Origin: Anaerocolumna aminovalerica
GTDB lineage: Bacteria > Bacillota > Clostridia > Lachnospirales > Lachnospiraceae
NCBI RefSeq assembly: GCF_900115365.1
Contig: NZ_FOWD01000004.1
Location: 1 to 64,000, forward strand
Length of the DNA stretch: 64,000 nt
Direction: 5' to 3'
Under the pieces are notes generated by a model, which was not told the DNA's origin, made no database searches, and saw only the letters and a program-made list of their open reading frames with translations. The position numbers and the translations under genes were made by a program. Within the stretch, counting starts at the first letter, position 1, and the number at the start of each line of letters is the position of its first letter. This document shows, in pieces, positions 1 through 64,000 of the stretch.

Positions 1-141
1 AAACATAGAACACCACCTGAAAAAGTATTTTAGATAGTTTTCCTCTGAACTGATAAACGTTACCGCCTTATTGCATATACGAAGTACCCTGAAAGGGTCA
101 ACATCCAACTTATTCGTAAACTGTTTATCAGACAGAGGCAT
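1..141 (-). CDS. Possible partial ORF running off the left edge
   Basis: The minus strand from an ATG at 141 stays open for 47 codons to the window edge. The same frame is open further upstream to about 198 without another start. The predicted residues look protein-like (for example DPFRVLRICNKA and NYLKYFFRWC), but I recognise no family. The same DNA also forms nested inverted repeats (42-138), so the open frame may be incidental. It could be the start or middle of a gene, perhaps a mobile-element gene, lying left of the window. Low confidence. Confidence 0.25.
   Translation of the reverse strand, partial: MPLSDKQFTNKLDVDPFRVLRICNKAVTFISSEENYLKYFFRWCSMF
42..138. repeat. Nested inverted repeats forming a three-level stem
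   Basis: CCTCTG (42-47) and CTGATAAAC (50-58) pair with GTTTATCAG (123-131) and CAGAGG (133-138), a 15-bp interrupted outer stem. Inside it TACGAA (78-83) pairs with TTCGTA (113-118), and inside that ACCCT (86-90) pairs with AGGGT (94-98) across a GAA loop. GAGGCAT (135-141) can instead pair with ATGCCTC (169-175), so two folds compete. It could be a structured RNA, a recombination or element end, or chance within a coding region. No known family is recognised. Confidence 0.4.
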
Positions 142-209
142 CAGTCTTTCGATAACGAGGTCATAAAAATGCCTCAAGGAGAAATCGATGTCACTCTATC
201 TAATACAAA

Positions 210-236
210 CATTATACAGAAACATTCTGTATAATG
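210..236. promoter_or_regulatory. 11-bp perfect palindrome upstream of the RiPP operon
   Basis: CATTATACAGA (210-220) and TCTGTATAATG (226-236) are perfect complements around a 5-nt spacer, about 70 bp before the precursor start. No T-run follows, so it is not an obvious terminator. A dimeric regulator's operator or a 5' RNA hairpin would both fit. TATAAT lies in the right arm, so it may also overlap a promoter. Confidence 0.4.
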
Positions 237-303
237 ATACAGTTAATAAAGGGTTATAGGTTACCTTTATCAACCTAAATATATTATATAAGGAATTATA
301 AAA

Positions 304-390
304 ATGAAGTATATTAGACCAACAGCTAAAGTTGTAAAAAGAATCAAGTGTGAAAAACCTGATGCGGCATACTGTGGATGCGCGTGCTAG
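304..390 (+). CDS. Cys-rich RiPP precursor-like peptide (28 aa)
   Basis: ATG at 304 follows AGGA (291-294) at normal spacing and ends at TAG 388-390. The peptide begins MKYIRPTAKVVKR, a basic leader-like stretch, has one Cys at residue 16, and ends in YCGCAC, so three of its four Cys crowd the C-terminus. Two radical SAM/SPASM genes and an ABC exporter follow on the same strand, the standard context for a modified peptide. The MKYI-x-P start loosely recalls the Clo7bot group of Cys-rich peptides, from memory and unverified. The mature product, cleavage site and modification type cannot be read from sequence. A chance ORF is unlikely given RBS, Cys cluster and context. Confidence 0.65.
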   Translation: MKYIRPTAKVVKRIKCEKPDAAYCGCAC

Positions 391-421
391 TTATTTGATT
401 AAATGTGAAAGAGGTGAAATC

Positions 422-523
422 GTGTTAAAGAAAAAAACAAAACAAAATATTAAGAAAGACAAAAAGAATAAAACATATGAATTACCATCTATGTTAGATA
501 AAAACGAACACAGTAAACTATAA
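422..523 (+). CDS. Small Lys-rich ORF (33 aa), possible second peptide
   Basis: GTG at 422 lies behind a good GAGGTG ribosome site (411-416), 31 bp after the precursor stop, and reads 33 residues to TAA 521-523. It is very basic in its first half (LKKKTKQNIKKDKKNK) and ends LDKNEHSKL, with no Cys. It could be a second peptide substrate, a small accessory or immunity factor, or a leader ORF controlling the hairpin that starts 11 nt after it. No family is recognised and function is unknown. Confidence 0.45.
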   Translation: MLKKKTKQNIKKDKKNKTYELPSMLDKNEHSKL

Positions 524-533
524 TACATCAGTG

Positions 534-583
534 TACAAGAAATGGTTAGTATATAAGAAACTAACCATTTCTTGTAATATTTT
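534..583 (+). terminator. Attenuator hairpin between peptide ORFs and maturase genes
   Basis: A perfect 17-bp stem (534-550 with 560-576) around a 9-nt loop is followed by AATATTTT. It sits after the small ORFs and just before the GGAGGAG site of the first radical SAM gene. Partial termination here would give much more peptide mRNA than enzyme mRNA, a common RiPP operon arrangement. The tail has only four consecutive T, so read-through is expected. Confidence 0.65.
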
Positions 584-593
584 GGAGGAGAGT

Positions 594-1903
594 ATGAATT
601 ATAACTTAAAAAAATACGTTAAAAAAAGATTAATGATAGTATTATATTAGTTCCTATTGATGATAATGTTGAGAGAAATTTTATTGAATTGAATGATACT
701 GGTGCTAACATTTTTGAAAAATTAGAAAATGGGTATTCAATAAATGATATTATAAATGAATTGAAAAAAATTTACATAGAAGAAACTGAAATCATTAAAA
801 ATGATGTCGAAGACTTCTTGTTATCGTTATTTAATTATGGAATTTTATCGTTAGAAGATCATGATATTGGTAGATATGATGAATTCGAATATGATATCAC
901 GGATGTATATAGCAAAATGCAAACATATTATTTTAAGAATAATATACCTTTTAAATTCTTTTTAGAATTAACTTATAATTGTAATCTAAGATGCCCTCAT
1001 TGCTATATTCAGGAAGATCTAACAAAAGAAAACGATTTTATAGATAAAAATATTGTATTTAAAACTATAAATCAAATTGAACAATTAGATGGTGTGGAAT
1101 TGATCATAACAGGCGGGGAAGCAACATTGCATCCAGATTTATTTGAGATTTTAGAATACGCTACTAGCAAAAATCTTCTTGTGACATTACTCACTAACGG
1201 ATTAAACTTATATGATGAAGAATACTTCGAGAGATTGATAACACTTCCATTAGTTGATATTAGGATCTCGTTATACGGAATAAGCAAAATTCATAATAAT
1301 TTTGTACATAAAACACAAGCTTTCGAAAGGTCATTCGAGGTTCTTAAAAAATTGAGAAAACGAAAGGGCTTAGGTACAGGAGTATATGTACTAACTAACT
1401 TTAATATAGATTGTCTAGATGAAGTGGTTAAGCTTGCAGAAACAAACGGCGTACCTATAGTAATCACCCCTACAATTATGGCTACCGCAAAGGGGGATAA
1501 AAAGCCTCTAGATTATCGCTTAAGCTATGACCAATTAAAATATTTTACAGGAAAATACTTAAAAAATTTGAATGGTTCTATATGTACAGCTGGTATTAGC
1601 CGATTCAGAATTACTCCAATGGGAGATGTTAACCCTTGTGAAATGATGAGGCATGTTAAAATCGGTAATATACATGATAATGATTTATTTGAAATTATGG
1701 AAAGTAAGTCAAGAAAAGAGTGGATTACATATTTTCATAAAATGAATAATGAACATGAATGCAACAATTGCAGTAAAAAGAAATTTTGTAACTATTGCCC
1801 TGGGTTGTTTCATGTCGAAAATGGTTCGTTTTTAACAAAAAGTTCTTTTGTATGTATGTTTACAAATCTTAAAAATGAATATGTACTTTCGATAGGAGAA
1901 TAG
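594..1903 (+). CDS. Radical SAM/SPASM peptide maturase with PqqD-like N-terminus, frame-shifted at an A7 run
   Basis: The best start is ATG 594 behind TTTGGAGGAG, but that frame stops at 648. The body lies in another frame, open from 623 to 1903. The two join if the A7 run at 621-627 has one more A or the ribosome slips -1. The joined protein is about 436 aa. Residues ~20-95 resemble a PqqD/RRE-like peptide-binding domain (IELNDTGANIFEKLENG). The radical SAM motif CNLRCPHC lies about 130 residues in. The C-terminus has SPASM-type cysteines (NPCEMMR, ECNNCSKKKFCNYCPG). It should bind a 4Fe-4S cluster with SAM plus auxiliary clusters and modify the upstream peptide. It could be inactive if the shift is a real mutation. 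A TTG at 689 would give a truncated 404-aa form. Confidence 0.75.
621..628 (+). other. A7G homopolymer slip site in the first radical SAM gene
   Basis: Seven A followed by G. The upstream frame from ATG 594 reads AAA AAA AGA, while the downstream coding frame reads AAG at 626. Adding one A, a -1 slip of tRNA-Lys, or polymerase slippage all restore one long reading frame. It may be programmed or transcriptional slippage, a phase-variable tract, a true inactivating deletion, or a sequencing error. Sequence alone cannot decide. Confidence 0.7.
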
Positions 1904-1904
1904 T

Positions 1905-3131
1905 ATGGAGATGCTAAAAGATATAAAATTTAATAATACTTTTGTTTTTCAAGGATTAGAAAAATATTTTGGATTAGATTGTGAATATTCTTATGAAGAT
2001 AAAAATGATCCATATATTGTACTTTTTGTTACAGATGAATGTAATTTAGATTGTAAATATTGTTTCTGTAAAAATAGTACAAGTATTAAGAATCATGTTC
2101 CTAAATATTCTTATCAGGATTTAGTTGAATTTTTAAATGTAAATAATTTTGATAATGGAACAATACGTTTCTTTGGTGGAGAACCATTACTAAATAAGAA
2201 ATGGATATTTGGATGTATTCAATATATAAAACAAAAGGGCTTAAACTTTAAGTACAACATTTTTACTAATGCAACACTAATTGATAAGAACTTCATAGAA
2301 TTGTGTAAAAAAGAGGATGTTATACTGTTCTTAAGTATAGAACCTAACATTGCCATTAGTAGTAGAATCGATAAAGAGGGAAATAATATTTATAATATTG
2401 TATGTGAAAATATTAAAATATTAAAAGAAAATAATTATTTAAATAAATGCATAATAAGAGCAGTTTACGATATTGATAAGAGTATGGATTTATTTGAGTT
2501 TGCAAAACAAATTATCGATTTGGGATTTCCAATGATTTCAATAACAATTCCTTGGACAACAAAAGGGACAAATATTATATTAAATGATGAAAAACTATTA
2601 ATATTTAGGGAGCAATTAGAACAATTTGTTAAGCACTACATTGAAAATATATTTAACAGAAATTTTAAGTATATAGGTATTCACCCATTTTGTTCTTATA
2701 TCAATTCCTGGTTTTCAGACGATGTATATTTAGATATTAATTCTTGTGGAGCAGGTAAGGACTTATATAGTATATCTACAGATGGAAATATATATCCATG
2801 TCATTCTTTTAATGGTATTGAAAGTTTTATAGAAGGAAATATAAAAAGCAAGGATAAAGTCAGGAGAATATTTGATGATATTAGTGCTTTAAATATAGAT
2901 AATTGTACTAATTGTATACTTAAGTATACTTGTAGATCAAGATGTTTAGCTGATTCATATTATTATAATGGTAGTATAGTAAAACCTAATTTATATAAAT
3001 GCTTTATAGAGAAAGAGATAGTTGCTGCTAGCGCACATATTTATCAAAATATAAAGAAACATACTAAATTACTAAATGTATACAAAAGATTGGTATCAAG
3101 GGGGTCAAATTATTATGGCGGAAATAACTGA
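1905..3131 (+). CDS. Second radical SAM/SPASM peptide maturase
   Basis: This 408-aa protein starts one base after the previous stop, with AGGAGAA as ribosome site. The radical SAM motif CNLDCKYCFC is at residues 46-55 and the GGEP motif (FFGGEPLL) follows about 50 residues later. The C-terminal SPASM region includes ISTDGNIYPCHSF, then NCTNCILKYTCRSRC and a last Cys in YKCF. That layout is usual for peptide-modifying SPASM enzymes. Unlike the first maturase it lacks an obvious N-terminal PqqD-like domain, so the first may present the substrate. It probably makes a second modification, such as a thioether, C-C bond or epimerisation. Which reaction cannot be told. Confidence 0.85.
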   Translation: MEMLKDIKFNNTFVFQGLEKYFGLDCEYSYEDKNDPYIVLFVTDECNLDCKYCFCKNSTSIKNHVPKYSYQDLVEFLNVNNFDNGTIRFFGGEPLLNKKWIFGCIQYIKQKGLNFKYNIFTNATLIDKNFIELCKKEDVILFLSIEPNIAISSRIDKEGNNIYNIVCENIKILKENNYLNKCIIRAVYDIDKSMDLFEFAKQIIDLGFPMISITIPWTTKGTNIILNDEKLLIFREQLEQFVKHYIENIFNRNFKYIGIHPFCSYINSWFSDDVYLDINSCGAGKDLYSISTDGNIYPCHSFNGIESFIEGNIKSKDKVRRIFDDISALNIDNCTNCILKYTCRSRCLADSYYYNGSIVKPNLYKCFIEKEIVAASAHIYQNIKKHTKLLNVYKRLVSRGSNYYGGNN

Positions 3132-3633
3132 TGAGATAATTATTTTACATAAAGTAACTAGTATTGAAGAAATGACTATTATAGATGAATATTGTAAAGA
3201 ATATGATTATAAAAAATATGTTGGGAATTCCAACTTAAATGAAACAAAATGCTATATTATTAAATATGATAATTCACCAATTGGATTTTGTGGATATTCA
3301 ATTAAAAGCGTAAATGATCAAATTATTACTTATCCATATATATACATAAAAAATAAAATAGCTAATCTATCTATCAGCAGTATGTTTAAACTTATATCTC
3401 ATATATTTAATGAAGAAAAATGTGATAAAATATTATTTACCGTATATTCGAATAATAAAAATATGATTGGTATTTTAAAGAAATTCCAGATTAAATGTGA
3501 AGGAATTTTTAAAAAATCAGTTATAATAGAGGATACATTATTGGATAAATATATTTATTCTATTCTATTTAGTGAATTTGAAAAATATAAAAATTTGGTG
3601 GATAATTTTATATGGAAGAAATATTCTTTTTAA
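3115..3633 (+). CDS. GNAT-like N-acetyltransferase
   Basis: ATG 3115 is preferred because AAGGGGG (3099-3105) sits at proper spacing. It gives 172 aa and overlaps the previous gene by 17 nt. An earlier ATG at 3076 lacks a clear site. The middle carries the GNAT pattern: SPIGFCGYSIK (strand 4 region), then CDKILFTVYSNNKNMIGILKKF followed by IKCEGIFKK, like the N-x-x-M-I-x-x-x-x-K-x-G-F-x-x-E-G motif of RimJ/RimL-type enzymes. It may acetylate the peptide or a glycosyl group, or confer self-resistance. No product data exist. A non-catalytic GNAT fold is possible. Confidence 0.6.
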   Translation: MAEITDEIIILHKVTSIEEMTIIDEYCKEYDYKKYVGNSNLNETKCYIIKYDNSPIGFCGYSIKSVNDQIITYPYIYIKNKIANLSISSMFKLISHIFNEEKCDKILFTVYSNNKNMIGILKKFQIKCEGIFKKSVIIEDTLLDKYIYSILFSEFEKYKNLVDNFIWKKYSF

Positions 3634-4157
3634 TATTTATATTTATATTTATTTTTAATAACAAAAAAAAATATATTATATTATTTTCGATTGCATTAAT
3701 AATTATTACAAATTATAAGCTTGATATAAGTTTTTATAAAATAGTATTCTTTTTATTAGGTATTATAATAGCGCCTATGGTAACCAATTTAACGTATTTG
3801 TTAACATATAAAAAAATTCTACCTTTAAATAAAAAGTATTTTAAAAAAGTATATATTAAATTAGATATAATTATAGATGTATTATTTGAGGAAATAATAT
3901 GGAGAGAAATTTTCATCAGATATATAATTAATAAATTTAAAAATGTATATCTAGAATTAATTATTATTTGCTTTTTAAGTTTTCTATTTGTAATAGCACA
4001 TAAAATAAGAAGTAAATTTCAATTTACTGAAATGTTTTTATATACTTTATTATTATCTTTTTCATCTTTGCTTTTAAATGGTATTAATTTTGGATTGCAT
4101 TTGGGAAGAAATAATTATGTCTCTTTTTTAGAAAGTGTGTGGAAAGATTATGAATAG
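3612..4157 (+). CDS. CPBP-family intramembrane protease (CAAX/Abi type)
   Basis: The 181-aa protein has about five hydrophobic segments and the three CPBP motifs: FEEIIWREIF (EExxxR), SFLFVIAHKI (FxxxH, second conserved motif) and a late HLGRNN. Members of this family are membrane-embedded proteases, and several sit in bacteriocin clusters as immunity or processing proteins. Its start overlaps the GNAT gene by 22 nt, so it is translationally coupled in the operon. Likely roles are leader removal during export or self-protection. It is somewhat short for the family, but the core motifs are present. Confidence 0.7.
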   Translation: MEEIFFLIFIFIFIFNNKKKYIILFSIALIIITNYKLDISFYKIVFFLLGIIIAPMVTNLTYLLTYKKILPLNKKYFKKVYIKLDIIIDVLFEEIIWREIFIRYIINKFKNVYLELIIICFLSFLFVIAHKIRSKFQFTEMFLYTLLLSFSSLLLNGINFGLHLGRNNYVSFLESVWKDYE

Positions 4158-4569
4158 TTTTAAAAATATAATATTTGATAAAAGCTTAATTAAATTTAAT
4201 TGGAATTCCATTAATTTTAAAATGAAGAATGCAAAAGTCATTAAGATTAAAAAAGATCAAACTAATGTATATTTAAAATATAGCGTAGAAGGATATTGGA
4301 TTAATTGTGTATTCGGAATAATTGAAATTAATACCCAGTTACAGGATGCTTTAATACACGCATGTAATTATTTGTTTAAAAAATATGTTGATGTTTTTAA
4401 AGTTACAATTTGCATATGGGAAGATGACCAAGCTAGTAGAGACTTTTTAACTAATATAGGATTTGAGCAAGAAGTAATAATTCGTGATTATATTATATTT
4501 GAAAATAAAAAATATAGCATAATTATTATGTCGATTTTTAGGGAGGACAAAAATGATCAAATTAGTTAA
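4150..4569 (+). CDS. Second GNAT-like protein
   Basis: ATG 4150 overlaps the CPBP stop by eight bases. An in-frame GTG at 4135 is an alternative. The 139-aa product has a GNAT-like C-terminal half: DDQASRDFLTNIGFEQEVIIRDYI resembles the acetyl-CoA site helix plus the I-G-F strand. The first half is less typical (YSVEGYWINCVFGIIEI), so the fold call rests mainly on the C-terminus. Two GNAT-like genes in one peptide operon are unusual. They might modify different residues or form a heterodimer. Function unproven. Confidence 0.5.
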   Translation: MNSFKNIIFDKSLIKFNWNSINFKMKNAKVIKIKKDQTNVYLKYSVEGYWINCVFGIIEINTQLQDALIHACNYLFKKYVDVFKVTICIWEDDQASRDFLTNIGFEQEVIIRDYIIFENKKYSIIIMSIFREDKNDQIS

Positions 4570-5233
4570 TGTAAATAAAAAAATAGGTAATGAATACATT
4601 CTTAAGAATGTTAATATAAGTTTCAATAATGGAAATATATATGCACTAATTGGACCAAATGGAGCGGGAAAAACTACAATTATAAGTATATTGTCAAAAT
4701 TAATGGAACCAGACACAGGTGATTTAATATATGAAAACGGGAGCAAGAATGTTTATTTGTTATTATCCGGTGAAAGAAATCTATATTATAAAATAACTGT
4801 GAAAGAGAATATTTATTATTTTGGAATTATAAGAGGTCTTTCTAAAAAGCAAATCAAAAATAATATAGATACCTATAAGGTAAAATGTGAAATAGAACAA
4901 TTATTTAATAAAAAAGTTGAAACTTTATCCTATGGGCAAAAGAGAATTGTTGCCACATTCATAGCTATGGTTTGTGGTAGTAAATGTATTATTTTAGATG
5001 AAGTAACAGAAGGATTAGATGTTGAATCAAAAACAATTTTGTCTAAAATGCTACTTGAAGTTAAAAAAGATAAAATTGTGATATTGGTTTCTCATGATTT
5101 GGAATTTATCGCAACTTGTACTGATTTTAATGTTTTTATAAAAGATGGAACGATAATTACAGTTAATGATAAAGTAGATGAACTAAAAACATTATATAAT
5201 CAATATATGCAATCAAAGGGGGAGTTACAATGA
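4553..5233 (+). CDS. ABC exporter ATP-binding protein
   Basis: 226 aa, ATG 4553 behind GGGAGGAC, overlapping the preceding gene by 17 nt. Walker A IGPNGAGKTT is at residues 34-43, the signature is LSYGQKR, and Walker B is CIILDE followed by a switch His (VSHDLEF). This is the type that pairs with ABC-2 permeases, and the permease gene overlaps it by the ATGA junction. Together they likely export the mature peptide or provide immunity. There is no fused C39 peptidase domain, so leader cleavage must be done by something else, perhaps the CPBP protein. Confidence 0.85.
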   Translation: MIKLVNVNKKIGNEYILKNVNISFNNGNIYALIGPNGAGKTTIISILSKLMEPDTGDLIYENGSKNVYLLLSGERNLYYKITVKENIYYFGIIRGLSKKQIKNNIDTYKVKCEIEQLFNKKVETLSYGQKRIVATFIAMVCGSKCIILDEVTEGLDVESKTILSKMLLEVKKDKIVILVSHDLEFIATCTDFNVFIKDGTIITVNDKVDELKTLYNQYMQSKGELQ

Positions 5234-5997
5234 GGTATATAAGAGCAATATTTGAGGAATATAAAATTAATATTCTAGAGTCTTTTAGCTATAAATTCGG
5301 GATTATTTCTGACATTCTAGTCTTTGGAATACTTCAAGTTTTCTTATTTTTTGCTAACACAGGTTCATCATTATCGAATACTTATAATTACAATAATAGT
5401 AAAGAACTTCTGCTTATTGGGTATATAACATGGATGCTTTCCTGCACGTGTATATCAAATATAGGTGGTGAAATTAAAAATGAAATGGCAATAGGAACCT
5501 TCTATCATAAAATAAATGTTGCGATACCTATACATATATTATATATTGGTAAGTTACTAGCTTCTATTACTATGCAAGTAATAACAATTAGTACATTAAT
5601 AATAATGTCAAATATTTTATTTGGTGTAGAGCTTAGTTTTAATTTTTATATAATTATTACTATACTGGTATGTATGAGTGGTATGTATGGCATCGGGTTA
5701 GCAATAGGTGGTTTCGCGGTGTATTATAAACAAATAAGTAGTATAATATTTATAATTCAATTGCTTTTATTATTTTCAACAGATGTATTAACAAAAAGTT
5801 CAATGTCATTATTCAAGTTTATACCATTAACATTTTGTATAGATCTGATTAGAAAATTAGCTTCAGGAGTGCATTTTAGCTCTTATGAGTACCTACTATA
5901 TATTATTATATGCTTTATTTTTTATTTATTAGGAGTTTTCGTGTTAAAATTTATGATAAAGTGCGCAAAAAGAAAAGGAAATTTACTACATTTTTAA
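5230..5997 (+). CDS. ABC-2 type permease, partner of the preceding ATPase
   Basis: 255 aa with about six hydrophobic spans (for example ILVFGILQVFLFFA, ITMQVITISTLIIMS, YLLYIIICFIFYLLGVF) and a basic tail (KCAKRKGN). The start overlaps the ATPase stop by four bases, the classic coupled pair. The length and layout fit ABC-2 permeases of antibiotic or bacteriocin exporters. It should form the membrane channel of the RiPP exporter or immunity pump. Confidence 0.8.
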   Translation: MRYIRAIFEEYKINILESFSYKFGIISDILVFGILQVFLFFANTGSSLSNTYNYNNSKELLLIGYITWMLSCTCISNIGGEIKNEMAIGTFYHKINVAIPIHILYIGKLLASITMQVITISTLIIMSNILFGVELSFNFYIIITILVCMSGMYGIGLAIGGFAVYYKQISSIIFIIQLLLLFSTDVLTKSSMSLFKFIPLTFCIDLIRKLASGVHFSSYEYLLYIIICFIFYLLGVFVLKFMIKCAKRKGNLLHF

Positions 5998-6029
5998 ATT
6001 TAAATAATATAATTAAAAGGAATGTATAT

Positions 6030-7097
6030 ATGAAAATAATGAGTATTTTACATGGTTCTTCATTTGGTGGAACAGAGCAACATATCCTTAATTTATTACC
6101 AGGGCTATCTAAAGGAGGAGTTGATTGTTGCGTATTAACGGATCAGCAGGATTTAATTAGAAAACTATGTACTAAGGGTATCGAAAATAGACATATAAGT
6201 TTTAATAATCCATATAAGGCAATTTTAGAATTAAGAAAATATATTGATAATAGGTGTGATATTGTGCATGCCCATAGAGTGGATAGTCTTGCATTTGTAG
6301 TTTTTGCACTAACAAATATAGACATCCCGATTATATGTACTATACATAGTATCTATAAAGATGAAATATTGCAAGTTACTGATCCTAAAAGTGGAAAAGT
6401 AATCTCTTTTAGTAGTAACTATTTGTTAAATAGAGTAAATACAATAGTAGCAATTTCAAACGCAGTAAAGCAGTCACTAATAAATGCAGGCATTAATGAA
6501 CATAAGATTAAAGTTATATTTAATGGTGTAGAAAAATCGTCTTGTGTAAAAACTTCTAGCAATTATAACTATACTATAGGTTTTGTCGGAAGATTGCACT
6601 ATGAAAAGGGTCCAGATATTTTAATAGATGCTTTTAAAATCTTAAACGATAAATACCCTAACTTAATGAGATTACATATTATTGGAGATGGTCCAATGAA
6701 GTCACAATTGATAGGATTTGTTAAAGCAAATGGTCTTGAGAGTTTATGCAAGTTCGAGGGTTATGTTTCAAATCCAATAGAAAAGTATTGTAATTTAGAT
6801 GTCCTTGTATTACCATCAAGAGAAGAAGGAATGGGTTTAGTACTGCTTGAAGCATTTAGTACTAAAGTACCTGTAATCGCAAGTGAAACTGGAGGAATTA
6901 AAGAACTGATTAATAATAATACGGGAATTCTTTTTGAGTGTGAGAATAGTAAAGCATTGGCTGAAAGTATAGAGTTGCTGTATAAATTTCCTGAGATATC
7001 AAAAAAACTAATTCAGAGTGCTTATGAATTATGGAAAAATAATTATACTGTGAATCATTTTGTACAGAAACATATAGATTTGTTAAATTGTATATAG
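6030..7097 (+). CDS. GT4-family glycosyltransferase
   Basis: ATG 6030 after AAAAGGA gives 355 aa. An upstream in-frame start at 5910 would overlap the permease and lacks a site. The N-terminus SSFGGTEQHILNLLPGL and the C-terminal EEGMGLVLLEAFSTKVPV (E-x7-E nucleotide-sugar motif) with ETGGIKELI are typical of GT-B fold family 4 enzymes. GFVGRLHYEKGPDILI marks the second Rossmann domain. It is the last gene of the island's operon and equally AT-rich. It could glycosylate the peptide, which would be unusual with radical SAM maturases and with a GT4 rather than a GT2 enzyme. It could also act on cell-wall glycans for immunity. Confidence 0.8.
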   Translation: MKIMSILHGSSFGGTEQHILNLLPGLSKGGVDCCVLTDQQDLIRKLCTKGIENRHISFNNPYKAILELRKYIDNRCDIVHAHRVDSLAFVVFALTNIDIPIICTIHSIYKDEILQVTDPKSGKVISFSSNYLLNRVNTIVAISNAVKQSLINAGINEHKIKVIFNGVEKSSCVKTSSNYNYTIGFVGRLHYEKGPDILIDAFKILNDKYPNLMRLHIIGDGPMKSQLIGFVKANGLESLCKFEGYVSNPIEKYCNLDVLVLPSREEGMGLVLLEAFSTKVPVIASETGGIKELINNNTGILFECENSKALAESIELLYKFPEISKKLIQSAYELWKNNYTVNHFVQKHIDLLNCI

Positions 7098-7262
7098 TGA
7101 ATACAAATAATGTTCTTTATTATATCAAGCAAAATAGTTTACTTTAGATAAATAGTAGTTTGTATTATTGTAATTGTATATTAATAAAAATGAGGGCAAG
7201 GAGAGATATTTAATAAATACACTCTTTTTATCATGCTGAAGTAAATGGTGGTTTATGTGTAA
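7098..7262. other. Intergenic stretch after the RiPP operon
   Basis: No gene is visible. AATACAAA near 7100 and TTTGTATT near 7160 are inverted copies that could close a weak hairpin after the glycosyltransferase, but no T-run follows. The stretch is AT-rich like the island. Confidence 0.3.
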
Positions 7263-7455
7263 TTAGACAAAGAATGCACCATTACTGGCGGTACATACCT
7301 GATTATTTAGCAACACTGGTTTGTGACATTCCTCAGGAAGTATTTCTGACCATTGTAGTAATTCTTTTATGAAATACAGGCGTATATCCTCCTGATGTTT
7401 CTTATTTTAGTGAGCAGATTTCCTGCTGTAGTTTATACAAATATTTTCGGCTATT
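7263..7455 (-). pseudogene. Decayed coding remnants of unknown origin
   Basis: On the minus strand, 7406 down to the stop at 7263-7265 reads a protein-like stretch (IRLYFIKELLQWSEILPEE, then NNQVCTASNGAFFV). Overlapping it, another frame reads NSRKYLYKLQQEICSLK and stops at 7402. Neither has a start codon or ribosome site, so these are tails of broken genes. I do not recognise the family. Confidence 0.4.
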
Positions 7456-7464
7456 TGGTTTTAT

Positions 7465-7715
7465 CTTTCTAAATAGTCCACCCATTCAGCTTTTAATTCC
7501 TCATAATTTTTTTGAAATACATCTTCACATTTTTCCATGTAGTACAGTAACTTAATACGGTATCAAAAGAATATGATATATCTGTGTATTTATATACTTC
7601 CCCTCTCAAGATATTAAATAGAGTATCTTTAGAAAACTTCTTTTAATCTCCTTTGGATATAAATGTACGATATCTTTTTTCAAGTAAGCATAGTAGTAAT
7701 ATACAATAGCTTACC
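7465..7715 (-). pseudogene. Frame-shifted remnant of an unknown protein gene
   Basis: Three consecutive minus-strand segments in different frames read as one protein: YYAYLKKDIVHLYPKEIK, then DTLFNILRGEVYKYTDISYS, then MEKCEDVFQKNYEELKAEW ending VDYLER and a stop near 7465. At least two frameshifts and no start codon show it is dead. The family is not recognised. A glycosyltransferase C-terminus is a guess only. It lies directly beside the insertion sequence, consistent with a decaying region. Confidence 0.45.
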
Positions 7716-7806
7716 TTTACTTATATTTATTTCCAATATTTACGTTGATGAGCTCTCATCTTTTTTATTTGGAACCTTTTACGTTGTAGAATTTTATTAT
7801 AAGCAG

Positions 7807-7832
7807 CAACTTTAAAAGATAAGATAATTTCT
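7807..7832 (+). repeat. Left direct repeat flanking the insertion sequence
   Basis: The 26 bases 7807-7832 recur exactly at 8898-8923, bracketing the transposase gene. About 24 of them (7809-7832) are outside the likely element ends. This is the expected footprint of target-site duplication, but it is long for the IS481 family. Confidence 0.85.
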
Positions 7833-8899
7833 TGTTGGTTTGTCAAACATATGTTACACCATACTTCAAGAAATTCATGAGAGTAGTTCTAGGAGATTTC
7901 CATCCTAGAGGTCTCATTGGAAAGTTATTATAATCCCTTCGGTTATATATACTTAGCTGCTTTGAGAAGTCATCAAAAGAAAAGAAACTGTGTGTAGCAT
8001 AGAATCTTTCATTATCTTTCCGATGACTGCGTTCCACTTTACCATTATGTCTTGGTGTGAATGGACGGATTAATTTATGCTTAATTCCTAAAGATTGTAG
8101 CTTTTTTTCAAACATGGAAGGGTCTGTCTTATTACTTCCAAATCTCTTTGTGAATTCAAAGCCATTGTCTGTTTGTATACACTCAATGGGCATAGGGAAG
8201 GCCTTAATCAAATGCTCAAGGAATTGAGTAGAAGTATAAGTGCTGGACTCGTTAAACGCCTCTACAAAACGAAATCTGGAGTATTCATCAATAGCAGTGT
8301 ATTGATAGAATTTCTGTCCTTTCGCATCACCAACGATACAGGCAGTTGGAACGTGTTTCACATCGACTTGTACACGCTGGCCAGGATATTTCATTTGCTC
8401 ATAAGGCTTGGGAATATATTTTGGGTTAGGTGGTTTAACAGCCATTAACTTTTCTTTTCTAAGAAAGCGATATAAACCCGGAATAGAACGTTTGTATCCA
8501 CGTTGCATGAGCTTTACCCAAAAGACAACAAGGCCTTCATGTGGATTACGGCGCCGCATATCATGAATAAGTTTTATTTCAGCCTCGGTATGTTGATTGG
8601 GGTGTGAATGAGGTCTACGTGATAGATCTCGTAAAGACTCCATAGAGCCATCAAAGCGACGTTTCCAACGGTAGATGTATTGTCGGTTGGTCTTATATTT
8701 GACAGCAGCTTTGGTTACACCAAATTTTTCAGCATATTTAATTAATGATAGACGGTATCTCATATCTTGTGTTATACTAGCCATACGGAAACGCTCCTTT
8801 GTTGATGTTTTGGTTGTGGTGATTAAAATATAACACAAAAGAGATGTTTCCGTATTTTATTTTCTTTTAAATGTAACACATGTATTGTAATCCTACACA
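7833..8899 (-). mobile_element. IS481/IS1202-like insertion sequence (~1067 bp)
   Basis: The element starts TGTTGG at 7833 and ends CTACACA at 8899, so both ends read TGT inward. The two ends share an imperfect inverted repeat, best seen as ATATGTTACA against CATGTGTTACA about 20 bp inside. It holds one transposase gene and is framed by a 24-26 bp direct repeat. The ends and size fit IS481. A target duplication this long is better known from the IS1202 group, so the exact family needs a database comparison. Confidence 0.8.
7843..8784 (-). CDS. IS481-type DDE transposase
   Basis: ATG at 8784 follows AAAGGAG at 9-nt spacing and gives 313 aa. A longer start at 8838 has no site. The N-terminus has a helix-turn-helix (FGVTKAAVKYKTNRQYIYRW). 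The rve integrase core follows with the catalytic triad: VQVDVKHV (first Asp), CIQTDNGFEF (second Asp) and HNGKVERSHRKDNERFY (Glu). The reading frame is intact and its stop lies 10 bp from the element end, so the element may still be mobile. Confidence 0.88.
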   Translation of the reverse strand: MASITQDMRYRLSLIKYAEKFGVTKAAVKYKTNRQYIYRWKRRFDGSMESLRDLSRRPHSHPNQHTEAEIKLIHDMRRRNPHEGLVVFWVKLMQRGYKRSIPGLYRFLRKEKLMAVKPPNPKYIPKPYEQMKYPGQRVQVDVKHVPTACIVGDAKGQKFYQYTAIDEYSRFRFVEAFNESSTYTSTQFLEHLIKAFPMPIECIQTDNGFEFTKRFGSNKTDPSMFEKKLQSLGIKHKLIRPFTPRHNGKVERSHRKDNERFYATHSFFSFDDFSKQLSIYNRRDYNNFPMRPLGWKSPRTTLMNFLKYGVTYV

Positions 8900-8923
8900 A
8901 CTTTAAAAGATAAGATAATTTCT
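8898..8923 (+). repeat. Right direct repeat flanking the insertion sequence
   Basis: Exact copy of 7807-7832. The next bases lead straight into the promoter at 8928, so the insertion landed just upstream of the importer operon's promoter without separating it from its genes. Confidence 0.85.
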
Positions 8924-8927
8924 GGTA

Positions 8928-8956
8928 TTGACATTGTGCAAAAATGTTATTATAAT
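8928..8956 (+). promoter_or_regulatory. Consensus sigma-A promoter of the ABC importer operon
   Basis: TTGACA at 8928-8933, a 17-bp spacer and TATAAT at 8951-8956 match the sigma-A consensus perfectly. The first long gene starts at 9247, leaving an untranslated leader of about 280 nt. Confidence 0.85.
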
Positions 8957-8962
8957 GAGGAT

Positions 8963-9246
8963 AATATAAAGATTATTATTCAATTTATTTATATAAAGTT
9001 ATTATATAATCGCAAATAAGTTTATAGTGCATAAATACGGAATTAAATATTTACACTAGTTTGTGCATTTTTATTTTGCATGTTATCCATTAGGCTGTTT
9101 AATACATATTACATACTGAGTAAGGAGATCCATTATAATGAAGCTTACTTTTTATTATCCAAAGTTATTTGCATTTCGCATGTAATTGATTATTTAAGAT
9201 ACCTTTTAAATAATTATTACAATATATATCAATAAGGAGGATAAGT
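8963..9246 (+). promoter_or_regulatory. Long 5' leader with short upstream ORF and hairpin
   Basis: The leader holds a 15-codon ORF (9138-9185, MKLTFYYPKLFAFRM) behind a strong TAAGGAG (9121-9127), followed by an ATTATTTAA/TTAAATAAT inverted repeat near 9188-9213. An upstream ORF with a better ribosome site than many genes suggests attenuation or translational coupling. No known riboswitch signature (TPP, T-box, purine) is visible. Confidence 0.45.
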
Positions 9247-10380
9247 ATGAAGAAAATGTGGAACAAGATAGTAATGATCTTATTTGCTATGACATTACTA
9301 GCAATTTTTACCGTAGGATGCAGTAAAAAGGAAGATAAGACAAAATCTACGGATGCAAATTCAACCCAATCAAATGAAAAAAAGGAAGAAGCGGGGGCAG
9401 GAGAAGAAGCAAAAGAGAAGACAACGAAAGAAAAAACAATAGTTACTGTTTACACAGGCCGTGATAGTGCAGTTCTTGAGTATATTGAACCATTATTTGA
9501 AGAAGCACATCCGGAATATGATGTAGAATTCCTAAATATGGGTGCTCAAGAGATTTTAGAGCGTGTCCGTGGTGAAAAAGAAAATCCCCAGGGTGATTTC
9601 TGGTGGGGAGGTACACAAGCAGCATTTGAAATAGCTTCATCGGAAGATTTACTAGAAGTATATCGTCCAAGTTTTGCAGATAGTTTTCCTGAAGAATATA
9701 AAGATGCTGGAGATCGCTGGTATGGTGAAATTCTTCTTCCGGAAGTAATTATGTACAATACCGACATGTTAACCGGTGATGATATTCCAAAGGACTGGGA
9801 GGATTTACTGGATGCAAGATATAAGGATCAGATATTGATTCGTAATGTTCTACCTTCCGGAACTATGAGAACTATTTATAGCTGTATGATTGCAAAAGAA
9901 GATGCATCCAATCCTGAAAAAGGTTATGAATGGCTTAGAAAGCTGGATGCCAATACCAAAGAATATACCCAGGACCCTACCAATCTTTATTTAAAGATGA
10001 CTCGTCAGGAAGGTTCTTTATCCTTATGGAATTTACAAGATATTATGATTCAGAAGATGACCAATAATCAACCATTTGGTTATGTAATGCCAGAAAGTGG
10101 TGCACCAATACTGGTAGATGCCGTTGCAATTGTAAAAGGTGCTAAGAACTTGGAAGGTGCAAAAGCTTTTTATGAATTTATTTTTAATGATAAGATTCGT
10201 CTGGATTTAGCAGAGAATATGTTCCAGATTCCAGCTCAGGCTAATATTCCAAAAGAACAGCTTCCTCAATGGATACAAGATTTGGATTTAAGAGCCATGG
10301 AAGTGAATTGGAAGGTTATTGCTGAAAAAGAAATGGAATGGATGACTTATTGGGACGAGAATATAAAAGATAAAAATTAA
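9247..10380 (+). CDS. ABC importer substrate-binding lipoprotein (AfuA/FbpA-like)
   Basis: 377 aa, ATG 9247 after AAGGAGG. A basic n-region and hydrophobic core lead to the lipobox TVGC (Cys 25), so it is a membrane-anchored lipoprotein. A low-complexity Lys/Glu linker follows (residues ~30-60). The rest resembles type-2 periplasmic binding proteins of the ferric-iron/thiamine/hexose-phosphate group: VYTGRDSAVLEYIEPLFEE near the start, FWWGGTQAAFEIA, and a late GAKAFYEFIF. Members bind Fe3+, sugar phosphates, phosphonates or polyamines. The neighbouring lyase and kinase favour an organic ligand over iron here. Confidence 0.85.
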   Translation: MKKMWNKIVMILFAMTLLAIFTVGCSKKEDKTKSTDANSTQSNEKKEEAGAGEEAKEKTTKEKTIVTVYTGRDSAVLEYIEPLFEEAHPEYDVEFLNMGAQEILERVRGEKENPQGDFWWGGTQAAFEIASSEDLLEVYRPSFADSFPEEYKDAGDRWYGEILLPEVIMYNTDMLTGDDIPKDWEDLLDARYKDQILIRNVLPSGTMRTIYSCMIAKEDASNPEKGYEWLRKLDANTKEYTQDPTNLYLKMTRQEGSLSLWNLQDIMIQKMTNNQPFGYVMPESGAPILVDAVAIVKGAKNLEGAKAFYEFIFNDKIRLDLAENMFQIPAQANIPKEQLPQWIQDLDLRAMEVNWKVIAEKEMEWMTYWDENIKDKN

Positions 10381-10397
10381 TACTGATACATATTGGA

Positions 10398-10434
10398 GAA
10401 GGGCACATAGGTTAACCAGCCCGCCCTTTTCCCT
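10398..10434 (+). terminator. Weak intra-operon hairpin after the binding protein
   Basis: AAGGGC (10399-10404) pairs with GCCCTT (10423-10428), which runs into TTCCC. It sits between the binding-protein gene and the ATPase gene, a usual place for partial termination that keeps the binding protein in excess. Confidence 0.5.
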
Positions 10435-10452
10435 TTATAAGGAGAGAACACC

Positions 10453-11550
10453 ATGGCTGATGTAATATTAGAACATGTGAATAAAAAATTTGGTAAGTTT
10501 ACGGCGGTACAGGATGCAGACTTTCATATTAAAAGCGGAGAATTCTTTACCTTTCTCGGTCCCAGTGGTTGCGGAAAGACTACTACATTGCGGATGGTAG
10601 CAGGATTTAGTTATCCAAGCGAAGGCAGAATCCTATTTGACCAAAGGGATGTAACCACCCTTGCACCAAACAAAAGAGACATTGGTATGGTTTTTCAGAA
10701 TTATGCATTATTTCCCCATATGACAATTGGAGAGAATGTTGCTTTTGGCTTAAAAATTCGTAAAATAAATAAGCAGGATATTAAGAAACGTGTTGCAAGA
10801 GCTTTGGATTTAGTTCATTTATCCGGATATGAAAATCGAAAAGTTCATGAAATATCAGGTGGGCAGCAGCAAAGAGTGGCATTAGCCAGAGCATTGGTTA
10901 TAGAACCTAAGATTCTGCTATTAGATGAACCTCTCTCTAATTTAGATGCAAAATTAAGAGATGATACAAGAAGTGAAATTAAAAGATTACAAATGGAGCT
11001 AGGAATAACAACCATCTATGTAACACATGATCAGTCAGAGGCAATGGCAATTTCTGACCGTATCTTAATTATGAAAAATGGTATTATGCAGCAAATTGGT
11101 ACACCTTATGAAGTGTATGCAAAACCAAAAAACAGTTTTGTTGGGGAATTTATTGGAAAACATTCTATTTTTATAGCTTATATAGAGAAAATTGAAAATG
11201 ATAAGATATATATCAAATTAAAAGATGGAACAAGTTTAGTAGGGTTGAAAGAAAATGCGGTTTCGGATATTCAATTAAAGCCCACAAAAGAAGTTTTGGT
11301 AGCTATACGTCCGGAGTGTGTAGAACCTTACCTTAATCAGGAGATAAATAGATTGGATACGAAAGTGATCCATTCCGAGTTTACGGGAATGAGTGCTAAT
11401 TACCAGCTTGACTTAGCAGGAGATACTCTTAAGGCAACGATTATAAATCAAGGGGAAGTTCTTAAGAAGAAAGGTGAAAGTCTGGCTGTACATATACCGG
11501 TAAAGAGTTTGTACTTCTTAAATAAGGAGGTCAACCATGAAGAAAGATAA
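10453..11550 (+). CDS. ABC importer ATP-binding protein (PotA/FbpC-like)
   Basis: 365 aa. Walker A GPSGCGKTT is near residue 36, Q-loop FQNYALFPHMTI, signature SGGQQQRVALARAL, Walker B ILLLDEPLSNLDA, and the switch His in VTHDQSEA. The C-terminal ~120 residues match the TOBE regulatory region of PotA, MalK and FbpC-type ATPases. ATG 10453 follows AAGGAGAG. It overlaps the permease start by 14 nt. It powers the uptake system defined by the flanking genes. Confidence 0.88.
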   Translation: MADVILEHVNKKFGKFTAVQDADFHIKSGEFFTFLGPSGCGKTTTLRMVAGFSYPSEGRILFDQRDVTTLAPNKRDIGMVFQNYALFPHMTIGENVAFGLKIRKINKQDIKKRVARALDLVHLSGYENRKVHEISGGQQQRVALARALVIEPKILLLDEPLSNLDAKLRDDTRSEIKRLQMELGITTIYVTHDQSEAMAISDRILIMKNGIMQQIGTPYEVYAKPKNSFVGEFIGKHSIFIAYIEKIENDKIYIKLKDGTSLVGLKENAVSDIQLKPTKEVLVAIRPECVEPYLNQEINRLDTKVIHSEFTGMSANYQLDLAGDTLKATIINQGEVLKKKGESLAVHIPVKSLYFLNKEVNHEER

Positions 11551-13258
11551 CAGTAGTTTTTCTGTTACTAAACTTCCCATTAGCGCAAGACCTTGGTTTA
11601 TATATATTATATTGGCTCCAATCTTTTTTATCTTATTAGGTTATGTTGTATATCCATTATATCGTGTATTTATTGACAGTTTTTATGTAGATGGAAAGTT
11701 TAGTCTGGAACTTTATAAAAGATTTTTTAGTTTATCCAGTATGACCAATATACAAGCTACCTGGAATAGTTTATACATATCTGTTTTAAGCGTAATCAGC
11801 TGTGGTATCGTCGGCACCGCTTTGGCTTTTCTTTTAGAAAGCTATGAATTTCCAGGTAGAAAGGTACTAAAGGCTTTTGCTGTAATTCCCATGGCTCTGC
11901 CATCCTTAATCGGAGCCATTTCTTTTGATTTCTTATATGGAAGCACCGGAATTATTCCAAGGGGATTAAAAGAAATATTCGGACTTGCAAATGTCCCATT
12001 TTATCTAAAGGGAATAGCAGGAGTTATTGTAGTACATACCTTTACTATGTATACCTATTTTTATTTGCCAATATCGGCGGCTTTACGTAACAGGGACAGT
12101 TCACTGGAAGAAGCGGCACTAAATTTAGGTGCCTCCAAAGGACAGGTTTTTCGCAGAGTGACCCTGCCGATGTTAACACCTTCTTTAATAGCAGCCTCTT
12201 TACTGGTTTTTATGATTTCTATGGCTTCCTATACAGCGCCTTTAATATATGGAATCGATAGAACTTTAACAATGCAGATTGTATTATCCAGAACCAACGG
12301 AGATTTGGGAATGGCATCTACTCAATCTACAATTCTAACTGTTATTTCGGTAGCCTTTTTGATCATTATGCGTTTGTATGAGGGAAAACGAAATTATGCC
12401 AGTGTAAGTAAAGGGGCAGCAGTACATAGAAAAGAAGTAAAAAGTCAATTTAAAAAGACATTGGCTATTGTAGCCTCTATTATTGTTGTGATCATTCTGC
12501 TTTTACCTATTTTAACTATTATATTAATTTCTTTTTCTGAAGATGGAACTTGGACATATCAAGTTTTGCCGCCGAAATATACAATTACCCATTATGTTGA
12601 ATTGTTTACTAATGCTAAAACCTGGAGGCCTATTAAGAATAGTTTAATTATGAGTTTAATTGCTACTACAGGTAATGTAATTTTTGGTGTCATGGTTGCT
12701 TATGCAGTAAACAGAGTAAAATTTAAAGGAAAAGGAATCATTGATAAATTAATTATGGTACCTTGGGCACTTCCTGGTACAGTAGTGGGTATTAGCCTTA
12801 TCGCAGCATTTAATGTTCCCTCTGTATTTAGCTTTGGTAAAGTTATTGTAGCAACTTTTTGGATTATACCGTTAGCTTATTTTGTAAGACATTTGCCATT
12901 GATTTACCGATCTACCTATGCGGCTTTTTCCCAAACAGATACATCCTGTGAAGAAGCAGCCAGAGGCCTTGGGGCAAACTGGTGGTATAGTTTTTGCAGA
13001 GTGGTTCTTCCAATGGTAGCAGGAGGAATTGCATCTGGAGCCATCTTAGGCTTCGTACAAGGAATTGGTGAATTTGTAGCTTCCATATTGTTGTACACTC
13101 CAAGAAGTGTTCCTATATCCGTAGCAATTTATCAAAAAATGTATTCCTTTAATTTTGGAACGGCCTGCGCATATGGTGTATTGCAAATTGTGTTAGTTGC
13201 TATTTTATTACTAATATCTGAAAAACTAAAAGGTGATTCGAAAATATCTGCAATCTAA
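11537..13258 (+). CDS. ABC importer permease, two fused permease domains
   Basis: 573 aa with about twelve membrane spans and two EAA loops: EEAALNLGASKGQVFRRVTL in the first half and EEAARGLGANWWYSFCRVVL in the second. Both are the ATPase docking sites. This duplicated single-chain layout is typical of FbpB and phosphonate or hexose-phosphate type permeases, so no separate partner is needed. ATG 11537 has AAGGAGG before it, inside the end of the ATPase gene. Confidence 0.88.
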   Translation: MKKDNSSFSVTKLPISARPWFIYIILAPIFFILLGYVVYPLYRVFIDSFYVDGKFSLELYKRFFSLSSMTNIQATWNSLYISVLSVISCGIVGTALAFLLESYEFPGRKVLKAFAVIPMALPSLIGAISFDFLYGSTGIIPRGLKEIFGLANVPFYLKGIAGVIVVHTFTMYTYFYLPISAALRNRDSSLEEAALNLGASKGQVFRRVTLPMLTPSLIAASLLVFMISMASYTAPLIYGIDRTLTMQIVLSRTNGDLGMASTQSTILTVISVAFLIIMRLYEGKRNYASVSKGAAVHRKEVKSQFKKTLAIVASIIVVIILLLPILTIILISFSEDGTWTYQVLPPKYTITHYVELFTNAKTWRPIKNSLIMSLIATTGNVIFGVMVAYAVNRVKFKGKGIIDKLIMVPWALPGTVVGISLIAAFNVPSVFSFGKVIVATFWIIPLAYFVRHLPLIYRSTYAAFSQTDTSCEEAARGLGANWWYSFCRVVLPMVAGGIASGAILGFVQGIGEFVASILLYTPRSVPISVAIYQKMYSFNFGTACAYGVLQIVLVAILLLISEKLKGDSKISAI

Positions 13259-13261
13259 CTT

Positions 13262-13330
13262 CATCGGGGAAGTCCTCCCATCTGTAACAGGGGGCAAGGA
13301 CTTGCCTGTTTTATCAGGAGTTAGAGTGAT
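13262..13330. repeat. Partial copy of a structured interspersed repeat
   Basis: This segment matches 44720-44770 over about 50 bp (GGGGGCAAGGACTTGCCTG here, GGGGGTAAGAACTTGCCTG there). AAGTCCTCCC (13270-13279) pairs with AAGGACTT (13296-13303) and the G-run before it. It lies between the permease and the lyase genes. The second hairpin seen at the other copy is degraded here. It may be a mobile palindromic repeat or a family of structured RNAs. Confidence 0.5.
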
Positions 13331-13366
13331 AGCTATATAATTGAATTTAGAGAAAGAAGGTAGTTC

Positions 13367-14893
13367 ATGAATATGAATTCTTATGAAGAAATGAAAGAAA
13401 GGGTAAGGCTTGAAGACGGAGATAAGTTTCCGGCAAAGTCTTTTACAGAACTGGTTTTAAAACCTGCATATGATAATGCAAAAGAGAAGTTATTGGATCC
13501 CATGATGGAAGTAAACTATGCACATTTGATTATGCTGTATGAACAAAAGCTATTAGGTAAGGAAGATGCAAAAAAGATTGGAAGAGCTTTAGAGGAACTA
13601 GATTTAGACCGGTTTCGAAAGGGAGATTATACCGGAGAATACGAAGACCTGTTTTTTGAAGTTGAAGATGCATTGCTAAAATCTGCTGGTGATATTGCTG
13701 GAAACTTGCATCTTGCACGCAGCAGAAATGATATGGGAGTTACCATGTATCGAATGGTAATGAGAGAATATTTGCTGGAAGTAATGAAATCTTTACATAA
13801 GCTGATAGAGACCTTTACCTGTCTGGCAGAAGAACATAAAGATACTGTTATGGTAGCTCATACCCATACACAGCAGGCACAGATTTCAACATTAGGTCAT
13901 TATATACTTGCAGTTTGTCAAATACTAAGCCGTGATATGGATAGGCTGAAACATGCATTTAAGACAGTAAATAGAAGCAGCATGGGAGCCTGTGCCATTA
14001 CAACAACAGGATTTCCAATTGATAGACAGGTAATGGCAGATTTGCTTGGATTTGATGAAATGGTTGTAAACAGTTACGATGCCATCGGTGGCGGAGATTA
14101 TTTAGGTGAAACAGCAACTGCTATTATGCTGGCGGCTATTGACGCAGGAAAGGTAGTTCAGGACTTTCTTTTGTGGGCCACACAGGAATTTAATGTTTTA
14201 CGAGCCGGGAATCCTTATGTACAAGTAAGTTCCATCATGCCTCAGAAACGAAATCCGGTTTCCATTGAACATTTAAGATCCCTCCTTTCCACATCCATAG
14301 GTAATTGTCAAACTTTATTAACCATGTTGCATAATACGCCTTATGGAGATATTGTTGATACGGAAGATGATGCACAGCCATATGGCTGGATGGCCTGTGA
14401 AATCTTATCAAAATCATATATCTTGTTTTCAAATGTAATGTCAACTATTGAAGTGAACAAAGAAGTATTGCTTCAACGTGCCTATAATGGTTTTGCCACC
14501 ATTACAGAATTAGCGGATACCTTGGTAAGAGAAACAGGTGTGCCATTCCGGAAAGCTCACAGTGTGGCAAGTAAACTGGCAGAAGAGTATGTGGCAAAAG
14601 GTAAATCCATTCAGGATATGGATGAAGAACATGTTAAATCAGTATTTGAACAAGTGACCGGTTCAAAATGGGAAATAGATTATGCAAAAATAAAAGAAAG
14701 CATTGATCCAAAGCATTTTGTAAATATACGTAATATAAAAGGAGGCTGTGGGCCTGAGGCAATGGAGGATATGCTTAAGGAAGCTTATAAAACCAATGAT
14801 TCACATAAAGAGTGGATATCTAAAAAACAAGAATTAATAATAAATGCCCACAATGACTTAAGAAATCGTATTCATAGCTTATTGGACAAATAA
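13367..14893 (+). CDS. Argininosuccinate lyase-family enzyme of uncertain substrate
   Basis: 508 aa, longer than the ~460 usual for ArgH. Fumarase/aspartase superfamily motifs are present: LARSRNDMGVTMYR (near residue 118, cf. GRSRND), THTQQAQISTLGH (catalytic His loop) and SSIMPQKRNPVSIEH (near residue 287, mobile Ser loop). Changes from true ArgH include ARSRND for GRSRND and NPVSIE for NPD-type, both near the substrate site. No other arg gene is nearby. It sits between an importer and a kinase, so it probably cleaves a C-N bond in an imported compound, releasing fumarate or a related acid, rather than making arginine. ArgH itself remains possible. Confidence 0.7.
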   Translation: MNMNSYEEMKERVRLEDGDKFPAKSFTELVLKPAYDNAKEKLLDPMMEVNYAHLIMLYEQKLLGKEDAKKIGRALEELDLDRFRKGDYTGEYEDLFFEVEDALLKSAGDIAGNLHLARSRNDMGVTMYRMVMREYLLEVMKSLHKLIETFTCLAEEHKDTVMVAHTHTQQAQISTLGHYILAVCQILSRDMDRLKHAFKTVNRSSMGACAITTTGFPIDRQVMADLLGFDEMVVNSYDAIGGGDYLGETATAIMLAAIDAGKVVQDFLLWATQEFNVLRAGNPYVQVSSIMPQKRNPVSIEHLRSLLSTSIGNCQTLLTMLHNTPYGDIVDTEDDAQPYGWMACEILSKSYILFSNVMSTIEVNKEVLLQRAYNGFATITELADTLVRETGVPFRKAHSVASKLAEEYVAKGKSIQDMDEEHVKSVFEQVTGSKWEIDYAKIKESIDPKHFVNIRNIKGGCGPEAMEDMLKEAYKTNDSHKEWISKKQELIINAHNDLRNRIHSLLDK

Positions 14894-14961
14894 GCTAGTA
14901 AAATACTTATAAAAAGGCAGATATTTTATAGTTTGAAAATTATACTTTGGCAGGTGTTATA

Positions 14962-15885
14962 ATGAAATATATAATGGGAGTCGATGGTGGAGGTACACAT
15001 TCCAGAGTACTGGTAACAGACTTAAATGGTAATGAAATATATCAGGGAATAGGTAAAAGTACAAATATAGAAAGTAATTCTTTGGAAACTGTACAGAAGA
15101 ACTTCAAGGATTTGTTTCAGGAATTCCATAACAAATCTGATTATTCCAAGGAAGAGTGTATTTCCATCTGTGTAGGTACAGCGGGAGCAGATACCCCGGA
15201 AGCAGTGGATTTGATTACCGGCTTAATTAGTAATTTAGGTTATACCTGTTTCATAGAAGTTTTAAACGATTCAGAAATTGCTTTAGCTGCTGAAACAAAA
15301 GGGAAGCCCGGAATTATAATTATATCCGGTACCGGATCCATTGGATTTGGTGTAAATGAATTTGGAGAAAAGTGGAGAGTTGGTGGTTTTGGGTACCTGG
15401 TAGGGGATGAAGGCTCCGGTTATTGGGTAGCTCGCAAAGGTATCGGAGCTGCTTTACAAGATTTTGACCATTCAGGGGATAAAACCATGTTAACAGAAAT
15501 GTTAAAGGAACATTTAAAATTAGAACGTTTTGATAAAATTCTGGATTTTATTTATAGTGCTAATAAAAGTGAAATAGCTAAATTGGCAACTCTTGTTATA
15601 CAAGGATGTGAGCAAGGAGATATTGTATCAAAAGAAATAATGGATAGCGCGGCTGCTTACCTTGCCAGGATGGTAATTACATTGGCTAGGGAATTGCAAA
15701 TGACGACCCAATCCTGTCCGGTTATATATGGTGGGGGTTTTTTAACCAACTCAATGTGTTTGTGTTCTTCTATAAGTGATAGGATACTCACCAAATATCC
15801 CTTATTAAAACCTTTTCTGTTAAAGAATGAAGCACAATGGGGTGCTATTTATATAGCAGCAAATAAGGCAGGAATAAAGATTTAA
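14962..15885 (+). CDS. BadF/BadG-type sugar kinase (N-acetylglucosamine/muramic acid kinase-like)
   Basis: ATG 14962 behind an AGGTG site is preferred to the TTG at 14947, giving 307 aa. The ASKHA-fold phosphate motifs are clear: MGVDGGGTHSRVLV at the N-terminus, GTGSIGFG near residue 130, and VGDEGSGYWVARKGIG. This is the pattern of NagK/MurK-type kinases in Firmicutes. It follows the lyase gene by about 70 bp and likely phosphorylates an amino-sugar-like product. An activator or ATPase role, as in BadF, is less likely because no partner gene is present. Confidence 0.8.
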   Translation: MKYIMGVDGGGTHSRVLVTDLNGNEIYQGIGKSTNIESNSLETVQKNFKDLFQEFHNKSDYSKEECISICVGTAGADTPEAVDLITGLISNLGYTCFIEVLNDSEIALAAETKGKPGIIIISGTGSIGFGVNEFGEKWRVGGFGYLVGDEGSGYWVARKGIGAALQDFDHSGDKTMLTEMLKEHLKLERFDKILDFIYSANKSEIAKLATLVIQGCEQGDIVSKEIMDSAAAYLARMVITLARELQMTTQSCPVIYGGGFLTNSMCLCSSISDRILTKYPLLKPFLLKNEAQWGAIYIAANKAGIKI

Positions 15886-15908
15886 TAGTCTTTATTCCTG
15901 CCTCTTTT
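15867..15908 (+). terminator. Strong hairpin terminator overlapping the kinase stop codon
   Basis: GGCAGGAATAAAGA (15867-15880) pairs perfectly with TCTTTATTCCTGCC (15889-15902) across an 8-nt loop, then CTTTT. The stop codon TAA (15883-15885) lies in the loop. It separates convergent genes and may also serve the minus strand. Confidence 0.85.
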
Positions 15909-15940
15909 CATAAACATCTTTCATACATTGCATTTTTGCA

Positions 15941-16017
15941 AATTGTATTATAACTATCTTTCACAAGTACCTGTTACAAATATCTTTTACAGAATCCTTT
16001 ATAAAGTATCTTTTACA
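15941..16017. repeat. Three imperfect tandem repeats (25-26 bp) at the regulator's 3' end
   Basis: Units 15941-15965, 15966-15991 and 15992-16017 each end in TATCTTTYACA on the plus strand. A more decayed unit may precede them. The last unit crosses the stop codon of the minus-strand ROK gene, so repeat change would alter its C-terminus. Confidence 0.55.
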
Positions 16018-17177
16018 ACACAATATTTTAATATTCTTTGCTGAATACCTGCACAACCGCCTAAAATTACTGGCTGTTCCAGTTCAGAACTTTTCATAAA
16101 AATAGGGTTAGGTGTTTTATCTGTTACTTTATTTAAGATTTGCTCCATGTAATTATTTCCGCTTTTCATAACACCGCCGCCAAGAACAATTAAATCAGGA
16201 TCAAACAGGGTGTTCACATTAACTAACGCCATAGATAATTTATCTATAAATTCTTCTACCATATTTACTGCCCAAGGAGCGTTTAATTCAGCATAACGGA
16301 ACACATCCCGTGCTGTTATGGAAGCCAGTTCTTCTGTGTTAAGGCTGTCTTTTAGTATTTCTTTGGCTCTTTCTCCCAATCCATAACCTCCGATGGTGGA
16401 TTCTAAAGCACCGAAACCTGGGTATCTATGTAATAAATCGCTTCTATCAAACATTCCATAGCCCAATTCCCCGGCTCCATTATGAGCACCCCGTAAGATA
16501 CAACGATCAAGAATGATTCCCATACCAATACCGGTTCCTATGTGAATATAAATTAAATTGGAGCTTGTACGGCCATGGCCAAACCAAAGTTCTCCAAGGG
16601 CTTCTAAGTTAACATCGTTTTCTACAAGTATTGGATATGGATATTTTTCTTGAAGATATATACCAAGTGGAAGGTTGTCCCATCCTACACTAGGGGCAGC
16701 CAACACCTTATTGTCTCGTACAACACCAGGAACCCCTACAGATATTCCCCGTAATATTCGATTTTCCACAAAAGGGAACATGTCATCGATTAAGGATTCA
16801 ACCAGTTTAATGCAGCTTTCCCCTGTACAATGATGGTTGTTAATAGTTTTGATTTCTAAGATATTTCCTAAAATATCACAAAGAGCAACTGATGCCTTAG
16901 TACCGCCGATGCCTACAGATATAATGACATTATGAGAATTATCAATTTCAATTAGCGGTCTTCTTCGTCCGCCGCTAAATTCAAATTCTCCGGACATACG
17001 TAAAAGCTTATCTTCCATTAGTTCATCAATAATACGAACAATGGTGGATAAGTTCAGATTTAAATCGGAAGCTATGGCAGAACGGGATACTATACCATTT
17101 TGCCGAACATATTCTAATATTGCTGTCCTGTTAATATCACGCATTTCTTTTGGAACGATAGATTTAAGTACAGACAT
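15999..17177 (-). CDS. ROK-family (NagC/XylR-like) transcriptional regulator
   Basis: 392 aa. The N-terminus has a winged helix-turn-helix (LNLNLSTIVRIIDELMEDKL), followed by the ROK fold: VGIGGTKASVALCDILGN, VENDVNLEALGE and GTGIGMGIILD. The usual zinc site (GHxxx, then CxCGxxGCLE) is missing. The matching stretch reads GELGYGMFDRSDLLHRYPG with no Cys, so metal-dependent structure is probably lost. It is convergent with the importer-lyase-kinase operon and likely represses it in response to a sugar-like ligand. The target operator is not identified. Confidence 0.85.
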   Translation of the reverse strand: MSVLKSIVPKEMRDINRTAILEYVRQNGIVSRSAIASDLNLNLSTIVRIIDELMEDKLLRMSGEFEFSGGRRRPLIEIDNSHNVIISVGIGGTKASVALCDILGNILEIKTINNHHCTGESCIKLVESLIDDMFPFVENRILRGISVGVPGVVRDNKVLAAPSVGWDNLPLGIYLQEKYPYPILVENDVNLEALGELWFGHGRTSSNLIYIHIGTGIGMGIILDRCILRGAHNGAGELGYGMFDRSDLLHRYPGFGALESTIGGYGLGERAKEILKDSLNTEELASITARDVFRYAELNAPWAVNMVEEFIDKLSMALVNVNTLFDPDLIVLGGGVMKSGNNYMEQILNKVTDKTPNPIFMKSSELEQPVILGGCAGIQQRILKYCVVKDTL

Positions 17178-17297
17178 AAACTTCTCCTATTAAGATTTCT
17201 ATATACTTTCCCTAATTAAAATCAGGAAAATACCTGCCAATTTCAGTGTTTAAGAAAATTATAATATAACTCCATTTAGAAGTCAAAGGAGAAGATT

Positions 17298-18587
17298 TTA
17301 TCTCATTAGCCTGTTCAAATCTTCATAAAAAGCAGGATAGGATATATTTACACAATCAGCTCCCAGCACATCTACAGGACTATCTGTAACAAGTCCTGCA
17401 ATAGTAAATGACATGGCAATTCGATGATCTGCTTTACTATCAATAGCAGCACCATGAAGAGGTAAGCCCCCATTGATAATCATGCCATCTTCAGTTGCTA
17501 TAATATCTGCCCCCATAAGTGATAAATTATTAACCATAACGTCAATTCGGTTAGATTCTTTCACTTTAAGTTCGACCGCATCTTTAATTACGGTTTGCCC
17601 TTTTGCGAAACATGCCATAATAGCGATTATCGGAATTTCATCTATTAAGGTAGGTATAATGGGGCCGCCTATTTCAGTTCCTTTTAATTGGCTGTAACTT
17701 ACTATAATATCGCCTACAGCTTCCGTATCTGTGTTACGGATATTTTCAATTGCTATATCAGCACCCATCTGTTTGCACACGCGAATAATACCATCACGGG
17801 TGGGATTAATACCTACATTTTTAATTACCAACTGAGAACCGGGTACTATCAATCCAGCAGCAATAAAATAAGCGGCGGAGGAAATGTCACCTGGTACTTC
17901 AATCTTCCTGGCTGTTAATTTTGGGTTTGGCTGGATGGTGGCAGTAGTATCACTAATTATTAAATCAGCACCAAGCATTTTTAACATAAGCTCCGTATGA
18001 TTTCTGGATACATTAGGTTCTGTTACGGAAGTAGATCCTTCGGCATATAGTCCTGCTAACAAAACGGAAGATTTTACTTGAGCTGAGGCTACCGGTGAAT
18101 CATAGTGGATACCATGTAAATGGACATCTTTTCGTCCTGTAATATGAAGAGGGGCCAGACCTCCACCCGGTATACTCTCTACCTTTGCTCCCATCTGGGA
18201 TAGTGGAGTAATGATTCTTCCCATAGGACGCTTTTGTATGGAAGCATCCCCTGTAATTACAGTATCAAAGGTCTGTCCGCTTAAGATACCGGACATAAGT
18301 CGCATGGTAGTTCCGCTATTGCCCACATCTAAGGTCTTTGCAGGCTGTTTTAAACCATGTAATCCTTTTCCCCGCAGGGTAACTTTATTTTGTTCAGGAT
18401 TGTTTTCTATGGTAACTCCCATTTGGCGAAAACAATTTATAGTAGATAAACAATCTGCTCCTTGCAGAAAATGGGTAATTTCTGTGGTACCTTCTGCTAA
18501 AGAACCAAGCATAACTGCTCTATGAGAAATGGATTTATCCCCTGGGACTGTAATTTCACCACGTAAAGGCTTTATTTTATTGGTCAT
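17298..18587 (-). CDS. aroA: 3-phosphoshikimate 1-carboxyvinyltransferase (EPSP synthase)
   Basis: ATG 18587 behind AGGAG, 31 nt after the tyrA stop, gives 429 aa, the usual length. A longer start at 18629 overlaps tyrA. Motifs: GDKSISHRAVMLGS (shikimate-3-phosphate site), GNSGTTMRLMSG, QKRPMGRII, and a late DHRIAMSF. It transfers the enolpyruvyl group of PEP to shikimate-3-phosphate in the cytosol, the sixth step to chorismate. It is the last gene of the minus-strand aroF-tyrA-aroA operon. Confidence 0.95.
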   Translation of the reverse strand: MTNKIKPLRGEITVPGDKSISHRAVMLGSLAEGTTEITHFLQGADCLSTINCFRQMGVTIENNPEQNKVTLRGKGLHGLKQPAKTLDVGNSGTTMRLMSGILSGQTFDTVITGDASIQKRPMGRIITPLSQMGAKVESIPGGGLAPLHITGRKDVHLHGIHYDSPVASAQVKSSVLLAGLYAEGSTSVTEPNVSRNHTELMLKMLGADLIISDTTATIQPNPKLTARKIEVPGDISSAAYFIAAGLIVPGSQLVIKNVGINPTRDGIIRVCKQMGADIAIENIRNTDTEAVGDIIVSYSQLKGTEIGGPIIPTLIDEIPIIAIMACFAKGQTVIKDAVELKVKESNRIDVMVNNLSLMGADIIATEDGMIINGGLPLHGAAIDSKADHRIAMSFTIAGLVTDSPVDVLGADCVNISYPAFYEDLNRLMR

Positions 18588-18618
18588 ATTAGCTCCTATC
18601 TTCCTTTCCTGCTCATTC

Positions 18619-19728
18619 TTATCTTTCATATACAGTATAACGATATTTCTTTAGCAATTCAACCGCCTTTATTAGTGCCTCTCTTTCGTAGAACTCAATA
18701 CGGAGAACACCTTGCTGGAATTCCCTGTTGTGAATGATTCCGATATTCTTTATACTGATTTGGTTTGAGGCTAATAAAGTGGCAACGGTAGCAATGGAGC
18801 CGGCCTCATCATAAATATCAATATAGGTCTCATATACATTTGCCAGTATACCCGAGGACTTATTGGGAATGGAGTCACGGTATTCGCCTGCAATATCAAA
18901 TAGATCATAAATATATTTTTCGTTCTTTTCTTCCAATGCATAATATATTTCTTTTAAAGAAGCAATGTATTTATCTAAAAAATTTTGAATACTTTTTGTA
19001 TTGGTCAAACAGATATCCTGCCACATAGCAGGAGAGGAAGAAGCAATACGGGTAATATCTTTAAAACCGCCAGCAGCCAGTGTCCTCATATTCTCCTCGG
19101 AATCATCGGATTCTTTTACTAGATTTACAAGGCTTGTGGCTATTAAGTGGGGTAAATGACTAATGGCAGCAGTAATATTATCATGTTCTTTATAGTCTAA
19201 TACTAAGGGAATAGCACCCATGGATCCTACCAGATGATATAGGATTTCTGTAGTAGCAGGTGGTGTTTCATCAGTAGGAGTTAAGATATAGTAAGCATTT
19301 TCAAGTAATTTGCTATGAGAGTTCTCATAACCTGTTTTTTCAGAACCGGCCATAGGGTGACCGCCTATAAAATTGCTCTTTAATCCTATTTCCTCAACTG
19401 CCCTATGAATGCAGCCTTTAACACTGCCTACATCTGTAATGATACAGCTTGGTTTAATAATATCTTTTAATTGCTCTAAATATGTAATGTTGGATAACAC
19501 CGGAGCACATAAGAAAATAATATCGCAGGAAGAGAAACCTTCCTGTAAATCCTTATAAACAAAATCCAGCACATGATCCTTTAGAGCATCTTCCAACCCT
19601 TTTCCCATATCACCAGTGGAATAATGATAGGATAGCAGAGTAAAGGTTGGATGAGCCTCTTTTATAGCCCGTGCAATTGACCCGCCAATTAATCCAAAGC
19701 CGATAAATCCAATTGTTAAATCATTCAT
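18619..19728 (-). CDS. tyrA: Prephenate dehydrogenase with C-terminal ACT domain
   Basis: 369 aa from ATG 19728, with AGGTG at good spacing. GTG 19737 is an alternative. The NAD-binding motif is GFIGFGLIGGSIARAIKE. HPMAGSEKTGYENS carries the conserved catalytic-site His, and HNIT-type motif appears as DNITAAISHLPH. Residues ~300-369 form an ACT domain (IATVATLLASNQISIKNIGI), typical of Gram-positive TyrA and usually the tyrosine feedback site. It converts prephenate to 4-hydroxyphenylpyruvate. Confidence 0.93.
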   Translation of the reverse strand: MNDLTIGFIGFGLIGGSIARAIKEAHPTFTLLSYHYSTGDMGKGLEDALKDHVLDFVYKDLQEGFSSCDIIFLCAPVLSNITYLEQLKDIIKPSCIITDVGSVKGCIHRAVEEIGLKSNFIGGHPMAGSEKTGYENSHSKLLENAYYILTPTDETPPATTEILYHLVGSMGAIPLVLDYKEHDNITAAISHLPHLIATSLVNLVKESDDSEENMRTLAAGGFKDITRIASSSPAMWQDICLTNTKSIQNFLDKYIASLKEIYYALEEKNEKYIYDLFDIAGEYRDSIPNKSSGILANVYETYIDIYDEAGSIATVATLLASNQISIKNIGIIHNREFQQGVLRIEFYEREALIKAVELLKKYRYTVYER

Positions 19729-19789
19729 TTTTTTCACCTATTCCATATCATAATTGTCTCAGATATGTTACTTTGTTTTCATAATGATT

Positions 19790-20803
19790 TTAAAATTTCT
19801 TACCCATTAATTTTGCCAATGGCCTGATTTCACCACATAATTCCTCAAATTGTTGAAAGGTAAGAGACTGTGGTCCATCGGATAGGGCACATGCGGGATT
19901 AGGATGGGTTTCTATCATAAGTCCGTCTGCACCTGCTGCTATAGCACTCATGGCAAGAGGTTTTACATATTTTCTGACACCGGTTGCATGACTGGGGTCT
20001 ACAATAATAGGCAAATGACTTTTATGCTTTATAACCGGAACAGCACTAATATCTAATGTGTTACGGGTAGCTGTTTCAAAGGTACGGATTCCCCGTTCAC
20101 ATAATACAACATTAGGATTACCTTCTGCTATTATATATTCAGAGGCATTTAACCATTCATCAATAGTAGCAGAAAGACCACGTTTTAATAAAACTGGCAG
20201 ACCTGTTTTTCCTGCTTCTTTTAACAAATAGAAGTTTTGCATGTTACGGGCTCCAATTTGAAGCATGTCTACATATTTAACTGCTGCTTCAATGGCAGCT
20301 AAACTGGTTACTTCACAAACAACAGCCAGACCTGTTTCATCTTTGGCTTCTTTCATAAGTTTTAACCCATCTTCTTCCAGACCTTGGAAAGCATATGGAG
20401 AGGTTCTTGGCTTGTATGCACCCCCTCTTAATATCTGGGCTCCGGCTTTCTGAATGGCCTTGGCAGTTTCCATTACCTGATCTTCGCTTTCTACAGCACA
20501 AGGTCCTGACATAATAATTAATTCATCACCCCCAATGGAGGCATTTCCTACTTTGATAATGGAAGGCTCCGGGTGAAATTTTTTATTTGCTAATTTGTAA
20601 CTTTCAGTAACAGGAACAACTTTATCTACATCCTCGGCAATTTCTAAATTTTGATTCTGAAGTTTGGTTTTATCACCCACAACACCAATGATTGTAACTT
20701 CTTTACCATCAGAAAGATGAGCAGTCAGTCCATTATCTTCAATGATACGAATAATATTTTGAATTGACTCTTTTTTTGCTCCCGGTTTCATAACAATAAT
20801 CAT
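19790..20803 (-). CDS. aroF: DAHP synthase (3-deoxy-7-phosphoheptulonate synthase), type I-beta
   Basis: 337 aa. The first ~70 residues form the ferredoxin-like regulatory domain found in Gram-positive and Thermotoga enzymes. The barrel follows with IMSGPCAVES, GAYKPRTSPYAFQGLG-type (here RTSPYAFQGLEEDG), KRGLSATIDEWLNA and IVDPSHATGVRKYV. It condenses PEP and erythrose-4-phosphate, the first shikimate-pathway step. The start codon is preceded by the recurrent hairpin-GAGG element (20804-20832), so its translation may be controlled together with other amino-acid genes here. Confidence 0.95.
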   Translation of the reverse strand: MIIVMKPGAKKESIQNIIRIIEDNGLTAHLSDGKEVTIIGVVGDKTKLQNQNLEIAEDVDKVVPVTESYKLANKKFHPEPSIIKVGNASIGGDELIIMSGPCAVESEDQVMETAKAIQKAGAQILRGGAYKPRTSPYAFQGLEEDGLKLMKEAKDETGLAVVCEVTSLAAIEAAVKYVDMLQIGARNMQNFYLLKEAGKTGLPVLLKRGLSATIDEWLNASEYIIAEGNPNVVLCERGIRTFETATRNTLDISAVPVIKHKSHLPIIVDPSHATGVRKYVKPLAMSAIAAGADGLMIETHPNPACALSDGPQSLTFQQFEELCGEIRPLAKLMGKKF

Positions 20804-20832
20804 AATAACCTCGATTCTGGCGTTTTAACGCC
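20804..20832 (-). promoter_or_regulatory. Hairpin-GAGG element, aroF copy
   Basis: On the minus strand GGCGT-UAAA-ACGCC (20832-20819) is followed by AGAATCGAGGTTATT and the aroF ATG. The spacing from hairpin to ATG is 15 nt, the same as at four other genes in this window. The fifth base pair is U-A here and C-G or U-G elsewhere, which is compensatory change. Confidence 0.7.
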
Positions 20833-20839
20833 TAATAAA

Positions 20840-21340
20840 ATTAAGGAGAAAAATAATACTTTTTCAGCCTAGAATAATCTTTATTCTCAAATACTTGCAA
20901 AATAGCCACTCTAATCTTAAACCTTGTACAATCCTTTTTATGTTTATTTAATCAGATTTATTTTCTTTTTTAAAAATTAAAATAATAATCCCACCATATA
21001 ATAGGGGTTTTAGAAATGTAAGATTCAAAATTTTTGACAAAATTATTGTACAATGAAATTTTATATATGTCAACACTGTGTTACTTTAAAGCGTTACGAT
21101 TTAAAGTATAAAAGAAAGAGAGTATTTTAATAATTCGACAATATACTTAATATTATTGAAAAATACAGATATTTTCCATGAGAATACATTAGTATTTCAA
21201 AGTATATTGAAAATTATTTGTTAATCTCTTATAAAAGTATTGTAAAATCAGACATTTTTTAGTAAAATATAAACATGGATATTATATTTGGTGTGCAATC
21301 CATAATATTCAGTTAATAAGCAAGACAAAAATATTAAGTA
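20840..21340. other. Divergent intergenic region between aroF and the EF-G paralogue
   Basis: About 500 bp of AT-rich DNA with no ORF. An ACTTTAAA/TTTAAAGT inverted repeat (21083-21090 with 21100-21107) around GCGTTACGA is the clearest structure. TTGTTA-17-TGTAAA near 21218-21246 could be the promoter of the plus-strand gene. No T-box motif is visible ahead of aroF. Confidence 0.4.
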
Positions 21341-21355
21341 ATGGAGGAAAAAAGA

Positions 21356-23443
21356 ATGAATGTTTACACTTCAGAAAAGATTCGAAATGTTGTATTGTTA
21401 GGCCACGGTGGCTGTGGCAAGACTACTTTAGTCGAAGCCATGGCCTACTCAACAGGAATTACAAAGCGTCAAGGTAGAATTGAAGAGGGGAATACCATAA
21501 GTGATTATGATAAGGAAGAAGTAAAACGTCTTTTTTCAATTAGTACTACAGTAGTACCCATTATATGGGAAGATATTAAGATTAACATTCTTGATACACC
21601 AGGATATTTTGACTTCGTTGGAGAAGTAGAAGAAGCAATGACAGCAGCAGATGCAGCAGTAATTGTTGTATCCGCCAAATCCGGAGTTGAAGTTGGTACC
21701 AAAAAAGCTTGGGATTGCTGTGAAAAGCATAATTTACCGAGAATGTTTTTTGTTACTGATATGGATGATGATAATGCAAGTTATCGGAAAGTTGTTGAAG
21801 AATTAACTGAACTTTATGGAAAGAAAATTGCACCATTTCACATACCAATTCGTGAAAATGAAAAATTTGTTGGATTTGTTAATGTTGTTAAGATGGGCGG
21901 AAGAAGATTTACAACTTTAGGAAAATATGAAGAATGCTCAATTCCTGATTATTCTATGGAAAATCTGAATAAATTCCGTGAAACTTTGTTAGAAGCAGTT
22001 GCTGAAACAAGCGAAGAATTAATGGATAAATATTTTAATGGAGAGGAATTTACTCAGGATGAAATTTCTCTTGCACTTAGAAATAATGTTATTGATGGCA
22101 GTGTAGTACCGGTTCTTATGGGATCGGGACTTAATGCACAAGGCCCTGTTATGCTCCTTCAAGCAATTGAAAAATATTTCCCAGCTCCAAATAAAAGTGA
22201 AATTAAAGGATTAAATACGAAAACTAATCAACCTTTTGAGGCAAATTACAATGAAAGCCTTCCTATGACTGCCAGGGTATTTAAGACCATAGCAGATCCT
22301 TTCATTGGAAAGTTCTCACTTATAAAGGTTTGTTCAGGAATCTTAAAATCAGATTCCAATATATATAATGCAGAAAAGGATACCGAAGAAAAACTTTCCC
22401 GCCTTTATGTACTAAGAGGAAAAGAGCAAATTGAAGTAAGTGAACTTCATGCCGGTGACATAGGAGCTATTGGCAAATTATCCAACACAGTAACAGGAGA
22501 TACCTTATCTACAAAGGCTGTACCTGTTGAGTATGATAAACATGAGATGCCAAAACCATATACTTATCAACGTTTTATGACAAAAAATAAAGGGGATGAC
22601 GATAAAGTATCACAGGCACTGTCCAAATTAATGGATGAAGATCTGACTTTAAAGGTCGTAAATGATAAAGAAAACAGACAAACCTTACTTTATGGTATTG
22701 GTGAACAACAATTAGAAATTACAGTAAGTAAGCTGCAATCCAAATATAAAGTAGAGATTGAAACCATGAAGCCTAAGGTACCATTTAGAGAAACACTTAA
22801 AAAGAAAGTAAGAATACAGGGTAAATATAAAAAGCAATCTGGCGGACATGGACAATATGGCGATGTTCACATTGAATTCGAGCCATCCGGGGATTTAGAG
22901 AAACCTTACGTATTCGAAGAGAAGGTATTTGGCGGTGCAGTTCCAAAGAACTATTTCCCGGCAGTTGAAAAAGGGATAGCAGAATGTGTTTTAAAAGGAC
23001 CTGTAGCAGGATACCCAGTTGTTGGATTAAAGGCAACCCTGGTAGATGGGTCCTACCACCCGGTAGACTCCTCTGAAATGGCATTTAAAATGGCAACCAT
23101 TCAGGCATTCAAACAAGGTTTTATGAGTGCATCACCAGTATTATTAGAGCCTATCGTTTCATTAAAAGTTGTTGTTCCAGATAAATTTACCGGTGATGTA
23201 ATGGGTGACTTGAATAAACGCCGGGGCAGAGTATTAGGTATGAACCCTCTTCATCATGGTGGTAAACAAGAAATAGTTGCAGACATACCTTTATCTGAGA
23301 TGTATGGTTATTCAACTGACCTTCGTTCTATGACAGGTGGAGCTGGTGATTTCTCCTATGAATTCAACCGCTACGAACAAGCACCGTCGGACGTTCAGCA
23401 GAGAGTGATTGAAGAAAGTGCTAAGAATGGAGAGAATGAATAA
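21356..23443 (+). CDS. Elongation factor G-like GTPase (EF-G paralogue)
   Basis: ATG 21356 follows GGAGGAAAAAAGA, giving 695 aa. Domains follow EF-G order: G domain with P-loop GHGGCGKTT (residues ~16-24) and DTPGYFDF, then domains II-V, with GGHGQYGDVHIEFEP in domain IV and GRVLGMNP in domain V. The usual G4 motif NKMD reads TDMD (FVTDMDDD), so guanine recognition may differ. It is a single gene without rpsL, rpsG or tuf nearby, unlike the housekeeping fusA. It probably belongs to the accessory EF-G2 or ribosome-protection-like group. Exact role unknown. Confidence 0.85.
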   Translation: MNVYTSEKIRNVVLLGHGGCGKTTLVEAMAYSTGITKRQGRIEEGNTISDYDKEEVKRLFSISTTVVPIIWEDIKINILDTPGYFDFVGEVEEAMTAADAAVIVVSAKSGVEVGTKKAWDCCEKHNLPRMFFVTDMDDDNASYRKVVEELTELYGKKIAPFHIPIRENEKFVGFVNVVKMGGRRFTTLGKYEECSIPDYSMENLNKFRETLLEAVAETSEELMDKYFNGEEFTQDEISLALRNNVIDGSVVPVLMGSGLNAQGPVMLLQAIEKYFPAPNKSEIKGLNTKTNQPFEANYNESLPMTARVFKTIADPFIGKFSLIKVCSGILKSDSNIYNAEKDTEEKLSRLYVLRGKEQIEVSELHAGDIGAIGKLSNTVTGDTLSTKAVPVEYDKHEMPKPYTYQRFMTKNKGDDDKVSQALSKLMDEDLTLKVVNDKENRQTLLYGIGEQQLEITVSKLQSKYKVEIETMKPKVPFRETLKKKVRIQGKYKKQSGGHGQYGDVHIEFEPSGDLEKPYVFEEKVFGGAVPKNYFPAVEKGIAECVLKGPVAGYPVVGLKATLVDGSYHPVDSSEMAFKMATIQAFKQGFMSASPVLLEPIVSLKVVVPDKFTGDVMGDLNKRRGRVLGMNPLHHGGKQEIVADIPLSEMYGYSTDLRSMTGGAGDFSYEFNRYEQAPSDVQQRVIEESAKNGENE

Positions 23444-23474
23444 ATAATCTCCTCATAATATAATTATAATAAAT

Positions 23475-23516
23475 AAAAGCTGTTACAATTATATTACTAG
23501 ATTGTAACAGCTTTTT
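23475..23516. terminator. Bidirectional terminator between convergent genes
   Basis: AAAAGCTGTTACAAT (23475-23489) pairs with ATTGTAACAGCTTTTT (23501-23516), a 15-bp stem with A- and T-tracts on both sides. It can end transcription of the EF-G paralogue and of the opposing ligase gene. Confidence 0.9.
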
Positions 23517-23538
23517 CATGTAACTAAATTTAGTCAGC

Positions 23539-24558
23539 TTATCTTTCTAATACTATTCTTTCGCAAAGATCATTATAAGATATTCCAATAGCTTTTGCTT
23601 CCTGTGGCAACAAGCTGGTTGGTGTCATTCCTGGTAATGTATTCGCTTCTAAACAAAAGGCATTGTTATGCTTATCCAAAATAAAGTCAATTCTTGAATA
23701 AAATCCTAACCTTAATGTATCGTGAACGGCTAGTGCTTTTTCCTTTAATAAATTTGATATATCTTCTGAAATATTTGCAGGGCAAATTTCTTGTGTTAAA
23801 CCAACTTGATATTTGTTTTTATAATCATAAAAGCCAGACAAAGGCTTAATCTCAATTACTGGCAAAGCTGTATTATTAAGAATGCCAACCGAGAACTCTC
23901 TTCCTTCAACTTTATCTTCAATAAGGATAGCGTCTTCATACTTTTTAGCCAATTCAATCGCATTCTTTAATTGATTCCCATTTCCTACAATATTAACACC
24001 TACACTGGAACCACAACTACAGGGTTTTACAACACAAGGATAGCTTATACCATCAAGAGTATATTCCTTATTTAAACATATGTATTTCCAATCTGGTGTT
24101 AAAATATTATTTGCTCGTATTATCTTCTTAGACAAATCCTTATCCATTGCTAGAAGACTTCCAATATAATTCGTCCCTGTATATCGTATACCATTCAATT
24201 CAAGTACTGCTTGTAACTGTCCGTTTTCACCGATTGAACCATGCAATGCCAGAAAAACAATATCTGCTTCCTTACATAATTCAATGACACCTTCGCCTAT
24301 TAGACTGCTTTTATTATTTACGCTATTTTTGATTGATTCTAAATCAGGTTCATGTTCTGGCACGGAGTAAGAAAATCTGTAATCTGACTTATTATTTGTA
24401 TATACTGGAGAAAATGTACGGTTATGTATTCCTAAATATAAATCAAGTAATAGAACATCGTGTCCTTTCTCAATTAAAGCATTTGATATTAACGTTCCCG
24501 AAGCAATTGAAACATCCCTCTCCGGACTAAGGCCTCCTACTAATACGACTATCTTCAT
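23539..24558 (-). CDS. ddl: D-alanine--D-alanine ligase family protein
   Basis: ATG 24558 after a CAGGGGG site gives 339 aa. The N-terminal GGLSPERDVSIASG, the ATP-grasp loop KPCSCGSSVGVNIV, GREFSVGIL and the C-terminal LEANTLPGMTPTSLLPQEA match Ddl enzymes, which join two D-Ala (or D-Ala with D-Ser or D-lactate in Van types) for peptidoglycan. The omega-loop residues that set the second substrate cannot be judged with certainty here. It stands alone, without murF or van genes nearby, so it may be a housekeeping or accessory copy. Confidence 0.85.
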   Translation of the reverse strand: MKIVVLVGGLSPERDVSIASGTLISNALIEKGHDVLLLDLYLGIHNRTFSPVYTNNKSDYRFSYSVPEHEPDLESIKNSVNNKSSLIGEGVIELCKEADIVFLALHGSIGENGQLQAVLELNGIRYTGTNYIGSLLAMDKDLSKKIIRANNILTPDWKYICLNKEYTLDGISYPCVVKPCSCGSSVGVNIVGNGNQLKNAIELAKKYEDAILIEDKVEGREFSVGILNNTALPVIEIKPLSGFYDYKNKYQVGLTQEICPANISEDISNLLKEKALAVHDTLRLGFYSRIDFILDKHNNAFCLEANTLPGMTPTSLLPQEAKAIGISYNDLCERIVLER

Positions 24559-24796
24559 ACTATCCCCCTGGATCAATATAATTATGACAAAGTCTATATA
24601 TTAATAACCAATTTATACTTTAGTACCATCATATTACTTTTTTAAAAAAATATCAATACAAATAGGATGCAATAAAACAAACCGTCCCTTGTTAAGTAGG
24701 ACGTTAAAGGAAGCTTTATTCTATATAGCATAAAGTAAATGATTTTGTATCAAACTTAAAAGAGTAATGTAAAACAAACTCTTGAAAGGGAAAGAC
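24559..24796. other. Intergenic region between ligase and cyclase-like genes
   Basis: Divergent promoter space of about 240 bp, AT-rich, without an ORF. CGTCC and GGACG near 24682-24703 (CCGTCCC and AGGACG) could pair around TTGTTAAGTA. Otherwise I see nothing specific. Confidence 0.3.
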
Positions 24797-25684
24797 ATGA
24801 CTGAATTTTATGGCAGATATAAAAAACGTTCATATTTTGAGGGCTGGTATTTTAAGAATCAAAATGAAAGGGATACCATCTCCTTTATTCCGGCATTTCA
24901 TATTGATCAGAATCAAAATAAATCCGCATCCATTCAGGTGATTACCAACTGCGCCTCCTATCACCTTGCTTACCCGATTAATGAATTTTCAGTATGGGAT
25001 AAAAAATTTGGTATACGAATAGGAAAGAATATATTTACCGATAGGGGTATCAGTCTTGATATAAAAAGAAATAATCTCACTTTAAAAGGTAAGCTAAGCT
25101 ATAGTGCTTTTACACCATTAAAATATGATATTATGGGACCTTTTCGGTATGTTCCCTTCATGCAATGCCGTCACAGTGTTTTCAGCCTTACACATAATGT
25201 AAATGGTACGATCGTAATGAATGGCAGAAGTATGAGCTTTCATCAAGGTATGGGCTATGTGGAAGGAGATCGGGGGACGAGTTTTCCCAAGAACTATCTT
25301 TGGACACAATGTAACTGGTATGATAGAGGAAATAATACAGTTATGGTATCCATAGCGAATATCCCCATAGCAAATTTCGCTTTTACAGGGTGTATCAGTG
25401 TTATATATTATGGTGGGAAAGAATATCGGCTTGCTACTTATTTAGGGGTAAAAATAAAGAAATACAATAAAAAAGAACTGTGGATACAGCAAGGTAAATA
25501 TGATTTATATGTACAATTGCTTGAAGAAAATCCTTATAGTCTAATGGCACCGGAGAAAGGGAATATGATTCGTACTGTCCATGAAAGTATCAATTGTAAA
25601 ATACGGTATCGCTTTATGGTAGAAGGTAACGTGGTTTTTGATTATACAGGTAATGGCAGCTTTGAAAATGGAATTATGGAGTAA
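24797..25684 (+). CDS. Tocopherol cyclase-like protein
   Basis: ATG 24797 behind AAAGGGAAAG gives 295 aa. The start FYGRYKKRSYFEGWYFKNQ, the middle GPFRYVPFMQCRHSVFSL and the later YVEGDRGTSFPKNYLWTQCNW are the signatures of the bacterial tocopherol-cyclase-like family (PF14249, from memory). These bacterial proteins lack the tocopherol pathway and have no settled function. The fold is thought to be a lipocalin-like double barrel. Soluble, with no signal peptide. Confidence 0.75.
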   Translation: MTEFYGRYKKRSYFEGWYFKNQNERDTISFIPAFHIDQNQNKSASIQVITNCASYHLAYPINEFSVWDKKFGIRIGKNIFTDRGISLDIKRNNLTLKGKLSYSAFTPLKYDIMGPFRYVPFMQCRHSVFSLTHNVNGTIVMNGRSMSFHQGMGYVEGDRGTSFPKNYLWTQCNWYDRGNNTVMVSIANIPIANFAFTGCISVIYYGGKEYRLATYLGVKIKKYNKKELWIQQGKYDLYVQLLEENPYSLMAPEKGNMIRTVHESINCKIRYRFMVEGNVVFDYTGNGSFENGIME

Positions 25685-25700
25685 ATGGACCAGCTCTGTA

Positions 25701-25803
25701 TTACGATATGTTCAAAGTATTATCTATGTATTCAATCTGAGCAGTTAATTCTTCCATGGTAGCAGCTCCTGGTTTCTGCACTCATTTCCTGTGAATTCAC
25801 CAT
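25701..25803 (-). pseudogene. Remnant of a methyl-accepting chemotaxis protein C-terminus
   Basis: The minus strand reads AATMEELTAQIEYIDNTLN ending at a stop (25701-25703). Just upstream in another frame it reads NSQEMSAETR. Together these match the end of an MCP signalling domain. Only about 33 residues remain, with a frameshift, so it is a relic of a lost gene. Confidence 0.5.
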
Positions 25804-25866
25804 AATTAACTTATTAATTTTTTCATATTACTTTGTATATATTTAATGGCTCATAAAAATGTTAGA

Positions 25867-25921
25867 GAGGCTGTTATAATATCATTCCGAATTTATGTGA
25901 TTTTAACAGCTTTTTACATAT
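25867..25921 (+). terminator. Imperfect hairpin with T-tail
   Basis: GGCTGTTATAATATCA pairs with TGATTTTAACAGC, followed by TTTTT at about 25911-25916. It may end the cyclase-like transcript or belong to the lost MCP gene. Bases 25684-26124 otherwise hold no intact gene. Confidence 0.55.
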
Positions 25922-26124
25922 GACTAAACCGATTTCCTCATATATAAACTTTTACTGTGAAGGCTGATATATCAATTTTTACTTAACACACCATATTCCT
26001 TAAGGTGCAAAGGAAGTTGATCAGGGATAATAACACAGGAAATAAATTTTTATAAAAATGAAAACTGTCTCATTGCATAAAGAGAAAAGATAAATTATTA
26101 TTTACCTATAGGAGGTATATTGGT

Positions 26125-26604
26125 ATGGCAAATGAACAAAGCAAAGATTTCAATGCAATGCTGCATAATAGTAAGGATATGCCTAAAGTGCAACGTATTA
26201 CTGATGAAAAAAGCATTGAAAAGTATGGTGGGGAGAGGATGTATTTTGCCCCGCCTATTGATTACGACCGAGTAATGAAGACAGTGCCTTTGGGAAAAGT
26301 TATTACAGTAGGACAGATTAGGGATTATTTTGCAAAGACAAACAATGCGGATTTTACAGATCCCATCACTGCAGGAATTTTTGTTTCTATTGCTGCATGG
26401 GCAAGTGAACAAAGAGACAATGATAAAACACCATACTGGAGAACACTTAAAGCGGGCGGTGAGTTAAATCCTAAATATCCAGGCGGTGTTGAGGTACAAA
26501 AAGAAAAGTTGGAGGCAGAAGGGCATATCGTTATTCAGCGAGGAAGAAGCAATATCAGATATTATGCAAAAGATTACCAAGATAGCTTATACTGTCTTTT
26601 TTAA
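26125..26604 (+). CDS. MGMT-family (alkyltransferase-like) protein
   Basis: 159 aa with a strong TAGGAGG site. The DNA-binding fold of O6-alkylguanine transferases is suggested by VPLGKVITVGQIRDYFAK, then FVSIAAWASEQRD and PYWRTLKAGGELNPKYPGG, with a last segment EAEGHIVIQRGRSNIRYYAK. The transferase motif PCHR with its acceptor Cys is absent, so it cannot be a standard repair enzyme. It may bind damaged DNA, like ATL proteins, or act otherwise. Single-gene unit. Confidence 0.65.
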   Translation: MANEQSKDFNAMLHNSKDMPKVQRITDEKSIEKYGGERMYFAPPIDYDRVMKTVPLGKVITVGQIRDYFAKTNNADFTDPITAGIFVSIAAWASEQRDNDKTPYWRTLKAGGELNPKYPGGVEVQKEKLEAEGHIVIQRGRSNIRYYAKDYQDSLYCLF

Positions 26605-26643
26605 TTCGCTAAATTCCAATTTATCAGTGCACAATGTACAGAA

Positions 26644-26670
26644 TAGGAAGCATTGATTCAATGCTTCCTA
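26644..26670. terminator. Hairpin after the MGMT-like gene
   Basis: TAGGAAGCATTGA pairs with TCAATGCTTCCTA in a nearly perfect 27-nt palindrome about 40 bp after the stop. No T-run follows on the plus strand; TTTTAGG on the minus side precedes it. The remaining ~250 bp up to kdpD are AT-rich with the near-repeat ATAATTCCAAAACAAGATAAG around 26762 and 26803. Confidence 0.5.
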
Positions 26671-26927
26671 AAAGAATTATTGGAATTGTACTATTACTTA
26701 TTTCATAAACTAAAAATCTTATAGCCAATATACATTAGTTTACTTTTTAATATTTTGGTGATATGATTCCATAAACAAGATAAGTAGACTTAGTTTAAGT
26801 GATATAATTCCAAAACAAGATAAGCAAACTTTACTGTTTAGCTTTAGCATAGATTAAAAAGATTATTAACAAATCATATGTGTTATGGTTCTGAAAATAT
26901 CAAATCATTCGGAACATGGAGGTAAAC

Positions 26928-29612
26928 ATGATAAGACCGGAACATGATAGGTTAACACAAGGAACAGAATCAGATAAAAACGAAAAAGGCCGTCTGAAAA
27001 TATATTTTGGTTATGCAGCAGGAGTTGGTAAAACCTATGCAATGTTAGATGATGCAAGAGAACTGCAAAAGCATGGTGTAGATGTGGTGATAGGGTATAT
27101 AGAATCCCATACCCGTCCGGAAACATTGCAGTTATTAAAGGAGCTGCCTGTACTGCCTAGAAAAGCTGAAAAATACCAAAACGTAGAATTGACTGAATTT
27201 GATATAGATGGAGCTTTAAAAAGAAAACCCCAACTTATTATTATAGATAACTTATCACATACCAATATGCCTGGTGCTCGAAATAAAAAGAGGTACCAGG
27301 ATGTGGAAGAACTTCTGAATGCAGGCATTGATGTTGTTACTTCTATGAGTGTCCAACACCTGGAAAGTCTGAAAGATGTTGTGGAGAATATTACTGGTAT
27401 AAAGGTTAGGGATACCGTACCAGATAACATTTTTGAATATGCAGATCAGATTGAATTGGTGGATATAGAACCAGAAGAGCTGTTGTTCCGATTAAGAACG
27501 GGTAAAGTATTCAAGGAAGAACAAGCCGATAAAATTACACAACATTATTTTACGAAAGAAAATTTAAGAATACTACGTGAATTAGCTATGAGAAAAGCTG
27601 CCGATAGAATTAGCCATGATAATCAAAAGGAATCTCATTCATCAGAAAAAATGTCTAATTCTAAACTATTAGTTTGTATCAGCAGTTCACCTACTTCAGC
27701 CAAAAGTATACGCTGGGCTTCAAGAATGGCAGAATCCATGCATGCACCTTGGGTTGCTGTATATATAGATAAAGAAGAGAGTATTTTTGATAGGGAGGAA
27801 CAGAAGAAAGCGCTACAAGCCAATATGGAACTGGCAGAGCAGTTAGGTGCTGAAGTTGTTACTCTAAATGGATATGACGTGGCAATTACCATATCCGAAT
27901 ATGCTAGGCTATCAGGTATTACCAATATTGTTATTGGAAAAAGCAGAAATAGAAAGACCATAAAGAATTTCTTTGAAATGGATTTAGAAGATAAACTGAT
28001 TTCTTTGATGCCTAATATTGAAGTACACATAATACCAAATAGTAATATTTTAAGATACTATAAAAAGCCATGGAAAATATCCTTCCTTAACCAGTCTTTT
28101 TCTTGGCGGGATTCTATAATAACCAGTGTTTTATTAATAGGTGCCAGTGGATTATCATTATTTCAAAAAATTCTGAATATAGAAGAGCATAATGTTATTC
28201 TAATATTTATTTTATCTGTATTGATTATATCAAGAGTAACAAAAGGCTACTTTTACGGAATATTTGCCTCTATAATAAGTGTTATTATGTATAATTATAT
28301 ATTTGCAAAACCATATTTTGCATTTACACCCTTACGTAAGGAAAATTATATTACTTTTCTTATAATGTTATTAGTTGCGTTAATAACCAGTGCTGTGACC
28401 ATACGTGCTAAGACCCAGGCGATCTATGCAGTTGACAGGGAGAGGCGTACGGAAATCTTGTATGAAATTAATAAGAAGCTTCTGGTAACAAGAGGTCTTG
28501 AGAATATAGTACAATTAACCAATGAATATATTACGAAAATATTTAGCCGTTCAGCTATTATTTATACAGAGGATCCGGATAAAGGCGGAGCAGGTTCCAT
28601 TATGGCTGTAAATGAAGATATAAAATATATGGATACGGACTTTGAACGGCAAGTTGCCCATTGGGTGTATGTCAATCAAAAAAGGGCAGGTGCAGGAACG
28701 GATACCTTTTCGCAAGCAGTTGCTTTTTACATGCCTGTCTTATCGCAGGGAAATGTTTTAGGTGTAATTGGATTATCCTGTTTGAACAAAAATTATTTAA
28801 CACAAAATAACCGCTCATTTTTAAGAATGATTGCTTCTCAAGTTGCTATGGCTTTAGAGCGGCAGAGGTTATCAGATGAACAAAGATTAATTTTAATACA
28901 AAGAGAAAAAGAAAAGATGCGAAGTAATTTGCTAAGAGCTATATCCCATGATTTAAGGACGCCTTTAACAAGCATATTAGGTGCAAGTTCCACTATTCTT
29001 GAAAATAGTGAAACTATTGAGAAGGAAACACAAAACAAATTGCTGTCCAATATTAAAGAAGAATCTCAGTGGCTCATTAGAATGGTAGAAAATCTTTTGT
29101 CAGTAACCAGAATCAGTGAAGAGACCTCTGAGGTTAAAAAGACCCCGGAAGCTGTGGAAGAAATAGTGGCGGAAGCAATTAGCAGAATAAGAAAGAGATT
29201 TAAAGACAGCAACATAAATGTACAAGTTCCAAAAGAACTTCTATTTGTTCCTATGGATGGAATATTAATAGAACAGGTACTTATTAATCTGATTGAAAAT
29301 GGAATGAAACATTCCAGTGAAAACCCCACTATTGATGTAGTAGTAAAAAAGGATAAGGACTTCGCAATCTTTGAAGTAAGTGATAATGGTTCCGGTATTA
29401 AAGAAGAAAACTTCTCCTGTCTATTGGAGAGTTATGTACCCAATAGAAAGCATTCCTCAGATTCATCAAGGGGAATGGGAATTGGACTTTCCATATGTAT
29501 GTCTATTGTAAAGGCACATGGGGGAAAGATGGAATTTGAAAATAAACAAGGTGGAGGAGCTGTATTTCGATTTACATTACCCCTGGATGGAGAGAAAAAT
29601 AATGTCAAATAA
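26928..29612 (+). CDS. kdpD: Sensor histidine kinase KdpD
   Basis: ATG 26928 after ATGGAGG gives 894 aa, full family length. The N-terminal KdpD domain has the P-loop GYAAGVGKTYAML and DVVIGYIESHTRP. A USP-like domain (residues ~245-370, LLVCISSSPTSAKSIRWA) follows, then four membrane spans (~390-500), a GAF-like stretch, HisKA with SHDLRTPLTSIL (His near 674), and HATPase motifs NLIENGMKHS, DNGSGI and GMGIGLSIC. It senses K+ limitation or turgor (and in some Firmicutes c-di-AMP through the USP domain) and phosphorylates KdpE. The kdpFABC pump genes are not in this window. Confidence 0.95.
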   Translation: MIRPEHDRLTQGTESDKNEKGRLKIYFGYAAGVGKTYAMLDDARELQKHGVDVVIGYIESHTRPETLQLLKELPVLPRKAEKYQNVELTEFDIDGALKRKPQLIIIDNLSHTNMPGARNKKRYQDVEELLNAGIDVVTSMSVQHLESLKDVVENITGIKVRDTVPDNIFEYADQIELVDIEPEELLFRLRTGKVFKEEQADKITQHYFTKENLRILRELAMRKAADRISHDNQKESHSSEKMSNSKLLVCISSSPTSAKSIRWASRMAESMHAPWVAVYIDKEESIFDREEQKKALQANMELAEQLGAEVVTLNGYDVAITISEYARLSGITNIVIGKSRNRKTIKNFFEMDLEDKLISLMPNIEVHIIPNSNILRYYKKPWKISFLNQSFSWRDSIITSVLLIGASGLSLFQKILNIEEHNVILIFILSVLIISRVTKGYFYGIFASIISVIMYNYIFAKPYFAFTPLRKENYITFLIMLLVALITSAVTIRAKTQAIYAVDRERRTEILYEINKKLLVTRGLENIVQLTNEYITKIFSRSAIIYTEDPDKGGAGSIMAVNEDIKYMDTDFERQVAHWVYVNQKRAGAGTDTFSQAVAFYMPVLSQGNVLGVIGLSCLNKNYLTQNNRSFLRMIASQVAMALERQRLSDEQRLILIQREKEKMRSNLLRAISHDLRTPLTSILGASSTILENSETIEKETQNKLLSNIKEESQWLIRMVENLLSVTRISEETSEVKKTPEAVEEIVAEAISRIRKRFKDSNINVQVPKELLFVPMDGILIEQVLINLIENGMKHSSENPTIDVVVKKDKDFAIFEVSDNGSGIKEENFSCLLESYVPNRKHSSDSSRGMGIGLSICMSIVKAHGGKMEFENKQGGGAVFRFTLPLDGEKNNVK

Positions 29613-30309
29613 ATTATTAATATTATTAATAGAAGATGAAGTTCCAATACGAAATTTTATGTCTGCAATTCTGAATTCGAAAGGGTATCGTGTAATAGCA
29701 GCTGGCAGCGGAAAAGAAGGTTTATCTATGATAACTTCCCATTGTCCGGATCTGATTTTGCTGGACTTAGGCTTACCGGATATTGATGGAATAGAGGTGG
29801 TTAAGAAGGTCAGGTCATGGAGCGGTACTCCTATTCTTGTTGTATCTGCCAGAGGGCAGGAAAGGGAGAAAGTAGAAGCCTTAGACTTAGGGGTAGATGA
29901 CTATATTACAAAACCTTTTGGTACTTCGGAACTACTGGCAAGAATCCGAACAGCATTAAGACATAGTAACAGGACAAATGGGGAAAACCTAATGGAACCG
30001 AAGGAGTTACGTATTGGAGATCTTACCATTGATTATACGAAGAGATTGATTAAAGTGAAAGAAAAAGAAGTCCATCTTACTCCTATTGAATATAAGATTA
30101 TGATGATACTTGTAAAGAATCTGGGTAAAGTTCTTACTTACCAATACATTATTAATGAAATCTGGGGGCCTTATATGGAAGAAAATCAGACGTTAAGGGT
30201 GAATATGGCTAATATTCGCCGAAAGATTGAGGAGAATCTGGCGGAACCTAAGTATATCATTACGGAGGTAGGAGTAGGCTACCGAATGGTGGATGAGAGG
30301 GTGGACTAA
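29602..30309 (+). CDS. kdpE: Response regulator KdpE (OmpR family)
   Basis: ATG 29602 with GGAGAG lies inside the end of kdpD (11-nt overlap), giving 235 aa. The receiver has acidic residues EDE, the phospho-acceptor Asp in LILLDLGLPDIDG and the Lys in TKPFGTSELLARI. The C-terminal winged helix shows LTPIEYKIMMILVKNLGKVL. It should activate potassium-uptake genes when phosphorylated by KdpD. Its target genes must lie elsewhere. Confidence 0.95.
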   Translation: MSNKLLILLIEDEVPIRNFMSAILNSKGYRVIAAGSGKEGLSMITSHCPDLILLDLGLPDIDGIEVVKKVRSWSGTPILVVSARGQEREKVEALDLGVDDYITKPFGTSELLARIRTALRHSNRTNGENLMEPKELRIGDLTIDYTKRLIKVKEKEVHLTPIEYKIMMILVKNLGKVLTYQYIINEIWGPYMEENQTLRVNMANIRRKIEENLAEPKYIITEVGVGYRMVDERVD

Positions 30310-30386
30310 GACCTGCGGGGCTTACACATGGAATTATTTTCATGGGAAAATCAGCATATCTTCCTTTCAGAAAATAAAAATTATTG

Positions 30387-30415
30387 TCGACTATTACAGA
30401 AAAGTAGGTTATACT
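30387..30415 (+). promoter_or_regulatory. Probable promoter of the YgiQ gene
   Basis: TCGACT (30387-30392), a 17-bp spacer and TATACT (30410-30415) resemble sigma-A boxes, about 130 bp before the start codon. Four of six bases match at -35 and five of six at -10. Confidence 0.5.
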
Positions 30416-30544
30416 TAGGTACATGCAATGAACCGGGCAATTAGAATACACAATTTAAATGTTAATTCTAACTAACAAAAAGATTTATCTTGATTATAAA
30501 GATAGTTTTAATAGATGGGATTTTTCTCCCAAAGGAGATAATTA

Positions 30545-32584
30545 ATGATTAAAGATTTTTTACCAATTAGTAAAGAAGATATGGATAGACGCGGATGGGA
30601 TCAGTGTGACTTCGTGTATGTTTCGGGAGATGCTTATGTTGATCATCATTCTTTTGGACCGGCTATTATCAGCAGGGTGCTGGAAAGTCATGGATATAAG
30701 GTGGGAATTATACCGCAGCCGGATTGGAAAGACAGTAATAGTATAACTGTTCTGGGTACACCAAGATTAGGCTTTTTAGTCAGCGGAGGAAATATGGATA
30801 CTATGGTTAACCATTATACCGTTGCTAAGAAACGAAGACATAAGGATTATTATTCACCAGGCGGGGAAATGGGCAAGAGGCCGGACAGAGCTACCATTGT
30901 ATACTGTAATTTAATTCGAAAGGTATATAAACATATTCCTATTATTGCGGGGGGAATTGAGGCCAGCTTACGAAGACTGGGTCACTACGATTACTGGAGT
31001 GATAAAGTAAAACGTTCCATTTTGCTTGATTCACAGGCGGATATTATCTCCTATGGCATGGGAGAACGTTCCATTGTTGAAATTGCGGAAGCATTAGAAA
31101 GTGGTATTGCAATTGAGGATATTACCTTTATAAATGGTACCGTTTATAAAGCCAAAGATTTATCCTCCGTATATGATGCAGTTACCTTACCCTCTTTTCA
31201 GGAAATATTAGATAGCAAAGAAGAATTTGCAAAAAGCTTTTATACACAATATTGTAATACGGATCCATATTCAGGGAAAAGGTTAGTGGAGAAGTATAAA
31301 GAAAATGAATATATAGTGCAGAATCCACCTGCAAAGCCTTTGTCCCAGGGGGAAATGGACAGGATATATTCTTTACCTTTTATGAGAGACTATCATCCTT
31401 CTTATGAAGAAAAGGGCGGTATACCGGCAATTGAAGAATTAAAGTTCAGTCTGGTTCATAACCGGGGATGCTTTGGAGGTTGTAATTTCTGTGCATTAAC
31501 CTTTCATCAGGGAAGAATTATTCAAACCAGAAGTCATGAATCTATATTAGCGGAAGCAAATCAGCTAATCTGGGACAAGGATTTTAAAGGCTATATTAAT
31601 GATGTTGGTGGTCCTACTGCTAATTTTAGATTTACGGCATGTGAGAAGCAAAATACTAAGGGGGCATGTATTAACAAACAATGTTTGTTCCCTGCTCCTT
31701 GCAAAAATCTAAAGATAAATCATGAAGACTATTTATCGTTATTAAAAAAATTAAGGGAATTACCAAAGGTAAAGAAGGTATTTATCCGTTCCGGTATTCG
31801 CTTTGACTATTTAATCAACGATAATGATGATACCTTTATCAATGAACTATGTGAACATCATATTAGCGGCCAGTTAAAAGTTGCTCCGGAGCATATTAGT
31901 GATAAAGTGCTGGATCTGATGGGAAAACCAACGAATTCTGTGTACAAACGGTTTATTACCAAATACAAAAAGATTAACGAAAACATTGGCAAAAATCAGT
32001 TTGTTGTACCTTACCTTATGTCTTCCCATCCAGGTTCAACTTTAAAAGAAGCCATAGAGTTAGCTGAATATATTAGAGATATTGGATATATGCCGGAACA
32101 GGTGCAGGATTTTTACCCAACTCCTTCCACTATTTCTACTTGTATGTATTATACCGGATTAGATCCAAGAACCATGAGACAAGTATATGTACCTAGAACA
32201 CCTCACGAAAAGGCAATGCAAAGAGCATTGATTCAGTATCGTAACCCTAAAAATTATGATTTGGTAGTGGAGGCTCTTACTTTAGCCAATCGAACTGATT
32301 TAATTGGATTTGAAAAACATTGTTTAATCAGACCGAAATATAATGGAAAGAACGGATACGGGAATAGATCTGAAAGCAAACATACTGGCGGTAATAAGCA
32401 TGGTAGTGAACATTCAACTAAGGGAAACGCCAATAAAAGGGGAAAAGCAAATAAACATTCATCGGATAGAAATACAAGCAAAAATACCGGTAAATATAGT
32501 AAAAATAGTAGGAATAATGATGGAATAAAAAAAGCAGGAAGAGGAGTTCAAAAGAACAACAAAGCTAAGGCTATAAAAAGATAA
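30545..32584 (+). CDS. YgiQ-family radical SAM protein
   Basis: 679 aa after AAAGGAG. The N-terminal half has the family's B12-binding-like region ([36 protein letters not shown]). The radical SAM motif is [19 protein letters not shown] near residue 310, and [16 protein letters not shown] follows. The last ~80 residues are a Lys/Asn/Ser-rich tail without hydrophobic residues, probably disordered and RNA- or DNA-binding. The biochemical role of YgiQ proteins is not established. It stands alone between terminators. Confidence 0.9.
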
Positions 32585-32594
32585 CCAGAATAAG

Positions 32595-32640
32595 AAATTA
32601 GAGACATGTTTTTTCATACATGGTCTCTAATTTTTTTTGT
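32595..32640 (+). terminator. Terminator of the YgiQ gene
   Basis: TTAGAGAC...ATG pairs with CATGGTCTCTAA (one bulged base), followed by eight T. It lies directly after the stop codon. Confidence 0.85.
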
Positions 32641-32651
32641 ATACTGTTATT

Positions 32652-32861
32652 TCAACATAGTGAACTATGCCAGGCGGTGAAAGTCTGACTGTGATACACC
32701 AGTGACCATATAACCAAACTGGTATGTTCTGTAAGATAATTAAGCAGATGGGTAAAATCCTCCGAACTTACCAATAGCTCAAAAAGCAGCAGCATATAAT
32801 GGCCCGTCAGGCATATGTTGGCTTTGTCAAATCCTGCTGAGCTGGTAATGTCAAGCCACAT
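32652..32861 (-). pseudogene. Lrp/AsnC-type regulator remnant
   Basis: The 69-codon minus-strand frame contains ICLTGHYMLLLFELLVSSED followed by FTHLLNYLTEH, which resembles the RAM ligand-binding domain of Lrp/AsnC proteins (TGxYDLLL, then a helix). No DNA-binding domain lies upstream, and there is no ribosome site before the ATG. It is more likely a decayed tail than a working gene. Low confidence in the family. Confidence 0.35.
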
Positions 32862-32892
32862 TCTTATTCTATGTTTATTGATAGAAATAATA

Positions 32893-32918
32893 TGTACAAC
32901 TTAGTATGTACAAGTTGT
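32893..32918. promoter_or_regulatory. AraR-type operator-like site 1
   Basis: ACAACTT (32896-32902) and AAGTTGT (32912-32918) are inverted around AGTATGTAC. The same half-site recurs in the perfect site at 32974-33003. It lies about 400 bp before the arabinose importer gene and may be a distal operator for looping. Confidence 0.5.
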
Positions 32919-32973
32919 AATAAAAATTATTTTTCAAATAAATTAGTAAATAAAAGAGGACAAAATTGTTCAA

Positions 32974-33003
32974 TACGTACAACTTATATTTAAGTTGTAC
33001 GTA
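32974..33003. promoter_or_regulatory. AraR-type operator site 2, perfect 13-bp arms
   Basis: TACGTACAACTTA (32974-32986) and TAAGTTGTACGTA (32991-33003) are perfect inverted copies around TATT. The TTGTAC/GTACAA core matches the known Bacillus AraR operator type (TTGTAYGTACAA). It lies 40 bp upstream of the -35 box. Confidence 0.65.
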
Positions 33004-33043
33004 TAAAATTATATAAAAGTTATAAAAAAATAGAATAAAGGTA

Positions 33044-33072
33044 TTGACAAGTTGAATAATCCATTATATATT
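33044..33072 (+). promoter_or_regulatory. Promoter of the arabinose operon
   Basis: TTGACA (33044-33049), 17-bp spacer and TATATT (33067-33072). The start codon is 33300, so the mRNA leader would be about 220 nt and includes operator-like site 3. Confidence 0.75.
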
Positions 33073-33226
33073 ATACATATAAATCAAACCTGTAAAGTGT
33101 AAAAAAACAAAATAATACACAAGGGATACTCCGATTATAAATACAATAAATAATTGAAAATACTATAATATATAATGAAAAGAAATGTTATTTAGTTAAA
33201 ATGTACAATAACATGTATAAAGCATG

Positions 33227-33242
33227 AGTTGTATATACAAGT
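33227..33242. promoter_or_regulatory. AraR-type operator-like site 3
   Basis: TTGTATATACAA (33229-33240) is a perfect palindrome matching the AraR core, flanked by AG and GT. It lies downstream of the promoter, within the leader, where a bound repressor could block elongation. Confidence 0.6.
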
Positions 33243-33299
33243 TATTTATTTAATAGTACGTATTACATGTTCTATTTTAATTAAAAGGAGGAAGTAAAA

Positions 33300-34457
33300 A
33301 TGAAAAAAGTTACCAGAAAGCTTGTAAGTGTATTATTAGCAGCGACAATGATTATTTCTTTGGTTGCTTGTGCTAAGAATGAGACACCAGCTACAGAGCC
33401 TGCAAGTACCTCAGAGAAAACAGAAAAAGAAGAGTCCAAAAAACCGACCCAAGAGACCAAAGTTAAAAAGATAGGTGTAGCCATGCCTACTCAGTCTTCT
33501 CAACGTTGGATCCAAGATGGTGATAACATGAAGAAGCAACTGGAAGCTTTAGGCTATGAAGTTGATTTGCAGTATGCAGAAGATGATGTTCAAGCGCAAG
33601 TATCACAGATAGAGAACTTAATCACAAATGGAGCAGATTGTCTAGTTGTGGCAGCAGTTGATTCTTCTGCTCTCGTTAATGCACTTGCAGAAGCAAAAAC
33701 AAATAATATTCCAGTTATCGCTTATGACCGTTTATTAATGGATACAGATGCAGTTTCTTACTACGCTACTTTCGATAATGAAGGCGTTGGCCGTGTTATT
33801 GGTGAATATATCGAAGAGAAAATGAATTTAAAAACAGCAGCAGATGAAGGAAGAACCTACAATATAGAATTTTTTATGGGCTCCCCAGATGACAACAATG
33901 CAGTATTTTTAGACAATGGTATTCATAAAGTATTAGATCCTTATTTGGAGAGCGGCGTTTTAGTATGCCAATCAGGGCAGACTACATTTGATAAGACAAA
34001 TACATTGCGCTGGAGTCAAGAAACAGCTCAAAAACGTTGTGAAGATATTTTATCCGGATTTTATGGAGATGGTGAACATTTAGATATTATTGCAAGTGCA
34101 TTTGATGGCCTTAGCTACGGATGTTCTGCAGCCTTAGTCGGAGCTGGATATACACCTGGTGAAGGATGGCCGTTAATAACCGGACAGGATGCTGAACTTA
34201 TGGCAACTAAGAATATCATCGCCGGAACACAAGCAATGTCTATTTTTAAAGATACCCGTGTATTAGCAGAAAAATGTGTTACTATGGTTCAGGCTGTTTT
34301 AGAAGGTGCAACTCCTGAAATTAATGATGAAACTACATATAATAACAATGTTCTTACTGTTCCTTCCTACTTATGTACACCGGTAGCTGTAGATGCAGAA
34401 AATTATGAAGAAATTTTAATTCAATCCAGTTACTATACTGCTGATCAATTGAAATAG
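33300..34457 (+). CDS. ChvE-like sugar-binding lipoprotein of the arabinose importer
   Basis: 385 aa after AAAAGGAGG. Signal peptide with lipobox LVAC (Cys 24), a Glu/Lys linker, then a type-1 binding-protein fold: KIGVAMPTQSSQRWIQDG, NGADCLVVAAVDSSALV, IPVIAYDRLLMDTDAV and a late GQDAELMATKNIIAGTQ. That order matches the ChvE family for arabinose, xylose and galactose. The gene heads the arabinose operon, so L-arabinose is the likely main ligand. A hairpin after the gene probably keeps it in excess over the membrane parts. Confidence 0.9.
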   Translation: MKKVTRKLVSVLLAATMIISLVACAKNETPATEPASTSEKTEKEESKKPTQETKVKKIGVAMPTQSSQRWIQDGDNMKKQLEALGYEVDLQYAEDDVQAQVSQIENLITNGADCLVVAAVDSSALVNALAEAKTNNIPVIAYDRLLMDTDAVSYYATFDNEGVGRVIGEYIEEKMNLKTAADEGRTYNIEFFMGSPDDNNAVFLDNGIHKVLDPYLESGVLVCQSGQTTFDKTNTLRWSQETAQKRCEDILSGFYGDGEHLDIIASAFDGLSYGCSAALVGAGYTPGEGWPLITGQDAELMATKNIIAGTQAMSIFKDTRVLAEKCVTMVQAVLEGATPEINDETTYNNNVLTVPSYLCTPVAVDAENYEEILIQSSYYTADQLK

Positions 34458-34478
34458 TTAATTACCATTTGTAATGAC

Positions 34479-34505
34479 AAAGGTGACAACTTGTTTGTCA
34501 CCTTT
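34479..34505 (+). terminator. Partial terminator between binding protein and ATPase genes
   Basis: AAAGGTGACAA (34479-34489) pairs with TTGTCACCTTT (34495-34505) around a 5-nt loop. The tail CTTAATAAAA is not a T-run, so read-through or mRNA 3'-end protection is likely. Confidence 0.6.
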
Positions 34506-34539
34506 CTTAATAAAAAGTAAAGCTAAAGGAGCTGAAAGG

Positions 34540-36090
34540 ATGTCTGACATTATATTGGAAATGAATCATATCACCAAAGAATTTTCTGGTGTTAAAGCTC
34601 TCGATGATGTAAATCTAAAGGTAAAACGGGGAGAAATACATGCTTTGTGTGGTGAAAATGGCGCAGGTAAGTCTACTTTGATGAATGTATTGTCTGGTGT
34701 TTATCCTTATGGTACCTATTCAGGTGACATTGTCTATAACGGTAAAGTATGTCAATTTCACAATATAAAAGAGAGTGAAAGTAAAGGCATAGTTATTATC
34801 CATCAGGAACTTGCTCTAATTCCTTATCTGACCATTGCAGAAAACTTATTTATAGGTAATGAAGTTACATCTGCAAAAGGAGTTATAGATTGGACACAAA
34901 CCAATATAAAAGCAACTGAGATGTTAGCAAAAATAGGCTTGCAAAAAGAAAATGTAAATACTCTTGTTAATTCGCTTGGTGTTGGAAAGCAGCAACTAGT
35001 TGAAATTGCAAAGGCTTTAGCCAAGAAAGTTGACCTGCTAATATTAGATGAACCAACAGCATCATTAAATGATGAGGAAAGCAAACAGTTGCTTGAGATT
35101 ATTTTAAATCTTAAAAAACAAGGTATTACTTGTATTATGATTTCTCATAAATTAAATGAAATAGGATATATAGCAGATTCTATTACAGTTATCCGTGATG
35201 GAAAAACTATTGAAACTTTAGAAAAAGGAAAAGACGAATTTACAGAAGACAGAATTATAAAAGGAATGGTAGGACGTGAACTAACCAACAGGTATCCTTT
35301 AAGAAATTGTAAGATCGGTGATGTTTTGTTTGAAGTTAAAAACTGGAATGTTTTTCATGAAGAAGATGAAAAAAGACAAGTTATAAATAATGTATCTTTT
35401 CAGATACGTGCAGGAGAAGTTGTAGGATTTGCTGGTCTTATGGGAGCTGGTAGAACGGAACTGGCTATGAGTCTATTTGGTAAAGCTTATGGACAAAAAA
35501 TATCTGGACAAATGAAGTTACATGGAAAAGAAATTCATTTAAAAAATATACGTGATGCCATTGATCACAAGATTGCCTATGTTTCTGAGGATCGAAAAAA
35601 CTATGGATTAATTCTAATTGATAACATAAAAGAGAATATGACTCTTGCTGCATTAAAAGATTTTTTTTCAAAAAAGGGTATTATTGATAAGAATGAAGAA
35701 GTAGTAGCAACTAATAAGTATGTAAAAATGATTAATATTAAAGCTAACTCCATCGAGCAAAAAGTTGGCTTTCTCTCAGGTGGTAATCAACAAAAGGTAG
35801 TTCTATCTAAGTGGATGATGACTTTGCCTGATGTGTTGATACTGGATGAACCTACAAGGGGAATTGATGTAGGTGCAAAGTATGAAATATATAATATTAT
35901 TAATGAGCTGGCTGAGGCGGGAAAAGCAATTATTTTCATTTCTTCGGAGCTACCTGAAATTATTGGAACATGTGACAGAGTATATGTGATTAATGAGGGT
36001 AAAATAGCTGGTGAATTAAAGAAAGAAGAACTAACACAGGAAAAAGTTATGAAATGTATTGTAACGCATAATGGAAAGGGGACCAACTAA
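34540..36090 (+). CDS. Sugar ABC transporter ATPase, two ABC domains (GguA/MglA-like)
   Basis: ATG 34540 with AAGGAG gives 516 aa. An in-frame start at 34474 lies in the hairpin and is unlikely. The first ABC has [11 protein letters not shown] and [11 protein letters not shown]. The second has [18 protein letters not shown] (the usual degenerate P-loop with AGRTE), [15 protein letters not shown] and [20 protein letters not shown]. This tandem layout is diagnostic of carbohydrate uptake (CUT2) ATPases. The permease gene overlaps its stop by one base. Confidence 0.92.
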
Positions 36091-37259
36091 TGGAGAAGAA
36101 ACAAAAAATTAATATAGACATGAAACAATATGGCATGATTGTTGCCTTAATTGTAATCTTTATTATATTTAATATTTTATCTTCAGGAAAAAATGCCACA
36201 TCAATGAATATTAACAATTTAATAATGCAAAATAGTTATGTCATAATCCTGGCAGTTGGTATGCTTTTGTGCGTATTAACTGGTAATGTTGACTTAGGTG
36301 TAGGTTCTAGCGTAGCACTTACGGGAGCGATTTGTGCTATATTTGTAATTGATTATAAAATGCCGGTTGCCTTGGCATTCTTAATTGTTCTTTTCATTGG
36401 ATTATTCATAGGCATGTTTGAAGGCTTTTTCATAGCAGCCCTTGGGATTCCGCCTTTTATTGTAACACTGGCCACAATGTTAATGGGACGTGGCTTAACA
36501 TACATAGCTTTAAAGGCACAGACAAAAGGCCCTTTGCCGGTAAATTATACAAAGATAGGTGCAGGCTACCTGCCAACAATTAACTTAGGTACCAAAGATG
36601 CACCTCTGGATTTATTATGTATCCTCATAGCAATAGTTACTACCATATTTATTATTCTCAGGGAAATAAAATCAATTCAGACAAATAAAAAATTCAATTT
36701 TAATACACTGCCATTATGGCAGGTAATATTAAAGTTTGCAGTAATAATAAGTATTGTATGGTTCTTCTTTTTAAAATTAGCTACATATCGAGGTATTCCG
36801 ATAGTTTTAGTTTTAATGACTGTTCTAGTTGGAATCTATCATTTCATAACTAGTAAAACAGTAGCAGGACGCCAGATATATGCCCTTGGAGGCAATGCTA
36901 AAGCAGCAAGATTATCCGGTATAAATATTAAGAAAGTATACTTTTTGATCTATACTAATATGGGACTCCTTTGTGCGGTGGCAGGTATTGTATTATCTGC
37001 AAGAAATGCTTCGGCAACGCCAAAAGCTGGTGATGGATTTGAAATGGATGCCATTGCATCTTGTTATATTGGAGGTGCTGCAACTACAGGTGGTATCGGA
37101 ACTATTGTGGGAGCAGTTGTAGGTGCATTTATTATGGGTATCTTAAATAATGGAATGTCCTTAATAGGATGGTCAACAGACATTCAAAAAGTAGTAAAAG
37201 GTTTAGTTCTGCTTGGAGCAGTAACTATAGATTTATTATCAAAACGAAAAAACAATTAA
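36090..37259 (+). CDS. Sugar ABC transporter permease (GguB-like)
   Basis: 389 aa with about ten membrane spans. The CUT2 motif GIPPFIVTLATMLMGRGL is in the first half, and YALGGNAKAARLSGINIKKV, the cytoplasmic loop contacting the ATPase, in the second. It is longer than RbsC (~320 aa), as GguB and XylH are. Completes the L-arabinose importer with the two preceding genes. Confidence 0.92.
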   Translation: MEKKQKINIDMKQYGMIVALIVIFIIFNILSSGKNATSMNINNLIMQNSYVIILAVGMLLCVLTGNVDLGVGSSVALTGAICAIFVIDYKMPVALAFLIVLFIGLFIGMFEGFFIAALGIPPFIVTLATMLMGRGLTYIALKAQTKGPLPVNYTKIGAGYLPTINLGTKDAPLDLLCILIAIVTTIFIILREIKSIQTNKKFNFNTLPLWQVILKFAVIISIVWFFFLKLATYRGIPIVLVLMTVLVGIYHFITSKTVAGRQIYALGGNAKAARLSGINIKKVYFLIYTNMGLLCAVAGIVLSARNASATPKAGDGFEMDAIASCYIGGAATTGGIGTIVGAVVGAFIMGILNNGMSLIGWSTDIQKVVKGLVLLGAVTIDLLSKRKNN

Positions 37260-37345
37260 CTTAATAAAATAAATGATAAAATGTATCAAAATAATTAAAA
37301 ATAACTTCCATGTAATTACTAGTATAGAATGAGGAGAGAAGAAGT

Positions 37346-38437
37346 ATGAGTGAAAAGATACCAAAGTATATTGAATTAGTGAATTGGGTCAAGGAAAAAG
37401 TGGAATCGAGAGAACTTAAACCAAACCAGAAACTATATTCTGAAAATGAATTAAGTGAAATGTTTTCCATGAGCAGGCAGACAGTACGACATGGAATAAG
37501 CAAATTGGAACAACAAGGAATCGTAGAGCGTAAACAGGGCAGTGGTACTTATATATGCGGAAGAAAGTCAACGAATAATACAAAAACAATGCGCATTGCA
37601 ATAGTAACTACATATGTGGACTGTTACATATTTCCTAAAGTTATAAAAGATGCAGAGAAAGTGATTTCTGAAGCTGGATATATTACCCAAATTGCATTTA
37701 CGAATAATACCATTGAGAGGGAATCTTCAATCTTAAAATCCTTCCTGAATAATAATTTAGTGGATGGGATTATCATCGAACCGACAAAAAGCGGAATACC
37801 AAATCCAAATCTGGATTTATACCAACAATTAATTGAAGAACAGATACCAACTATTTTTATTAATAGCTATTATCCTTGTGTTGATTTACCACATGTAGCG
37901 ATGGATGACAAAAAGGCAGGTTTCCTTGGGACCAATTATTTAATTGATGCCGGACACACAAAAATAGCTGGAATATTTAAAGCAGATGATAGACAGGGAC
38001 ACTTCAGGTATGCAGGCTATTTAGAAAGTCTGAGCGATGCAGGAATTCCTATTTGTGATGAACATGTTTTATGGATTGATACGGAAGACATTCATCATTC
38101 TGAGTTCAATGAACAGCGAATATTAAAGAGGCTTGAAGGCTGTAGTGGGTGTGTTTGCTATAATGATGAAGTTGCTGTTTCTGTAGTTGATATATGTACA
38201 AAACATGGTATATCCATTCCTGAACAATTATCCATAGTAAGTATTGATGATTCGGATTTGGCTGCCTTATGTGAAGTTCCGTTAACATCCGTTGCATATC
38301 CAATAAAAGAGCTGGGAAAAACTGCAGCAGAAAACCTGCTTCGTCTCATTGAAGATAATAATTACAATGCAAATTGTGAATTTACTCCAAAGATTACAAT
38401 TAGGGAATCTGTTAAACAGATAATAGATACTAAGTAG
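37346..38437 (+). CDS. araR: Arabinose operon repressor AraR (GntR N-terminus, LacI-type C-terminus)
   Basis: 363 aa. Residues 1-70 are a GntR winged helix (ELKPNQKLYSENELSEMFSM, SRQTVRHGISKLEQQG). Residues ~85-360 are a LacI/ribose-binding-like effector domain (TNYLIDAGHTKIAGIFK, LSIVSIDDSDLAALCEVPLT). This fusion is the AraR architecture. It sits inside the arabinose operon between importer and araA, so it is auto-regulated. L-arabinose should release it from the TTGTA/TACAA operators upstream of 33300. Confidence 0.92.
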   Translation: MSEKIPKYIELVNWVKEKVESRELKPNQKLYSENELSEMFSMSRQTVRHGISKLEQQGIVERKQGSGTYICGRKSTNNTKTMRIAIVTTYVDCYIFPKVIKDAEKVISEAGYITQIAFTNNTIERESSILKSFLNNNLVDGIIIEPTKSGIPNPNLDLYQQLIEEQIPTIFINSYYPCVDLPHVAMDDKKAGFLGTNYLIDAGHTKIAGIFKADDRQGHFRYAGYLESLSDAGIPICDEHVLWIDTEDIHHSEFNEQRILKRLEGCSGCVCYNDEVAVSVVDICTKHGISIPEQLSIVSIDDSDLAALCEVPLTSVAYPIKELGKTAAENLLRLIEDNNYNANCEFTPKITIRESVKQIIDTK

Positions 38438-38506
38438 TCTAAGGGAATTTTAGCTTGAAATCAACATCTATTTAGGTATTATGACAATCAAATGGAGGAA
38501 TGAATT

Positions 38507-40003
38507 ATGCAAAAAGAAAAAAAATATACATTTTGGTTTGCTACAGGTTCACAAGACCTGTATGGTGAAAAAACATTGCATGAAGTGGAAGAGCATTCTA
38601 AAAAAATAATAGAATCCTTAAATACATCCGGCAGGTTGCCTTTTGAATTGATATTAAAACCAACATTAATTGATTCAGCTTCTATAAGAAAATGCTTTAA
38701 CGATGCTAATATAGATGAAAATTGTGCAGGAGTCATCACATGGATGCATACATTTTCACCTGCTAAAATGTGGATTCATGGTTTGCAGGAATACCGAAAA
38801 CCATTACTCCATTTTCATACCCAATTTAATAGAGAAATTCCATGGGATACTATTGATATGGATTATATGAACACGAATCAATCTGCTCATGGTGACAGAG
38901 AATATGGTCATATTGTTAGCCGTATGGGAATTGAAAGAAAAGTTGTAGCTGGTCATTGGGGGGATGAGGAAGTTCAGAATAAAATAGGCAGTTGGATGCG
39001 ATCTGCTATTGGAGTAATTGAGAGCAGTCATATACGAGTACTCAGAGTTGCAGACAATATGAGAAATGTTGCTGTAACAGAAGGTGATAAAGTAGAAGCG
39101 GAGATAAAATTAGGCTGGGAAATAGATGCCTATAACATATCGGATATTGCAGACTATGTAAAAGAGGTTTCAGATGCCGATGCAGAACAACTTATTGATG
39201 AATACTACTCCTCTTATAACATAATTCTGGATGGAAGAGATCCAAAAGAATTCAGAAATCATGTAAAAAAGCAGGCACAAATTGAAATTGGATTTAGGAA
39301 ATTTTTAATAGAAAAAAATTATCATGCAATTGTGACTCATTTTGATATGCTAGGTAATCTAGAGCAACTGCCAGGACTTGCAATTCAAAGATTAATGGCA
39401 GAGGGATATGGTTTCGGAGCAGAAGGAGATTGGAAGACTGCAGCCATGGTTCGTCTTATGAAGCTTATGACAAGGGGAATACCCTATGCAAAAGGTACCT
39501 CATTTATGGAAGATTATACTTACAACTTAGTACCTGGAAAAGAAGCAATTCTTCAGTCTCATATGTTGGAAGTATGTCCTTCCATTGCAGAGACCAAACC
39601 AAGTATCAGAGTTACACCGCTATCCATGGGAAATAGAGAAGATCCGGCTCGTTTAGTTTTTACATCAAAACCAGGGAAAGGTATTGCATGTTCTCTTATT
39701 GATTTAGGAAATCGCTTTCGGTTAATTGTAAATAATGTTACTTCACTAAAACAGGAGAACCATATGCCGAATCTACCGGTAGCAACAGCTTTATGGAGAC
39801 CAGAGCCAGGATTATTAGCTGGGGCTGAAGCCTGGATCTTAGCTGGAGGTGCACACCATACTGCATTCTCATTAGACTTAACAGCTGAGCAAATGGGAGA
39901 TTGGGCAGCTATGATGGGAATTGAATGTATTTTTATAGATAATGATACAACCATAAGAAATTTAAAAAATGAATTAAGATGGAACGAGGCAGCTTACAAA
40001 TAA
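38507..40003 (+). CDS. araA: L-arabinose isomerase
   Basis: 498 aa after TGGAGGA, family length. Characteristic stretches: [18 protein letters not shown] at the start, [34 protein letters not shown] (active-site Glu) and GGAHHTAFS with the metal-binding His pair. It converts L-arabinose to L-ribulose in the cytosol, using Mn2+. Directly followed by the kinase gene with a 23-bp gap. Confidence 0.96.
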
Positions 40004-40026
40004 GATTCCTAGGGAGGTTTCAAGTG

Positions 40027-41700
40027 ATGAACAAAAAATATTCCATTGGTGTAGATTATGGTACTTTATCAGGAAGAGCAGTATTAGTTGGTGTTGAAAC
40101 TGGTGAAATAATTGCTCAGGCAGTGAAGGAGTATACCCATGGTGTAATGGATGAATGTTTACCAGATGGTACAAAATTAGGTCCAGACTGGGCGCTGCAA
40201 CACCCTGAAGATTACTTGGAAGTTTTAGAAGAAACAATTCCAGCTGTACTAAAGGAAACTGGAATCTTAAAGGAAAATGTAATTGGCCTGGCAATTGATT
40301 TTACAGCCTGTACCATACTTCCCATTGATGAACAGGGAATCCCTTTGTCTATGAAAGAAAAATACCAATCTGTACCTCACAGCTATGTTAAGTTGTGGAA
40401 ACACCATGCTGCACAAGCTGAGGCAAATAAATTAAATAAGATTGCAGAAGAACGGGGAGAAGATTTCTTGGCTAGATATGGAGGAAAAATATCATCAGAA
40501 TGGATGATTCCTAAAATTATGCAGATTCTTGATGAAGCTCCTGAAATATATGATGCAACAGACCGTTTTATGGAAGCAACAGATTGGGTAACCATGACTT
40601 TAACAGGTGTAGAAAAACGAAATAGTTGTACGGCCGGCTATAAAGCAATATGGAATAAAAAAAATGGCTATCCATCCAAGGAATTTTTTAAAGCCTTGGA
40701 TCCAAGACTTGAGAATGTTGTAGAAGATAAATTAAGCACAGATATTTATTCTCTGGGTGAAAAGGCAGGAGAACTTACAAAGGACATGGCGGAAAGAATT
40801 GGTTTATGTGAAGGTACTGCTATAGGAATTGCCAATGTAGATGCACATGTGTCTTTGCCGGCAGTTGGAATTACAGAACCTGGAAAGATGCTAATGATTA
40901 TGGGAACTTCCACCTGTGATATCTTACTTGGTACAGAAGAAAAAATTGTACCAGGAATGTGTGGAGTTGTGGAAGACGGTGTTTTACCAGGGTACTTTGG
41001 ATATGAATCAGGTCAATCCTGCGTTGGAGATCATTTTCAATGGTTTGTAGAAAACTGTGTACCCGAAGAATATTTTAAAGCTGCAAAAGATGCAGGAATG
41101 AATATACATCAATACTTAACATCTAAAGCCAGCAAGTTAAAGGTAGGGGAAAGTGGTCTTCTGGCACTTGACTGGTGGAATGGAAACCGCTCTGTATTGG
41201 TAGATGTTGATCTTACTGGACTGATGATTGGAATGACGTTATCAACTAAGCCAGAAGAAATGTATAGAGCTTTAATTGAGGCAACTGCTTATGGTAAAAA
41301 GATCATAATAGAAACCTTTGAAGAAGCAGGTGTACCTATTTATGAATTATATGCCTGCGGAGGTATTTCACAGAAAAATCCTATGTTGCTGCAGATTTAT
41401 GCAGATGTAACTAATCTGCCAATTAAAATATCTGCCTCTGACCAAACACCTGCTCTTGGGGCGGCCATGTTTGGTGCTGTTGCTGCTGGAACTGAAAAAG
41501 GCGGCTATGATTCTATTTTTGAGGCTGCAAAAGTAATGGGTAAAGTAAAGAAAGAGTACTATACTCCTATACCTGAAAATGTAGAAACATATAAGAAGCT
41601 ATATAATGAATTTAAAATCCTTCATGATTATTTTGGCAGAGGCGGCAATGAAGTAATGAAAAGGTTAAAGGCAATAAAGGCTGAGGCAAAGAGGAAATAG
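40027..41700 (+). CDS. araB: L-ribulokinase (FGGY family)
   Basis: ATG 40027 behind AGGGAGG gives 557 aa. The longer frame from 39979 overlaps araA and is unlikely. [14 protein letters not shown] at the N-terminus is the FGGY phosphate loop with the T-x-S-x-R of ribulokinases. [24 protein letters not shown] and [19 protein letters not shown] follow. It phosphorylates L-ribulose to L-ribulose-5-phosphate. The product passes to AraD. Confidence 0.95.
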
Positions 41701-41735
41701 ATTACGGGAATAGGAAGAGAAAGTAGGTTGTATTT

Positions 41736-42422
41736 ATGTTAAAAGAATTAAAAAAACTTGTATATGAAGCAAATATGGAACTTCCTAATAGAAAGTTAGT
41801 TACCTACACATGGGGTAATGTTAGTGGCATTGACCGTAAAGAGGGTCTTATTGTAATTAAACCAAGCGGGGTAAATTATGAGGAATTAAAACCAGAAGAT
41901 ATGGTAGTATTAGATCTTAATGGAAAACCTGTAGAAGGCAAATACAAACCCTCTTCCGATACAGCAACTCATATTGAACTTTATAAGGCATTTAAAGAAG
42001 TGGGTGGAATTATACATACTCATTCTCCATGGGCTACTGCATGGGCACAGGCTGGAAGAAGCATTCCCAGCTATGGAACAACACACGCGGATTATTTCTA
42101 TGGTGCCATTCCCTGTGCCAGAAGTCTTACAGATGAGGAAATTAATACAGAATACGAGAAGAATACCGGACTTGTTATTGTTGAAACAGTAGGAGATACC
42201 AACCCTATGAATATCCCAGGCATTTTGTGCGCTAACCATGGACCATTTGCCTGGGGAAAGGATGCAGCGGAAGCGGTGCATAACGCTGTTGTATTAGAGG
42301 AAGTAGCCAAAATTGCATTTCATACAGAAACATTAAATCCAAAAGAATCACATATATCACAAACACTTTTAGATAAGCATTATCTAAGAAAACATGGTAA
42401 AAACTCTTATTATGGGCAGTAA
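41736..42422 (+). CDS. araD: L-ribulose-5-phosphate 4-epimerase
   Basis: 228 aa, family length. [10 protein letters not shown] near the start, [17 protein letters not shown], and the zinc-site [14 protein letters not shown] (HxH) followed by [15 protein letters not shown] third zinc His lies in [13 protein letters not shown]. It makes D-xylulose-5-phosphate, which enters the pentose phosphate or phosphoketolase route. Completes the araA-araB-araD pathway. Confidence 0.96.
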
Positions 42423-42569
42423 TAATAAATAGCCTGCAATAGTATTATAAAAGAAAAATCATACCATTTTTTAGATACTATTGAATTGAATTATGAGTGT
42501 GTACCTGTTATACTTGAAAATAAGAATAGTATTACAGTAACAATAATTAAGTATGATAGGAGGGGCTAT

Positions 42570-43637
42570 ATGAAAATAGAAAAACAATCATTTGGAAAGA
42601 CAGCATCAGGAGAAGAAGCATTATTATATACTATTACAAATAAGAATGGTATGTCTGCAAGCTTTACTGATTTTGGAGCAATTATTGTGAAAATAATGGT
42701 GCCTGACAGATGGGGAAAGTTAGAGGATGTAGTTCTTGGTTATGATGATTTAGGGCCCTATGAGCATAACGAACCTGGGTATGGCTCATTTATCGGCCGC
42801 AATGCCAACCGTATTAAAGATGCTGTAATTCGTATACATAATAAAACATATGAATTGGAAAAGAATGATGGGCAGAACAACTTGCATGGCGGCTCCGTAG
42901 GTTATAATAAATATATGTATAAAACTAAAGTACTATCGAAGGAAAACTTAGTATCTATTGAATTTTATAGAGTAAGCCCGGACATGGAACAGGGTTTTCC
43001 GGGGGAACTAAAGGTCAGTATAACCTATACTTTAACAGATGAAAATGAACTTATTCTTAACTATCATGGGGTATCTGATCAGGATACGGTAGTCAATTTA
43101 ACCAACCATTCTTATTTTAATTTAGCCGGCCACGGTTCCGGGACGGTATTAAACCAAAAAGTGATGATTTTGGCAAATCAATTTACACCTACAGATAATG
43201 AATTAATTCCCACCGGAGAAATATGGGATGTATCAGATACTCCAATGGACTTTCGGACATTAAAACCAATAGGACAGGATATATTTAAAGAATATCCGCC
43301 TTTAAAACAGGCAGGTGGATATGATCATAATTATATACTGAATAAAACAAATCAGGGGAAAACAGTAGAAAAAGCTGCTGAACTGGTTGATGAGAAAAGT
43401 GGTCGTGTTATGGAAGTATATACGGATATGCCGGGTATACAATTGTATACTGGTAACTTTATTACAGGAACAGAAACTGGTAAAGAAGGCATAGTTTATG
43501 TAAAAAGAGGAGGGGTCTGCTTTGAAACCCAATATTATCCTAACTCCTGCAATACACCAGAATTCCCTTCCTGCATATTAAAGGCCGGTGAAGTATATGA
43601 ACACTGTACTATATATAAATTCTTAGTAAGTAAGTGA
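42570..43637 (+). CDS. galM: Aldose 1-epimerase
   Basis: ATG 42570 with AGGAGGGG gives 355 aa. The frame extends to 42486 without a site. GRNANRIKDA, NNLHGG, NLTNHSYFNLAG (catalytic His region) and VCFETQYYPNSCN (catalytic Glu) are the mutarotase motifs. It interconverts alpha and beta anomers. At the end of the arabinose operon it likely supplies the anomer used by AraA. A 147-bp gap follows araD, with no visible terminator. Confidence 0.9.
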   Translation: MKIEKQSFGKTASGEEALLYTITNKNGMSASFTDFGAIIVKIMVPDRWGKLEDVVLGYDDLGPYEHNEPGYGSFIGRNANRIKDAVIRIHNKTYELEKNDGQNNLHGGSVGYNKYMYKTKVLSKENLVSIEFYRVSPDMEQGFPGELKVSITYTLTDENELILNYHGVSDQDTVVNLTNHSYFNLAGHGSGTVLNQKVMILANQFTPTDNELIPTGEIWDVSDTPMDFRTLKPIGQDIFKEYPPLKQAGGYDHNYILNKTNQGKTVEKAAELVDEKSGRVMEVYTDMPGIQLYTGNFITGTETGKEGIVYVKRGGVCFETQYYPNSCNTPEFPSCILKAGEVYEHCTIYKFLVSK

Positions 43638-43655
43638 AAAAGCCGCTAGACGGTG

Positions 43656-43710
43656 AAATGCACCTCAAAATTAGATTTATTTATCTAAAATTTGGGGTGC
43701 ATTTTGTGTC
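43656..43710 (+). terminator. Terminator of the arabinose operon
   Basis: AAATGCACC...TTAGAT pairs with ATCTAA...GGTGCATTT through a long stem (43656-43705) with small mismatches, followed by TGTGTC. It lies 20 bp after the epimerase stop and can serve both strands. Confidence 0.8.
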
Positions 43711-43797
43711 AGCTTAAAGAAAATTCTCAGGTTAAGAATAATCATTGCTTTAAAATGACTATTGAAAAATATATATGGTTATGGGACACATATATGG

Positions 43798-44508
43798 TTA
43801 ATTACATGCTTTGATAAATTCTTTAAAAAGGTTAGCTGCATCTTCATTTGTTTTAAATAAATGTTCCGGATGCCATTGAACACCTAAAAAGAACTTCTTG
43901 TCTGGATGGTAAATAGCCTCTATTAAGGAATCTGTTGCTTTTCCTGCTGATTTTAAACAAGGTGCCAAATCTTTAATAGCCTGATGGTGGAAACTATTTA
44001 CCTGAATATACTCTTTTGGATTAATATAATGGAGCAAACTTCCGTTTTCAATAATAACATAATGTGATAACACAGAGTTACCGGAGGTTTGTGAGTGAGC
44101 TAGCTGTACAGGGGGTGAAAACTGGGCTGAGAGATCCTGATATAGGTTTCCTCCCAAGAATACATTCATAATTTGCATTCCCCTGCAAATACCAAGAACA
44201 GGCTTATCGGTATCAATAATGCCGGAAAATAAATCTTCCTCCATCTTATCCCGTTCCGGCACCACAACTCCACATTGTGCTATGGCTTCCTCCTGATATC
44301 GAAAAGGACTAATGTCAGGTCCTCCCGTAAATAAAAACCCATCACAAACACTTGCTGCTGTTTTTAAAGATTCCTTGTCTGTATGCAGAGGTAACATAAT
44401 TGGTATACCGCCGAATGCGTAAATAGCTTCCAGATAATTTGGACCAACCCAAATTCTGTTTTTTTCATAATCATACTGTGGTGTAAGACCGATAATAGGT
44501 TTCTTCAT
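43798..44508 (-). CDS. Class I glutamine amidotransferase-like hydrolase (PuuD-like, peptidase C26)
   Basis: 236 aa. The start KKPIIGLTPQYDYEKNRIWV, FLFTGGPDISPFRY, the nucleophile Cys in LGICRGMQIMNVFLGG, and GVQWHPEHLF with the catalytic His and Glu mark gamma-glutamyl-GABA hydrolase-type C26 peptidases. Without a putrescine pathway nearby, the physiological substrate could be another gamma-glutamyl compound. Single gene on the minus strand. Confidence 0.85.
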   Translation of the reverse strand: MKKPIIGLTPQYDYEKNRIWVGPNYLEAIYAFGGIPIMLPLHTDKESLKTAASVCDGFLFTGGPDISPFRYQEEAIAQCGVVVPERDKMEEDLFSGIIDTDKPVLGICRGMQIMNVFLGGNLYQDLSAQFSPPVQLAHSQTSGNSVLSHYVIIENGSLLHYINPKEYIQVNSFHHQAIKDLAPCLKSAGKATDSLIEAIYHPDKKFFLGVQWHPEHLFKTNEDAANLFKEFIKACN

Positions 44509-44677
44509 AGTAGCCTCACTTTCTGCTATATCTAAAATTTAATTTCATAATGGAGTATGTCTCAATAAAGAACTACTTTATCCATATCTTTTCCATTTTT
44601 AATAAACATTAATATATTAGTGAATAATACATTCACATTTTATCCGGCATATAAAGCTTTATTGATAGCTGCCGGTT

Positions 44678-44805
44678 TAACCTCATCAGGGACGTTCCCC
44701 GCTTCTGCAAGTCCTTACTCCCACTTCTGCAATGGGGGTAAGAACTTGCCTGTTTCAGCAGGCGTTAGGGCACCTGCTGAAATGTCGCTTAGCGCCAATG
44801 AGGTT
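44678..44805. repeat. Structured interspersed repeat (three-way junction)
   Basis: AACCTCAT near 44679 pairs with ATGAGGTT near 44798, enclosing two hairpins. The first is GCAAGT-C-CTTAC-TCCCA against TGGGGGTAAG-A-ACTTGC (about 44707-44749). The second is TTTCAGCAGG (44753-44762) with CCTGCTGAAA (44773-44782). A partial relative is at 13262-13330. A further hairpin CTTGCCT/AGGCAAG follows at 44829-44844. It may be a mobile palindromic element or an undescribed RNA. The rest of 44509-45025 shows no gene. Confidence 0.55.
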
Positions 44806-45025
44806 ATGAGCAAATAGCGTAAGTGGATAACTTGCCTCCAGGCAAGAGGGAATATCCCCTTTGATTAAATATAACATATACACATTTTACCACGTTGTAT
44901 TTCTATTTACTATATGTTATTGAAAAATCATGAAACATTCTACAAATATTTTAATTAAAATAATTGTATTGATAAACAGTATCAATTTAAAAGTGAAAAT
45001 CTGATTTGATAAATATAAAAACATA

Positions 45026-45054
45026 TTGACATAATATATTTGCATGTGTATAAT
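45026..45054 (+). promoter_or_regulatory. Consensus sigma-A promoter of the aminopeptidase gene
   Basis: TTGACA (45026-45031), 17-bp spacer, TATAAT (45049-45054): a perfect match to consensus, 40 bp upstream of the start codon. Confidence 0.85.
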
Positions 45055-45094
45055 AAAGCTGAATTGATAAATGATTTTAAGAACGGAGGATATT

Positions 45095-46144
45095 ATGTTA
45101 ACTGAAAAAAATCATATGTTTTCAGAAGAAATGATACTTAAGCTTTTAAAAGAAGCTATAGGAGTTCAAAAAGGAGAGGTGGTTTTATTACAGTTTTGGG
45201 GAAAAGAGACGGATCGTGAGCTTCTGCATAGATTTAGTAACCAGGTTGCGGCATTGGGAGCATCACCAATGGAATTCCAACATGATAGAAGTAACTATTC
45301 AAAGCTATTTAAAAATATGAAAGAAGGATGTTTCTCAGACAATTACTATAAGATTTTTGAAGCTGTAGATATTGTAATTGATATCTGTATGTACAGACCG
45401 GTCATGCCTGCACCTGACTTTCCAAAAGAGAATATGGAAATGTACCGCAGCTTTATGGGAAAGCTTTTTCAGACATTTATTCAGAAGAAAAAATTAGTTC
45501 AGTTGCGGATTCCTACTATGGAGAATGCCATGGAATCGGGATTGTCCTATGAAGTATATGAAAAGATGATGATAAAAGCTTACGATATAGATTATTTGTC
45601 ATTAAAAAAGAAATGTGAAGATTTTATAGAGGGAATTGGCAAAGGAACAGAAGTGACTATATATTCCGGAGAGCAGAAAAAGCTGACCATGTTATTAGAA
45701 GAACGTAATTGGGAGATAGATGCGGGAGATGGTGATCTGCCATGCGGAGAAGTAAGTATTGCACCGGTAGAAGAGAAAACAGATGGTGAAATATTCTTTG
45801 AAAGTTTATATTATGAAGATATAAATACGGGGGAGAGAAAGAAAATTAAGAATATTACCATTGCTGTTAAGGAAGGAAGAATGTTAACTTCAAATTCCGA
45901 GGAGTTTAATGAATATCTGGGAAGCCTTCCCATGAATGGAAATGTAATTTGTGAATTCGGAATAGGGATGAATGAGGGAGTAGATCAAATAACCGGCTAT
46001 GAATTGTTAGATGAAAAAATGCTTGGAACTTTTCACATAGCTATTGGTAACAATACTATGTTTGGCGGTAAAAATGATGCACCATTGCATCAGGACTTTG
46101 TGGGGACAGGAAGAGTCTTTATTGACAACAAACAGGTTATATAG
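45095..46144 (+). CDS. M29-family aminopeptidase
   Basis: ATG 45095 after CGGAGGA gives 349 aa. Start 45071 is less likely. The M29 metal-binding motifs are in order: LPCGEVSIAP (Glu), CEFGIGMNEG (Glu), HIAIGNNTMFGG (His) and LHQDFVGTG (His, Asp). The N-terminus EKNHMFSEEMILKLLKEAIG is typical. It removes N-terminal residues from peptides using two metal ions. It is shorter than the ~410-aa Thermus and Bacillus AmpS/AmpT, so some surface elements are reduced. Confidence 0.8.
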   Translation: MLTEKNHMFSEEMILKLLKEAIGVQKGEVVLLQFWGKETDRELLHRFSNQVAALGASPMEFQHDRSNYSKLFKNMKEGCFSDNYYKIFEAVDIVIDICMYRPVMPAPDFPKENMEMYRSFMGKLFQTFIQKKKLVQLRIPTMENAMESGLSYEVYEKMMIKAYDIDYLSLKKKCEDFIEGIGKGTEVTIYSGEQKKLTMLLEERNWEIDAGDGDLPCGEVSIAPVEEKTDGEIFFESLYYEDINTGERKKIKNITIAVKEGRMLTSNSEEFNEYLGSLPMNGNVICEFGIGMNEGVDQITGYELLDEKMLGTFHIAIGNNTMFGGKNDAPLHQDFVGTGRVFIDNKQVI

Positions 46145-46159
46145 AGAGGCAGAGCCTTT

Positions 46160-46357
46160 AAAGATTGTGGCTGCCGGGGCATCCATGCCATATATGGAGA
46201 TGCTTATATAGCAGCATGAAGTTAAATGGGTTGAAAGAAAATATATAAAGAGAAAGGATGCCACGAAATCCTCCTTTCAACCTAATAGATTGTGGCAATG
46301 AAATATCTATAAGCAGAGTAATATATCTTCTGCATATGATATGAAATAGGTGTAAAT
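46160..46357 (+). other. Structured intergenic or leader region
   Basis: GGTTGAAAG (near 46228) pairs with CTTTCAACC (near 46282), with AGGAT/ATCCT inside. GATTGTGGC occurs twice, flanking this fold (near 46163 and 46289). No ORF with a ribosome site is visible. It could be the leader of the small gene at 46358 or a terminator region of the aminopeptidase. Confidence 0.35.
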
Positions 46358-46750
46358 ATGAAAACAATAGAAGTAATCAAAAAAGAATATCTGGATTTTT
46401 CTACAGAAGAGGCAGAGAAGTGTAAGAAACAAATCCAAGTGCTGAAACAGGAAGATAAAGAGGATGAAGCTAATCTGGAAAAGGTGAAATTAAATATTTA
46501 CGAAATTTTTGAAACTTTAATAGCAGCCAGTGAAAAAAAGGTTCTAAATCAAAAAAATATGACGGAAGAAGAAAAAGCAACTGCATTTTGTGAAGATTTT
46601 TTTGGCTACTTTGATAAGATTCCTATTAATTGGAGAATAAATTATGAAAAGGCAAAAGAATATAATGATGTAACTCAGTATGTTACAGAAGAAAATAAAC
46701 TATTTGTGGCAGAACAGTTGAAAAATCAATTTAGTTGTATTATAAAATAA
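46358..46750 (+). CDS. Small acidic cytosolic protein of unknown function
   Basis: 130 aa from ATG 46358 behind TAGGTG. Predicted almost wholly helical, Glu/Lys-rich, with heptad-like spacing in EEAEKCKKQIQVLKQEDKED and a second half FCEDFFGYFDKIPINWRINY. No signal peptide and no catalytic motif. I do not recognise the family. It lies 84 bp upstream of the ArsR-DUF2087 regulator and may be co-transcribed with it. Confidence 0.6.
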   Translation: MKTIEVIKKEYLDFSTEEAEKCKKQIQVLKQEDKEDEANLEKVKLNIYEIFETLIAASEKKVLNQKNMTEEEKATAFCEDFFGYFDKIPINWRINYEKAKEYNDVTQYVTEENKLFVAEQLKNQFSCIIK

Positions 46751-46773
46751 TTCAGGCACTGGGCAAATAGGGC

Positions 46774-46834
46774 GGCAAAGTGAACTGGCTGCCATACTGT
46801 TAAAAGGTGCTAAAGCGCCGGAATCGAGGTTATT
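46774..46834 (+). promoter_or_regulatory. Hairpin-GAGG element, ArsR-DUF2087 copy, with upstream hairpin
   Basis: GGUGC-UAAA-GCGCC (46806-46819) is followed by GGAATCGAGGTTATT and ATG 46835, again 15 nt from hairpin to ATG. Twelve nt upstream, GGCA (46774-46777) and TGCC (46790-46793) form an outer hairpin also seen at ilvB and serA. The U-G pair at position 3 replaces C-G of other copies. Confidence 0.7.
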
Positions 46835-47419
46835 ATGAAAGTGGACAATGTAAAGCTATTTAAGTGTCTGGGTGACAAATCAAGGTTGTCTATATTATCT
46901 AATTTGATAAATGAGCCCATGTACGTAGAGCTGTTAGCAGAAAGACTGAACCTGACACCATCTACCGTTTCCTTTCATCTAAAGAAAATGGAGGAGGCCG
47001 GTTTAGTACATTCTAAAAAAGAACAATATTACATGATATACGAAATTGACCAACAATTGCTTAATATGTCATTGATGGATTTTGTCCATCAGGAAAATTC
47101 TGAGGAGAAAAAGCAGCGGGAAAGAGAAGAAGAATATAGGAATAAAGTAATCGGTAATTTCTTTCAATATGGTAAATTAAAATCCATACCGGTTCAAAGA
47201 AAAAAAGCAAGAATTGTTTATGAAGAAATTCTAAAAGCCTTTGAACCAAATAGAAAATATACGGAGCGGGAAGTAAATATTATCATTGCTGATTACCATG
47301 ATGATTTTTGTACCATTCGAAGAGATATGATATCTGAGAATTTACTGGAGAGAGAGGGTAATATATATTGGGTAAAAGGTAATAATAATAAGAGTTCTCT
47401 TCAATATTATTTGCTCTAA
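46835..47419 (+). CDS. ArsR-type regulator fused to a DUF2087 domain
   Basis: 194 aa. Residues 1-80 are an ArsR winged helix (KCLGDKSRLSILSNLINEP, LTPSTVSFHLKKMEEAGLV). No Cys metal site of the SmtB type is evident in the recognition helix. After a charged linker (EEKKQREREEEY), residues ~115-190 match DUF2087 (KLKSIPVQRKKARIVYEEIL, FCTIRRDMISENLLERE), itself helix-turn-helix-like. The ligand is unknown. It carries the same start-site hairpin element as amino-acid genes here, so it may respond to the same signal. Confidence 0.8.
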   Translation: MKVDNVKLFKCLGDKSRLSILSNLINEPMYVELLAERLNLTPSTVSFHLKKMEEAGLVHSKKEQYYMIYEIDQQLLNMSLMDFVHQENSEEKKQREREEEYRNKVIGNFFQYGKLKSIPVQRKKARIVYEEILKAFEPNRKYTEREVNIIIADYHDDFCTIRRDMISENLLEREGNIYWVKGNNNKSSLQYYLL

Positions 47420-47444
47420 GTAATATTTACTTTCTAAACATGTC

Positions 47445-47508
47445 ATTCTGAGCCTGAAAGGCGAAGAATCTTTCTAATGTGGGATTCTTCGCCTTTCAGG
47501 CTCAGAAT
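47445..47508. repeat. 26-bp perfect inverted repeat (palindromic repeat element)
   Basis: 47445-47470 and 47483-47508 are exact complements over 26 bp around a 12-nt loop. The arm begins ATTCTGAGCC and ends GAAGAATC, like the widespread CATTCTGAGC...GAAGAATC palindromes in many bacterial genomes. It follows the regulator gene and may also act as a terminator, but no T-run follows. Confidence 0.8.
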
Positions 47509-47542
47509 CATAATATAAATAACGCAAAAAGTCTTTGACTAC

Positions 47543-47572
47543 TTGTCAATCTATAAATAGTTCTGCTATAAT
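47543..47572 (+). promoter_or_regulatory. Promoter of the yqeG operon
   Basis: TTGTCA (47543-47548), 18-bp spacer, TATAAT (47567-47572), 38 bp before the start codon. Confidence 0.65.
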
Positions 47573-47609
47573 GAAGAACAGAATTAGGAAATTAATCTGG
47601 AGGTTTTGA

Positions 47610-48119
47610 ATGTTACAAAAATTTTATCCTAGCGAAATTGCAGATTCTGCATATGCCATTGATTATAAAAGTTTATACAAACAAGGATATCGTGGTCTGC
47701 TATTTGATATAGATAATACTTTAGTAGAACATGGTGCCCCTGCCAGCAAGAGAGCCATTGAACTGATCAGTAAGTTAAAAGAAATTGGCTTTAAAGTTTG
47801 TTTAATATCCAATAACCAGGAAGAAAGGGTATCCAGTTTTAATAAAGATATTAAAGTGCATTTTGTTTATGATGCTCACAAACCTTCCAGAAAAAGTTAT
47901 TGTAAAGCAATGAAGTTAATGGGCACAAAGCCTAGTAATACAGTGTTTATTGGGGATCAATTATTTACTGATGTATATGGAGCAAACCGTGTAGGTATTA
48001 AAAGCTATTTTGTAAAGCCAATCGGACCCAAAGAAGAGATACAGATTGTTTTAAAACGTTATTTAGAACGAATTGTTCTTTATTTTTATAGACGTCAAAA
48101 CAAACTAGAAGCAAATTAA
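47610..48119 (+). CDS. yqeG: YqeG-family HAD phosphatase
   Basis: 169 aa after TGGAGG. HAD motif I is LLFDIDNTLVEHG with two Asp, motif II is LISNNQEERVS, the Lys lies in HKPSRKSYCKAM, and motif III is FIGDQLFTDVYGANR. This matches class IIIA HAD phosphatases of the YqeG type, related to phosphatidylglycerophosphatase. The physiological substrate is unproven. It leads directly into aroK. Confidence 0.9.
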   Translation: MLQKFYPSEIADSAYAIDYKSLYKQGYRGLLFDIDNTLVEHGAPASKRAIELISKLKEIGFKVCLISNNQEERVSSFNKDIKVHFVYDAHKPSRKSYCKAMKLMGTKPSNTVFIGDQLFTDVYGANRVGIKSYFVKPIGPKEEIQIVLKRYLERIVLYFYRRQNKLEAN

Positions 48120-48158
48120 TTGGTACAAAACCAGAGAAATGAAAGTCAGGAAACATAT

Positions 48159-48689
48159 ATGAATAATATTATTTTAATTGGCTTCATGGGCAGTGGCAAA
48201 ACCAGTGTGGGAAGACAGTTAGCCAAAAAGTTACAATATTCTTTTTGCGATACAGATGAGTTAATTGAAAAGGAAAATAAAACTAGCGTACGAAATATAT
48301 TTTCAGCATATGGGGAAGAATATTTTCGTAAATTAGAAACTGCCACAATTAGTGATTTGTATAAAAATATGACAAGAACCGTTCTATCCACAGGAGGTGG
48401 TTTGCCAATTACAGAAGGTAATGACCGGCTGTTAAGACGTTTGGGACATGTTATCTATCTAAAAGCTTCTCAGGAAACATTAATGAAACGGTTACAAGGA
48501 GATACTTCCAGGCCATTGCTTGCCGGGGAAAATGTAGAAGAAAAAGTTTATGATCTTTTACAACAGAGGACGCCCATTTATGAAAAGGCTGCACATTTTT
48601 CAGTTTCAACGGATCATAAAAATTTTAACGAAATAATAGATGAAATAATAGGGTTATGCAATATTCAATTAGATATATTTTGCAGCTAA
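48159..48689 (+). CDS. aroK: Shikimate kinase
   Basis: ATG 48159 with TCAGGA gives 176 aa. TTG 48120, directly after the previous stop, is an alternative. Walker A GFMGSGKTSVG, DTDELIEKE (shikimate-binding Asp), YFRKLETATI and GGGLPI are the family motifs. SRPLLAG is the lid region. It phosphorylates shikimate at the 3-position, feeding AroA encoded at 17.3 kb. Shares an operon with yqeG and probably aroQ. Confidence 0.95.
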   Translation: MNNIILIGFMGSGKTSVGRQLAKKLQYSFCDTDELIEKENKTSVRNIFSAYGEEYFRKLETATISDLYKNMTRTVLSTGGGLPITEGNDRLLRRLGHVIYLKASQETLMKRLQGDTSRPLLAGENVEEKVYDLLQQRTPIYEKAAHFSVSTDHKNFNEIIDEIIGLCNIQLDIFCS

Positions 48690-48787
48690 CATTTATAGAT
48701 TTATTTTAATGTGATTGTTTGCTATGTATAAAGCAACATAATATTTTATATAGAATGAAGCTGGGAAATATCTCGGAAAGGGAAGAT

Positions 48788-49231
48788 ATGAAACTATTAG
48801 TCATTAATGGCCCTAATATTAATTTTTTGGGAATCAGAGAAAAGGAAGTATATGGGAAAGAAAACTTTGAATATCTTTTAAATCTGTTAAAAGAAAAAGC
48901 ACAAAAAGAAGCTGTTTTTATTAATACTTATCAAAGTAACTGTGAAGGGGATATTATCAACAGAATTCAGGAAGCCTACTTTGATGGTACGGAAGGAATT
49001 ATTATTAATCCCGGAGCATATACCCATTACAGCTATGCAATTCGTGATGCATTGGCATCTATTGAGGTTCCAAAGATTGAAGTACATATCTCCAATGTGC
49101 ATAAGAGGGAAGAATTCAGACATGTTTCAGTAACTGCACCGGTATGTACAGGGCAGATAGTTGGTTTAGGGTTACAAGGATATATATTGGCAATTGATGC
49201 AATTATAAAGATTCTAAATGATAAGCAATAA
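48788..49231 (+). CDS. aroQ: 3-dehydroquinate dehydratase, type II
   Basis: ATG 48788 gives 147 aa, the usual size. The longer frame from 48719 has no site. VINGPNINFLGIREKEVYG carries the catalytic Tyr and Arg loop (G-x-R-E-x-x-x-Y), IINPGAYTHYSYAIRDAL the substrate loop, and EVHISNVHKREEFRH the His and Arg. It makes 3-dehydroshikimate from 3-dehydroquinate as a dodecamer in the cytosol. Confidence 0.95.
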   Translation: MKLLVINGPNINFLGIREKEVYGKENFEYLLNLLKEKAQKEAVFINTYQSNCEGDIINRIQEAYFDGTEGIIINPGAYTHYSYAIRDALASIEVPKIEVHISNVHKREEFRHVSVTAPVCTGQIVGLGLQGYILAIDAIIKILNDKQ

Positions 49232-49542
49232 GTATTAATTTAATCATTTTTAAAGTGATTATCGTAATATTGATCTTCTCATTAAGCCTTACTAAAAAAT
49301 CCTGGCAAAAGCCCATGAATTCAAGTGTATAAACAACCACTTTGCTTTTCTGCAAAGATTTTTTAACAAGTTTTAAAACCAAAATTAGTATAAGATAATT
49401 CATGTTAAAAGTCCTATATTAATTTGAATAAAAAAGTCATACACTTTTTAACATTTTTAATGTTCTTATAAAAAAAATAGTTGAAAAAAATTGTCGGATA
49501 ATATAAACTATAGGTTAGTGAATTTAAGGAGGAATATCAAGT
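49232..49542. other. Intergenic region upstream of efp
   Basis: About 310 bp without a gene. TTGAAA at about 49482 followed by TATAAA about 15 bp later could be the efp promoter. A TTTGCTTTTCTGCAAA inverted repeat near 49342-49357 is the only clear hairpin. AAGGAGGA before ATG 49543 is a strong ribosome site. Confidence 0.4.
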
Positions 49543-50100
49543 ATGATATCAGCAGGCGATTTTAGAAATGGCTTAACAATTGAATTGGAGAATAACGTTT
49601 ATCAGGTTATAGAATTCCAACATGTAAAACCAGGTAAAGGAGCAGCCTTTGTTAGAACTAAATTAAGAAATATAAAGAATGGCGGAGTAATAGAAAAGAC
49701 TTTTAGACCAACTGAAAAATGTCCACAAGCTCATATTGAACGTTCCGATATGCAGTATTTATACTCAGATGGTGATTTATATTATTTTATGGATGTTACT
49801 ACATTCGATCAAATTGCATTAAATGAAGAGGCAATTGGCGACACCCTAAAATTTGTAAAAGAGAATGACATGGTTAAAATGCTTTCTCATAACAAACAAG
49901 TTTTTGCAATTGAGCCACCATTATTTGTAGAACTGGTTATTACTGAAACAGAGCCTGGCTTTAAAGGTGATACAGCAACAGGTGCTTCAAAACCTGCTGT
50001 AGTTGAAACCGGCGCAACTGTTTATGTACCTTTATTCGTAGAACAAGGTGACAAGATTAGTATCGATACAAGAACTGGTGAATATTTAAAGAGAGTTTAA
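49543..50100 (+). CDS. efp: Elongation factor P
   Basis: 185 aa, full length. The three beta-barrel layout is evident: [20 protein letters not shown], the tip loop [16 protein letters not shown] with the Lys that is modified in many bacteria, and a C-terminal [17 protein letters not shown]. It helps ribosomes stalled on proline runs. No epmA- or ymfI-type modification gene is adjacent. Confidence 0.97.
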
Positions 50101-50116
50101 ATAAATATCAATTTTA

Positions 50117-50172
50117 TAAAAAGCGTAAAATCAAGTGAAAACCAGTGTTTTCAATGATTTTGCGCTTTTTTA
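50117..50172 (+). terminator. Terminator of efp
   Basis: AAAAAGCG...AAATCA pairs with TGATTTTGCGCTTTTTT, a strong stem ending in six T, 20 bp after the stop. Bases 50173-50362 hold only a 32-codon frame (50190-50288) without clear signals. Confidence 0.85.
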
Positions 50173-50362
50173 AATCAAACAAAAAGTAATGGAAATCTTA
50201 TTGATGTATGGCAAGGAAATGGTTCTAGCGGAGGAATTTGAAACTGGTGTAGAAATACCTGACATTACCTTTAACATTACCTTATAGTCAATTAGACTAT
50301 TTTAAAGTTTAATCAAATAAGCTTTTTTATAATCAAAAGCCTTCAGCATCTATATTTAGCAT

Positions 50363-50806
50363 TCAATGTAAATATAGATGTTGATAACGCTCTGGCAAAG
50401 GATAGTCTTTTACATGTTCGAAAGTTAGTATTTCTTGAAGTCCAGGGGATGAAAGTTCTATTGAAATCCTGTCTTTACCCACCGGTATGTGTGGTCCGAT
50501 AAATGGATTAATTTCTATATTGATGATAAAATACCAAGTACGATAGCCATTCGGGCGTTCTATATTCAAAATTTTTATGAAAGAACTATCATATAATGGT
50601 GTTTCAGTCAAAATATTTTTATAATAGTTTTCAATTGCTGTATTAATCGTAGGAGAAAGAGCAGTAATGATAACATCTTGATACAATATATCCTGTGATT
50701 CTTCTTCAGCTTGCTTAGCGGTGGTATTAACAATTGAATTTTTTACAGAGAAGACAACTATAATTAAAATAAATATAGTTACAACCAATATGATCTTTTT
50801 TTTCAT
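50363..50806 (-). CDS. DUF3888-type secreted or membrane-anchored protein
   Basis: 147 aa. Residues 4-22 form one hydrophobic segment (IILVVTIFILIIVVFSV) after KKK, so it is a signal anchor or signal peptide. The outside part has DVIITALSPTINTAIENYY and a late GPHIPVGKDRISIEL, as in DUF3888 proteins of Bacillus and Clostridium. Function is unknown. Single gene with its own ribosome site (GAGTGAG region). Confidence 0.7.
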   Translation of the reverse strand: MKKKIILVVTIFILIIVVFSVKNSIVNTTAKQAEEESQDILYQDVIITALSPTINTAIENYYKNILTETPLYDSSFIKILNIERPNGYRTWYFIINIEINPFIGPHIPVGKDRISIELSSPGLQEILTFEHVKDYPLPERYQHLYLH

Positions 50807-51451
50807 AGACTCACTCTATTTCACTGTTTTCCTTTATGCAGTATATTAATGCTAATTTAGAAATATTATAACTTTATCGATCCTTATGACTTTGTTTAGA
50901 ATTGGATTGTCAATGCCACTAGTTATATTATTTATACTTTAGCTTTAATAGTTATATATTTTAAAGGGTTCGGGGATGCAATTTTAACCAGGAGATGGAA
51001 GTGATATTTTAGAAAGGCAGCATAAGCTTCCTAACAAAATGAGGTAATTGGTAGCCACTTTCCTGATGGGACAAGTATTTTTAATTTAATAATTTACCGT
51101 TTTTAAATTATTAAATAGATCATTTACGTTATCTGTTTCTAAAGGCTTTATAGTTGTACTCTTATAACCAAGTATGTTGGCTATTTTAATGTTTAACTCC
51201 GGTTGAAAATCGGAAAACATATTAAACATGAGCGGCTTATAATATTATTGAAATATTATAAACATTGAAAATTAATTTTTTGTATGCTATCATAAATAGA
51301 AAGAAAATAAAACATGACAAAAAAACAACAAACAATAAAAGTATATAAGTATTTGAAGAATTGAATAGTTCCCAATATCCAATCATAAATTTATAAACAG
51401 TATATAAAAACATAAAGCTTGTAATAATGGAATAAGAATGGATTATTAAAA
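50807..51451. other. Intergenic region upstream of pepT
   Basis: About 645 bp of AT-rich DNA. I see no ORF with a ribosome site and no strong hairpin. Promoter boxes are not clear enough to call. The pepT start-site element begins at 51452. Confidence 0.4.
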
Positions 51452-51480
51452 AGCGCTAAAGCGCTAGAAATGAGGTTAAT
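51452..51480 (+). promoter_or_regulatory. Hairpin-GAGG element, pepT copy
   Basis: AGCGC-UAAA-GCGCU (51452-51465), then AGAAATGAGGTTAAT and ATG 51481: 15 nt again. The first pair is A-U instead of G-C, so both sides changed together relative to other copies. The extra upstream GGCA/TGCC hairpin is absent here. Confidence 0.7.
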
Positions 51481-52704
51481 ATGAAGCATGTAACGGAAAG
51501 ATTTATTAAATATGCAAAAATAGATACCCAGTCAGTAGATGAAATGGAATCAGTACCAAGCAGCGAAAAACAAAAAAATTTAGCCAAGGTATTAGTTGAA
51601 GAATTAAAGGAGTTAGGTGCTTCTAATGTTCGTACAGATGAACATGGTTATGTATACGCAACCATACCTTCCAATATAGATAAGAAAGTACCTGTAATCG
51701 GATTTATTGCCCATATGGATACATCACCTGCAATCAGCGGTAAAGATGTAAATCCCAGAATAGTAAAGAACTATAATGGAGAAGACATTATATTAAATGA
51801 CGAACTGAAAATTACGTTGGAAACTTCTCAATATCCTGCAATTAAGCAATATATTGGACAGGATTTAATCGTTACAGACGGAAATACCTTATTAGGAGCA
51901 GATGATAAAGCAGGAATTGCTGAAATCATGGTTATGGCGGAGACTTTGCTTAGTAATCCCAATATCAAGCACGGTACCATTCAAATTGGTTTTACTCCGG
52001 ATGAAGAAGTGGGAAGAGGCGTTGATTTCTTTGATGTAGAAGGTTTTGGTGCAGATTTTGCCTATACCGTAGACGGCGGGGAAATTGGAGAACTTGAATA
52101 TGAGAACTTTAACGCAGCCGGTGCCAAATTATTCATACAAGGAACCAGTATTCATCCTGGTTCTGCAAAGGACAAAATGATCAATGCCCTGTTACTTGCC
52201 ATGGAGTTTCAAGGAATGCTTCCGGTGCAAGAAAATCCTATGTATACGGAAAAATACGAAGGATTCTATCTGCTGGAATCTTTGGAGGGCGGAGTTGATT
52301 CTGCAAAAGCTTCTTACATCATTCGTGACCATGATAAGGTGAAATTTCAGCAAAAGAAAGATAACTTCCTTAAAATCGTAAGTTATCTCAATGATAAGTA
52401 CGGAGAAGGAACCTTTAAAGCTTCTATAAAAGATTCCTACTATAATATGAAAGAAAAAATCCAGCCACATTTTCATTTGATAGAGAATGCAAAAAAGGCA
52501 ATGGAAGATGCAGGCGTTACACCAATTATTACACCAATTCGCGGCGGTACCGATGGTGCAAGATTATCCTATATGGGATTACCCTGTCCAAATATATGTA
52601 CCGGCGGTCATAATTACCACGGAAGATACGAATATATACCCATCCAGTCCATGGAGAAGGTGGTAGAAATATTACTTAATATTGTTGGTATATATACTGA
52701 ATAA
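51481..52704 (+). CDS. pepT: Peptidase T (tripeptide aminopeptidase)
   Basis: 407 aa, family length. M20 metal motifs: [11 protein letters not shown] (His, Asp), [14 protein letters not shown] (bridging Asp), [11 protein letters not shown] (catalytic and metal Glu), YTVDGGEIG (Asp) and [15 protein letters not shown] (His). It releases the N-terminal residue of tripeptides in the cytosol with two zinc ions, recycling amino acids. Its start codon carries the recurrent hairpin element. Confidence 0.96.
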
Positions 52705-52749
52705 TTATGATGTTTTTTATGAATATGTAAATATATATGCAATGATTTA

Positions 52750-52784
52750 AGAGGGCAAAGAAACTTTATTCTTTGCCCTTTTTA
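52750..52784 (+). terminator. Terminator of pepT
   Basis: AGGGCAAAGAA pairs with TTCTTTGCCCT around ACTTTA, then TTTTT. Located 47 bp after the stop. Confidence 0.9.
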
Positions 52785-52848
52785 TACTATCTTCCATTAA
52801 GAACTAATATATATAATTAACCATATTATAACATTGTCTTTGGATAAG

Positions 52849-52914
52849 AAACATATGTCAATGTGTACCAAACGAATGTCATTGTATATAAAACAAATGT
52901 CATTGACTGTAAAA
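52849..52914. repeat. Three 21-bp imperfect tandem repeats
   Basis: Units 52849-52869, 52870-52890 and 52891-52911 each read AAAC-n-n-ATGTCA-(A/T)-TG, with a fourth AAAC started at 52912. Such arrays resemble multiple transposase-binding sites at IS21-type element ends, but no such gene is present. They could also bind a regulator of ilvD, 470 bp downstream. The rest of 52915-53180 shows only a small AGTCC/GGACT hairpin near 53030. Confidence 0.5.
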
Positions 52915-53191
52915 CACACTTTTTAATTTCTGAATCATGAATTGCTGGAAAAACACAATAATTGTTAATAAATATAAATATGAGATTTAATTTAAAATTA
53001 AAATTTACCTTAGTAAGCAGTAATAAGTCCAGTGAAATAGCGGACTAAAGGGGAGTGTTATATTAAATTTCAGAAGATTTAATTATGAAAGATTGTGTAT
53101 AAAAATCATTTTATTACCAACTAGAATAGCACCCTTACAAAAGAATTGCATAATAATATTTATTAAATATAAAGTAATTTCTAAAAAATCA

Positions 53192-53220
53192 TTGATTTTT
53201 ATTTTAAAGTGATATATTAT
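53192..53220 (+). promoter_or_regulatory. Possible promoter of ilvD-ilvB
   Basis: TTGATT (53192-53197), 17-bp spacer, TATTAT (53215-53220), 165 bp upstream of ilvD. Confidence 0.5.
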
Positions 53221-53348
53221 AGACGACAACACGAAAAAATATACATTTCAATGGGAAAAAATCCAAATCATTTGAAATGAAAATGAATATAAGAATATGG
53301 ATAAAAAAAATCATTTATAAAACCTGTAAAATATATTTTATTCTAATA

Positions 53349-53384
53349 GCAGCGTAAAATAAAACGGTAGAAAAGAGGTAGTAT
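53349..53384 (+). promoter_or_regulatory. Degenerate hairpin-GAGG-like sequence before ilvD
   Basis: AGAAAAGAGGTAGTAT before ATG 53385 resembles the AGAAAAGAGGTTGTT of the serA element, but the preceding AGCGTAAAATAAAACGGT cannot form the 5-bp stem, and the spacing is 16 not 15. It may be a decayed copy or chance. Confidence 0.3.
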
Positions 53385-55058
53385 ATGAATAGTGATGCGG
53401 TAAAAACAGGTATGCAGCAGGCTCCACATAGATCCTTGTTTAATGCGCTGGGATTAACTAAAGAAGAATTACAAAAACCACTTGTTGGTATTGTAAGTTC
53501 CTATAATGAAATAGTTCCTGGTCATATGAATCTTGATAAAATCGTGGAAGCCGTAAAATTAGGAGTAGCCATGGCCGGAGGTACACCAATTGTATTCCCT
53601 GCTATTGCAGTTTGCGATGGTATTGCCATGGGGCATATTGGAATGAAATATTCCCTGGTTACCAGAGACTTAATAGCGGATTCCACTGAAGCAATGGCAA
53701 TAGCACATGGATTTGATGCCTTGGTTATGGTGCCAAACTGCGATAAAAATGTACCGGGGTTGTTAATGGCAGCAGCAAGAATTAATATTCCTGCCATTTT
53801 CGTAAGCGGAGGGCCTATGTTAGCCGGGCGTGTAAAAGGAGAAAAAACAAGCTTATCCAGTATGTTCGAGGCAGTTGGTGCCTATAGCGCAGGAAAATTA
53901 TCAGAAGAAGAAGTGGAAGAATATACTTGCAAAACCTGTCCAACAGCAGGTTCCTGCTCTGGAATGTATACAGCCAACAGTATGAATTGTCTGACAGAAG
54001 CCTTAGGAATGGGGCTAAAAGGAAATGGAACCATTCCTGCAGTTTATTCTGAAAGAATCAGACTTGCAAAACATGCAGGCATGAAGATTATGGAGCTTTA
54101 TGAAAAGAATATAAGACCAAAAGATATCTTAACGAAAGAAGCCTTTCTGAATGCATTAACCGTTGATATGGCTCTTGGATGCTCCACTAACAGTATGCTC
54201 CATTTACCGGCTATTGCACATGAAGCAGGAGTTGACCTAAATGTAGATATTGCAAATGAAATCAGTGCTAAGACTCCAAACCTATGCCATTTGGCACCGG
54301 CAGGTCATACCTATATGGAAGATTTAAATGAAGCCGGCGGTGTATACGCAGTTATGAACGAACTAAACAAAAAGAAACTGCTACATACAGACTTAATTAC
54401 AGCTACTGGTAAAACAGTAGGAGAGAATATAGACGGTTGTGTTAACCTCAATACAGAAGTTATTCGTCCCATTGATGCTCCATATAGCCAGACAGGCGGT
54501 ATTGCTGTATTGAAAGGAAATCTTGCACCTGATTCCGGTGTGGTAAAACGTTCTGCGGTAGCTCCTGAGATGATGAAACATGAAGGTCCTGCCAGAGTAT
54601 TTGACTGTGAAGAAGATGCAATAGAGGCTATTAAAGGCGGTAAGATTATTCCGGGAGATGTAGTGGTTATTCGTTATGAAGGTCCAAAGGGCGGTCCTGG
54701 TATGAGGGAAATGTTAAATCCTACTTCAGCTATTATTGGCATGGGATTAGGTTCTACCGTTGCATTAATCACCGATGGACGTTTCTCAGGAGCCTCCCGG
54801 GGGGCTGCAATTGGTCATGTATCTCCGGAAGCGGCAGTTGGAGGCCCCATTGCTTTAGTAGAAGAGGGAGATATTATTGAAATTGATATTAATACCAATT
54901 CTTTGAATGTGAAAGTTTCCCAGGAGGAATTAGAAGAGCGAAGAGCAAAGTGGCAGCCGAGAGAACCAAAGATAAAGACCGGTTATTTAGCACGTTATGC
55001 TGCCATGGTTACTTCAGGTAACCGGGGAGCTATATTAGAAATCCCTACAATGAAATAG
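53385..55058 (+). CDS. ilvD: Dihydroxy-acid dehydratase
   Basis: 557 aa, family length. The iron-sulfur cysteines lie in PNCDKNVPG and [46 protein letters not shown] and [14 protein letters not shown] are further signatures. It makes 2-keto acids for valine, isoleucine and leucine. It is followed by ilvB after 170 bp that contain a hairpin and the ilvB start element. Confidence 0.96.
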
Positions 55059-55066
55059 AAGATATA

Positions 55067-55118
55067 TCTATCTATGGCACACCAGCTTCTACGAATAGAA
55101 GCCAGGATGCCATAGATT
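55067..55118. terminator. Large hairpin between ilvD and ilvB
   Basis: ATCTATGGC pairs with GCCATAGAT, and inside it GCTTCTA pairs with TAGAAGC around CGAA, followed by TTTTATAG. It may partly terminate or process the ilvD mRNA. Confidence 0.6.
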
Positions 55119-55157
55119 TTATAGGAAGATGGAAATATAGATAAAAAGTTTTTAAAC

Positions 55158-55228
55158 GGCAAATTGTGTTGGTGTACAAATTGCTGTCAATATTAAAGGC
55201 GCGAAAGAGCGCTAGAATCGAGGTCAGA
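55158..55228 (+). promoter_or_regulatory. Hairpin-GAGG element, ilvB copy, with upstream hairpin
   Basis: GGCGC (55198-55202), loop GAAAGA, GCGCU (55209-55213), then AGAATCGAGGTCAGA and ATG 55229: 15 nt. The loop is longer than UAAA. Nine nt upstream, GGCA (55158-55161) pairs with TGTC (55185-55188), closing an inner TTGT/ACAA stem as at serA. Confidence 0.65.
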
Positions 55229-56914
55229 ATGCAGTTAACAGGTTCGCAGATATTAGTGGAATGTTTAAAAGAACAGGGCGTTGATACTATATTCGGGTAT
55301 CCGGGAGGATCTGTTTTAAACATATATGACGAATTATACAGACATCAAAGTGAAATCAGACATATTTTAACTTCCCATGAGCAAGGTGCTTCTCATGCAG
55401 CAGATGGATATGCCCGTTCTACCGGTAAAGTTGGTGTGTGCCTAGCTACCAGCGGACCAGGTGCCACCAATTTAGTGACTGGCATAGCAACTGCATATAT
55501 GGATTCTGTTCCTATGGTAGCCATTACAGGCAATGTTTCTGTTAATCTACTGGGGAAAGACAGTTTTCAGGAAGTAGATATTACAGGCATTACTATGCCT
55601 GTTACAAAACACAACTTTATTGTTAAAGATGTAAATAATTTAGCAGAGACTTTACGAAGGGCCTTCGAAATTGCACAGTCAGGAAGACCGGGACCAGTTT
55701 TAGTGGATATTGCAAAAGATGTGACAGCCAATAAAACCGAATATACCAAAGTTCCGATTAAGAAAATCAGGAAAAAATCAGACACCATATTAGAAGAAGA
55801 TATTCAAGCCGGATTAGAGATGATTCGGAAAGCCAGAAAACCAGTTATCTTTATAGGGGGCGGTGCTGTTATTTCCGATGCCGGAGATGAAGTAAAAGAA
55901 TTCGTGTCAAAAGTTCATGCACCAGTTGCAGATACTCTGATGGGTAAAGGTGCATTTGATGGAGAAGATATTCTATATACAGGTATGTTAGGTATGCATG
56001 GAACAAAAGCGGCTAATTTAAGTGTAACCAAGTGTGATCTGCTGATTACTATAGGTTCCAGATTCAGTGATAGAGTCACCGGAAATATCTCCAAGTTTGC
56101 AAAGAATGCTAAAATACTTCAAATTGATGTAGATCCCGCAGAAATTAATAAAAATGTAAGTATTCACCAAAGCATCATCGGTGATGTGGAAGAAGTTTTA
56201 AAAAGATTAAATGCAAAATTAGAACAACAAGACCATGAATCATGGGTAAACCAGGTTTTAGAAATGAAAGAACAATTCCCATTAAAATATAATCCTGAAA
56301 TATTAACAGGACCCTATATTCTGGAAAAGATTTACGAATTGACACAAGGTGATGCAATTATTACAACAGAAGTAGGCCAGCATCAGATGTGGGCGGCACA
56401 ATTTATAAAATATAAGAAACCAAGAACTTTTATTTCCTCCGGCGGTCTTGGAACAATGGGGTATGGTTTGGGAGCTTGTATTGGAGCTAAAGTCGGCAAC
56501 CCGGATAAAACAGTTATTAATATAGCAGGAGACGGCTGTTTTAGAATGAATATGAACGAGATCGCAACTGCCACCAGATATAATATACCAATTATAGAAA
56601 TTATTTTTAATAATCACGTTTTAGGAATGGTAAGACAGTGGCAGTCCTTATTCTATGGTAAAAGATATTCACAGACTACCTTACATGATAAAGTAGATTT
56701 TGTAAAGGTGGCAGAAGCTATGGGAGCAAAAGCTTATCGTATTACAAAAAAAGAAGAAGTAGAGGTTGTTTTAAAAGAAGCTCTTTCTTTAAATACTCCT
56801 GTTGTGATTGAATGCCATATAGAAAGTGATGATAAAGTTTGGCCCATGGTTGCACCGGGAGCACCAATTGAAGAAGTGATTACAGAAGAAGATCTGGAAG
56901 AAAAAGAAAAATAA
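55229..56914 (+). CDS. ilvB: Acetolactate synthase large subunit
   Basis: ATG 55229 with GAGG at proper spacing gives 561 aa. The frame extends to 55166 through the hairpin element, which is not credible as coding. FGYPGGSVLNIYDEL, TSHEQGASHAADGYAR (catalytic Glu), GPGATNLVTGIA and GDGCFRMNMNEIATATRY (ThDP-binding) are diagnostic. It condenses pyruvate units for branched-chain amino acids. No ilvN regulatory subunit or ilvC follows, so these lie elsewhere or are absent. Confidence 0.93.
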   Translation: MQLTGSQILVECLKEQGVDTIFGYPGGSVLNIYDELYRHQSEIRHILTSHEQGASHAADGYARSTGKVGVCLATSGPGATNLVTGIATAYMDSVPMVAITGNVSVNLLGKDSFQEVDITGITMPVTKHNFIVKDVNNLAETLRRAFEIAQSGRPGPVLVDIAKDVTANKTEYTKVPIKKIRKKSDTILEEDIQAGLEMIRKARKPVIFIGGGAVISDAGDEVKEFVSKVHAPVADTLMGKGAFDGEDILYTGMLGMHGTKAANLSVTKCDLLITIGSRFSDRVTGNISKFAKNAKILQIDVDPAEINKNVSIHQSIIGDVEEVLKRLNAKLEQQDHESWVNQVLEMKEQFPLKYNPEILTGPYILEKIYELTQGDAIITTEVGQHQMWAAQFIKYKKPRTFISSGGLGTMGYGLGACIGAKVGNPDKTVINIAGDGCFRMNMNEIATATRYNIPIIEIIFNNHVLGMVRQWQSLFYGKRYSQTTLHDKVDFVKVAEAMGAKAYRITKKEEVEVVLKEALSLNTPVVIECHIESDDKVWPMVAPGAPIEEVITEEDLEEKEK

Positions 56915-57138
56915 AAGAAAAAGAAATATAAAAAAAAGAAAAGAGAATATAAATAGTACAAATACATTATAGAAATAGGGAAAGGCAAGGCAGGGAAATT
57001 TAATTAGATAAGTATAAAAGTAAAAATAAATCAGAGAATTATTCTTTTCTGTTTCTTAATAATATGGTTTTAATTGCAATGATAAGTAATATATGGAAAA
57101 TTTATTAAATTTAATAATAAAAGATGACTAATACCATA
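56915..57138. other. Intergenic region upstream of serC
   Basis: AT-rich and purine-rich after the ilvB stop (AAAAGAAAAAGAAATA). No gene, no clear terminator hairpin. Confidence 0.4.
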
Positions 57139-57167
57139 TTGACTAAAATTTAACCAAGTTCTATAAT
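57139..57167 (+). promoter_or_regulatory. Promoter of the serC-serA operon
   Basis: TTGACT (57139-57144), 17-bp spacer, TATAAT (57162-57167), 70 bp upstream of serC. Confidence 0.75.
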
Positions 57168-57236
57168 GTGTTAAAGTGTTCAAGCGTTAAATGGATAATG
57201 TAAAAGTTATGATAGAGATAAAAGGAGGATATTCAA

Positions 57237-58322
57237 ATGGGTAGAGTTTATAATTTTTCAGCAGGTCCTGCAGTATTACCTGAAGAAGTATTGAGAGAAG
57301 CAGCAGAAGAAATGCTTGATTACAAGGGCACTGGTATGTCGGTTATGGAGATGAGCCATAGATCAAAAGCATTTGAAACAATTATTGAAGAAGCAGAACA
57401 GGATTTAAGAGACTTGATGAACATACCGGATAATTATAAGGTATTATTTTTACAAGGCGGTGCTTCACAACAGTTTGCTATGATTCCTATGAATTTAATG
57501 AAGAATAAAGTAGCAGATTATATTATAACTGGCCAATGGGCAAAAAAAGCTTATGAGGAAGCCAAAAAGTTCGGCAAAGCCAATGCAATTGCATCCTCGG
57601 CAGATAAAACTTTCTCCTATATTCCGGACTGTTCAGACCTTCCAATAAGTGAAGATGCTGATTATGTCTACATATGTGAGAACAATACTATATATGGAAC
57701 CAAATATAAAACCTTACCTAATACCAAGGGAAAAATCCTTGTAGCGGATGTATCCTCCTGTTTCTTGTCAGAACCGGTTGATGTAACAAAGTACGGTATT
57801 ATCTATGGGGGAGTTCAGAAAAATGTAGGCCCCGCCGGTGTTGTAATTGTTATTATTCGGGAAGATCTGATTACAGAAGATACCCTACCTGGTACACCAA
57901 CCATGCTGCAGTACAAAATACACGGGGATAATAAATCTTTATATAATACACCTCCTGCATACGGAATCTACATCTGCGGCAAAGTATTTAAATGGCTTAA
58001 GAAAAAAGGCGGTTTAGCTGCCATGAAGGAATATAATGAAAAGAAAGCAGCCGTTCTTTATAATTACTTAGATCAAAGTAAATTATTTAAGGGAACTGTA
58101 AGAAAAGCAGATCGTTCCTTAATGAATGTACCTTTTGTTACTGGCAATGAAGAATTAGACGCCAAATTCGTAAAAGAAGCAAAGGCTGCAGGATTTGAGA
58201 ACTTGAAAGGCCACAGAACCGTTGGTGGTATGCGTGCAAGTATTTATAATGCAATGCCAATAGAAGGTGTTGAAAAATTAGTGGAATTTATGAAGAAATT
58301 TGAGGCAGAAAACATAAAATAA
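57237..58322 (+). CDS. serC: Phosphoserine aminotransferase
   Basis: 361 aa after AAAGGAGG. YNFSAGPAVLPEEVL at the start, MEMSHRSKAFETII, LQGGASQQFAMIPMN, the ADVSSCFLSEP region, and the PLP Lys in GGVQKNVGPAG are the family motifs. It converts 3-phosphohydroxypyruvate to phosphoserine using glutamate. serA follows after 132 bp containing two copies of the hairpin element. Confidence 0.96.
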   Translation: MGRVYNFSAGPAVLPEEVLREAAEEMLDYKGTGMSVMEMSHRSKAFETIIEEAEQDLRDLMNIPDNYKVLFLQGGASQQFAMIPMNLMKNKVADYIITGQWAKKAYEEAKKFGKANAIASSADKTFSYIPDCSDLPISEDADYVYICENNTIYGTKYKTLPNTKGKILVADVSSCFLSEPVDVTKYGIIYGGVQKNVGPAGVVIVIIREDLITEDTLPGTPTMLQYKIHGDNKSLYNTPPAYGIYICGKVFKWLKKKGGLAAMKEYNEKKAAVLYNYLDQSKLFKGTVRKADRSLMNVPFVTGNEELDAKFVKEAKAAGFENLKGHRTVGGMRASIYNAMPIEGVEKLVEFMKKFEAENIK

Positions 58323-58334
58323 TGCAATTAAAAA

Positions 58335-58359
58335 GGCGTTAAAGCGCCAAAATCGAGAT
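58335..58359 (+). promoter_or_regulatory. Orphan, decayed copy of the hairpin-GAGG element after serC
   Basis: GGCGU-UAAA-GCGCC (58335-58348) is followed by AAAATCGAGATTAAGTT. GAGG has become GAGA and no start codon follows. It lies 12 bp after the serC stop and 90 bp before the intact serA copy, so it looks like a duplicated relic. Confidence 0.6.
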
Positions 58360-58384
58360 TAAGTTAAAAATCAATGTTTCAACC

Positions 58385-58454
58385 GGCAATTTGTACTGAT
58401 GTACAAAGCTGCCATTCTATTATAAGGCGCTAAAGTGCCAGAAAAGAGGTTGTT
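58385..58454 (+). promoter_or_regulatory. Hairpin-GAGG element, serA copy, with upstream hairpin
   Basis: GGCGC-UAAA-GUGCC (58426-58439), then AGAAAAGAGGTTGTT and ATG 58455: 15 nt. Twelve nt upstream, GGCA (58385-58388) pairs with TGCC (58410-58413), enclosing TTTGTAC/GTACAAA around TGAT. This is the clearest two-hairpin copy. Confidence 0.7.
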
Positions 58455-59615
58455 ATGGTAAATTATAAATGCTTAAATCCTATAGCTGCTGTAGGTGTGA
58501 ATTTATTCACCGATGATTATAAACAGGTAGATTCCGTGGAAGAAGCGGAAGCGGTTCTTGTTAGAAGTGCCTCCATGCATGAAATGGATTTGCCTGCTGA
58601 CCTAAAAGCAATTGCCAGAGCCGGCGCAGGAGTAAATAATATTCCTCTTGATAAATGTGCAGAAAAAGGTATTGTTGTATTTAATACTCCCGGTGCCAAT
58701 GCCAACGGTGTAAAAGAGTTAGTAATGGCCGGTTTAATGTTGGCCTCACGTAATGTAGTAGGGGGTATTAATTGGGTTCAATCTATAAAAGATGATCCGG
58801 ACGTGGCTAAATTAGTGGAAAAAGGAAAATCCCAATTTGCAGGAAGAGAAATTCTTGGGAAAAAGCTAGGTGTTATTGGACTTGGAGCCATAGGGGTTTT
58901 AGTTGCTAATGCAGCAAACGGATTAGGTATGGAGGTATATGGATATGATCCTTATCTTTCATTAGAACATGCATGGAATTTATCCAGAGATATAAAATAT
59001 GTAAAAACAAAGGAAGAAATCTATCATACCTGTGATTATATTACCGTTCACGTTCCTTTATTACCGGATACCAAAGAAATGATTAATAAAGATACTATGG
59101 CCATGATGAAAGATGGAGTTGTTATCTTAAACTTTGCAAGAGATTTATTAGTAAATGATAATGATATGGAAGCTGCCCTTAAGAGAGGTAAAGTGAAATG
59201 CTATGTAACAGACTTCCCTAATGAAAAAACAGCAGGAATGGAAGGAGTTATAGCAATTCCTCACTTAGGTGCATCAACAGAAGAATCCGAAGATAACTGT
59301 GCTGTTATGGCTGTAAAACAGCTGAAACAATATATGGAAACCGGTACGATCAAAAACTCCGTAAATTATCCTAATTGTGATGCGGGAGCATTGCCATCGG
59401 GAAAACGTATTACCATAAATCATAAAAATATTCCTAATATGTTAACACAGTTTACAGGTGTTCTATCTTCTGAAAATATTAATATTTCTAACTTGATCAA
59501 TAAGAGCAAAGGCGATTATGCTTATACCGTAATTGATATTGAAGAAGAGTTGTCAGCTGCCATTGAAGAAAAAATTAGTGAAATAGAGGGTGTTCTGAAG
59601 GTTAGGGTAATATAA
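58455..59615 (+). CDS. serA: D-3-phosphoglycerate dehydrogenase with ACT domain
   Basis: 386 aa. NAD-binding GVIGLGAIGVLVANAANGLG with YGYDPYLS, catalytic Arg region NFARDLLVND, Glu in DFPNEKT, and His in AIPHLGASTEES. The last ~70 residues are an ACT domain (INHKNIPNMLTQFTGVLSSE, INISNLINKS), probably a serine feedback site. It oxidises 3-phosphoglycerate to start serine synthesis. Its start codon carries the hairpin-GAGG element, so its translation may be set separately from serC. Confidence 0.95.
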   Translation: MVNYKCLNPIAAVGVNLFTDDYKQVDSVEEAEAVLVRSASMHEMDLPADLKAIARAGAGVNNIPLDKCAEKGIVVFNTPGANANGVKELVMAGLMLASRNVVGGINWVQSIKDDPDVAKLVEKGKSQFAGREILGKKLGVIGLGAIGVLVANAANGLGMEVYGYDPYLSLEHAWNLSRDIKYVKTKEEIYHTCDYITVHVPLLPDTKEMINKDTMAMMKDGVVILNFARDLLVNDNDMEAALKRGKVKCYVTDFPNEKTAGMEGVIAIPHLGASTEESEDNCAVMAVKQLKQYMETGTIKNSVNYPNCDAGALPSGKRITINHKNIPNMLTQFTGVLSSENINISNLINKSKGDYAYTVIDIEEELSAAIEEKISEIEGVLKVRVI

Positions 59616-59641
59616 CTTTATTTTATTAGTTAATACATGAA

Positions 59642-59680
59642 TAATAAAGGGATTTTGTACTTTACAAAATCCTTTTTTCG
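59642..59680 (+). terminator. Terminator after serA
   Basis: AAAGGGATTTTGT pairs with ACAAAATCCTTT around ACTTT, then TTTT. It lies about 30 bp after the serA stop. Confidence 0.9.
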
Positions 59681-59752
59681 TTAAGAACTATATGTAACTT
59701 GCATATTTGTATAAATATAGTAAAATAAATATAAAAGTAAGGAGAATATACC

Positions 59753-60988
59753 ATGGCAAATATTAGACCTTTTCAATGTATAAGACCTAATGAAACAGTT
59801 GCAAGCAGGGTGGCTGCTTTACCTTATGATGTATATAATCGTGCAGAGGCAAAAGCAGAGGTAGAGAAGGAACCATTATCCTTTCTTAAGATTGACAGGG
59901 CAGAAACCCAGTTTGATGACAGTGTAGACATGTATGATACTCGGGTATACCAAAAAGCAAAAGACTTGTTAGAGGAAAACATTAGGGCCGGTATTTTTAT
60001 AGAAGATAAACAGGAATGTTACTTTATATATGAATTAATAATGAAGGGCAGAGCCCAAACCGGCCTTGTAGCATGTGCTTCCATTGATGATTACTTAAAC
60101 AAGGTTATTAAAGAACATGAGAAAACAAGGGAAGATAAAGAACTTGACAGAATTCGTCATGTAGACACCTGTAGTGCCCAGACGGGACCTATTTTTCTGG
60201 CCTATCGCTCCAATAGTAAGATAAATGCTGTAATTAATGAAGTGAAAAGGTCAACACCTTTATATGGTTTTACAGCAGTGGACGGTATTACCCATAATGT
60301 ATGGAGAATAGACGGTTTGGATAGAATTGGAATAATCCAACAGGAATTTAACGCTATAGGTAATATTTATATTGCTGACGGACATCATAGAGCCGCATCT
60401 GCGGTAAAGGTGGGCTTAAAAAGGAGAGAGTCCTGTGAGGAATATGATGGAACAGAAGAATTTAACTATTTTTTATCGGTGCTATTTCCGGAAGACCAGT
60501 TAATGATTTTACCTTATAACCGTGTGGTAAAAGATCTGAATGGACTTAGCATTAAGGAATTCCTGGATAAAGTATCTGAAGGTTTCACGATAGAGGAACT
60601 TGGTAAGGAAGCATGGAACCCAGATAGTAAAGGCAGCTTTGGAATGTATCTTAAAGATAGATGGTATAGGCTAGTGATCAAAGAAACCGTTTGTAGTAAT
60701 GATCCGGTAGAGTCTCTGGATGTTTCCATATTGCAAAATTATCTCTTATCACCGATTTTAGGAATAGGCAATCCCCGTACAGATAAAAGAATTGATTTTA
60801 TCGGAGGTATTCGGGGATTAAAAGAATTGGAAAAAAGGGTAAAGGAAGATATGGCAGTGGCATTCTCCATGTATCCTACCGGAATTGATGAATTATTTGC
60901 AGTGTCGGATGCAGGTAAATTAATGCCCCCAAAATCCACATGGTTTGAACCGAAATTAAGAAGCGGTTTATTCATACATAGAATATAA
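59753..60988 (+). CDS. DUF1015-family protein
   Basis: 411 aa after TAAGGAGA. NIRPFQCIRPNETVASRVAA and LPYDVYNRAEAKAEV at the start, then HEKTREDKELDRIRHV, YIADGHHRAASAVKVG and a late MYPTGIDELFAVSDAGKLMPPKST are DUF1015 signatures. The HHR and HEKT motifs suggest a nucleotide- or phosphate-binding enzyme. It is often found beside serA and serC in Clostridia, and a role in serine metabolism has been proposed for some relatives. Not proven here. Confidence 0.85.
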   Translation: MANIRPFQCIRPNETVASRVAALPYDVYNRAEAKAEVEKEPLSFLKIDRAETQFDDSVDMYDTRVYQKAKDLLEENIRAGIFIEDKQECYFIYELIMKGRAQTGLVACASIDDYLNKVIKEHEKTREDKELDRIRHVDTCSAQTGPIFLAYRSNSKINAVINEVKRSTPLYGFTAVDGITHNVWRIDGLDRIGIIQQEFNAIGNIYIADGHHRAASAVKVGLKRRESCEEYDGTEEFNYFLSVLFPEDQLMILPYNRVVKDLNGLSIKEFLDKVSEGFTIEELGKEAWNPDSKGSFGMYLKDRWYRLVIKETVCSNDPVESLDVSILQNYLLSPILGIGNPRTDKRIDFIGGIRGLKELEKRVKEDMAVAFSMYPTGIDELFAVSDAGKLMPPKSTWFEPKLRSGLFIHRI

Positions 60989-61150
60989 AAGAATCATGAT
61001 AATCTACAGGGGATTCTTGGTAATAGATAAAAAATTATTACAAATTCCCGAATTGCCCAACTTCTTACAAAGCATGAAAACTAATACAATTTGTTACCAT
61101 GGTTTGTAAAGAAGTTTTGGCGCATAATAACTGGGGTTCAGATTTATTAT

Positions 61151-61486
61151 TTATATAAATATTAATTGTACCAGTACCATGTATAATACCGTTCCGGCAC
61201 CTATACTTAAAAGGGTATTCTTTTTCCACAAATGTAATAGGGCAATAACCCCTACGGATATTATTTCCGGCAGACCAAAGGGAGCTGCTTTAAAAGATAT
61301 ATCTTTTAAACAGTAAACAACAAGCATTCCAATCGTAGCATATGGGAAGACTTTGCCAAGATAGGTTATGTATTTGGGGGTCTCTTTATGGTCAGGAAAT
61401 ATAAGAAAAGGCAATATTCTGATAAAAATAGTGGTAATACTGATAATTCCAAAAAAGTGAATGGATTGCCTAGTTGTAAATGTCAT
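61151..61486 (-). CDS. azlD: AzlD-family branched-chain amino acid exporter subunit
   Basis: 111 aa with four hydrophobic spans (FGIISITTIFIRILPFLIF, FPYATIGMLVVYCL, ISVGVIALLHLW, IGAGTVLYMVLVQLIF). The start overlaps the AzlC stop by four bases. AzlD works with AzlC to export branched-chain amino acids or their analogues. The region 60989-61150 downstream holds no gene. Confidence 0.9.
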   Translation of the reverse strand: MTFTTRQSIHFFGIISITTIFIRILPFLIFPDHKETPKYITYLGKVFPYATIGMLVVYCLKDISFKAAPFGLPEIISVGVIALLHLWKKNTLLSIGAGTVLYMVLVQLIFI

Positions 61487-62181
61487 ATTAAATTCCTCCC
61501 TTGGATTTTCTTTTGTAAGACGGTAACTAATAAAAGGATTAGGAGCATGGAGGGGATAATGAAGCTATCTGCTCCAAACAATAATCTGCAAAGCATTGAA
61601 GAGCCAACACCTATGAGAACAGGTATGTGGTTTTTTGCAGATTTCCATTGATCAATAAATATTACTACAAATAAGGCGGTAAGTACAAAGTCAATTCCTT
61701 TCGTATTAAAAGTAATTAGGCCTCCTACAACACTGCCTATTAAGGAACCGGTTATCCAGTATATATGGTTTAATAAAGTTATAAATAGCATAAACCAACC
61801 TCTATCCACTCCTTCAGGAGGCTGGGCAGAACATAAGATGGAAAAGGTTTCATCCGTTAACCCAAACATTAGATATGGTTTCTTTTTTTTCATGCCTTTA
61901 AACTTAGATAACATGGAGATTCCATAAAATAAATGTCTTGCATTTACCATTAAGGTCATAAGACAAGTATAGAAAGGATGAAAACCGGCGGCAATCAAGC
62001 TGACTGCAACAAATTGCATGGAGCCGGCATATATGAATAAACTTACTAATACAACCCAGACACTTGAATATCCTTTACTATTCATCAAAATGCCAAAGGC
62101 TGTTCCCAATACAAGGTAACCGGTTAAAACAGGTATGGTATGAGGAAATGCTGATTTTAATGCTTTTTGTTTTGTGCTCAT
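61483..62181 (-). CDS. azlC: AzlC-family branched-chain amino acid exporter
   Basis: ATG 62181 behind AAAGGAG gives 232 aa. The frame extends to 62268 without a site. GYLVLGTAFGILMNSKGYS, YAGSMQFVAVSLIAAGFHP, LMVNARHLFYGISML and LTDETFSILCS are AzlC hallmarks, with about six to seven membrane spans. It lies near ilvD and ilvB, so an overflow function for branched-chain amino acids fits. Confidence 0.92.
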   Translation of the reverse strand: MSTKQKALKSAFPHTIPVLTGYLVLGTAFGILMNSKGYSSVWVVLVSLFIYAGSMQFVAVSLIAAGFHPFYTCLMTLMVNARHLFYGISMLSKFKGMKKKKPYLMFGLTDETFSILCSAQPPEGVDRGWFMLFITLLNHIYWITGSLIGSVVGGLITFNTKGIDFVLTALFVVIFIDQWKSAKNHIPVLIGVGSSMLCRLLFGADSFIIPSMLLILLLVTVLQKKIQGRNLI

Positions 62182-62433
62182 AAATATAGTCTCCTTTGTA
62201 TAATCATGCATTATTTTAATGATAGTATAAATTGAAGTATTTCGCAATATTAATTTAGATGAAAGCAAGGCTGCTTTTCCTGTTTTTTAAAACTGTTACT
62301 TTGCAAATAATTCAAATTTAAAAAATTAAAAACTTTTTGCTAAATTTATGGAACTATACCATAATTTACTTCGTCTAATGTATATCAAAAAATATATAAG
62401 AAATTTGATTTAGAAATTGAAGGAGGAAACAAA
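62182..62433. other. Divergent intergenic region
   Basis: Promoter space between azlC and the secreted-protein gene. GAAGGAGGA (62419-62427) is a strong ribosome site for the plus-strand gene. No clear promoter boxes or hairpins. Confidence 0.4.
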
Positions 62434-64000
62434 ATGGTAAAGAAAAAAATAATACCTTTGGCTTTAATTGGCTGTATGCTATTTACCGGTTTACCAGTTA
62501 ACGCTGCTGGAATAGCGGCGGTGGAAGGAACACAAGCCAGAAATAGTGTCACAGAGCCCACGGATAAAAAACTGGAATCAGTTATTAAAGTTGTAAAAGC
62601 AAAGCTTTTTATTCCAAAAGAAATGATCAAATTTGATTATTATTATAATACTCAAAATGCTTATGAAAATGCTTATTGGTATTTAAACTGGAGTAATGAG
62701 GATTATTCTCAAAATATTACGGTTAGTGTTGACCAAAACGACAACATTATAAGGTATAATTTCAATGATAATAAGGATGGTAGGTCAACTCCTAAGTATT
62801 TAAAATCAGAATTGCAGTCTACTGCAATGGATTTTATTAAGAAAATTGAACCTAAAGTTGCAGATAAAATAGAATTTGTGAAAGCAGAATCCTATGGAAG
62901 TTATTCCAGTCAATATGTTTATACTTTCAGACGTGTGGAAAATAAAATTCCTATGCCAGATAATACCGTTACTGTAGGTGTAAATTTTGAAACAGGTAAA
63001 GTAACTTCTTATGAATTAAATTGGCTGTTTGATGTAAAGGTTCCCTCTGCCGATGTAAAAATTTCCGAAAAAGAAGCTTCCGAGAAATTAGGCAAAAAAG
63101 TAACCATGAAATTGTCTTATCAGAATGCATATGAAACAGATGATAAAGGTAATACAACCATTAAGGCATTCCTTGTGTATTCACCGGAATTATCTTACGC
63201 TTCTGTAGATGCAAAAACTGGTGAAATCTATACAACCCAAAATCAATGGGTGAATACTACTGAGAATCAATCAAAGAAAGAAGCTGCTGCTGATGCAGCT
63301 GGTAATGGAGGCCTTTCTGATGAGGAAATAGCAAAAATTGAGGATTTAAAGGGATTAATCAGTAAAGACAAAGCAATTAAAGCAGTAACCGGTAATTCCA
63401 ATTTGTTATTAGATAAAAATGCAAAGTCTGTATCTGCACGTTTATACAAATATAGAGATTATCATTATATAAGAGAAGATGGTAAAAGCGCAGAAGATAA
63501 ATACGTATGGAATATTTATTTTTCAGATCCAAGAGAAGTAAATAATGAGAAAGGCGGAGATACTTACCGTCCACATGCCAGTGCCACAGTTGATGCAAAA
63601 ACCGGTAAATTAATATCATTCTCCTCCAGTGTAAAAGACGCCTACTATTATGGATTGGAAGGAAAAGAATTACCTAAGATTAATTACAGTAAAAAGCAAG
63701 GACAGACAATTTTAGAAAAATTCTTAAAGGATCAGATTCCAAACCTATTTGAAAGTTCAGTTCTAGCTGCAAATGAAGGTTCCTATATAATCGGCTATAA
63801 GGGAGAAAAGGAAATTTACGGCGGATATTATTACAATTATGATAGAGTTCATGAAAAAATAAATTATTCCTATAATGGAATACATGGCGCTGTAGATGGT
63901 ATAACTGGTAAAATATATGAATTCTCTTATAACTGGGATGAAAACATTCAATTTGAATCACCAAAGAATATAATATCTCCGGAGAAAGCTTATGAGTATT
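62434..64000 (+). CDS. YcdB/YcdC repeat-containing secreted protein (partial, cut by window end)
   Basis: The frame is open from ATG 62434 to the window edge, at least 522 residues. KKKIIPLALIGCMLFTGLPV followed by NAAG is a signal peptide. Duplicated modules follow with ITVSVDQNDNIIRYNF, TVGVNFETGKVTSYELNW, PELSYASVDAKTGEIYTT and ATVDAKTGKLISFSS: the repeated V-D-x-x-T-G-K strand-turn pattern of YcdB/YcdC (PepSY-like) domains. Such proteins often carry C-terminal S-layer domains, which would lie beyond the window. Role at the cell surface unknown. Confidence 0.75.
   Translation, partial: MVKKKIIPLALIGCMLFTGLPVNAAGIAAVEGTQARNSVTEPTDKKLESVIKVVKAKLFIPKEMIKFDYYYNTQNAYENAYWYLNWSNEDYSQNITVSVDQNDNIIRYNFNDNKDGRSTPKYLKSELQSTAMDFIKKIEPKVADKIEFVKAESYGSYSSQYVYTFRRVENKIPMPDNTVTVGVNFETGKVTSYELNWLFDVKVPSADVKISEKEASEKLGKKVTMKLSYQNAYETDDKGNTTIKAFLVYSPELSYASVDAKTGEIYTTQNQWVNTTENQSKKEAAADAAGNGGLSDEEIAKIEDLKGLISKDKAIKAVTGNSNLLLDKNAKSVSARLYKYRDYHYIREDGKSAEDKYVWNIYFSDPREVNNEKGGDTYRPHASATVDAKTGKLISFSSSVKDAYYYGLEGKELPKINYSKKQGQTILEKFLKDQIPNLFESSVLAANEGSYIIGYKGEKEIYGGYYYNYDRVHEKINYSYNGIHGAVDGITGKIYEFSYNWDENIQFESPKNIISPEKAYEY

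Follow-up and report, generated by a model that had tools for sequence, protein, structure and literature searches.

What does the gene block at the left end of an Anaerocolumna aminovalerica contig encode, and is it still functional in this strain? The window, i.e. the whole stretch of DNA that we analysed, comprises 64,000 nucleotides (assembly GCF_900115365.1, contig NZ_FOWD01000004.1, positions 1-64,000 of the forward strand), and the operon occupies 304-7097. An earlier note had described it as a radical SAM RiPP island with an unusual gene set. Indeed, we found, in this order, a 28-aa peptide, two radical SAM enzymes (rSAM1 and rSAM2), a GNAT-like protein (GNAT1), a CPBP protein, a candidate second GNAT, an ABC-2 pair and a GT4 glycosyltransferase (Table 1); locus type and gene set stand, except for the second GNAT. 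The genes are as tightly packed as the note had it, with overlaps at 3115-3131, 3612-3633, 4150-4157, 4553-4569 and 5230-5233. In broad terms this is a radical SAM/SPASM RiPP locus, with a CxxxCxxC core, SPASM, an RRE, a short precursor and an exporter, the RRE being present in the sequence but not in the frame of its own ATG. Our leading, still tentative reading is that of a horizontally acquired, so far orphan radical SAM thioether RiPP operon, in which two enzymes would act jointly and which would be attenuated in this strain.

Table 1. Features of the operon and its flanks, in positions of the window
Feature	Position	Strand	Remarks
IS110-family element, 5' non-coding end and first two codons	1..294	-	transposase runs off contig start
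Precursor peptide MKYIRPTAKVVKRIKCEKPDAAYCGCAC	304..390	+	28 aa, CX3D motif CEKPD and C-terminal CGCAC
Lys-rich 33-aa ORF	422..523	+	GTG start, GAGGTG upstream, no Cys
rSAM1 start as a ribosome would find it	594..650	+	GGAGG, then ATG, 18 codons, stop
A7 run	621..627	+	point where ATG 594 frame and rSAM1/PqqD frame diverge
rSAM1 open frame	623..1903	+	PqqD (RRE), radical SAM, SPASM
rSAM2, radical SAM/SPASM	1905..3131	+	best NCBIfam match PapB ranthipeptide maturase
GNAT-like acetyltransferase 1	3115..3633	+	weak matches throughout
CPBP/Rce1-like membrane protease, weak	3612..4157	+	PF02517 9.4e-6, 26.3 bits, cut-off 22.4
Candidate second GNAT	4150..4569	+	PF13420 0.003; phrog_4470 acyl-CoA N-acyltransferase 0.008
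ABC transporter ATPase	4553..5233	+	PF00005 4.4e-22
ABC-2 type permease	5230..5997	+	PF01061 4.5e-9
GT4 glycosyltransferase	6030..7097	+	PF00534 4.7e-36; PF13439 1.3e-22
Transposase/integrase ORF, open, rve domain, right of island	7843..8838	-	PF00665 2.1e-13; phrog_8463 transposase 7.1e-33

Profile matches confirmed both SPASM radical SAM enzymes named in the note. For rSAM1, these are PF04055 (3.7e-20) and the SPASM family PF13186 (1.2e-9), and a Pfam search of the organism's own genome turned up no PqqD match other than that of rSAM1 (PF05402, 647-847). In NCBIfam, rSAM1 matches the mycofactocin maturase best, ahead of any sactipeptide maturase, and it scores under the sactipeptide-maturase cut-offs (StsB 71.2 bits vs 625, SkfB 66.3 vs 300, AlbA 60.1 vs 850); in the PDB, phmmer placed SkfB first (6efn, 2.9e-12).

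The rSAM1 frame is broken in the assembly. Its first ATG, GTG or TTG is TTG 689, which lies within the PqqD domain. Read from 689, the PqqD match has an E value of 3.1e-7 (profile 15-67); translation from 623 improves it to 1.2e-9 (profile 7-67), and the homology extends 5' of this sole usable start codon up to the A7 run. A sequencing or assembly error at A7, which would leave the operon intact and working, is unlikely, but it deserves weight: the break is single, lies in a homopolymer and leaves the remainder of the gene open. On the other hand, all five IS110 copies found are located at contig ends, as in short-read assemblies, and short reads seldom miscount A7. We also regard it as rather unlikely that the break is functional, i.e. 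that slippage on A7, during transcription or with a single tRNA, or a phase-variable run length turns an RRE-competent rSAM1 on and off and thereby acts as a RiPP switch. Such a switch would fit the good Shine-Dalgarno site with ATG 594 in the other frame, the PqqD frame that is open right after the run and the operon ORFs, in which no further break was seen. However, in dnaX-type -1 frameshifting the heptamer phase must suit the starting frame, as in canonical sites, and A_AAA_AAG (622-628) shares its phase with the rSAM1 frame rather than with that of ATG 594, which led us to reject canonical -1 frameshifting here. Moreover, such homopolymers are common in the window (26 A7 and 6 T7 runs), and our searches returned no relatives in which the run is conserved. 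Either an assembly error or a bypass by slippage could speak against attenuation.

Is the left boundary disturbed as well? The IS110 end abuts the Shine-Dalgarno site of the precursor, 9 nt ahead of its ATG, and keeps the ribosome-binding site. The genome holds five copies including this one, sharing 1-294 at 100% (one copy 14-294). While the full transposase of the copy at 1-294 was not found in the assembly, a longer copy (L096) continues as MFYLGIDIGKN, with an N-terminus that resembles an annotated IS110 transposase of E. casseliflavus (MFYIGIDIGKRSH), and E. casseliflavus DNA next to the IS110 transposase is 75.7% identical to window 41-188. The assignment of 1-294 to IS110 rests on this similarity, both over the first 11 residues and in the non-coding DNA. 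As an observation in its own right, insertions of this IS110 subfamily tend to lie at Shine-Dalgarno-like sites, and an anti-Shine-Dalgarno segment is kept in its non-coding end.

Because the RRE frame is broken at A7 and an IS110 element stands at the ribosome-binding site of the precursor, the function of the locus is in doubt, and this strain probably runs the pathway at a reduced level or not at all. We consider it improbable that the locus is a decaying relic, deprived of its promoter by IS110 and of one maturase by the frameshift, that makes no product. The IS110 end at the Shine-Dalgarno site, the break in rSAM1 and the transposase gene on the right side would be in line with decay, but the reading frames of rSAM2 through GT4 are all uninterrupted and closely coupled, and the IS keeps the ribosome-binding site and might provide a promoter. 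In the attenuated operon that we favour, IS110 would have severed the precursor gene from its original upstream DNA.

The base composition agrees with the statement of the note that the block is more AT-rich: the GC content of 1-kb bins is 0.194-0.300 over 1-7000 vs 0.297-0.422 beyond 8000. Across the genes rSAM1 to GT4, GC3 lies at 0.137-0.227, compared with a mean of 0.280 (sd 0.035, minimum 0.204) for 32 other ORFs of the window; the precursor has 0.345 over 29 codons. A GC3 of 0.367 for rSAM1, which would have pointed to a mosaic origin, proved to be a wrong-frame value and was discarded, the right frame giving 0.227. The operon is rare and was probably acquired from elsewhere. Promoter-like sites numbered 91 vs 75.4 +/- 9.6 in shuffles and terminator-like sites 5 vs 2.0 +/- 1.4, counts to which we gave no weight; Rfam gave 0 matches at the gathering threshold over 1-9300.

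Is the short Cys-rich ORF the substrate? The 28-aa peptide ending in YCGCAC, to which the note had drawn attention, is encoded with a ribosome-binding site directly ahead of the maturase genes. CEKPD, residues 16-20, is its single Cys-X3-Asp and corresponds to the PapB-type motif Cys-X3-Asp/Glu; with four Cys and one Asp in the peptide, such a motif is readily produced by chance. We simulated 20000 sequences of 700 nt with the first-order composition of window 1-700, and 6 of them contained a plus-strand ORF of 20-60 aa with at least four Cys, at least three of these among the six C-terminal residues; the actual sequence of 1-700 contains one ORF of this kind on its plus strand and none on its minus strand. 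The precursor matched no family model at E <= 1 and nothing in plasmids. The Lys-rich small ORF is likewise present, and it matched no family model. That the enzymes act on this 33-aa peptide, or on a protein elsewhere, is very doubtful: conservation does not back the 28-aa ORF, and a ribosome-binding site precedes the Lys-rich ORF as well, but the Cys content and placement of the former are rare in simulated sequence, its CX3D suits the best family of rSAM2, and it comes first in the operon.

This family is PapB. Besides PF04055 (1.3e-11) and the SPASM model TIGR04085 (6.2e-12), with only 0.019, below cut-off, for PF13186, rSAM2 matches NF047865 (PapB) at 3e-46; it is no curated PapB because its 158.2 bits compare with a cut-off of 340. 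Against TIGR03974 (SCIFF maturase), it scores 128.8 bits vs 425. The nearest PDB entry by sequence is 5wgg (4.6e-30), presumably CteB. Only 37 residues lie N-terminal to the radical SAM core, and rSAM2 is, judged from its sequence, too short at the N-terminus to carry its own RRE. We propose that the PqqD/RRE domain of rSAM1 binds the precursor through a leader formed by roughly its first 14 residues, and that rSAM2 borrows this rSAM1-bound leader to form a thioether between Cys16 and Asp20 of CX3D. rSAM1 itself may act on the C-terminal CGCAC tail, most likely by forming sactionine-type thioethers. The ABC-2 pair would then export the product, the CPBP protein would remove the leader or confer immunity, and GNAT and GT4 would cap or decorate the product. 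Against such a joint action speak the position of rSAM1 nearer the mycofactocin maturase by NCBIfam and a pairing that we did not see conserved in relatives. It is quite improbable that the locus represents an undescribed RiPP class, combining a Cys-Asp beta-thioether made by an RRE-less rSAM2 with a second cross-link type on CGCAC made by rSAM1, acylated, glycosylated and switched by A7 in the shared leader-binding domain.

The accessory genes named in the note fared differently. The ABC-2 exporter pair and the GT4 glycosyltransferase are clear family members, the NCBIfam matches of the latter, TIGR03088 (2.6e-31) and TIGR04157 (2.3e-22), both being under cut-off. The CPBP protease matches its family, weakly and just above cut-off. 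GNAT1 holds up weakly as a GNAT-like protein (PseH 1.3e-5 and PF00583 0.015, both under cut-off; phrog_1249 acetyltransferase 5.8e-4), whereas the second is not established: its PF13420 match is under cut-off, phmmer against the PDB gave no acetyltransferase at E <= 1, and it has no detectable likeness to GNAT1. Single-sequence structure models of both candidates were poor (mean pLDDT 49.3 and 40.7), and Foldseek with these models gave no match at E <= 0.001, listing some acetyltransferases for GNAT1 at E values from 0.08 upwards. The roles of the GNAT-like proteins and GT4 in peptide tailoring are putative.

Does the operon have known relatives? No close relatives of rSAM1, rSAM2 or the precursor were found in the genome samples and scans made, nor a homologous maturase pair in the samples searched. 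In phages and plasmids, all tblastn matches were below 60% identity (22-39% among the matches listed). We rejected an Anaerococcus plasmid, the first listed plasmid match for both enzymes, whose systems are different ones and in which the two enzymes lie far from each other, and the G219 locus, a different system in which a radical SAM gene has CGC-rich peptides next to it.

If the pairing holds, two unlike radical SAM maturases would share one leader-binding domain and a very short precursor, which would offer a compact substrate for cross-link chemistry. A rare AT-rich natural-product operon between mobile elements would also be an example of capture, then perhaps of silencing. The side finding on IS110 may outweigh the operon, as an RNA-guided family that targets the ribosome-binding site would land directly before genes.

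How does the locus compare with known systems? TIGR04157 (model name glyco_rSAM_CFB) stands, as we take it, for GT4 enzymes associated with radical SAM peptide loci of Bacteroidales. As there, a GT4 lies beside a radical SAM maturase; unlike there, the GT4 scores 79.6 bits vs a cut-off of 400, other GT4 families match it better, and a GG-type precursor was not seen here. With SCIFF and its maturases ScfB/CteB, the locus shares the closest structure to rSAM2 (5wgg) and a Cys-rich peptide beside the enzyme, but rSAM2 is under the SCIFF maturase cut-off and the precursor matches no model. Matches in other genomes of the class and the genus are 25-33% identical, with a SCIFF peptide beside 3 of 10 and 4 of 9.

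In the freyrasin work, PapB is reported to link the Cys and the Asp of CX3D, also in substrates with just one motif, PapA having six (PMC9413430). PapB is the top curated match of rSAM2, and Cys-X3-Asp occurs in both precursors; unlike PapA, the 28-aa peptide has one motif, rSAM2 is below the PapB cut-off and without N-terminal room for an RRE, and the locus adds a second radical SAM enzyme and the CGCAC tail. RumMC2 without its RRE reportedly lost thioether formation, the RRE in trans gave <10% conversion, and similar results are described for ThnB and freyrasin (PMC8188230). Two radical SAM maturases per locus are shared with thuricin CD and thuricin Z. TrnC/TrnD are reported to form a radical SAM complex with a canonical RRE on one enzyme only in the model (PMC12093266), and here, too, there is one PqqD, on rSAM1. 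However, TrnC and TrnD each belong to the sactisynthases, with TrnA and TrnB as their substrates, whereas rSAM1 and rSAM2 differ in their top families and one Cys peptide is present here. The earlier note knew of no described class that combines dual SPASM maturation, acetyltransferases and a GT4 enzyme with so short a precursor: its unusual gene set is upheld, but dual SPASM is not new by itself, because thuricin CD and thuricin Z (PMC12093266) and ruminococcin C (PMC8188230) already involve two radical SAM enzymes.

The operon at 304-7097 is a real and rare radical-SAM RiPP operon, a new variant, that was probably acquired by transfer and whose function in the sequenced strain is doubtful. 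All its genes lie on the plus strand, several adjacent ones overlap, and the gene set described in the earlier note was recovered (table below) except for the second GNAT protein, a weak candidate. The AT-richness claimed for the block was likewise borne out by composition and third-position GC: the genes from rSAM1 (0.227 in the correct frame) to the GT4 gene show GC3 values of 0.137-0.227, compared to 0.280 +/- 0.035 (minimum 0.204) for 32 other ORFs in the window; the precursor reaches 0.345, but over 29 codons only. The window covers the first 64 kb of a 217-kb contig in a genome of 4.62 Mb (83 contigs, 99.86% complete).

Features of the radical-SAM RiPP operon and its right flank
Feature	Position	Strand	Remark
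28-aa Cys-rich ORF (precursor)	within 304-7097	+	first gene
Lys-rich 33-aa ORF	422-523	+	lies between precursor and maturase, with a ribosome-binding site of its own; no Pfam or NCBIfam family match
rSAM1 and rSAM2, radical SAM/SPASM genes	within 304-7097	+	1 nt between them
GNAT-like protein	within 304-7097	+	weak profile matches
CPBP-like protein	within 304-7097	+	weak profile match
Second GNAT candidate	within 304-7097	+	weak
ABC ATPase and ABC-2 permease	within 304-7097	+	profile matches
GT4 gene	within 304-7097	+	profile matches
Open rve-type transposase ORF	7843-8838		right of island

Elsewhere in the genome, the stretch 7098-9246 has partial matches only (97%, 81% and 83%), each of about 117-212 bp.

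The precursor, MKYIRPTAKVVKRIKCEKPDAAYCGCAC, is preceded by an AAGGA that ends 9 nt ahead of its ATG, and no Pfam or NCBIfam model matched it at E <= 1. Among 20000 simulated 700-nt segments with matching first-order composition, 6 contained an ORF of its type (20-60 aa, at least four Cys, at least three Cys in the last six residues); the window has one. The top NCBIfam match of rSAM2 is PapB (NF047865; 3e-46, 158.2 bits, under the cut-off of 340), and its closest solved structure by sequence is 5wgg (4.6e-30), which we take to be CteB. PapB links the Cys sulfur with the Asp C-beta in CX3D motifs, a single-motif minimal substrate included, and is described as tolerating Cys-Xn-Asp with n = 0-6 (PMC9413430). 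Residues 16-20 of the precursor read C-E-K-P-D, a Cys-X3-Asp motif. Since PapB, the top match of rSAM2, joins Cys to Asp in CX3D, a Cys16-Asp20 link would be the natural prediction, with CX3D in such a peptide alone being weak evidence. rSAM1 matches many SPASM maturases in NCBIfam, with mycofactocin on top (5.7e-28) and the best 25 of 66 matches all under their cut-off; phmmer against the PDB ranks SkfB first (6efn, 2.9e-12). It has an N-terminal RRE (PqqD), while the radical SAM core of rSAM2 starts at residue 38 and therefore leaves no space for one. PF05402 marked a single place genome-wide, 647-847 in rSAM1, though other RREs may escape this Pfam PqqD model.

How rare are these enzymes? 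In genome samples that overlap and were each drawn from a larger group, rSAM2 was found only in its own genome among 392 of the order and 299 of the phylum (both at 1e-40), as was rSAM1 among 295 of the order (1e-35) and 398 of the phylum (1e-28). At looser thresholds, rSAM2 hits appeared in 11 of 291 class genomes (1e-35) and 10 of 15 genus genomes (1e-30), own included, with 25-33% identity in the others; a SCIFF peptide lay beside 3 of 10 class loci and 4 of 9 genus loci when small Cys-rich ATG ORFs were scanned on one strand of each locus. Pattern-seeded scans, which detect close relatives only, gave no relative of rSAM2 in 24 stretches of genome contigs and three of viral contigs; for rSAM1, scanned in viral contigs only, two of six stretches matched (31% over residues 87-183). 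Stretches carrying Cx3Dx3CGCxC and a TAA/TAG stop (50 genome, 15 viral) had no tblastn match to either enzyme (0/65 at 1e-3). The looser pattern C-[GA]-C-[GA]-C with the same stops occurred at 31 places in 27 of 295 order genomes, versus 16 in the reversed control, and among 30 such loci the sole tblastn matches to either enzyme came from the operon itself and from an overlapping pair of loci in genome G219. The G219 locus was rejected as a relative and belongs to another system. By eye, contig 27 of this genome, of the same order (L129, reverse strand 459-9929), has two radical SAM ORFs along with three CGC-rich peptides, and two ORFs for ABC transporters.

The genome has four further copies of window 1-294 with 100% identity, one of them spanning 14-294, and each sits at a contig end. 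The longer copy L096 continues as MFYLGIDIGKN, and E. casseliflavus plasmid DNA is 75.7% identical to window 41-188, with an annotated IS110 transposase beginning MFYIGIDIGKRSH at the same place. Because window 1-294 is thus an IS110 end, an IS110 element separates the precursor from its former upstream DNA. A PF01548 search of the genome gave four IS110 transposase places; none has a 20-mer in common with window 1-294, and the assembly therefore lacks the body of this element. The last 48 bp of the end also match Fusobacterium vincentii at 95.8% (L135, 2501-2547), where none of the four printed open frames of at least 150 codons resembled an IS110 transposase.

In all five own copies the shared part ends ATATTATATAAGGA, with a start codon 1-12 nt further; the longest frames starting after the other four run over 473, 368, 410 and >497 codons, and here it is the 28-aa precursor. 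The next base is G in those four and A here (AAGGAG four times, AAGGAA once), and since AAGGA is common to all five, the boundary between element and target cannot be placed. The E. casseliflavus element ends ...TATACAAGGAG, followed by ATG, a similar insertion habit outside the own genome. Among nine further IS110-like records (L141-L149), seven are enterococcal; just beyond the end, six of these seven show a start codon together with a purine-rich stretch resembling a Shine-Dalgarno site, judged leniently by eye and with two sharing an identical junction. L149 is the one copy without this arrangement, and a strict scripted motif (AGGAG, AAGGA, GGAGG or GAGGT) was present in one of the seven, L142. 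Annotated features start at the element end in L142, L143, L145 and L146. Two remoter relatives stand outside this count: L147, an ambiguous case, and L148, which has a gene start nearby but an element end that could not be placed. Together, the five own copies, the E. casseliflavus element and the lenient six of seven suggest a preference of this IS110 subfamily for Shine-Dalgarno sites, just ahead of start codons. An inner CAAGG(A/G)G is conserved in all four aligned non-coding ends and reads, as RNA in transposase direction, C(U/C)CCUUG, the complement of AAGG(A/G)G. In IS110-group elements the left end mostly codes a bridge RNA with a target-binding loop (PMC11208160), and we infer from the sequences that a guide may direct this subfamily to Shine-Dalgarno sites. 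In the open-access papers listed by literature searches, with subscription journals mostly outside, no title or abstract start reported an IS110 with such targeting.

In this assembly the reading frame of rSAM1 is broken. Its Shine-Dalgarno sequence and ATG (594) lead into a frame of 18 codons closed by a stop. The frame encoding PqqD, open from 623, offers its first ATG, GTG or TTG only at 689; the two diverge at an A7 run (621-627). Read from 689, PqqD scores 3.1e-7 (profile 15-67), and from 623 1.2e-9 (profile 7-67). Because both score and profile span grow, the PqqD sequence extends upstream of all usual starts to the A7 run. The break may stem from mutation, phase variation, slippage or an assembly error, and readings of the operon such as 'attenuated' and 'relic' overlap rather than exclude each other.

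RumMC2 without its RRE is described as retaining SAM cleavage while leaving the peptide unmodified, and with the RRE in trans as converting less than 10% (PMC8188230). TrnC and TrnD act as a complex with, in an AlphaFold model, a canonical RRE in TrnC only (PMC12093266). By analogy, a broken RRE might block both rSAM1 and rSAM2. Judged by title and abstract start, searches of open-access literature (subscription journals mostly outside) for radical SAM RiPPs with acetyltransferases or glycosyltransferases gave no paper on this gene set; radical SAM RiPP areas with glycosyltransferases are reported from Bacteroidales (PMC10352776).
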